DNA of 26,127 bases from positions 1-26,127 of the IMG/VR virus record IMGVR_UViG_3300037517_001162; one strand, 5' to 3'. The position numbers and the translations under genes are program-made. Positions 1 through 26,127 of this stretch are shown one piece after another (the first letter of the stretch is position 1; each line of letters begins with the position of its first letter). This DNA is from a virus. The notes beneath the pieces are model-generated. The model had not been told where the DNA came from and did no database searches. It saw only the letters and a program-made list of their open reading frames with translations.

Positions 1-266
1 TTGATTGTGGTCAGACAGTTATCAATAAACCATCCACCAGGACCTTGGAAGGCGTGAGTATAGACCTTTGCCCATGGCAGGTCTTCCCCTTGTGGTGCTG
101 GAAGAAATCTAATAATAGAAAATCCATTACCTGCTTTATCTACTTGAGGTTTGTAAATGCGTTCATCCACAGATGAAGTTGAGGTATTCATTTTCTCCAC
201 TTCTTTAACCAGTTTAGAAGTAAGATTACCAAGGTTAGATTGTTTTTTTAAGGCTTGAAAGGACAT
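1..266 (-). CDS. 32: gp32 single-stranded DNA-binding protein (partial)
   Basis: The visible 88 residues are the N-terminus of the T4-type single-stranded DNA-binding protein, which coats ssDNA during replication, recombination and repair. The key match is the stretch KAGNGFSIIRFLPAP at about residues 45-59, which parallels the NAGNGQAVIRFLP region of T4 gp32. A basic, helical N-terminus with NLTSKLVKEVEK precedes it, where T4 gp32 has its cooperative-binding LAST-type segment. The ATG at 266-264 is the first in-frame start downstream of the predicted promoter. The gene is too short for most ORF callers because it runs off the left edge. It is the last gene of the T4-like replication block and has its own promoter and a hairpin in its leader. 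Confidence 0.93.
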   Translation of the reverse strand, partial: MSFQALKKQSNLGNLTSKLVKEVEKMNTSTSSVDERIYKPQVDKAGNGFSIIRFLPAPQGEDLPWAKVYTHAFQGPGGWFIDNCLTTI

Positions 267-291
267 TAGATTTTTAAGATTGATAGGATAA

Positions 292-313
292 GTTGTTGAA
301 GCATCTCAACAAC
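292..313 (-). promoter_or_regulatory. Stem-loop in the gp32 mRNA leader
   Basis: A perfect 8-bp inverted repeat (GTTGTTGA at 292-299, TCAACAAC at 306-313) encloses a 6-base loop. It lies at or within two bases of the transcription start predicted from the TATAAT box at 318-323, and 25 bases upstream of the gp32 ATG. T4 gp32 represses its own translation through a structured leader (a pseudoknot), so an equivalent role is plausible here. A short loop-to-leader pairing could form but is weak by eye. An mRNA-stabilising 5' hairpin is the alternative. Confidence 0.6.
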
Positions 314-317
314 CATT

Positions 318-346
318 ATTATATAACACCTTTAAAGATTAGTCAA
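318..346 (-). promoter_or_regulatory. Host-type (sigma70-like) promoter for gp32
   Basis: On the minus strand TTGACT (346-341) is followed after 17 bases by TATAAT (323-318). The -10 box is a perfect consensus and the -35 box matches five of six bases. The -35 box overlaps the last codons and stop of the endonuclease gene, so gp32 can be transcribed independently of it. The predicted start is near 311. Confidence 0.75.
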
Positions 347-995
347 GGGTTTGTAAAAAGTGTTTTCCTAAAATAGATTTTAGTTTTCTTTTTCCCCTAC
401 AACACTCTGAAATATGAGAGGGTGATGCCCCTAAGATTTTAGAAGCTGACTTTATACTATCATATATTTCTATAAGATTTTTATTTTCGTCAAATCTACC
501 AACTCTTTTTCTGTGTGGTTGGGAATAGCAAAGTTTTTTCTTAGTTTCATTAGAATATATTTTCCCCTGTAAAGATTGTGATATTTTTTTCTTTTGTTCA
601 TCAGACATCACATATCCGATATGAGATAATCTAAGATTGTTTTTATGTTCTTCTGAAAACTTTATACCTTTTCTTTTTGTAGATATTTTGTGCTTAGTGT
701 GTTCATTATGCTCTGATTGATTTCCACCAATTAAAAGATTATATCCATTTGGATATAAGGAGTTCTTTTTTTCTACCCAAAATATTTCTTTATCGTTCAA
801 TGATAAAATATCACACTCTTCTATTACATTTACAACAAATGATTTCCATCCATATTTACTTATAGCAGAATATAAAGGAGTATTTTTAGTTTTGGAAGAA
901 TATCTATGACCTCTTATTCTTGCTTTTAAATTCTTTGCTTGTCCAACATATACTTTATTATTTTTAATATTTACTATTTCATAGATACAAGGCAT
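339..995 (-). CDS. GIY-YIG homing endonuclease (Seg/I-TevI-like)
   Basis: A site-specific DNA endonuclease of 218 residues. The N-terminal GIY-YIG nuclease domain shows IYEIVN (4-9), KVYVGQ (14-19), the basic LKARIRGHR (23-31), and EIFWVE (70-75) followed by GYNLLIGG (84-91), the usual order of the family's catalytic elements. Two NUMOD3-like DNA-binding repeats follow (about 101-125 and 133-155), then a NUMOD1-like helix-turn-helix (about 163-218, with YDSIKSASKILG and SHISECCRGK). The ATG at 995 was chosen because the 16-residue upstream extension begins at a TTG and runs through the promoter boxes. It is a freestanding mobile gene inserted between the gp59/DUF1825 genes and gp32. T4 SegG sits beside gene 32 in the same way. 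Specificity cannot be read from the sequence. Confidence 0.92.
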   Translation of the reverse strand: MPCIYEIVNIKNNKVYVGQAKNLKARIRGHRYSSKTKNTPLYSAISKYGWKSFVVNVIEECDILSLNDKEIFWVEKKNSLYPNGYNLLIGGNQSEHNEHTKHKISTKRKGIKFSEEHKNNLRLSHIGYVMSDEQKKKISQSLQGKIYSNETKKKLCYSQPHRKRVGRFDENKNLIEIYDSIKSASKILGASPSHISECCRGKRKLKSILGKHFLQTLD

Positions 996-1021
996 TTTTA
1001 TCAACTTAAGGATACCATTAT

Positions 1022-1029
1022 TATTTATA
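1022..1029 (-). promoter_or_regulatory. T4-type late promoter box TATAAATA upstream of the endonuclease
   Basis: An exact match on the minus strand to the T4 late promoter core TATAAATA, 26 bases upstream of the endonuclease ATG. It lies just downstream of a host-type promoter. T4 homing endonucleases such as I-TevI are known to have late promoters placed to change translation of the message. Confidence 0.6.
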
Positions 1030-1033
1030 CAAA

Positions 1034-1062
1034 ATAATAGCAAAAGAAGAGGTCTCAGTCAA
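1034..1062 (-). promoter_or_regulatory. Host-type promoter upstream of the endonuclease
   Basis: TTGACT (1062-1057) is followed after 17 bases by TATTAT (1039-1034) on the minus strand. The TGA inside the -35 box is the stop codon of the DUF1825 gene, and the box is in the loop of that gene's terminator-like hairpin. Its predicted transcript would begin near 1027 and read through the endonuclease. Confidence 0.6.
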
Positions 1063-1067
1063 CCTCT
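1041..1067 (-). terminator. Weak intrinsic terminator after the DUF1825 gene
   Basis: AGAGGT (1048-1053) pairs with ACCTCT (1062-1067) around an 8-base loop. On the minus strand the hairpin is followed by a T-rich run (TTCTTTT). The stem is only 6 bp and the T run is interrupted, so termination is probably partial. Confidence 0.45.
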
Positions 1068-1387
1068 GCTTCTTTCTTGAGTCTTTGGATTACTCTTTGC
1101 ATGTTATCAAATACTATATTCATATCAGAAGGGTCTCCATAACCAATCATTCTGGATGCTTCAATAATTTCATTCTTCTTTTCAATGGCTTGTGGGTCAT
1201 CAGACAAACTCAATCTTGTATACAGGATTTTTTGTTTCTCTAATAATTCAGATAGCAAATTCACATGCTCAAGTTTTTCTGCCTTGGACATAATAGGAAA
1301 CCTCAAGACGCTCCTTGTAAGTTCCCTCTGAAGCTTCTCAATACTCTTTAGTTCTTTCTGAACTATTTCTGAATCGAAGAAGGCCAT
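1055..1387 (-). CDS. DUF1825 family protein
   Basis: A 110-residue protein of the DUF1825 family, known from cyanobacteria and their phages. The recognisable family start is MAFFDSEIVQKELKSIEKLQ, and the middle carries LLEKQKILYTRLSLSDDP (about 48-65). It is predicted to be almost entirely helical and soluble, with no signal peptide or membrane segment. Its function is unknown. It follows gp59 by one base and is the last gene before the inserted endonuclease. Its stop codon falls inside the -35 box of the next promoter. Confidence 0.85.
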   Translation of the reverse strand: MAFFDSEIVQKELKSIEKLQRELTRSVLRFPIMSKAEKLEHVNLLSELLEKQKILYTRLSLSDDPQAIEKKNEIIEASRMIGYGDPSDMNIVFDNMQRVIQRLKKEAEVD

Positions 1388-1388
1388 A

Positions 1389-1979
1389 TTACCCCTCTAC
1401 AATATTTCTCAAGATCTTTTTATAATCCTGTATGTCAATATTTAGGAATGGAGAATATTTCTGTATCTTTAATGACACAATTTCCCATACAGGATCTAAA
1501 AGTTTTTTATCAAAATTATTCCTAAACAGGAATATTTTATCATAAATGGTAAAAGTTTCTATACTAATTTTACCACTCAAGAATTTTTTCAGAATGATTG
1601 GATGTTGCTTTGAAGCATCAAGAACCTCATCCAAGTTACCTTCAGACAACAAATCTTGCGACTCTTGTGTGAAAAGATACTTCAAACTCTGTTGTCTTTT
1701 TGTCCATTGCTGATATGCATCCTCACCTTCTCGCATTAGTTGTCCAATCCAAACTGCTTGTGGATTATCTAATGCAACAAAATTAGAAAGAAAAAAGTTT
1801 TTTATTTCTTCATCATTCTTTTGTCTACTGATTCTTTCAAACCAATACTTATCCTTTCTTTTATTGAAAGAATCTACTGATGCCCTTGACTTACCTGCAT
1901 ATTTAAAATAATCATACTTTGGTTTACTAAAATGATTCTTGAGTGCAAGGTAAGTTTTATAAGCATCAAAGGAGGTCAT
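1389..1979 (-). CDS. 59: gp59 helicase loader
   Basis: A 196-residue homologue of T4 gp59, which loads the gp41 replicative helicase onto gp32-coated forked DNA. The signature is KRKDKYWFERIS (about 41-52), which parallels KRRDKYFFQKLS in T4 gp59. Other shared elements are the N-terminal YKTYLALKNHF, a following FLSNFVA and AVWIGQL segment, and a later SIETFTIYDKI. The length is close to the 217 residues of T4. The ATG overlaps the gp33 stop as ATGA. It lies in the same transcription unit as gp33, the nuclease and phoH, and the usual partner gp32 is two genes downstream. Confidence 0.9.
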   Translation of the reverse strand: MTSFDAYKTYLALKNHFSKPKYDYFKYAGKSRASVDSFNKRKDKYWFERISRQKNDEEIKNFFLSNFVALDNPQAVWIGQLMREGEDAYQQWTKRQQSLKYLFTQESQDLLSEGNLDEVLDASKQHPIILKKFLSGKISIETFTIYDKIFLFRNNFDKKLLDPVWEIVSLKIQKYSPFLNIDIQDYKKILRNIVEG

Positions 1980-2233
1980 ATTAAAAGTTTAGCTCTGGAT
2001 GTTCGTTTCAAAAAGTTTAAGTTAATAGCATCACACTTGAGTTTTTCTTTGAGAGGTTTGCTAATCAATTTACTGACTGAATCAACCTCAATTCCATTCT
2101 CTTCGCAGTAATGAACAATAGCATCAATATAATTCATTTCCTCATTAGTTTTTACAAGTTCTTCTATGATTTGAGAAAACTTTGCTGGGCACAGGAACTT
2201 GAGATCTAATGCGCTTTTTAATTTATCTTCCAT
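1976..2233 (-). CDS. 33: gp33 late-transcription co-activator
   Basis: An 85-residue homologue of T4 gp33, which bridges RNA polymerase and the sliding clamp to activate late transcription. The segment NYIDAIVHYCEENGIEVD (about 34-51) parallels SYLEATTAFLEENSIPET in T4, followed by a similar KLISKPLKEKLKCDAINLNFLK. It is shorter than the T4 protein (112 residues), mainly at the N-terminus. The C-terminus LKRTSRAKLLI is hydrophobic, as expected for the clamp-binding tail. It overlaps the upstream nuclease gene by 11 bases and gp59 by 4. Its presence implies that T4-type late promoters are used in this genome. Confidence 0.87.
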   Translation of the reverse strand: MEDKLKSALDLKFLCPAKFSQIIEELVKTNEEMNYIDAIVHYCEENGIEVDSVSKLISKPLKEKLKCDAINLNFLKRTSRAKLLI

Positions 2234-2903
2234 ATTCTTTTAATTTAGATTGAATAAACTCTTTAATGTATCCATTAAGTAACTTAATATACTTCATTTT
2301 ATCATACTCTTCATAAACAACGCAATCCCCATCTTCACATGCCATGAGGATGACTAATTTTTTAACAGCAATACCTGTAATTTCATAGAACATACAAGCA
2401 TAAGCAGCACATTGAACAAAATAATGTTCAATCCATTCTTTTGGTTTTGGTTTCTTTGAGGTTTTAAAATCTATGATTGCCAGTTCGCCATTATACTCTG
2501 CAATACAATCTACAGTTCCAGCAATTCCAAGAACTTTACTGTATAGTGAACTCTCAAGTGCATGAATATTATCTATATTATCTATCTTACTTTTTGCAAT
2601 CTTAAAAAGAAATTCAGATAATGGTTGGACTTTTGGAAGTTCTGGAATGTTATAAAGATAATTTTCAACCAAACTGTGCATATCAGTTCCACGACTGGTT
2701 GCCTGTTTGTTGATTTTATTTGCTTCCTCTTCGCCTACCTTCTTTCGCCAGTTCTCAAAGATATGTCTATTATGAAAACTTGTAACTGATGTAATAGAAA
2801 CTAACCTGGAGAGGTTATCCTCCCCAGGTATTTTATAATATCTTACTCCATCAATCTCTTCCCTTTCAAGTTTGGGAAGATTCATATCAACATGATTGAA
2901 CAT
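2223..2903 (-). CDS. PD-(D/E)XK superfamily exonuclease
   Basis: A 226-residue nuclease of the PD-(D/E)XK (RecB/Cas4-like) type. The motifs occur in the expected order: RGTDMHSLVE (71-80), Asp132 in GTVDCIAE, the catalytic IIDFKTSK (143-150, Asp145 and Lys147), and a QxxxY element (Gln164, Tyr168). It probably processes DNA ends during phage replication or degrades host DNA, but the substrate cannot be read. The start at 2903 overlaps the phoH stop as TAATG. An internal ATG at 2885 (MNLPKLER) is the alternative. The neighbouring gp33 gene overlaps its end by 11 bases. Confidence 0.87.
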   Translation of the reverse strand: MFNHVDMNLPKLEREEIDGVRYYKIPGEDNLSRLVSITSVTSFHNRHIFENWRKKVGEEEANKINKQATSRGTDMHSLVENYLYNIPELPKVQPLSEFLFKIAKSKIDNIDNIHALESSLYSKVLGIAGTVDCIAEYNGELAIIDFKTSKKPKPKEWIEHYFVQCAAYACMFYEITGIAVKKLVILMACEDGDCVVYEEYDKMKYIKLLNGYIKEFIQSKLKEYGR

Positions 2904-3664
2904 TAAAAACCTGCTGCCATTTTATTTACAATGTAAGACTTAACCAAACCAGATCTGACAATATCTTCAACACCAAATTCAATTGACTCAAACTCTGGCA
3001 TTCTTTGAATGATCTTCATGAAATCAAGAATTCCATTTCTTTCATTAGTTTTGGTAAGGTCTGATTGTGTAGCATCACCACAAAACATAATCTTGGAGTT
3101 GTCACCAACCCTTGTAATTATACTATCAAGTTCATGGAAGTTCAAGTTTTGACTTTCATCTACAATAATAATTGAATTGTCTAAAGTAGTTCCTCTGATG
3201 AATGACGTGCTCCAGAATCTAATTGTTTCTTGTGCTTTAAGATTACCATAAAGCATTTCAAATTCTGCATCAGTATTACATTCAAACATATACTTTACCA
3301 TATTCTTATATGGAATTTGGTAAAGACTTGATTTATCCTCATGGTCTCCTGGAAGGAATCCAATTTCTCTTGTAGAAACAAGAGATCTGACAATTACTAT
3401 CTTGTCATATGGAGTCAGTTCATCAAGAACATCTTTGAGTGCCAGATATAATGCACAGAATGTTTTACCTGTTCCTGCGCAACCATAAACAAAAAGATGT
3501 TTATCTAAATCATAAGCATCAAATAAGATGGTTTGATTTTTAGTTAGTGGTTGAATATCCACTAAACTTTCAGAACTAATTGGTTTCCTTTTCTTCCTGT
3601 TTCTTGCAGTGGTGCCAATTCCAATAGGACTTTCGCCTGTGTTTCTTCTTCTGTTTCTTGCCAT
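2903..3664 (-). CDS. phoH: PhoH-like ATPase
   Basis: A 253-residue PhoH family P-loop ATPase. Walker A is GCAGTGKT (61-68), Walker B is IIIVDESQN (165-173), and a further conserved GDATQSD lies at 196-202. The first 30 residues are very basic (RNRRR and RNRKKRK) and could bind nucleic acid. PhoH genes are widespread in marine phages. Their name comes from phosphate-starvation regulation in E. coli, but the role in phage is not settled and RNA metabolism has been suggested. The ATG overlaps the stop of the upstream hypothetical gene by one base. Confidence 0.93.
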   Translation of the reverse strand: MARNRRRNTGESPIGIGTTARNRKKRKPISSESLVDIQPLTKNQTILFDAYDLDKHLFVYGCAGTGKTFCALYLALKDVLDELTPYDKIVIVRSLVSTREIGFLPGDHEDKSSLYQIPYKNMVKYMFECNTDAEFEMLYGNLKAQETIRFWSTSFIRGTTLDNSIIIVDESQNLNFHELDSIITRVGDNSKIMFCGDATQSDLTKTNERNGILDFMKIIQRMPEFESIEFGVEDIVRSGLVKSYIVNKMAAGF

Positions 3665-3912
3665 TAGATTTTAGTTACACGTGAACCTGGAGCTTTGGAT
3701 GCTTTTTCAAGCACATCATTCCAACCTGGATTTTTACTGATTAGTTTATTTTTCCACTCCCCAACTTCTCCAGGAGAAGGGCAGGTTGATGGATCAGACC
3801 AATCACGAATCCAATCAGGATTGTCTTTTTTCCACTGGTCCCAGACGTGGATGCTCATTTCCACTTCTTTCTGTTCACCAGTTTTTGTATTAATTACAGG
3901 ATATGCAGGCAT
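3664..3912 (-). CDS. Conserved cyanophage hypothetical protein upstream of phoH
   Basis: An 82-residue soluble protein of unknown function. It begins MPAYPVINTKTGEQKEVEM and ends with SKNPGWNDVLEKASKAPG. It is rich in Trp (6), Pro and charged residues, and has a single Cys, so it is not a zinc ribbon even though its start resembles FmdB-type proteins. I recall this arrangement beside phoH in other cyanophages, which supports a real gene. A late-promoter-like box lies 24 bases upstream. Confidence 0.7.
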   Translation of the reverse strand: MPAYPVINTKTGEQKEVEMSIHVWDQWKKDNPDWIRDWSDPSTCPSPGEVGEWKNKLISKNPGWNDVLEKASKAPGSRVTKI

Positions 3913-3935
3913 AAAATTACGAATTCAAGATAATT

Positions 3936-3942
3936 TATTTAG
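3936..3942 (-). promoter_or_regulatory. Late-promoter-like box CTAAATA before the phoH genes
   Basis: The minus strand reads CTAAATAAATTATC across the stop codon of thyX, 24 bases upstream of the ATG at 3912. The core resembles the T4 late box and the other CTAAATA boxes of this window. No host-type promoter was found here. Confidence 0.4.
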
Positions 3943-4574
3943 ACCCACTCAAGGGCTTCTGCCACTGATGGGAACTGTTCTTTAAAAACATCCTTACAAG
4001 AAAGAGCAATATCCATATGCTCTTTTTGAGTTCCATTGGCAGAACGAAGATTGATGTAGTGAATCCAAGAACGACAAGAACCAGTCATGTAAATCCTTGT
4101 AGGGGTTGCAAGAGGAAGAACAAACCTTGCGCATTCCTTTGCTACTCCATGAGAAAGAAGTTCCTTGTAGAGTCTCATAGAGTGTGCAAAATGCTCTTGA
4201 ATTTTCCCTTGCAAGGTCAGTTTTTCATACTCTGGAATATCATCAATAGAGTTTTGACGATTCTTTGTATCTTGACTACGCAAATCTGGAACTGGAATAT
4301 ACTCACTCAACAGAGAACTGTCAGCATAGCGTTGTGAAAATTCCTGAAATGTAAAGGACCTATGACGAAGTATCTGTGCTGCAATACCACGAGTTGTTTC
4401 AATCTCAAGGGTCATAGTAGCCTGCTCAAACACAGACCAATGATTGTGCTTAATACAATAACGTAGCAAACCTGCATAGTTTTCATTATCTTGATTTGCT
4501 GGATTAGAAACCCTCGCAATATATGCCATTGTTTGTTCTGCATCAGGAGTCACACTGATAAGTTTTACAGTCAT
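3939..4574 (-). CDS. thyX: Flavin-dependent thymidylate synthase
   Basis: ThyX (211 residues) methylates dUMP to dTMP using methylenetetrahydrofolate, FAD and NADPH. The ThyX motif RHRxxSxxxxSxR is intact at residues 70-82 (RHRSFTFQEFSQR). The typical SVFEQATMTLEIET segment precedes it at about 47-60, and a C-terminal ECARFVLP element is present. The length fits the family. It supplies thymidylate for phage replication and is common in T4-like cyanophages. Its ATG overlaps the stop of the upstream 54-residue ORF as ATGA, so the two are probably translationally coupled. Confidence 0.96.
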   Translation of the reverse strand: MTVKLISVTPDAEQTMAYIARVSNPANQDNENYAGLLRYCIKHNHWSVFEQATMTLEIETTRGIAAQILRHRSFTFQEFSQRYADSSLLSEYIPVPDLRSQDTKNRQNSIDDIPEYEKLTLQGKIQEHFAHSMRLYKELLSHGVAKECARFVLPLATPTRIYMTGSCRSWIHYINLRSANGTQKEHMDIALSCKDVFKEQFPSVAEALEWV

Positions 4575-4735
4575 TTCTTTCCAAATCCTTTATAATTTTT
4601 ATGTTCAACTCTGTTTATTTCATCTTCAATGACTTGAAGTTGATGCTTCATATAATCCAACTCTGCTGGAGTATAAAATTTAGTTTGGTTCTCTGTTGCC
4701 TCTTTAAGCAACCTCAACATTTTTCTAAGCCTCAT
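4571..4735 (-). CDS. Small conserved protein upstream of thyX
   Basis: A 54-residue ORF, beginning MRLRKMLRLLKEATENQ and ending YKGFGKK. It is predicted to be helical and charged, with no membrane segment. It is joined by ATGA overlaps to both neighbours (the 51-residue gene upstream and thyX downstream), which is strong evidence of translation. An internal Met6 is an alternative start. No function can be assigned. Confidence 0.65.
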   Translation of the reverse strand: MRLRKMLRLLKEATENQTKFYTPAELDYMKHQLQVIEDEINRVEHKNYKGFGKK

Positions 4736-4887
4736 TCAGAAAATACCTCATCATAATCTCCTTCAAATGGCAAACCCATCACTTCTTCTTCTTCCACAAA
4801 GGAATCAACTTCATTTAATTCTTTTTTAAGAGCATCAACTAACAACTCCATATTTTTAACTATGAGTTTAACTCTTTCTTTATCCAT
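4732..4887 (-). CDS. Small acidic protein, first gene of the thyX unit
   Basis: A 51-residue ORF beginning MDKERVKLIVKNMELLV. It is helical at the N-terminus and strongly acidic at the C-terminus (EEEEV, then GDYDEVFSE). It overlaps the next gene as ATGA. It is the first gene after the host-type promoter at 4910-4938, with a predicted leader of only about 15 bases. The function is unknown. Confidence 0.62.
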   Translation of the reverse strand: MDKERVKLIVKNMELLVDALKKELNEVDSFVEEEEVMGLPFEGDYDEVFSE

Positions 4888-4909
4888 TTGATTTAATATT
4901 ATCTTTCAA

Positions 4910-4938
4910 ATTTTACACAAAAAAAGAGGGAAAGTCAA
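4910..4938 (-). promoter_or_regulatory. Host-type promoter for the thyX-phoH transcription unit
   Basis: TTGACT (4938-4933) is followed after 17 bases by TAAAAT (4915-4910) on the minus strand. The TGA within the -35 box is the stop codon of the upstream gene, and the box is the loop of a strong terminator hairpin. It would drive the genes from 4887 down to at least the DUF1825 gene. Confidence 0.68.
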
Positions 4939-4945
4939 TCCCTCT
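4919..4945 (-). terminator. Intrinsic terminator ending the glutaredoxin-speD unit
   Basis: A 7-bp stem (AGAGGGA at 4925-4931, TCCCTCT at 4939-4945) with a 7-base loop is followed on the minus strand by seven Ts (4925-4919). It overlaps the end of the coding region at 4935 and encloses the next promoter's -35 box. Confidence 0.8.
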
Positions 4946-5255
4946 GTCTCCAATCATTTGGTTTTTCTTCAGTCCACCAATCAACCATATCATCAGTATC
5001 TCTAAATCCTTTTTTACCAAAACGATCAAATCCAGTTCCACCAATATCAAGTTGATTCAAAAAATCATCCATGTCACCTTCTTGCATATTGGGATTCTCT
5101 GCAGTCCTTCTTGCTTGACGAAGTATTGTTGCTGCTGATCTATTTGATTTTGCTAATTTCTCTACCCATATCATATCTTCCAAACTAACTTCTTCACCTT
5201 TTACAATTCTTTCACAAATTGCTTCCAGTCTCAATCTATACTGCGTAGAGAGCAT
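4935..5255 (-). CDS. Conserved cyanophage hypothetical protein downstream of speD
   Basis: A 106-residue soluble protein, helical in its first half (MLSTQYRLRLEAICERI, then SLEDMIWVEKLAKSN) with an acidic C-terminus carrying DDFLNQLDIGGTGFDR and DWWTEEKPNDW. The ATG at 5255 is preferred over a GTG four codons upstream. I recall similar proteins in other cyanophages, but no domain is recognised. A late-like box is located 22 bases upstream. Its stop codon is buried in the terminator-promoter element described at 4910-4945. Confidence 0.75.
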   Translation of the reverse strand: MLSTQYRLRLEAICERIVKGEEVSLEDMIWVEKLAKSNRSAATILRQARRTAENPNMQEGDMDDFLNQLDIGGTGFDRFGKKGFRDTDDMVDWWTEEKPNDWRQRD

Positions 5256-5276
5256 ATGTATTACCACATATAGGGT

Positions 5277-5283
5277 TATTTAG
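5277..5283 (-). promoter_or_regulatory. Late-promoter-like box CTAAATA downstream of speD
   Basis: The minus strand reads CTAAATA immediately after the speD stop codon, 22 bases upstream of the ATG at 5255. The pattern matches the other late-like boxes in the window. The assignment is by eye only. Confidence 0.4.
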
Positions 5284-5610
5284 TTAACGTTCAATATAAC
5301 TTAAAGTATGACTGGTTGCATACAACTGTTGAATAATTATGTCACAACCAATCTTTGGATTACAATCACCACAAGTATAAACATCTACTGCTGCTTTACC
5401 ATCCTCTGGCCATGTGTGGATACTTATATGACTTTCAGATAGCAAACAAATTACAGTAACTCCTTGTGGATCAAACTTCTTTGAGATGGTTTGCACAACT
5501 GTAGCCCCACTTGCTGCAGCAGCATTTTCCAATAAGTCTATAAGACAACGTTCATCATTCAAAAGAACGAACGAACACCCATATAGATTTAACAGATAAT
5601 GCTTCCCCAT
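5284..5610 (-). CDS. speD: S-adenosylmethionine decarboxylase proenzyme
   Basis: SpeD makes decarboxylated S-adenosylmethionine, the aminopropyl donor for spermidine. This 108-residue protein is the short prokaryotic class 1B form. The self-cleavage site is intact: SESHIS at 58-63, with cleavage between Glu59 and Ser60 so that Ser60 becomes the pyruvoyl group. His65 and Cys80 (YTCGDC) match the processing histidine and proton-donor cysteine. The ATG at 5610 was chosen over an adjacent GTG, and it overlaps the upstream stop as TGATG. speD is a known auxiliary gene of cyanophages; phage-boosted polyamines may help DNA packing or photosystem stability, which is inference. Confidence 0.95.
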   Translation of the reverse strand: MGKHYLLNLYGCSFVLLNDERCLIDLLENAAAASGATVVQTISKKFDPQGVTVICLLSESHISIHTWPEDGKAAVDVYTCGDCNPKIGCDIIIQQLYATSHTLSYIER

Positions 5611-5864
5611 CACTTTTTACTTTTCTTTTGTGGTTGATTATAAGATTTTGGATTGACTCTTCCATCAGTCCATTTCATAGAAATTACATTTCTATATTCA
5701 TCATAGTAATGATCGAATATACTAACTTGAGTTCCTTGAACAATATCGTATTTTTCTATTCCATCATCAGAATATGAAACAATATAAGAATCTAATGGAA
5801 GGGATTTATCCTTTGATACAGATTTATCACAATCTCTATGTATAATGTTAACTTTCCCTCCCAT
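5610..5864 (-). CDS. Hypothetical protein upstream of speD
   Basis: An 84-residue soluble protein of unknown function. It starts MGGKVNIIHRDCDKSVSKDK, has a Tyr- and Asp-rich middle (FDHYYDEYRNVISMKW), and ends in a basic tail (NQPQKKSKK). It overlaps speD by one base and follows the 144-residue gene by three bases, so it is within one operon. No domain is recognised. Confidence 0.68.
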   Translation of the reverse strand: MGGKVNIIHRDCDKSVSKDKSLPLDSYIVSYSDDGIEKYDIVQGTQVSIFDHYYDEYRNVISMKWTDGRVNPKSYNQPQKKSKK

Positions 5865-5867
5865 AGT

Positions 5868-6302
5868 TCAGTTCCACACTATATCTGGGAACGCATCTTG
5901 AACTACAACTTTAGTAATTTTAAATCTTTTGTGCAGTTGCTTGTCTTTAACAAGGCACATTAACTCTGCTTCAGACTCATGAAGAGCTTCCAGTAATTGA
6001 ATAAACATGGTCTCTCTTTTTGTCTGGGCAATATCATTAATTCCCTTTACAAAATAATTAAACTTTCTCCATTCATGGATCAGTTTACTATGCTCTGTCC
6101 CTATGGGAGCATCATTTGGCGTGTAAGGAACTTCTCCTTCTGGGACTGCTGATTGAACTGCATCATCAAAGTTCCAAATAAGAACAGACCTCAATGCAGG
6201 ACTATCATAATGTCTCAAAATTTGTATTTTTTCGTCTCTGGTTTTTGCATTAGAGACTCTTTGAATAACTTCAGACATCAATTGGTCTGGTGGTAATTTC
6301 AT
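5868..6302 (-). CDS. Conserved phage protein, DUF6433-like
   Basis: A 144-residue, mostly helical protein. The N-terminal pattern (SEVIQRVSNAKTRDEKIQIL, then SPALRSVLIWNFDDAVQ and PEGEVPYTPNDAP) resembles the DUF6433 proteins of T4-like phages, an identification made from memory of the family. The function is unknown. A good ribosome-binding site (TTGGAGTTGAATT) precedes the ATG. It belongs to the glutaredoxin-to-speD operon. Confidence 0.7.
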   Translation of the reverse strand: MKLPPDQLMSEVIQRVSNAKTRDEKIQILRHYDSPALRSVLIWNFDDAVQSAVPEGEVPYTPNDAPIGTEHSKLIHEWRKFNYFVKGINDIAQTKRETMFIQLLEALHESEAELMCLVKDKQLHKRFKITKVVVQDAFPDIVWN

Positions 6303-6315
6303 AATTCAACTCCAA

Positions 6316-6540
6316 TTAATCTTCTATATCTTCCTCTTCCCCCATGGAATCTGGATTTTCAAATCTAAATGCTATTATTTCATCTGGTAAAACTTGTCCA
6401 TTTTCATCAAACATTTCTGGATGATATGTGTATGGTTCTCTCTGTTCAAGATGTTGTTTGACTGTCCAACCAACTAAACCACCAAGTATTAGAGCAAAAA
6501 TAACAAATAAAACTGAAAATACAAGAGCTAGTGCTAACAT
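6316..6540 (-). CDS. Small single-pass membrane protein
   Basis: A 74-residue protein with one strong hydrophobic helix at about residues 2-27 (LALALVFSVLFVIFALILGG) and an acidic cytoplasmic or periplasmic tail (ENPDSMGEEEDIED). Its ATG is preceded by a strong ribosome-binding site (TTTAGGAGAATCACT). There is no catalytic motif. Operon position is between the 59-residue ORF and the DUF6433-like gene. The function is unknown. Confidence 0.72.
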   Translation of the reverse strand: MLALALVFSVLFVIFALILGGLVGWTVKQHLEQREPYTYHPEMFDENGQVLPDEIIAFRFENPDSMGEEEDIED

Positions 6541-6555
6541 AGTGATTCTCCTAAA

Positions 6556-6735
6556 CTACTTTGGTTTTCCTATTCTCAAGGAAAAATTAAAGTAGATGGT
6601 TATATCTCTATGAAAAAGAGAAACCATCCTTTCAAAACATATAGTAAATGCTTTTTTAGCTGGTTCCCTCCTTTTTAAAACTAACTCAACACCCCTATTA
6701 ACGGGAAGAGTATTACCTTTATTTATGGTACTCAT
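6556..6735 (-). CDS. Small basic protein downstream of glutaredoxin
   Basis: A 59-residue ORF filling the gap between the glutaredoxin and the 74-residue membrane protein. It starts MSTINKGNTLPVNRGVEL and includes LKRREPAKKAFTICFERM and IYFNFSLRIGKPK. It is strongly basic. Its ATG overlaps the glutaredoxin stop as ATGA, the same coupling seen elsewhere in this operon, and it ends 16 bases before the next ATG with a strong ribosome-binding site between. No known domain. Confidence 0.65.
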   Translation of the reverse strand: MSTINKGNTLPVNRGVELVLKRREPAKKAFTICFERMVSLFHRDITIYFNFSLRIGKPK

Positions 6736-6983
6736 CCAAGTAAATTATTTCCCTGAAGATACTTAACTGTATCAGAGCATCCTCCAAGATGTTCACCATT
6801 CATGACCACTTGAGGGAAGGTAGAACCCTCACCAAACTCTTTGTAAAATCCTTCTCTGGTAAAATCAGTACCAAGGACATATTCTCTAACTGCAAATCCT
6901 TTAGACGTGCTTAGTGCAGAAAGCACTTGAATTACTTTCGTGCAATATGGGCAACCATGTTTGCTGTAAACTGTAAAATTCAT
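6732..6983 (-). CDS. grx: Glutaredoxin
   Basis: An 83-residue glutaredoxin. The dithiol active site CPYC is at residues 11-14 within VYSKHGCPYCTKV, the cis-proline element is TFPQV (about 59-63), and the glutathione-binding GGCSD follows at about 67-71. It reduces disulfides, for example in ribonucleotide reductase, and is a common T4-like phage gene. It follows the GT2-methyltransferase gene by five bases and overlaps the small ORF at 6735. Confidence 0.94.
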   Translation of the reverse strand: MNFTVYSKHGCPYCTKVIQVLSALSTSKGFAVREYVLGTDFTREGFYKEFGEGSTFPQVVMNGEHLGGCSDTVKYLQGNNLLG

Positions 6984-6988
6984 AACTC

Positions 6989-8242
6989 CTAAATTCTTAC
7001 TGGATGTGGACGTTTTTTATCTGATTTAATAGCACATAACCATGCAGTTGTGATTGCAATATTATCTTGCCACCAATTAGTTTCCAATCTAAATTCTTGA
7101 AATCTAATTGAATTATTTTTAATGAACTGTGCCTTTTCTTTTCTGGTATAATACCAGAAACTATTTTGATTCCAATAACTTACATGTGTTGGATCTTGAA
7201 AAGCACCTCTACCATCAGTAGAAGGAACCTCAATAAATGCCCAACCACCATCACAAAGAACTCTATAAATCTCACTCATAATTTTGAGTGGGTCTTTTAA
7301 GTGAGCAAGAATATGACTTGCATTAATCACTCCAACACTATTATCTGGAAGGGGGATTCCTTCATTCAAATCATGAGTGATGTCTGCATTTTCTATATCA
7401 ATAGTAACATATCCTGGTCTTGGAAACAACCCCCCACCAAGATCTACTTTCATCAACCCATTAAATTCTACATCACGTTCAGCAAGTTGTTGTCCATATT
7501 GATGAAACAACTGAAATGTTTTAACTTGAATATCATCAAGTCGTTGTGTTTGAGTATTATTGTTATTAGGAAGCCACCTGTAATAATAAAGAATTTTAGG
7601 AATGAACTTAAACTTGGTGTGAAGATATGATCTAATCACTAACTCATGATCATCACATATATTTAACTCTGGATTATGACCACCTAATTCTTGGTAAGTA
7701 GTTTTTCTCCAAGCTCTTACATGATCTGGAGCATACCAAATAATACCAATGCTGTGACTGGTTGGTGGGAACATATCAATCTTGATGAATTCCTCATCTC
7801 TAAAATTGACCCATTTATATGTCCATCCATTCTCTGGATTCCAAGGAACTTTATATTCAGGACCTCTCATATCATAAAGAAGATCTTCACTATATGCAAA
7901 CCCCACCTCTTCATCTTGAAATGCTTGATTCAATTCCTCAAGGCAATCAAAACTCAACAGATCATCATGATCTACCTCTACAAGAATATCTCCTTTACCA
8001 AGATTAAATGCCTTGTTCTTAATAAATCCTACATTAGGATTTGTAATTCCAGTGTAAACCTTCACTCTTCCATCAGATCTTAATTCTTCTGGTAAGTGTC
8101 CTGGTTTACAGTCCCCATTTAAATATAAGACCCATTCCCAATCAGAATATGTTTGATTCTTGATAGTATCATACAATTCCATTAGGAATGGAATGTTATC
8201 TTTCTTATGCTCTGGAGTAATAATACTAAACTTATAATTCAT
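6989..8242 (-). CDS. GT2 glycosyltransferase-methyltransferase fusion
   Basis: A 417-residue bifunctional protein. The N-terminal half (about 1-225) is a GT-A family 2 glycosyltransferase, with FSIITPEH at the start and the metal-binding DHDD at 91-94. The C-terminal half (about 260-417) is a class I SAM-dependent methyltransferase-like domain: motif I VDLGGG at 266-271, the acidic TIDIE (280-284), and IYRVLCDGGWAFIEVPS (325-341) as in Methyltransf_11 proteins. The ATG at 8242 was chosen over a TTG three codons upstream. It probably adds and methylates a sugar, but neither donor nor acceptor can be read. It is the last gene of the first glycan block. Confidence 0.85.
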   Translation of the reverse strand: MNYKFSIITPEHKKDNIPFLMELYDTIKNQTYSDWEWVLYLNGDCKPGHLPEELRSDGRVKVYTGITNPNVGFIKNKAFNLGKGDILVEVDHDDLLSFDCLEELNQAFQDEEVGFAYSEDLLYDMRGPEYKVPWNPENGWTYKWVNFRDEEFIKIDMFPPTSHSIGIIWYAPDHVRAWRKTTYQELGGHNPELNICDDHELVIRSYLHTKFKFIPKILYYYRWLPNNNNTQTQRLDDIQVKTFQLFHQYGQQLAERDVEFNGLMKVDLGGGLFPRPGYVTIDIENADITHDLNEGIPLPDNSVGVINASHILAHLKDPLKIMSEIYRVLCDGGWAFIEVPSTDGRGAFQDPTHVSYWNQNSFWYYTRKEKAQFIKNNSIRFQEFRLETNWWQDNIAITTAWLCAIKSDKKRPHPVRI

Positions 8243-8243
8243 A

Positions 8244-8828
8244 TCAATCAAAAAAGAACATGTGAAATAGTCTTGAATCTTCTAACCCTTTACCAAAATA
8301 TTGTGATGCTGCATGAATACATTTACCATTAAAAATAACTAACCTATTGAAAACATTTCCAACAGTATCAACTAACTCAAACTTTGTTCCATCATAAAAC
8401 CCACCATCAAAAGCAGAATCAATTCCAGGATCTGATGCATGTCTTGCTTTAGTTTCTTTATGAGCATACATAGATGTTCCTGCTTGAAATGGAGCATCAG
8501 GCGTTAAGTAAACCATTCCAGCCCACTGTTGAAGGTCTGTATGATACACAAGGGGATCTTCAGCATTACATGTCTGAAAGACTCCATTCATACCATACTC
8601 ATCCCAAATAGTAATTGGTTGTCCAATAATAGTTTCAAATGCTTTTTTAGTTCCAGGAACAAAAAACTTCTGTTCAGTTCTTTTACCTTTGTAATATCTT
8701 AAGTCTGCCACAAACTCTTGTTGTAATGCATACTCTCTGACAGCATAAGGGTCAGAATAAAAGTTATCTACTACAAAAATTCTTTTATCTGGGTTTAAGT
8801 TTAAATTACTTACTGTTAAAAATTTCAT
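8244..8828 (-). CDS. DUF6445-like protein, putative 2OG-Fe(II) oxygenase fold (paralogue 1)
   Basis: A 194-residue protein related to the one at 10977-11543. Candidate iron ligands of a double-stranded beta-helix oxygenase are present: His96-Thr-Asp98 and His172, with Arg186 (SRLFHMFFF) as a possible 2-oxoglutarate contact. The N-terminal VVDNFYSDPYAVREYAL is typical of DUF6445-type proteins. Many such proteins sit in glycan or antibiotic clusters. The assignment to this fold rests on the ligand pattern only, and the substrate is unknown. It lies two bases upstream of the fusion glycosyltransferase and one base downstream of another. Confidence 0.7.
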   Translation of the reverse strand: MKFLTVSNLNLNPDKRIFVVDNFYSDPYAVREYALQQEFVADLRYYKGKRTEQKFFVPGTKKAFETIIGQPITIWDEYGMNGVFQTCNAEDPLVYHTDLQQWAGMVYLTPDAPFQAGTSMYAHKETKARHASDPGIDSAFDGGFYDGTKFELVDTVGNVFNRLVIFNGKCIHAASQYFGKGLEDSRLFHMFFFD

Positions 8829-8829
8829 A

Positions 8830-9933
8830 TCAAGTCAGTTCTAATTTTTCTTTTAAAAGTTTGTGCATATCATTTATGTAAGTTCCAGTATTATAATACG
8901 CTCCATTATGAATTAAGAACACAAAATTTGGAAATGGATTAACTCTTTCTGGAGCAATCAAAAGAAGACAAATTGCATATGCAGATTCATAATCTTCTAT
9001 TTTCATATATGTTTCCATTAATCCACACAAATGTTCATTTCTTTGAGGGCAATATGATTCACACTTTTTATATTCCAACAAAGCAGTTTCATGTTCACCA
9101 CAAAAACTATAAGCATTTCCAATTAAGTATTGAGAATAATAAATCATCTCATTAATTCCACCATCATAAAAATACTTAATGTATTCTTTAAAATAAAAAA
9201 TACATCTTCTTGCATATTCTTTTTGGTGTTCATATCCAAGAGGAAGGACATTTGATCCATAACAATCACTATAACTTTTTCCTATGTAAAAAAAGTGATA
9301 GGAATCTTTCATCAAAGTTCCACCACACACATGTTGTTCTTCCAATTCTAATGCATCAGTGACAAACTTTGTTGGATTTACATAACTATTTCCCTCACTT
9401 GTAATAAAGTGCCTAAACTTTCCATCCAAATTAACTCTCTGGAATTCTTCTTCTGTTGGACCACATCCAGGAAGAATAATACACTCATGTCTTTTATCAT
9501 GCTTAAATCTCCAAGGAAGATTTGCATTCCAAATTCTACTTCTTAACCAAGAAGATCCACCTGTAGTTGCAACAACATTCCATGATTGAACAGAAGTATT
9601 ATTTAAAACAGACCAATCAAAATCATCATCAACTTCCAACTGTTCATCAGCATCTATTCTAAACAACCAATCACACCCATGGTCTGCTTTAGTGCATTCT
9701 TGAACTAAACTATCGCTATTCCATCCTGGATAATGCCATTCTACATTATAGCAGTATCCAGGAATGTTTTTTTCCTTAAAGAAATTTTCAATTAATTCTT
9801 GGGTATTATCTGATCCATTACACTGAATGATCCAGTAATCAATATGTTTGTAACAAGAATTAAGAACTCTTTCTATGATGTGAGATTCATTTCCCACCAT
9901 CATGTTTAAGCATATTTTAGAAGTTTTCATCAT
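8830..9933 (-). CDS. GT2-like glycosyltransferase with TPR-like C-terminus
   Basis: A 367-residue protein. The N-terminal GT-A domain begins ICLNMMVGNESHIIERVLNS and carries the nucleotide-sugar/metal motif RIDADEQL at 92-99 (Asp94, Asp96). The C-terminal part (about 265-345, with GNAYSFCGEHETALLEY and METYMKIEDYESAYAI) looks like tetratricopeptide repeats. This two-part architecture is known in SunS/TPR-type glycosyltransferases. The tandem ATG at 9933/9930 overlaps the UDP-galactopyranose mutase stop. Donor and acceptor are unknown. Confidence 0.83.
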   Translation of the reverse strand: MMKTSKICLNMMVGNESHIIERVLNSCYKHIDYWIIQCNGSDNTQELIENFFKEKNIPGYCYNVEWHYPGWNSDSLVQECTKADHGCDWLFRIDADEQLEVDDDFDWSVLNNTSVQSWNVVATTGGSSWLRSRIWNANLPWRFKHDKRHECIILPGCGPTEEEFQRVNLDGKFRHFITSEGNSYVNPTKFVTDALELEEQHVCGGTLMKDSYHFFYIGKSYSDCYGSNVLPLGYEHQKEYARRCIFYFKEYIKYFYDGGINEMIYYSQYLIGNAYSFCGEHETALLEYKKCESYCPQRNEHLCGLMETYMKIEDYESAYAICLLLIAPERVNPFPNFVFLIHNGAYYNTGTYINDMHKLLKEKLELT

Positions 9934-10973
9934 TCTTCAATTTCATTATTTGGAGTAAGGATTGGATCAGAGAATCCCATTCTCTTTAGTTTGTTTGCAG
10001 TTCTTGCAATCGTCTGGTCAATGGTCAGATACTTGTATGTAGCAGTTCTACCAACAAAGATAGTATTTTTTTCTGCTTGCATGAGTGGTTTATATTGTTC
10101 AAACTGTTGTAAATATTTTCCAAAGATCATAGGATAGTATGGATTATTCACACCCTCAACATGTTCAACAGGATACTCTCTTGTAACCACTGTAGTTTCA
10201 ACATCTTGGTTATACCAGTATGAGTGATCAATTGCCCTATTCCACCCATTCTCCCTATTACATTCATTCAATTGAATGTAACAAGTTTTGGGACAATAAA
10301 CATGCTCAAACTGAAGAGATCTATATGCTAACTTTCCATACTCATAATCAAAATAATTATCAACCTTTCCAGTAAAAACTAAAAGATCACATTTATCTTT
10401 TAACTTTCTCCATTCATCTTTAGGGACATTTAAGTGAACTGGAATATCATCAAAAATATTTTTGAACATATCAACAAATCCATTCTTTGGAAGACCTTGA
10501 TATTTTTGTTGAGTAAATGCTCCATCTGTTCCTTGCTTTCTTACAGGAAGTCTATTAAGAATTCCCATAGGAAGTTCTTCCATCTTGACTCCCCACATCT
10601 TCTCTGAATAATCTCTAAAGACTAATTCTCTAATCTCATTATCAGAAAGACGTCGTCCAATAATTTTATCAGAGTTGTCATTATAAGGAATAGGAATTCT
10701 ACCTAACTTTGTATTAGCCCAAACATGAACTGAAAAATTATTGAACTGTGCAAACTGATGTAACCAATTCCACACTCTTTCGCTGTCTGTGTGAATAGCA
10801 TGAGGACCATGTGCATGAATTACACAACCAGTTTTATCATCAACATAATCATAACAGTTTCCAGAAAGATACTCTCTTGTTTCAAATACTTCTACGTCCC
10901 AACCATTATCTTTTAAAATTCTTGCAGAAGTTGCCCCTGCAGTTCCAGACCCAATCACATATGCCAAAGACAT
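9930..10973 (-). CDS. glf: UDP-galactopyranose mutase
   Basis: A 347-residue FAD enzyme that converts UDP-galactopyranose to UDP-galactofuranose. The N-terminal dinucleotide-binding motif is GSGTAGA (8-14). Family hallmarks follow: HAHGPHAIHT (53-62), SEKMWGVKM (about 123-131), RLPVRKQG, YFDYEYGKLAYRSLQFE, NPYYP, and VGRTATYKYLTIDQTIA near the C-terminus. Length is normal for the family. It supplies galactofuranose for the neighbouring glycosyltransferases, which is inference. It follows the second oxygenase-like gene by three bases. Confidence 0.93.
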   Translation of the reverse strand: MSLAYVIGSGTAGATSARILKDNGWDVEVFETREYLSGNCYDYVDDKTGCVIHAHGPHAIHTDSERVWNWLHQFAQFNNFSVHVWANTKLGRIPIPYNDNSDKIIGRRLSDNEIRELVFRDYSEKMWGVKMEELPMGILNRLPVRKQGTDGAFTQQKYQGLPKNGFVDMFKNIFDDIPVHLNVPKDEWRKLKDKCDLLVFTGKVDNYFDYEYGKLAYRSLQFEHVYCPKTCYIQLNECNRENGWNRAIDHSYWYNQDVETTVVTREYPVEHVEGVNNPYYPMIFGKYLQQFEQYKPLMQAEKNTIFVGRTATYKYLTIDQTIARTANKLKRMGFSDPILTPNNEIEE

Positions 10974-10976
10974 TTA

Positions 10977-11543
10977 TTAATACCTCGTATTAAAAAAGAA
11001 CGTTTGAAATAATCTACCACTATGTAAATCTTTACCAAAATAATCCACAGAAGCATGATACAACTTCCCTGGGTATAATATTAATCTATTGTAAATATTT
11101 CCTATTCTATCAACAACTTCCCATTTTGTATAGTCTCTTGCATCTTCTCCATGATCCATGCTCCCTATAGAGGATCGTTCTTTTGTTTTCTTGTGCATAT
11201 ACAAAGCAGTTCCACCACTAATAGGAGCATCTGGAGTTAAGTAACAAACACCTGCCCACATATTGTTATAGTCAGAATGAATCCAAGTTCTATCTTCTGC
11301 AGTGCAGATTTGAAATGCTCCTGTATATCCATCACCATTTTCATCAAGCAACCAATCAGTTACTCCACCAGCAGCATGTGAAACTAAAGCATTAATAACT
11401 TCCTTGACACTATCACTCAAAAATGATTTTGTTCTCATTCCTGGATAGTTGCCACGAACAGAAAATTCTTGTGACAATGCCATATTTCTTACATCATCAG
11501 GATTGTCATAAAAATCATCAGCAATTATTAAATTAACTTTCAT
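10977..11543 (-). CDS. DUF6445-like protein, putative 2OG-Fe(II) oxygenase fold (paralogue 2)
   Basis: A 188-residue paralogue of the protein at 8244-8828. It has the same order of elements: ADDFYDNPDDVRNMAL at the start, His89-Ser-Asp91, WAGVCYLTPDAPISGGT (96-112), NRLILYPGKLYHAS with His163, and SGRLFQTFFF with Arg177. The shared WAG-Y-LTPDAP segment makes common descent clear. The catalytic assignment is tentative. It overlaps the upstream glycosyltransferase gene by 11 bases. Confidence 0.7.
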   Translation of the reverse strand: MKVNLIIADDFYDNPDDVRNMALSQEFSVRGNYPGMRTKSFLSDSVKEVINALVSHAAGGVTDWLLDENGDGYTGAFQICTAEDRTWIHSDYNNMWAGVCYLTPDAPISGGTALYMHKKTKERSSIGSMDHGEDARDYTKWEVVDRIGNIYNRLILYPGKLYHASVDYFGKDLHSGRLFQTFFFNTRY

Positions 11544-12291
11544 TCCAATATGCCCCAGTCCTTGAACAATATTTTACATTTGGATCTATGTATTTAAATC
11601 CATCCCATCCAGGTTCATTTTCTGCAACTCTTTTACCATGAAAGTAATCTCCAATATGATTTACCATCATGCCACCATCTGAAGTTTTAAGCAACCCTGC
11701 ACCAATATTATACTTATGTAATAAGTAATTTGCAATCACAGATTCTGATGGGTTAAATCCTGTCTCTTCAAAAATAGGTTCTTTAGCAATCCATGCTGGA
11801 TATAAAGACATCAACATCCAAAAATATGGAGTTGCCTTTTCATACCTATAATCTTTAAATATTACATCATCTTCTTTAGGTCCAATATCTTCTGTTTCAA
11901 ACTGATACCAATTATTTCTCTTTAGTTGAACTTGAGATAATGTTTTGTCTTGTTGTAAAATTTCAATCATATCCATTACTTTCAATGGATACATAACTTC
12001 TACATCATCTTCATGATGAAAAATATAATCATAATCTCTTTCTTTTACCAAATCAAAAAGTTGTTGCCAAGTTTTTGTGATGCCTAAATTTTCTTCATGA
12101 AATATTAATTCATTATACCCATTATTAATTACAAACTCTGCTAATGAATCATTATCCCTACCTAAAGGATAATCATCTATAAAAAGATGATGTACATCCA
12201 ACCCACTAAAATCAAGTTTTTTATTTGCTTCAAATGTTTTTTTAAGAAACTCTACTCTATTGGTAGAAAAAACTACATGAAGTAATTTCAT
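11533..12291 (-). CDS. Glycosyltransferase (GT-A, GT2-like)
   Basis: A 252-residue predicted GT-A glycosyltransferase. It begins LLHVVFSTNRVEFLKKTF, as GT2 enzymes do. The acidic metal/nucleotide motif is HHEDDVEV (92-99), preceded by ENLGITKTWQQLFD. A later FWMLMSLYPAWI and the acidic ESVIANYLL fit the acceptor side. The donor and acceptor cannot be read. It overlaps the 106-residue upstream gene as ATGA. Confidence 0.8.
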   Translation of the reverse strand: MKLLHVVFSTNRVEFLKKTFEANKKLDFSGLDVHHLFIDDYPLGRDNDSLAEFVINNGYNELIFHEENLGITKTWQQLFDLVKERDYDYIFHHEDDVEVMYPLKVMDMIEILQQDKTLSQVQLKRNNWYQFETEDIGPKEDDVIFKDYRYEKATPYFWMLMSLYPAWIAKEPIFEETGFNPSESVIANYLLHKYNIGAGLLKTSDGGMMVNHIGDYFHGKRVAENEPGWDGFKYIDPNVKYCSRTGAYWNES

Positions 12292-12608
12292 ACTATTACT
12301 GGTTTCCCCTCACCTTTTGGAAGTTTTTTAACTGGTTGCATAGGTTGTCTTGGTCTTAAATTCCAAGGGTCGACACCATCTGGGATTGGATCATCCCATT
12401 TACTCTCAACTATATTACTTGTTGGAAGTGCTTTTGGAATTTCAACATCCACAACAGGTCCCATCAAAAACTTGTTGCGTGTATAGGTTCTGTTCTGTGG
12501 GTCAAAAGAAACCATTGCAAGAGCATCTGTTTCATCACCACAATCTAAAAGTTTTTTTCCAGTTCTCTTATCTATAACTGAAAAATAATCATCGTTATAC
12601 TTTTTCAT
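12288..12608 (-). CDS. Hypothetical protein at the start of the first glycan block
   Basis: A 106-residue soluble protein. The first half (MKKYNDDYFSVIDKRTGKK, then DPQNRTYTRNKFLMGPVVDVEIPK) looks like a small beta-sheet domain. The second half is Pro-rich (DDPIPDGVDPWNLRPRQPM). No domain is recognised. It overlaps both neighbours, by 14 bases upstream and 4 downstream, which supports translation. Confidence 0.65.
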   Translation of the reverse strand: MKKYNDDYFSVIDKRTGKKLLDCGDETDALAMVSFDPQNRTYTRNKFLMGPVVDVEIPKALPTSNIVESKWDDPIPDGVDPWNLRPRQPMQPVKKLPKGEGKPVIV

Positions 12609-12717
12609 TCTTTGAAGGTTTTTGATTATTATAGTTTACTTTAGGTGGTCTGTAAAGTCCAGGCCAAGTATCCCTAATTATTTCTGATAATTTGTATGGA
12701 GTTTCTGTAGTAATCAT
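12595..12717 (-). CDS. Very small ORF downstream of psbA
   Basis: A 40-residue ORF between the psbA terminator and the 106-residue gene, beginning MITTETPYKLSEIIRDTW and continuing with PGLYRPPKVNYN. It is the only sizeable reading frame in this gap. The start lies eight bases past the terminator T run, so it would need readthrough from psbA or an unseen promoter. No obvious ribosome-binding site was seen. Confidence 0.4.
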   Translation of the reverse strand: MITTETPYKLSEIIRDTWPGLYRPPKVNYNNQKPSKNEKV

Positions 12718-12724
12718 ATCGACT

Positions 12725-12746
12725 AAAAAAGGGGTGTTTCCACCCC
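12725..12746 (-). terminator. Intrinsic terminator of psbA
   Basis: A GC-rich 6-bp stem (GGGGTG at 12731-12736, CACCCC at 12741-12746) closes a GAAA tetraloop on the minus strand, followed by six Ts (12730-12725). It is a strong intrinsic terminator 24 bases past the psbA stop. Confidence 0.88.
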
Positions 12747-12770
12747 CATCTTGAGTAGTTTTATTATCTA

Positions 12771-13850
12771 TCAACCAATTGATGGAGCAGTCAGAGCAAC
12801 AGAAGTTACTTCAGCAGCAGCAAGGTCAAGAGGGAAGTTATGAGCATTGCGCTCGTGCATGACCTCAAAACCAAGATTAGCACGATTGAGAATGTCTGCC
12901 CAAGTGTTGATTACATGACCATTATTATCAAGCAGTGATTGGTTAAAGTTGAAACCATTCAGGTTGAATGCCATGGTGCTAACGCCTAGAGCAGCAAACC
13001 AGATGCCCACAACAGGCCATGCAGCAAGGAAGAAGTGCAGTGAACGAGAATTGTTGAAGGATGCATATTGGAAGATCAGACGACCAAAGTATCCATGAGC
13101 AGCAACAATGTTGTAGGTTTCTTCTTCTTGACCAAACTTGTAACCATAGTTTTGAGATTCATTTTCAGTAGTTTCACGAACCAGTGAAGAAGTCACCAGT
13201 GAACCGTGCATAGCACTGAAGAGTGAACCACCAAACACACCAGCAACTCCAAGCATATGGAAGGGGTGCATCAGGATGTTGTGCTCTGCCTGGAACACAA
13301 GCATGTAGTTAAAGGTGCCAGAGATACCCAGAGGCATCGCATCAGAGAAAGAACCTTGACCGAAAGGATACACCAGGAATACAGCAGAAGCAGCAGCAAC
13401 AGGTGCAGAGTATGCAACACAAATCCAGGGACGCATACCCAGGCGGTAGGAGAGTTCCCACTCACGACCCATGTAGGCATAGATACCAATCAGGAAGTGG
13501 AACACAACCAGTTGGAAAGGACCACCATTATAGAGCCACTCATCAAGAGAAGCAGCTTCCCAAATGGGATAAAAGTGCAAGCCAATGGCGTTGCTTGAAG
13601 GAACTACAGCACCAGAAATAATGTTGTTTCCATACATGAGAGAACCAGCAACTGGTTCACGAATACCATCAATGTCTACAGGAGGTGCAGCAATAAAAGC
13701 AACAATAAAGCAAATTGTTGCAGCAAGCAAGCAAGGAATCATCAGGACTCCAAACCAACCAACATAAAGACGATTGTCTGTTGAAGTTACCCAGTTGCAA
13801 AATTGTTCCCAGGTGTTAGTAGATCGTTGTTGAGCAATTGTAGCAGTCAT
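12771..13850 (-). CDS. psbA: Photosystem II D1 protein
   Basis: Full-length D1 (359 residues), the reaction-centre core protein replaced during photoinhibition. All key residues are at the standard positions: Tyr161, Asp170, Glu189, His190, His198, His215, Ser264, His272, His332, Glu333, Asp342 and the processing site after Ala344. Residue 130 is Glu (GREWELS), the form associated with high-light D1:2. No intron interrupts the gene. Local base composition is host-like (32 of 60 bases are G/C at 13381-13440) compared with the AT-rich neighbours. The protein is used to keep photosynthesis running during infection, as known for cyanophage psbA. It has its own promoters, a long leader and a strong terminator. 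Confidence 0.99.
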
Positions 13851-13901
13851 TTGTTTTAAAAGAATAGTAGGACCATCAGGGAAATGGTGGTGATACTATG
13901 C

Positions 13902-13922
13902 TCTCCACACCCTCAGTGGAGA
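13902..13922 (-). promoter_or_regulatory. Stem-loop in the psbA leader
   Basis: TCTCCAC (13902-13908) pairs with GTGGAGA (13916-13922) around a 7-base loop. It is about 50 bases upstream of the psbA ATG and begins about 5 bases after the start predicted from the box at 13934-13942. It may stabilise or regulate the message. Confidence 0.5.
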
Positions 13923-13933
13923 TATGAGAGACG

Positions 13934-13942
13934 TAATTTATA
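13934..13942 (-). promoter_or_regulatory. Late-like box TATAAATTA in the psbA leader
   Basis: The minus strand reads GTGTATAAATTACG, one base longer than the T4 late core. No -35 element at 17 bases was found, which fits a late rather than a host-type promoter. It would give a psbA leader of about 77 bases. Confidence 0.4.
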
Positions 13943-14010
13943 CACCCATAGGTCTCGGTTAGCGGGTGTTCAACTGTTAAGAACTTGTTACATTCCTTAA
14001 CTTGTTGTTG

Positions 14011-14044
14011 TATTTATCATATCACACCTATCAGAACCAGTCAA
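14011..14044 (-). promoter_or_regulatory. psbA: Compound host-type and late promoter for psbA
   Basis: TTGACT (14044-14039) is followed after 17 bases by TATGAT (14021-14016). The -10 box runs straight into a late-like GATAAATA (14018-14011). This would allow psbA transcription from the start of infection into the late period. The predicted leader is about 155-160 bases, covering the second late-like box and the stem-loop. Confidence 0.65.
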
Positions 14045-14048
14045 GCAT

Positions 14049-14055
14049 CTAAATA
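14049..14055 (+). promoter_or_regulatory. Late-promoter-like box for the plus-strand block
   Basis: CTAAATATAGG on the plus strand, 23 bases upstream of the ATG at 14079. It lies five bases from the -35 box of the psbA promoter on the other strand, so the 14011-14055 segment works as a compact divergent promoter region. Confidence 0.45.
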
Positions 14056-14078
14056 TAGGAGTAGAATAAGTATTTCTA

Positions 14079-14192
14079 ATGGCAAAATCTGCTAACAAGG
14101 GGAAAAAAGGCTCAGGTGGTGCTAATAATAAAAAACAAAATTCTGGAAATGCTACTGCTAAAAAAGCAAAGAATGGTGGTAAGAAAAAATGA
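14079..14192 (+). CDS. Small lysine-rich protein
   Basis: A 37-residue protein, 12 of them Lys, otherwise Gly, Asn, Ala and Ser (MAKSANKGKKGSGGANNK at the start, GGKKK at the end). No Asp or Glu is present. It resembles short basic proteins seen in cyanophage genomes and could bind nucleic acid. It is the first gene of the plus-strand block, and its stop overlaps the next ATG as ATGA. Confidence 0.65.
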   Translation: MAKSANKGKKGSGGANNKKQNSGNATAKKAKNGGKKK

Positions 14193-14368
14193 TTGAGTTT
14201 ATTGCCTTTATGATTGTTGGGTATACTGAAGTAAGTCCTGGGCAATGCCAATTAGATTATTTTTCGTATAATAATGTCCAGTCAATAATAATTCCATGCC
14301 AAGAGAATGGAACACTCCAAAGAGGGAGTGTTGGAATGCTCCAATCCATCAAATACTCAAAGCCATAG
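14189..14368 (+). CDS. Small hypothetical protein (overlapping reading frame)
   Basis: A 59-residue ORF beginning MIEFIAFMIVGYTEVSPGQ. It has a hydrophobic N-terminus and two Cys residues (GQCQLDYF, IIPCQENG). The start is coupled to the previous gene by ATGA, but the last 73 bases are shared with the next gene in another frame. The C-terminal residues are probably not conserved. It may be a real short exported or membrane protein. Confidence 0.5.
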   Translation: MIEFIAFMIVGYTEVSPGQCQLDYFSYNNVQSIIIPCQENGTLQRGSVGMLQSIKYSKP

Positions 14369-14490
14369 ATAATCACACTCGTCTCTGGATGGAGACTGGT
14401 GATGTGTGGCACGAAGAACAAGCACAAATGTTAAGAAAATATGTAAAAGATTTAAAAGTGTGGATTCATAAACAAGAAGGAAGAGAATAA
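14296..14490 (+). CDS. Conserved small cyanophage protein
   Basis: A 64-residue basic, Trp-rich protein (MPREWNTPKRECWNAPIHQI, then RLWMETGDVWHEEQAQMLRKY). It is predicted to be two helices, soluble. I recall near-identical starts (MPREWN-PKR-CWNAP) in other cyanophages, so this is likely the dominant frame in the 14296-14368 overlap. The function is unknown. Confidence 0.75.
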   Translation: MPREWNTPKRECWNAPIHQILKAIDNHTRLWMETGDVWHEEQAQMLRKYVKDLKVWIHKQEGRE

Positions 14491-14493
14491 ATA
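14486..14493 (+). promoter_or_regulatory. Late-promoter-like box AATAAATA
   Basis: AATAAATA overlaps the stop codon of the preceding gene, 27 bases upstream of the ATG at 14521. It may start a late transcript for the three exported proteins. Confidence 0.4.
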
Positions 14494-14520
14494 ATAGTAG
14501 TGTTTATCACATAAAGAAAA

Positions 14521-14970
14521 ATGAAGAAAGTTCTTTTAGTCCTTTCTACATTATTCTTCATTACTCCTGTAAGTGCTGCTGAAATCACATCAAAAATCAC
14601 TGACTCTGTACAACTTAAGGTTGATGCTGCTGCTTCACAAGCAATTAGAGTTGGGGGACAATACTCTGTTTCAGGAACAAATATTCAATCTTCCACCTTT
14701 GGTGGTGTAGGTGGTGCTGGAACTTATGGCATTAATACTTCTGGGCAAGCATTTACATTTTCAGAAACTTTGATTGAAGCTGATACAACTCCTGCATCTG
14801 TATCTACTGGAGCAATTGCACCCTATGGAAATATTACCTCTACTGCTGCTGGTTCTGCTGGAAGCCTTGCTGGTTCTTTGTCTGGGACAGGGGTTCCTAC
14901 AGTAACTGCTGGTGGTGCTGGAACCAGTGCAACTGCACAACGTAGCATTGAACTGAGCGTATTCAAATGA
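14521..14970 (+). CDS. Exported low-complexity protein (tandem paralogue 1)
   Basis: A 149-residue protein with a clear signal peptide (MKKVLLVLSTLFFITPVSA, predicted cleavage after residue 19). The mature part is Gly-, Ala-, Ser- and Thr-rich with no Cys. Its middle holds GGQYSVSGTNI (about 45-55) and QAFTFSET (about 76-83), both matched in the next gene, so the two are tandem paralogues. No domain is recognised. It could be a periplasmic or surface protein or a virion component. The stop overlaps the next ATG as ATGA. Confidence 0.75.
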   Translation: MKKVLLVLSTLFFITPVSAAEITSKITDSVQLKVDAAASQAIRVGGQYSVSGTNIQSSTFGGVGGAGTYGINTSGQAFTFSETLIEADTTPASVSTGAIAPYGNITSTAAGSAGSLAGSLSGTGVPTVTAGGAGTSATAQRSIELSVFK

Positions 14971-15329
14971 AACATATAACTCCCGTCTTGCTGGTTGCAG
15001 CGGGATTTATATCTCCCTGTTATGCAGAGCAAGTAGTTCCTAACTTTACCAGAGGAACAATCACAGCAACCACAGAAACCACAACAAAAATTGTGGAAGC
15101 AATTCGTCAGATTGAATATACAACTGGCACATCATACACTGTAACTGGAACAAACATAAACATTCCTGCCACTCCAGCCCCTGGAGCAAATTATACAATT
15201 CAAACTCAAGGTGCTCCTTTCCAGTTCAGCGAAACCTATCTTGGACCTGGAGTGGCTAAAGAAACATGGATAGACAGGACAACAGAACAACAATCAACAA
15301 CAAACTCAATATCTGTCTTTACACAATAG
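14967..15329 (+). CDS. Exported protein (tandem paralogue 2)
   Basis: A 120-residue protein with a signal peptide (about 1-20, ending SPCYA before EQ). Mature sequence is Thr-rich. It shares TSYTVTGTNI and APFQFSET with the upstream protein in the same order and spacing. The last 64 bases overlap the next gene in a different frame. The function is unknown. Confidence 0.72.
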   Translation: MKHITPVLLVAAGFISPCYAEQVVPNFTRGTITATTETTTKIVEAIRQIEYTTGTSYTVTGTNINIPATPAPGANYTIQTQGAPFQFSETYLGPGVAKETWIDRTTEQQSTTNSISVFTQ

Positions 15330-15841
15330 CAGGAATATTAGTATTAGCACTTGCAGGTTCCACAAGAAGTAAAGCACAACAAGCACCATCAAATACAAAC
15401 ATAGCAGGACCTTCTGCATCTGCAACTGGTAATGTAACCAATCAGGCAGTTCAGGTGCTACAAGGTCCTTTTGCTGTGAATACTTATGGGGGTGGGGTTT
15501 CTTGTCAAGGTCCAACAATGAGCATTTCTCCATTTGCATTAGGAAATTATAATGGAAGTAATGATCCAGAAACTTATCAATCACATAATGGAAATTTTGG
15601 GATGAGTTTAGGATTTAACTTTCCTTTAGATGGTTCACTACAAGAACTTTGTAAAGAAAGAGTTAGAACAGAAATTTCCAGACAAAATGCAGAAGCAGCA
15701 AAAGCACGTTTGGATTTTGAACTTGTAAGATTATTAAAGTGTGGAGAAGCAATTAAATCTGGAATAACTTTTCATCCAGATAGCCCCTATTACAAAGTAT
15801 GTTCTGATGTAGTTGTAAGATACCCACAAGCTTCTAAATAA
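15266..15841 (+). CDS. Exported cysteine-containing protein
   Basis: A 191-residue protein. A 13-residue charged N-terminus precedes a hydrophobic segment (about 14-33, LNICLYTIAGILVLALAGS), then SKAQQ, a possible signal-peptidase site. The centre is Gly/Asn/Ser-rich (QVLQGPFAVNTYGGGVSCQG). A helical region (about 128-160, SLQELCKERVRTEISRQNAE) and a C-terminal part each carry Cys residues, giving possible disulfides if exported. There is no alternative ATG in this frame downstream, so the long overlap with the previous gene appears real. The function is unknown. Confidence 0.72.
   Translation: MDRQDNRTTINNKLNICLYTIAGILVLALAGSTRSKAQQAPSNTNIAGPSASATGNVTNQAVQVLQGPFAVNTYGGGVSCQGPTMSISPFALGNYNGSNDPETYQSHNGNFGMSLGFNFPLDGSLQELCKERVRTEISRQNAEAAKARLDFELVRLLKCGEAIKSGITFHPDSPYYKVCSDVVVRYPQASK
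15834..15840 (+). promoter_or_regulatory. Late-promoter-like box CTAAATA
   Basis: CTAAATA overlaps the stop codon of the preceding gene, 10 bases before the ATG at 15851. The very short distance would leave little leader, so this is a weak candidate. Confidence 0.25.
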
Positions 15842-15850
15842 AAATAAAAA

Positions 15851-16018
15851 ATGTATATTGTAAAAAGAATTGCTTTCATGAATGAAGTTTTGTATTTTGA
15901 AGAAGATACAAAATGGACCCCAGATAAATCAAAAGCAAAAAAATTTAACTCTAAATTAGAAGGAATGAACGCTTCTGATAGAGCAGGTCTTTATGATTTA
16001 ATATTAGAAAAAGTGTGA
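15851..16018 (+). CDS. Small soluble protein
   Basis: A 55-residue ORF starting MYIVKRIAFMNEVLYFEED and ending GLYDLILEKV. It is charged and has no membrane segment. The stop overlaps the next ATG as TGATG-type coupling (ATG at 16018). The function is unknown. Confidence 0.58.
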   Translation: MYIVKRIAFMNEVLYFEEDTKWTPDKSKAKKFNSKLEGMNASDRAGLYDLILEKV

Positions 16019-16140
16019 TGTTTAAATTAGTAGAATCTCTAGCCAATAGTCCTGTTTGGTTAGGACTTTGTGGATTTGGTGTTATTGTCCTACCAATCAT
16101 GGGAATACAATACATTCACAATAAGAAAAATGATACATAA
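16018..16140 (+). CDS. Small single-pass membrane protein
   Basis: A 40-residue ORF with one hydrophobic helix (about 12-31, PVWLGLCGFGVIVLPIMGI) and a basic tail (HNKKNDT). It overlaps both neighbours by one and 11 bases. It is one of three consecutive tiny membrane proteins. The function is unknown. Confidence 0.5.
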   Translation: MFKLVESLANSPVWLGLCGFGVIVLPIMGIQYIHNKKNDT

Positions 16141-16285
16141 CTTTCCTTGGGGAGTTTTTATTATTCTTTGCTGTGGATTAACATTCACTGCTTATATAAT
16201 TTACTACATATTAAAGTTAGCTAATGAGGAAATGAAGCATGAAACAATTAAGTCTAATTCTGTCAATCACAAGTCTCACAATTAG
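16130..16285 (+). CDS. Small single-pass membrane protein
   Basis: A 51-residue ORF from the ATG at 16130 (MIHNFPWGVFIILCCGLTF). The hydrophobic helix spans about 6-28. The polar tail (SNSVNHKSHN) lies in the stretch shared with the next gene. A longer ORF opening at 16070 exists in this frame but would lie inside the previous gene, so the later start is preferred. Confidence 0.45.
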   Translation: MIHNFPWGVFIILCCGLTFTAYIIYYILKLANEEMKHETIKSNSVNHKSHN

Positions 16286-16451
16286 TGGGGCACTTTGTTA
16301 TGGTGCTTATATGACTTATCAAAAAGCACAAAAGATTCTGGACAATCCAGAAGAGTTTGTTGGTGCTGTTGTAGAGAAGCAAGTCAACAAAGCATTTGAA
16401 AAATTACCTATTCCTAAACTAAATACTGGCAGTATTAAGTTTCCTTTCTAA
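16239..16451 (+). CDS. Small membrane-anchored protein
   Basis: A 70-residue protein with an N-terminal hydrophobic anchor (about 4-25, LSLILSITSLTISGALCYGA) followed by a helical segment (TYQKAQKILDNPEEFVGAVV) and a Pro-containing tail (LPIPKLNTG). I recall similar proteins in cyanophages. It overlaps the previous gene by 47 bases and the nuclease gene by one base. The function is unknown. Confidence 0.68.
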   Translation: MKQLSLILSITSLTISGALCYGAYMTYQKAQKILDNPEEFVGAVVEKQVNKAFEKLPIPKLNTGSIKFPF

Positions 16452-16864
16452 TGTCAAACCAAGACCCATACATATATCGTATTCGCTCAATCCATAAAGT
16501 AGTCGATGGGGATACTATTGACGCTGATATTGATTTGGGGTTTGACATTTCTCTCACTAAACGCATTCGCCTTGCTGGGGTTGACACTCCTGAAAGTCGC
16601 ACAGCAGATGCAAATGAAAAAAAATATGGACTCGAATCAAAAGAATGGTTGAAAAAACGTTGTGAAAACGCAAAAAACATTCTAATCAAGACTGAACTTC
16701 CAGACTCTACAGAGAAGTATGGCAGAATCATTGGTCATTTGTTTATCAATGGAGAAACAACTTCACTGAATAACCAGATGATTGTTGAAGGTTATGCCTG
16801 GACTTATGATGGTGGAACAAAAGTTAAGAACTTTGCTGAACTGGATGCAAAACGTAAGAAGTAA
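16451..16864 (+). CDS. Staphylococcal-nuclease-like (thermonuclease) protein
   Basis: A 137-residue SNase-fold nuclease that would cut DNA or RNA with calcium. All catalytic positions are conserved: Asp21 (VVDGDTIDADIDLGF at 17-31), Arg40 and Glu48 with Asp45 in RIRLAGVDTPE (38-48), and Arg94 in EKYGRIIGHLF. No signal peptide is visible, so it probably acts in the cytoplasm, unlike the classical secreted enzyme. It is the last gene of the plus-strand block and is convergent with the next gene. Confidence 0.9.
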   Translation: MSNQDPYIYRIRSIHKVVDGDTIDADIDLGFDISLTKRIRLAGVDTPESRTADANEKKYGLESKEWLKKRCENAKNILIKTELPDSTEKYGRIIGHLFINGETTSLNNQMIVEGYAWTYDGGTKVKNFAELDAKRKK

Positions 16865-16885
16865 TCACTTTGAGTGAAACTTTTT
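16859..16885 (+). terminator. Possible terminator between convergent genes
   Basis: A short interrupted stem (AAGT and TCACT pairing with AGTGA and ACTT around a TTG loop) is followed on the plus strand by TTT and AT-rich sequence. It begins at the nuclease stop and overlaps the end of the minus-strand gene. Weak by eye. Confidence 0.4.
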
Positions 16886-17629
16886 ATATTGCTCTTTCTT
16901 CTCTGCTTTCTGTTCTTTTTTAAGTAACTTATTAACTTTCTTTAGAGAAGCAGTTTTCTCAAAAGCAAAATAAACCTGAAGTTCATATGGGGTAAGGTCT
17001 CTGTTTAAGAGTTTCTTACCCCTTACAAATATCTGTTGAACTATGGGTTTCATCTTACCTACCATCCATTCCACCAAAGATTTCCCAATAAGAGCCGCAG
17101 CAACAGAAGCAGTAGCAGTGGTGCCAGCAAGTATAACCTGTTCTTTTGGAGGAACTGGGACTGCACCAATAAATGGGACTTGTATTTCAGGCACTCCAAG
17201 ATTTGCATTTATAGATGACTGGTCAGAAATATTCTTATTATCTTGTGTATTCTGAACTGGAATTTTGATCTGTGGTAGTATAGGTTTACTGTCAGGAAGT
17301 CCTCTTGATTTCTCTTCCTTTTCTTCTCCTTTATCTTTTTGTTCTGCTTTTACAGCTGCATCAAACTCTTCCTGCGTTGGTACATTAATCACAGGATATT
17401 TTATTGAAGGGTCTGGCACATTAAATATAGGAAGTGCCAAACCCCTTGTTACAGGAAGTTCAAACTTCTGGACGGGAAGCTGCTCTACTGTAGTCTGGGG
17501 TATCCCCTGGGTCGCAGTTTGGGCAACCTGTTGCTTGGGTATCTGCGATTGCGATATCCGCTGGAGGCTCTGGTTCTGGAGTGGGTTCAACTCCTGTGAT
17601 TTCAGGTTGTCTACGAGTTTGATCTCCAT
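16865..17629 (-). CDS. Proline-rich membrane-associated protein of unknown function
   Basis: A 254-residue protein. The N-terminal 55 residues are Gln-rich. The next region is Pro-rich with repeated valine-proline elements (ELPVTRGLALPIFNVPDPS, PEIQVPFIGAVPVPP) and a charged patch (KAEQKDKGEEKEEKSRG). One probable membrane helix follows (about 167-189, LAGTTATASVAAALIGKSLV), then a basic C-terminus (LLKKEQKAEKKEQYKKFHSK). The ATG at 17629 is preferred over 17638 because AGGAG lies nine bases before it. Its first 170 bases also encode the C-terminus of the upstream gene. It could be a structural or lysis-associated protein. Confidence 0.7.
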   Translation of the reverse strand: MEIKLVDNLKSQELNPLQNQSLQRISQSQIPKQQVAQTATQGIPQTTVEQLPVQKFELPVTRGLALPIFNVPDPSIKYPVINVPTQEEFDAAVKAEQKDKGEEKEEKSRGLPDSKPILPQIKIPVQNTQDNKNISDQSSINANLGVPEIQVPFIGAVPVPPKEQVILAGTTATASVAAALIGKSLVEWMVGKMKPIVQQIFVRGKKLLNRDLTPYELQVYFAFEKTASLKKVNKLLKKEQKAEKKEQYKKFHSK

Positions 17630-17795
17630 CCTTATCATCTCCTTTCTTCAGAGTATCAACTCCAAAGGTTGCAGCTGCTGCAGTAAATACAGTAGCAATA
17701 AAAGTTGGGTCCATCTTGGCAAGAAGACCTGCATAACTTGCTGTCAGTAATGCAGCACTCCAACTCAAAACAGTAATTCTAACAATAGTGCTCAT
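17460..17795 (-). CDS. Two-helix membrane protein (holin-like candidate)
   Basis: A 111-residue protein with two predicted membrane helices (about 5-25, RITVLSWSAALLTASYAGLL, and about 30-47, TFIATVFTAAAATFGV), then a charged, acidic, Pro-rich tail (KKGDDKDGDQ, TPEPEPPAD). The ATG at 17795 is preceded by AAGGA at seven bases; an upstream ATG at 17828 is the alternative. It follows the muramidase gene in the same direction, and its size and topology fit class II holins. The holin role is inference. The last 170 bases overlap the next gene in another frame. Confidence 0.68.
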   Translation of the reverse strand: MSTIVRITVLSWSAALLTASYAGLLAKMDPTFIATVFTAAAATFGVDTLKKGDDKDGDQTRRQPEITGVEPTPEPEPPADIAIADTQATGCPNCDPGDTPDYSRAASRPEV

Positions 17796-17846
17796 ACAAT
17801 GTTCCTTTTTCTTTTGTGGTTCTGGCATTGTCCTTAGTGAGTGGGG

Positions 17847-18521
17847 TTAACCTTTTTTCCAAGATTCACCTTCTGCTTTTCTTCTACGAGCAAGTCCTGC
17901 TTCTACGTTTGAACCAGGATTTCTGTAGAGGTATAAAGCATCTGGAACTAAGTCCCATTCTTTATTCTTCAGGCGTTTAGTAATAGTATTAAAGTTATCA
18001 CCACCGTAAAAACCGGCACCAAGATTATAAGCAAAGCTGAGCAGAGCGCCTCTTTTTCCATCTGACATTTCATTCCAATGTGGGATTTTACGAAGTGCAG
18101 GAAGAAACTGGTTCTTACACTGACTGATTAGCAGATCATCTGCTTCTTGCTGAGTGATTGTATCTCCAAGTTTGAATGCCGAACCATCTTTCTTGCGAGT
18201 GGAACCCCAACCAATAGTGATTGGAAGTCCACCAGTCAGAGGGTCAGGATACGCCTTTAGATGGCATCCTTCAAACTCTTTTATTAATTTGATACCCATC
18301 ATTGGAACATCGTCACCACCTGCTACTGGAGCAGAAGGAGCTGCAGCAGCAGGGGCTGGTGCAGCATTACCCTTTTTTCCTCTATAAATCTCCGCCCAAT
18401 CAACATTGTCCTCAAGGAACTTAACTGGGAGGTTATCTTCTAACCACTGAACTGCTTTCACATGGTTAGGGTTCTTCTCATCATAGAACTTGAAGAAGTT
18501 GTGTAAATCGATTCTTGCCAT
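17847..18521 (-). CDS. GH24 muramidase (endolysin) with N-terminal targeting domain
   Basis: A 224-residue lysozyme-type endolysin that cleaves the glycan chain of peptidoglycan. The N-terminal ~48 residues (IDLHNFFKFYDEKNPNHVKA, then QWLEDNLP) form a domain shared with the C39-type protein just upstream. An Ala/Pro-rich linker follows (about 51-68). The GH24 domain starts near 76: IKEFEGCHLKAYPDP with catalytic Glu84 and Asp93, then ITIGWGST with Thr108, and a later LLSFAYNLG typical of the family. There is no signal peptide, so release probably depends on a holin. A strong ribosome-binding site (AAGGAGAACAACA) precedes the ATG. Confidence 0.9.
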   Translation of the reverse strand: MARIDLHNFFKFYDEKNPNHVKAVQWLEDNLPVKFLEDNVDWAEIYRGKKGNAAPAPAAAAPSAPVAGGDDVPMMGIKLIKEFEGCHLKAYPDPLTGGLPITIGWGSTRKKDGSAFKLGDTITQQEADDLLISQCKNQFLPALRKIPHWNEMSDGKRGALLSFAYNLGAGFYGGDNFNTITKRLKNKEWDLVPDALYLYRNPGSNVEAGLARRRKAEGESWKKG

Positions 18522-18539
18522 TGTTGTTCTCCTTAGTTA

Positions 18540-19211
18540 TCAATCAAAAATACGTCCCCAACCATCGTTGCCGCCTGGGCACCAACGATGCTTAAGCATT
18601 GCTTTAGTATAAATGGTCTTCTTACCATTTGTTACTGGACCAGTGTAGTTGTCATTGCATGATCCATATGGATCATTACAATAGTAACCCTTACCATCTG
18701 GTGTCTTACCGATGACTACAACCATGTGCCCACCAGTAGGAGCAGATAAAGGACCACGATGCAAGATACCAATAACAACAGGTTTCCCAGCATCAAGACT
18801 CTTATCAATATCATTAAAAGAAAGATTGTAACTAAAGTGTGACTTAACCCCATAACCTGCCAGAACCTTTGTCTGTACAGAATGGTCGGTCGTGTCACCA
18901 ATCGCAAATACTTTCTTAACATACTCATCATCACCTTTGATGCTTCCTGGTTTAAGGAACGCAAGACACATAGCACATGATGAACTGTTACAAGTCCTAT
19001 GCGCATCTCTGTAGTTATCTACTTGATTAAAATATGGAACAGCAAGAACTGCTGGAGTTGGTGGTTTGGTTCTAAAAATACCAATCCAATCAGTTTCTGA
19101 GTCATCCATAAACTCAGCAGGAAGGTTATCTTCCAACCATTGAACTGCTGCCACATGATTTGCATTACCATCATCATAATACTTAAAAAAGTTATGAAGA
19201 TCTAAGGTCAT
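18540..19211 (-). CDS. C39-family-like cysteine peptidase with the same N-terminal domain
   Basis: A 223-residue protein. Residues 1-48 (LDLHNFFKYYDDGNANHVAA, then QWLEDNLP) closely match the start of the GH24 endolysin. The C-terminal domain (about 56-223) resembles peptidase C39-like papain folds: VPYFNQVDNYRDAHRTCNSSS with candidate nucleophile Cys74 or Cys79, His162 in GGHMVVVIG, and Asp180 in NDPYGS. It may cleave peptidoglycan stem peptides, complementing the muramidase; the substrate is inferred. The gene order peptidase, muramidase, two-helix protein suggests a lysis set. A late-like box and AAGAGA precede the ATG. Confidence 0.85.
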   Translation of the reverse strand: MTLDLHNFFKYYDDGNANHVAAVQWLEDNLPAEFMDDSETDWIGIFRTKPPTPAVLAVPYFNQVDNYRDAHRTCNSSSCAMCLAFLKPGSIKGDDEYVKKVFAIGDTTDHSVQTKVLAGYGVKSHFSYNLSFNDIDKSLDAGKPVVIGILHRGPLSAPTGGHMVVVIGKTPDGKGYYCNDPYGSCNDNYTGPVTNGKKTIYTKAMLKHRWCPGGNDGWGRIFD

Positions 19212-19232
19212 TTTTTTATAAATCTCTTGAGC

Positions 19233-19240
19233 TATTTATC
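19233..19240 (-). promoter_or_regulatory. Late-promoter-like box GATAAATA before the peptidase gene
   Basis: The minus strand reads GATAAATAGC, 21 bases upstream of the peptidase ATG and overlapping the stop codon of the 54-residue gene. It would start a late transcript for the lysis-like genes. Confidence 0.45.
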
Positions 19241-19403
19241 AAAACCTATACTCATTTAACTTTTCCAAAACTTTACTCAAATAATGATGTGCTAGCCACT
19301 TAGGATCATATCCAGATTTATTCATCCATTCTTTATCCAATTCTGCTTTCAATTTCAAAACTTCACAGATAACAATATCTTTAGTAATATGTCCTCTTGG
19401 CAT
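19239..19403 (-). CDS. Small conserved protein upstream of the lysis-like genes
   Basis: A 54-residue soluble, helical protein (MPRGHITKDIVICEVLKLKA, then DPKWLAHHYLSKVLEKLNEY). The sequence from the ATG to the stop is uninterrupted. It resembles other short MPRGxxxK proteins of cyanophages, recalled from memory. It starts eight bases after the terminator of the hli genes. The function is unknown. Confidence 0.68.
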   Translation of the reverse strand: MPRGHITKDIVICEVLKLKAELDKEWMNKSGYDPKWLAHHYLSKVLEKLNEYRF

Positions 19404-19410
19404 TACAATA

Positions 19411-19443
19411 AAAAAACTCTGTCCTATATTTAGGACAGAGTTT
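19411..19443 (-). terminator. Strong intrinsic terminator of the hli operon
   Basis: A perfect 13-bp stem (19414-19426 with 19431-19443) has a 4-base loop and is followed on the minus strand by a T run (19416-19411). The stem-loop apex reads CTAAATATAG, resembling the late promoter boxes, so it may also start transcription of the next gene. Confidence 0.88.
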
Positions 19444-19462
19444 GAGATTATTTCTTATTATT

Positions 19463-19582
19463 TCAAAATACACCAGGAAGAATTTGACCAGTGATTAGAT
19501 AAGATCCAGCAGCTGCTACAAATCCAATCATAGCAAACCAACCATTAATACGTTCTGCTTTTTCAGTAAAAATTTTGTTCAT
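19463..19582 (-). CDS. hli: Short high-light-inducible protein
   Basis: A 39-residue Hli, a single-helix chlorophyll-binding protein of the thylakoid membrane that protects photosystems from excess light. The CAB motif is AERINGWFAMIGFVAAAGSY (9-28), with the chlorophyll-binding ERxNGxxAM pattern intact. It ends LITGQILPGVF. It has almost no N-terminal extension before the helix, unlike the 64-residue Hli upstream. A strong ribosome-binding site (AAGGAGAAAAAC) precedes the ATG. Confidence 0.92.
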   Translation of the reverse strand: MNKIFTEKAERINGWFAMIGFVAAAGSYLITGQILPGVF

Positions 19583-19593
19583 TGTTTTTCTCC

Positions 19594-19680
19594 TTAGTAA
19601 GTTTCAGAAAGTTTTTCTACAGAATAACTCAGAAGCACAAAAAAAGCAACTGAGGTGATGGTAAAAATTGCTTCAGTCAT
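19594..19680 (-). CDS. 28-residue membrane peptide between two hli genes
   Basis: A 28-residue ORF (begins MTEAIFTITSVAFFVLLSY, ends SVEKLSETY) with one hydrophobic helix at about 4-19. The ATG overlaps the stop of the upstream hli as TGATG, and the next hli starts 12 bases after it. Size and topology resemble the tiny subunits of photosystems and cytochrome b6f, but I do not recognise it as any of them. Confidence 0.55.
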   Translation of the reverse strand: MTEAIFTITSVAFFVLLSYSVEKLSETY

Positions 19681-19874
19681 CAGAAGATCCCGAAGAAGAA
19701 GTTGCCAGTGCTAACATAAGAAATGATGCCAGCAACAAAACCGACCATTGCCCAGCGCCCATTAGTCCTCTCCTTAACCTGATTTGGAGTCATCATCCCA
19801 TAGTTTTCATAATACATTGTAGGCTCTTTTGCCCACATGTTTTGCTGACCATATTCATTAGTTGTAACAGTCAT
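19680..19874 (-). CDS. hli: High-light-inducible protein
   Basis: A 64-residue Hli. The N-terminal 32 residues are polar (MTVTTNEYGQQNMWAKEP, then MMTPNQVKE). The single helix carries the CAB motif ERTNGRWAMVGFVAGIISY (35-53) and the protein ends TGNFFFGIF, typical of cyanobacterial and cyanophage Hli proteins. It has its own host-type promoter 28 bases upstream and is the first gene of the three-gene hli operon. Confidence 0.95.
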   Translation of the reverse strand: MTVTTNEYGQQNMWAKEPTMYYENYGMMTPNQVKERTNGRWAMVGFVAGIISYVSTGNFFFGIF

Positions 19875-19901
19875 TGTAGTTTTGTAAAGAATTATTACTC
19901 A

Positions 19902-19930
19902 ATTATATAGCAAAAAGAAAGGGGAGTCAA
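19902..19930 (-). promoter_or_regulatory. Host-type promoter for the hli operon
   Basis: TTGACT (19930-19925) is followed after 17 bases by TATAAT (19907-19902) on the minus strand. The -35 box lies in the loop of the porin terminator hairpin. The start is predicted near 19895, giving a leader of about 20 bases. Confidence 0.75.
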
Positions 19931-19938
19931 TCCCCCCC
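19912..19938 (-). terminator. Intrinsic terminator after the porin gene
   Basis: GGGGA (19921-19925) pairs with TCCCC (19931-19935) around a 5-base loop, followed on the minus strand by TTTCTTTTT. The stem is short but all but one pair is G-C. It encloses the -35 box of the hli promoter. Confidence 0.65.
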
Positions 19939-19970
19939 AGTAGTAATTTATACTTACTTGTGTCAGGGAA

Positions 19971-21470
19971 TCAGAACCTAAAGCTTGTCTGAATCACGCC
20001 ACCATAGTTGTCTGAAGCATTTTTCAGACCTTGATTATTGGACACATAGAACACAGCAGGAGTGATGCTAATGTTGTCACTAACCTTGTAACGATAGAAT
20101 GCTTCCCACATAATTGCCTTTTGGTCAGCAGCAAGAGTAGCAGCATTGCCAGGAGCACCAATGGCGAAACCAGCAGCATTACCCTTAGCAAATACATCTG
20201 CCCACTGAAGACCAGCAAACCAAGTTTGTGAATCAGTAGCACCAGTAGGAGTCTGACGATTGTTAGACAGACTTACAGTGTTCCAACCATAAGCACCACT
20301 CACAGAAGGAATGATGCCAGACTTCTTGGGTTGCCAATAAGCATTCAGAGCATAACCATTAGAGGTTTGGTTAGCACCAAGAGCACCAGAACCACCACCA
20401 ATAGCATTGAAGTTACGAACACGAGTACCTTCAGTACCATAACGATAACCAAAAGCGATACCATACTGAGGAGCACGATATCCAATTTGAGCAAGAGTAT
20501 TCAGAGAACCATCTTCATCAAACTGTCCTTTGGTAGAGTCTGAACCATTTTGAGCAACATAGTTGACTCCAGCAATGAAACCAGGCTTTCCTTTCTTGGT
20601 TGGTTGAACCCACTGAGCACCAAAACCAGAACCAGTTGCCTTGTTATAGACACCAGGAGCACCAGCAACAGAGAAGAAGTCCAGAATGTCTGAACGATAG
20701 GCAGTAGGAACCCACGCCATCTCAGTGTTACGAACCTGAGCACCTGCAGTCAGAGTCAGACCTTTGGTGAGAGCAGGGAAGCTGTAGTAGAGACGATCAA
20801 GAGTAACTTGGTTAGCATAGGTTTCTGCCTTGTCCAGTTTGAACAGAGAGGAAGAAGAACCAAATGGTTGACTGGAGAAGTTACCAGAACGCAGACGAGT
20901 CTTGAGCAGATCCTTACCAGTGAAGGAAGTATCAAAACTTAGGCGAACATCATAGTTGAATGCAGTATTGCCTACATTAGTGCTATTGGCAAGACGAGCA
21001 CCAGCAACACCACCAAGAACAAAGGTTGCTTCACCTTTGAGTTTAGTAGTAGTAGAGAACTGCTGTGCCTGAAGAGCAGCAGACTGCTTCTCCAGCTTAG
21101 CAACACGTCCGTTAATTACCGTAAGTTCTTTAGAGAAATCATTCATAAGACGATTGATTTCATCAGTAACCTCAGTAACACGATCAAGGCAAGCATTCAG
21201 GAGTGCTGCTGCCTCATAACGAGTCATTGCCTTACCACCACCATAGGTTCCATTCTCATAACCAGCAACGCAACCATAACGCTCAACAAGATTGCTAAGT
21301 GCTTGATAAGCCCAGTCTCCAGGCTTTACATCAGAAAATTGTGTAATGCTTGTAACTTGATCTGTTGAATATTGATTGACTGCTGCAACATTAAGATCTG
21401 CAGCATTTGCAGCAGTAGGAGCAATCATTCCAAAAGCAACAGGTGCAAGCATCAGTTGTTTAAATTTCAT
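19971..21470 (-). CDS. Outer-membrane porin with SLH domain (cyanobacterial Som-like)
   Basis: A 499-residue porin of the cyanobacterial SLH-OprB type. It has a signal peptide (1-23, ending TAANA), an SLH domain (about 45-95, QFSDVKPGDWAYQALSNLVE and MTRYEAAALLNACLD) for peptidoglycan binding, a short coiled coil (about 98-135), then a beta-barrel domain rich in alternating hydrophobic strands. The last residue is Phe (SFRF), the usual outer-membrane insertion signal. The ATG at 21470 (MKFKQLM) is chosen over 21509 because it gives a proper signal peptide. Its composition is richer in G/C (25 of 60 at 20461-20520) than the next genes (13 of 60 at 22381-22440), which suggests acquisition from a host. 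Confidence 0.93.
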   Translation of the reverse strand: MKFKQLMLAPVAFGMIAPTAANAADLNVAAVNQYSTDQVTSITQFSDVKPGDWAYQALSNLVERYGCVAGYENGTYGGGKAMTRYEAAALLNACLDRVTEVTDEINRLMNDFSKELTVINGRVAKLEKQSAALQAQQFSTTTKLKGEATFVLGGVAGARLANSTNVGNTAFNYDVRLSFDTSFTGKDLLKTRLRSGNFSSQPFGSSSSLFKLDKAETYANQVTLDRLYYSFPALTKGLTLTAGAQVRNTEMAWVPTAYRSDILDFFSVAGAPGVYNKATGSGFGAQWVQPTKKGKPGFIAGVNYVAQNGSDSTKGQFDEDGSLNTLAQIGYRAPQYGIAFGYRYGTEGTRVRNFNAIGGGSGALGANQTSNGYALNAYWQPKKSGIIPSVSGAYGWNTVSLSNNRQTPTGATDSQTWFAGLQWADVFAKGNAAGFAIGAPGNAATLAADQKAIMWEAFYRYKVSDNISITPAVFYVSNNQGLKNASDNYGGVIQTSFRF

Positions 21471-21500
21471 AAAAATTTTGTATGTACTAAACGACGAATA

Positions 21501-21519
21501 AGGTTTCAAAATAAAACCT
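21501..21519 (-). promoter_or_regulatory. Stem-loop in the porin leader
   Basis: AGGTTT (21501-21506) pairs with AAACCT (21514-21519) around a 7-base loop. It is near the 5' end of the transcript predicted from the CTAAATA box at 21523-21529 and 30 bases upstream of the ATG. Confidence 0.5.
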
Positions 21520-21522
21520 CAC

Positions 21523-21529
21523 TATTTAG
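21523..21529 (-). promoter_or_regulatory. Late-promoter-like box CTAAATA for the porin
   Basis: The minus strand reads CTCTAAATAGTGAGG, about 52 bases upstream of the porin ATG and downstream of the host-type promoter, so the porin may be transcribed in two phases. Confidence 0.42.
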
Positions 21530-21558
21530 AGAGTCTTAAGCAAATCTTAAGATGACTT

Positions 21559-21587
21559 ATTCTAAGTAATATTTTATTTTTTGTCAA
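21559..21587 (-). promoter_or_regulatory. Host-type promoter for the porin
   Basis: TTGACA (21587-21582), a perfect -35 consensus, is followed after 17 bases by TAGAAT (21564-21559). The TGA in the -35 box is the stop codon of the upstream GT25 gene. No terminator was seen between the two genes. Confidence 0.65.
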
Positions 21588-22366
21588 CCTATCAAAGGTT
21601 CCCAGAATCCATAAAAATCATAATCAAGGAGTTGTGCTGTTCCCATATCTGGTGATCTATTTTTCCAAAAATTCAAAACACCTTCAACATTATTCTTATG
21701 AAATATTTCTATATGATCCTGGTGAATTCCAGAATCAAAGTCATATCTATAAGTAAACAGTGGCATAGAATATGTTCTGCCTGTATTGTATATAATTTCC
21801 TCTGATGTAGCTCTTGGTTTAAGTTTTTGATCTAATCTAAACTTATTACCCCTACAATGTAACTTTAAAATCTTTGATGCATGATGTCTGGTAATCACAT
21901 AAAATGCTGCGCAAAAATCATTAATCAATCTTGGGTGAAGATTTGCTCTAAGATTCTTTGTGCTCGTGATAGCACACTGTAATACATCCCAATCATATGG
22001 AGCATAAGACATAAATCCACTCCAAGTAAAAGGCCAATAAGGGACTGTATCAAATACAATATCATCTTCGCATATAATAATATAATCTAAATCAGTTTTT
22101 TCATAAAAATATTTTATTGCTTTTAAATGCGACATAGTGCAACCAAGTTCACCTTGAGTTATCAACTCTGGAAACTTGCCCACCAACAAGTCACTTACAT
22201 CATTATTTCCTCTTGCATCAATGGCAGAAATTCTTGTATTGGGAATATCATATTCACCAAACAAAGAATTCATGTGTTCTTGTCTATTGGTTTCAGTATC
22301 AAGATTGATCCACAAAATAGGACCTATTCCTTTAAGTTTCTTTTTTACTGTAGAGCTGTCAATCAT
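21584..22366 (-). CDS. GT25 family glycosyltransferase
   Basis: A 260-residue enzyme of the GT25 (LPS-type) family. The N-terminal PILWINLDTETNRQEHM (16-32), the QGELGCTMSHLKAIKYF segment (71-87) and the metal-binding IIICEDDIVFD (96-106) are all typical. The ATG at 22366 overlaps the upstream stop as ATGA and is preferred over a GTG at 22378. The donor is probably galactose or a related sugar, as known for the family, but this cannot be read. It is the last gene of the second glycan block. Confidence 0.9.
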   Translation of the reverse strand: MIDSSTVKKKLKGIGPILWINLDTETNRQEHMNSLFGEYDIPNTRISAIDARGNNDVSDLLVGKFPELITQGELGCTMSHLKAIKYFYEKTDLDYIIICEDDIVFDTVPYWPFTWSGFMSYAPYDWDVLQCAITSTKNLRANLHPRLINDFCAAFYVITRHHASKILKLHCRGNKFRLDQKLKPRATSEEIIYNTGRTYSMPLFTYRYDFDSGIHQDHIEIFHKNNVEGVLNFWKNRSPDMGTAQLLDYDFYGFWEPLIG

Positions 22367-23004
22367 GGTTTCCCCCACTGCGGATATCTATGATGTTTTA
22401 AAAATGTATAATCTACATTTACTTTTTCAATATCAGAAAAACTATTTCTTTGCCAGGTTAAATGTGGAATAAAAACATATGCATTAATTTCTTTATGAGA
22501 TTCTGCATAATGCACATCACATGGTTTAGTTATATCAATTAAATTATCAATAAATCTATCAAAAACAGTATATTTAAACGCCACAGAATGTGCTGCTAAA
22601 GTATACTCACATTTATAAACATTTTCAGATACTTGATGAAGATTCATTCCATGAAAATGTTGTCCACCAAGATAAAGCATATCCCAATCACTAGGGACCT
22701 CAGTTAAATACTTTAAAAACAATTCATTGATATTATCATCAAATTGTACATCATCTTCAAGTAAAAGAAAGTTATTCAATCCCAACTGCTTTGCATACTT
22801 AATAGAAAAGAATTGCGATAGTGCACATCCAACAGCACCCTCTTTAATTTCTGGAGGAAAATCAAGATTCATTTTAGAACCATCAATTCCAGGAATTCTT
22901 TCTACTTGTAGAGAATGTTTCTCAAACTCTTCTACTGCAGATTTCCATCTATCAGGTCTGGAGTTTAAATTAACACAAAAAATCCTATCAAAAAAATTAT
23001 TCAT
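22363..23004 (-). CDS. GT25 family glycosyltransferase
   Basis: A 213-residue GT25-like enzyme. The motifs are FDRIFCVNLNSRPDRW (5-20), EGAVGCALSQFFSIKYA (55-71) and LLLEDDVQFDD (80-90), in the same order as in the next gene, so the two are distant paralogues. The ATG at 23004 overlaps the fucosyltransferase stop as ATGA and replaces an earlier in-frame start at 23016. Confidence 0.88.
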   Translation of the reverse strand: MNNFFDRIFCVNLNSRPDRWKSAVEEFEKHSLQVERIPGIDGSKMNLDFPPEIKEGAVGCALSQFFSIKYAKQLGLNNFLLLEDDVQFDDNINELFLKYLTEVPSDWDMLYLGGQHFHGMNLHQVSENVYKCEYTLAAHSVAFKYTVFDRFIDNLIDITKPCDVHYAESHKEINAYVFIPHLTWQRNSFSDIEKVNVDYTFLKHHRYPQWGKP

Positions 23005-23801
23005 AACACTTGCCATCCCTCAAGATAAAGGTCTGATGTGTCATGCTGTTCCAATGATGGTCCAAACCAATTTTTAGGGGCTATAACATTATCACTCTTT
23101 GCCAACCAAGCACCCCACCAAGAGAAGGATGAGTTAGCAATAATATGATACTTGCATAGCGTCATCAGACACATATCAAAGTCTGGTTCTGAACCCTGTG
23201 AAATCAAAAATCTATCATCATCAAACAACTCCTGATTGAAGCACCAATCTGGATCATCAGAAAATATAAGAACAGGAACATTGGGAAATCTTTTTAATGC
23301 TTCCTCATAATATTCTACTGGTGGTGTGGGGTGATATGATTGTAATTGTAAGTAATCACCCCTTCTAATATGCAAAGAAATTACTTCTCCATTTGAATCA
23401 ACATCTTTAATGAACTCAAAACACTGGTCTACAAGATCTTGAGAAAACGTAAAGTCTTTTCTAATCTCATCTTCAATGTGCTTAAAATACTTTTCTGATT
23501 GAAAGTATCCATATAAGTCTATATTATCTTCACAAGTATTAAAAAGTTCTTCATCAAAATGATATCCAGATTCTTCTACCAAAACATGATTTGATGTATC
23601 TTTTTTTACTCCACCAATATTAAATGTGTTGTGAATATTTTTAGAAGAATACCTAACATTAGGATCAATTAATCCAAAAGAACTTTCTGGAGGAATGCCA
23701 AAATCAAATCCTCTATTCGCAGCAATACCTCTTAGAGAGGCATACTGAAACATTTGATTTCCTAATCTACCAAGATTACCAAGATTATTAAATGTTATCA
23801 T
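23001..23801 (-). CDS. GT11 alpha-1,2-fucosyltransferase
   Basis: A 266-residue GT11 enzyme that transfers fucose from GDP-fucose. All family motifs are present: GRLGNQMFQYASLRG (11-25), YGYFQSEKYF (97-106), ISLHIRRGDY (141-150) which binds GDP-fucose, and ANSSFSWWGAWLA (222-234). The length is normal. It overlaps the FkbM gene by 14 bases. The acceptor is unknown. Confidence 0.93.
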   Translation of the reverse strand: MITFNNLGNLGRLGNQMFQYASLRGIAANRGFDFGIPPESSFGLIDPNVRYSSKNIHNTFNIGGVKKDTSNHVLVEESGYHFDEELFNTCEDNIDLYGYFQSEKYFKHIEDEIRKDFTFSQDLVDQCFEFIKDVDSNGEVISLHIRRGDYLQLQSYHPTPPVEYYEEALKRFPNVPVLIFSDDPDWCFNQELFDDDRFLISQGSEPDFDMCLMTLCKYHIIANSSFSWWGAWLAKSDNVIAPKNWFGPSLEQHDTSDLYLEGWQVL

Positions 23802-24417
23802 CTTTCAATACCCAATGTGTATCCCATTCAACAAAAGGTTCAGAGTCTTTAGACATCAGTTTACCATCAAGATAAAAATCTTGAACTTGATAATTTTCAG
23901 AGAGAACTTCTTTGAATTTATCAAATTGATTATTCAACCCTGCATAAAGTTCTACAGATGTTCCATGAGTTTCGCAAAACAGTTCCCCTATTTTTTTACC
24001 ATCAATATAAGGAAGAATAGTTTTGATAATCGACAAATCACTTCCCTGACAATCTGTGATTAATGTGTCTACATAATCAATTTCATTTTCTACAAAGTAA
24101 TCATAAAGATTAACACAATTAACTTCAAAAGTTTTAAAGGATGCTTTGCCACCAGAAAATCCATAGGTTAAAGAATAATCAGACAATTCAGAAAGAGAAG
24201 TAGAATGTCTATTCTCTGTAACATAAAGAGTTTTAATTCCTGCTGTGTCTGAACAAGCTGCATTTACAAATACTACATGTTCTCTATCTTTAAATTTATT
24301 AACTAAAGCATCAAACATTTCTGGATCTGGTTCAAAAGCATAAACCTTATCATAAAGATCTACATATTCTTCCAATCCATATCCTTCATTGGTTCCAATA
24401 TAAACTAACGTAGACAT
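23788..24417 (-). CDS. FkbM-family methyltransferase
   Basis: A 209-residue SAM-dependent methyltransferase of the FkbM type. The SAM-binding region shows VYIGTNEGYG (5-14), VYAFEPDPEMF (25-35) and NAACSD (52-57), and the family's later DCQGSDLSIIKTI (about 122-134) is present. These enzymes often O-methylate sugars in surface glycans. It lies between two fucosyltransferase genes, so methylated fucose is a reasonable guess only. Confidence 0.88.
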   Translation of the reverse strand: MSTLVYIGTNEGYGLEEYVDLYDKVYAFEPDPEMFDALVNKFKDREHVVFVNAACSDTAGIKTLYVTENRHSTSLSELSDYSLTYGFSGGKASFKTFEVNCVNLYDYFVENEIDYVDTLITDCQGSDLSIIKTILPYIDGKKIGELFCETHGTSVELYAGLNNQFDKFKEVLSENYQVQDFYLDGKLMSKDSEPFVEWDTHWVLKDDNI

Positions 24418-25230
24418 TCAATTCTCCAAGTAATTTTTGTAAATAAAATCTTCAAGGATTTCCATATCCTTAACACGTTCCAAATTATCTTTAATAGCAC
24501 TCATCTTACTATAATAAATTTCTTCAGAAACGTCAAACTCATCAGTCAATTCAATAATACCATCTTTGTTGAAATGGTTCCCAATGTCAGGAGATCCCAG
24601 ATAAACAGGGATAGTACCAGTAGCAAAACAATCAAGAATCTTCTCTGTGTAGTATGATTCATAAAATCCATTTTCAATAACTACAGAAAACATATAATCA
24701 CACAAACCTTCTTCTTTAGTAGCAATCTCATTGAAACCTCTACCATAAAGGTCTACTTGATCACCAATTCTTTCAACCCATTCCAATCTTTTTTTATGAC
24801 CTTCTGTGAAGTTTTTATTAGATGCAATGAATGAAATCATTTTAGATTTTTCATATACTTTAGGTTCTTTAATCCAAAATCCTTGTGCTGGGACCCACTT
24901 AAATTTTGAATCTATCTTTAACAATTCTTGATTGTGCGTAAAGATAATATCAAATACTTCCAAATATTTTTCTGGAAACATTCTAACAGAATCTACAACT
25001 TGTGGTGTTACAAATTTTGATTCTAACAACCAACCATATTTTGGAAGTGTTTTATCTTCATCAAGAAATGCCTGTTCTAAAGTATTGTCAACATAAAATG
25101 TTGCATCACCACTTCCATCTTTCACCCACTGAATATATTTGGATTCTTTTCCTGCTACAGAGTATCCTTTATTCCCTCCTGTTAGGTGAGTGAATGAATC
25201 TCCAACTAAATTAAACTTATGTTTAGTCAT
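24418..25230 (-). CDS. GT10-like alpha-1,3-fucosyltransferase
   Basis: A 270-residue enzyme resembling the GT10 family. The C-terminal donor-binding motif is clear: VVIENGFYESYYTEKILD (183-200), then TGTIPVYLGSPDI (205-217), matching the conserved FENS-xDYITEK-PVxLG pattern. The N-terminal acceptor domain is divergent, as usual. The ATG at 25230 overlaps the upstream stop as TGATG. It makes this the second fucosyltransferase of the cluster. Confidence 0.85.
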   Translation of the reverse strand: MTKHKFNLVGDSFTHLTGGNKGYSVAGKESKYIQWVKDGSGDATFYVDNTLEQAFLDEDKTLPKYGWLLESKFVTPQVVDSVRMFPEKYLEVFDIIFTHNQELLKIDSKFKWVPAQGFWIKEPKVYEKSKMISFIASNKNFTEGHKKRLEWVERIGDQVDLYGRGFNEIATKEEGLCDYMFSVVIENGFYESYYTEKILDCFATGTIPVYLGSPDIGNHFNKDGIIELTDEFDVSEEIYYSKMSAIKDNLERVKDMEILEDFIYKNYLEN

Positions 25231-25937
25231 CACTTTAAAATTTCAATCGTATCTGGAAGAATTTTGTTCTTATACAGTTCAACATTTTTATCTAAGATTT
25301 GCATATCATCAGAAAAATACTGTGCTACTTTATCAGTAATCAAAGAACATACTTTAACATCTCTCAAGTCTTTACACTTGTACCCAAAGTAATATGCACG
25401 TTCTGCCATATCTCCATCTGCTGCATAATATCTGTATTCGGAATTATACATTCCAATTTCCCTAAAGATTTTCTTTTTATACAAACCATAATTCATAACA
25501 ATATTATGTTCTGGTTTTGCATTAGTCAGAAACCAATCATTACTATGATCATTTCCAGATAACCAATCTGGATTTTTCATATCATCATGATTTCCATACT
25601 TCCAATTAAACAAGTAAAAATCATTTTCATCATCAATTTGAGAAAAAACTTCTTCCCAATCATTGACCAAAAGAACATCATCATTCCACTGACAAATGAT
25701 TTCATGTGATGCATTTTGAATACCCAAATTCATAAAGTGTGGGTATGAACTTCTTTGTCCAACTTCAATTAATTTAATTCTTGGATGATTTTCTTCTTTA
25801 ATATACTCAATAGTTCCATCATCACTTCCCCCATCTACTAATACAAGTTCAAGTTTTTCATTTGCTTCAACTGTATTTTCAATCAATCCTTGAAGAAAAG
25901 GTCCTCTATTTAAAGTTCCAGTAACAATACTAATCAT
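25230..25937 (-). CDS. GT2 glycosyltransferase
   Basis: A 235-residue GT-A family 2 enzyme. The motifs are ISIVTGTLNRGPFLQGLIEN (2-21), LVDGGSDDGT (33-42) and CQWNDDVLLVNDWE (82-95), with Asp86-Asp87 in the metal-binding position. A later AADGDMAERAYYFG fits the catalytic-base region. It overlaps the partial cupin gene upstream by one base and the GT10 gene by one base. Donor and acceptor are unknown. Confidence 0.9.
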   Translation of the reverse strand: MISIVTGTLNRGPFLQGLIENTVEANEKLELVLVDGGSDDGTIEYIKEENHPRIKLIEVGQRSSYPHFMNLGIQNASHEIICQWNDDVLLVNDWEEVFSQIDDENDFYLFNWKYGNHDDMKNPDWLSGNDHSNDWFLTNAKPEHNIVMNYGLYKKKIFREIGMYNSEYRYYAADGDMAERAYYFGYKCKDLRDVKVCSLITDKVAQYFSDDMQILDKNVELYKNKILPDTIEILK

Positions 25938-26127
25938 CAGTCTCCTTTAATAATCCTAATACTATCATCATCAAAATGTTGTGTAGAAAATTCAAATAAC
26001 TCTGTATCTTCTAAAGCAATCATTTGATGTTTTAATCCTTGGTAAATATGAAACTTATCTCCTGGATTTAAGATGACTTCAATTGCATTACACAGATCAT
26101 CTTCATCACTATACAAAAGTTTTATTT
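25937..26127 (-). CDS. Cupin-domain sugar-related protein (partial, N-terminus outside)
   Basis: The last 62 residues of a protein whose start is beyond the right edge. The visible part reads VILNPGDKFHIYQGLKHQMIAL, then LFEFSTQHFDDDSIRIIKGD, a pattern typical of single-domain cupins in sugar nucleotide metabolism such as the C-terminal part of mannose-6-phosphate isomerases. The two histidines in FHIY and KHQM could bind a metal. The exact function needs the missing N-terminus. Its stop overlaps the GT2 ATG as TGATG. Confidence 0.72.
   Translation of the reverse strand, partial: IKLLYSDEDDLCNAIEVILNPGDKFHIYQGLKHQMIALEDTELFEFSTQHFDDDSIRIIKGD

Follow-up and report, generated by a model that had tools for sequence, protein, structure and literature searches.

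The window, that is, the whole stretch of DNA analyzed, is an entire virus record, a fragment of 26,127 bases carrying genes for a helicase loader, an exonuclease, PhoH, ThyX, psbA and hli, and the start of gp32; its best DNA match is Synechococcus phage DSL-LC02. This gene content, together with the DNA matches, identifies the window as a fragment of a T4-like cyanophage. We found three U-tailed hairpins in the window that enclose a TTGACT −35 box (E1, E2 and E3), all on the minus strand and each with a −35/−10 spacing of exactly 17 nt. The sigma-70-type boxes of these elements match the consensus at 10-11 of 12 positions, and the hairpins are GC-rich and followed by a U-tract, as in intrinsic terminators, the U-tract of E2 being interrupted or short. 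The elements and their neighboring genes are as follows.

4919..4945, minus strand: E1 putative terminator, stem AGAGGGA/TCCCTCT, loop TTGACTT, six-T tract
4910..4938, minus strand: E1 putative promoter, −35 TTGACT (4938-4933), 17 nt, −10 TAAAAT (4915-4910)
4935..5267, minus strand: gene upstream of E1, phrog_507, function unknown; TGA stop at 4937-4935, within the −35 box
4732..4887, minus strand: gene downstream of E1, phrog_878, function unknown; heads the thyX-phoH-exonuclease run
1042..1067, minus strand: E2 putative terminator, hairpin 1067-1048 and T-rich tail; −35 box partly in the stem
1034..1062, minus strand: E2 putative promoter, TTGACT (1062-1057), 17 nt, −10 TATTAT (1039-1034), preceded by TGC
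1055..1387, minus strand: gene upstream of E2, phrog_468, DUF1825; stop TGA at 1057-1055
339..1043, minus strand: open reading frame (ORF) downstream of E2, GIY-YIG-type homing endonuclease; probable ATG start at 995
318-346, minus strand: second consensus promoter, TTGACT (346-341)-17-TATAAT, immediately before g32, without a hairpin
19912..19938, minus strand: E3 putative terminator, GGGGGG(A)-TTGACT-CCCC hairpin (19938-19920) and TTTCTTTTT tract
19902..19930, minus strand: E3 putative promoter, TTGACT (19930-19925), 17 nt, −10 TATAAT (19907-19902)
19680..19874, minus strand: gene downstream of E3, high-light-inducible protein (hli)
19971..21509, minus strand: gene upstream of E3, SLH-OprB porin-like; stop about 40 nt from E3

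E1 lies in front of the thyX operon. Its minus strand reads AGAGGGA-TTGACTT-TCCCTCT-TTTTTT-GTG-TAAAAT (4945-4910), with the stem formed by 4945-4939 and 4931-4925 and the U-tract at 4924-4919, so that the 17-nt spacer is composed of the 3′ arm and the U-tract. The RNA has a predicted folding energy of −10.9 kcal/mol (z −3.2). A reading of this DNA made from the sequence alone had placed the TGA stop of the upstream gene inside TTGACT, and this is what we observed, the stop being that of the phrog_507 gene. The same reading claimed an identical nesting at 1034-1067 (E2), of which the hairpin and the promoter were found, but not the enclosed stop, as only the last T of TTGACT is common to both. 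The first two T of the E2 −35 box are paired in the stem of the predicted fold, and the U-tract is weak. For 19902-19938 (E3) it described a −35 box held in the loop with the stop codon farther away, in agreement with our data; the last two bases of the E3 TTGACT are paired in the predicted best fold.

The surroundings of E2 differ from those in related phages. The homing endonuclease gene separates the phrog_468 gene from g32, its neighbor in relatives, and also parts E2, the putative promoter in the position of the relatives' g32 promoter, from g32. At this locus, most relatives possess the promoter without a hairpin, and a hairpin is present in three related loci (L175, L176 and L178) and in the window. 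As this distribution suggests, a promoter already in place can acquire a surrounding hairpin.

Several other features were noted in the window. A search of Rfam 15 above the gathering score gave no match at any of the three elements, the sole match in the window being the PhotoRC-II cis-regulatory RNA 5′ of psbA (13888-13979, minus strand; RF01717, 78.6 bits). A 13-bp hairpin at 19414-19443 has a T-rich tail on each strand, and similar ones occur in S-SKS1 and three contigs (G001, G002 and G008). The two halves of a phrog_3617 endolysin-like family are split over adjacent ORFs (18540-19211 and 17847-18521) within 17847-19211. The product of the phage gene upstream of hli (19971-21509) combines SLH and OprB domains, as in outer-membrane porins of the cyanobacterial type.

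Enrichment and conservation of the fused elements

None of 500 dinucleotide shuffles of the window contained a single element, as compared with the three observed, and every U-tailed hairpin around TTGAC in the window doubles as a promoter match. The sequence-only reading had suggested a search of related cyanophages for TTGAC-loop hairpins followed by a −10 box after 17 bases, and the arrangement proved widespread: 88 complete elements were found in 176 non-redundant related viral loci (1.70 Mb). In the same sequences, nine of ten control 5-mers scored 0-2, and the tenth, CTTGA, scored 47 because it overlaps TTGAC. A chance origin of the elements was ruled out by the shuffles and the control words. 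A first pattern demanding a T-run directly after TTGACN gave almost no matches, since the 3′ arm stands between the loop and the T-run. The pattern GGGG..TTGAC..CCCCTTTT matched at least 120 loci in IMG/VR, and a −10 box lay at 16-18 nt in 56 of the 103 distinct TTGAC-loop matches, among the matches listed. With the control loop CAGTT, we obtained 41 loci in total, and none of 31 distinct matches had a −10 box at that distance. In five host cyanobacterial genomes the pattern was not enriched (6 matches, as against 17 for the reversed control), and a host origin of the element was rejected on this ground.

We then compared orthologous loci, where counts overstate the number of independent origins because the sequences are related. 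The fused element is present upstream of hli in 54 of 77 loci. Among distinct hli promoters that were not selected for a hairpin, 37 of 42 carry one centered near the −35 box, and 35 of 38 unselected promoters of the thyX operon are likewise nested. In the hli orthologues the −35 box and the 17-nt spacing are fixed while the stems vary by compensatory substitution. Within one hli register, a group of related sequences that had been picked for having the hairpin, two-sided changes occurred in four of eight pairs, and UA, AU, CG and GC were all seen in one pair; the covariation score was matched by none of 500 shuffles and was far lower with slid partners. Exchange of arms between hli orthologues still allowed stems to form in 61% of cases, as compared with 86% for the native arms; this test is weak because the arms are alike, and the pair-count test was therefore used.

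These data also bear on the alternative that the inverted repeat serves a DNA-binding regulator as its operator and does not act as a terminator. Inverted repeats spanning −35 boxes are common operators. However, a protein site would conserve its sequence, whereas the stems vary among sites and among orthologues with the pairing kept, and the U-tract lies on one side. We therefore rejected a protein operator, which appears very improbable.

The two halves are separable. Three hli loci (L110, L117 and L123) have the promoter but no hairpin, two (L115 and L138) have the hairpin with the −35 box lost, and two more (L135 and L170) have a weakened −35 box. The existence of promoter-only and terminator-only orthologues indicates that one half can be lost without the other. 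The fusion is dispensable, since some hli loci possess one half only and Syn9, P-SSM4 and S-CRM01 show a weak match at best. As for the neighboring genes, a comparison of gene content showed that the downstream gene is constant and the upstream genes vary at both the thyX and hli loci; the proteins upstream at the thyX locus form about 12 groups by similarity, and some of these may be spurious ORFs.

Stop codons, register and spread among cyanophages

A start codon lies within 80 nt of the −10 box in 106 of 111 distinct elements. The upstream stop codon is less constant: in the 101 elements with an identifiable upstream ORF, the stop is the TGA inside TTGAC in 16 and shares the last base of TTGAC in 2, and most stops lie 15-50 nt upstream. 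The stop codon, which the sequence-only reading had included in the module, is thus not supported as a general part of it. The upstream proteins of the stop-in-loop form are unrelated to one another, one of them being encoded before hli in S-PM2. Trailing ribosomes are known to keep terminator hairpins from forming (PMC5021804). On this basis, a stop in the loop could make the terminator depend on translation, a close ribosome covering the hairpin and causing read-through, and an untranslated transcript being terminated. The 16 elements with unrelated upstream proteins would agree with such gating, but the distance of 15-50 nt in most elements argues against it, and the overlap may be incidental because an ORF entering TTGAC in that frame must stop. 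We consider translational gating improbable.

To what extent the −35 box prefers the loop was apparent from the predicted terminators. Among 382 of these in loci fetched with thyX, hli or phoH, 148 −10-like matches lay 20-23 nt from the loop center, as compared with about 3 at each neighboring distance in the same loci. These loci are biased towards orthologous elements, and we therefore examined 19 cyanophage complete genomes or large contigs (2.7 Mb), some contigs of which had been found via thyX, hli or phoH. A −10-like match at the loop register was found in 69 of 375 terminators, about 12 being expected from the other distances. When a full consensus promoter was required, the −35 box was at the loop in 23 of 459 terminators, and tandem consensus promoters 15-120 nt downstream of terminators amounted to 8 in total. 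A lesser excess (14) at 36-50 nt upstream reflects hairpins close to the transcript start. Hairpins centered near the −10 box or transcript start were seen in S-PM2 (142280), S-SKS1 (197516) and DSL-LC03 (21934), and are possible 5′-end hairpins.

One explanation for the overlap is compaction: a short gap has to hold both signals, which overlap to save space, and the fusion itself brings no benefit. The intergenic gaps are small, the halves can be lost separately, and a stop codon overlaps a −35 box also where there is no hairpin, as in the TAA of the homing endonuclease gene (341-339), which shares the last T of the −35 box of the second promoter (346-341). However, compaction alone would not favor a single register, yet the −35-at-loop form prevails in cyanophages, with few tandem or other overlaps. 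Compaction alone is thus a possible, though not the favored, explanation.

A purine-rich 5′ arm was seen in 93 of 99 fused terminators, as compared with 408 of 761 others, these counts including orthologues that are not independent. Other −35-like loops recur, namely TTGCAT, TTGAAA and TTTAC. A terminator with a GCATA loop (GGTT-gcata-AACC...TATAAT), in which a weak −35 box TTGCAT lies at the loop, was noted in S-SKS1 and five contigs (G002, G003, G005, G008 and G012). The number of elements per genome ranges from none or one weak match (Syn9, S-CRM01 and P-SSM4) to about five (contig G002). S-PM2 has one at 124309, before hli, DSL-LC02 one at 91331, and S-SKS1 has three. Stems differ among sites within the window and within contigs such as G002 and G003, and spread of a single ancestral copy inside one genome is accordingly not favored. 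The proposal of a reusable module, based on three independent cases, is supported in so far as the arrangement recurs at many sites and is retained at orthologous loci. The three cases differ in stem and in site, but most genomes examined carry only 0-5 elements.

Proposed mode of action and relation to known motifs

Taken together, these results suggest that each element is an intrinsic terminator and an early promoter of the host sigma-70 type in the same ~45 bases, insulating the next gene, a reading to which we assign a probability of about 0.8. In the RNA of the upstream unit, the G-rich 5′ arm would pair with the C/U-rich 3′ arm around a UUGAC loop, and transcription would end at the U-tract. 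As double-stranded DNA, the loop bases would act as the −35 box, and the 3′ arm with the U-tract would provide the 17 bp that separate it from the −10 box, where the next gene would start, the same DNA recruiting host RNA polymerase for the next unit. As an insulated promoter, the module may remain with the downstream gene, whose expression would be kept independent of the upstream surroundings at almost no cost in length. From the sequences we infer that both halves are active in the cell, that the promoter acts early and that insulation is the benefit under selection. Points against this reading are the partly paired −35 box and weak U-tract of E2, the hli loci with a single half and the matches in Syn9, P-SSM4 and S-CRM01, which are weak at best.

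The geometry has a further consequence. Since termination would fall between the −35 and −10 boxes, a polymerase in the act of terminating would lie over the next promoter, and transient interference or a polymerase relay is possible for this reason. In such coupling, elongation would transiently block the promoter, and polymerase would release its RNA in the spacer, stay on the DNA, regain sigma and restart at the same promoter. Polymerase retained after intrinsic termination does restart nearby in vitro, and the possibility that it restarts in the sense direction at a promoter close to the terminator has been raised in general terms (PMC6978322). However, the restarts in that study are mostly antisense, and promoter-only and terminator-only orthologues exist, so that we regard coupling as unlikely. 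With similarly low confidence, a relay may be envisaged in which polymerase terminates within the following promoter's spacer and starts again there while still on the DNA, a stop codon in the loop letting the ribosome set the balance between read-through and relay. Post-termination restart provides a mechanism by which a terminator may feed an adjacent promoter, but it is a behavior of polymerase in vitro and not a sequence family (PMC6978322).

The moron-type cassettes of lambdoid phages, which carry a promoter and a terminator, resemble the element as understood here in that the two signals insulate an exchangeable gene, but there the signals stand apart on either side of the ORF (PMC1524935). 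Literature searches, in whose range the original papers on PeSLs (promoter-early stem-loops) did not fall, returned nothing relevant on a −35 box in a terminator loop or on such elements in cyanophages. PeSLs, motifs of T4-like phages that combine a terminator with a promoter, were reportedly described by Arbiol et al. in 2010 and by Comeau et al. in 2014, both cited in PMC4503421, according to which PeSLs are sparse in cyanophage S-PM2. They are the closest known motif to our elements: in both, a sigma-70-type promoter, early in PeSLs and probably so here, overlaps a terminator-like stem-loop in one short sequence at gene boundaries. Neighboring genes are exchanged at PeSLs, and at the thyX and hli loci of cyanophages the upstream genes vary.

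Our comparison with PeSLs relied on the RB49, T4 and KVP40 sequences, read directly, and on descriptions in citing papers and general knowledge. In RB49 the hairpin is upstream or within the spacer, as in TTGACG-gggatcgcgagatcccc-TATACT at 33335, in contrast to the −35 box at the loop in cyanophages. In KVP40 the −35 box is in the 5′ arm of near-identical copies, AAAGGGTTGAC-tacg-GTCAGCCCTTT-cttg-TATTAT; such motifs were seen at 85859, 100194 and 121377. With the same criteria, neither the RB49 nor the KVP40 arrangement was found in the T4 sequence. The register of these phages is not shared by cyanophages, the hairpin center lying at +13.5 (RB49) and +6.5 (KVP40) from the start of the −35 box, versus about 0.5-4 in cyanophages. 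Near-identical copies within a genome, which could recombine and which KVP40 shows, were not seen in the window or in contigs such as G002 and G003, where the stems differ. Because of its register and the lack of copy-to-copy identity, the cyanophage element is set apart from the PeSL proper by the direct sequences and the citing-paper descriptions, and would be PeSL-like in its working.

The composite motifs known from T4-like phages thus gain a distinct register, whose difference from the others suggests more than one evolutionary origin of terminator/promoter fusions. With termination expected to end within the promoter that follows, the element offers a natural test case for post-termination restart of polymerase, and if the relay were true, a phage operon boundary would pass polymerase from gene to gene. 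The element, which is defined by sequence and recurs in aquatic cyanophages in front of hli, the thyX operon and genes of the g32 region, would serve as an insulated promoter of very small size.
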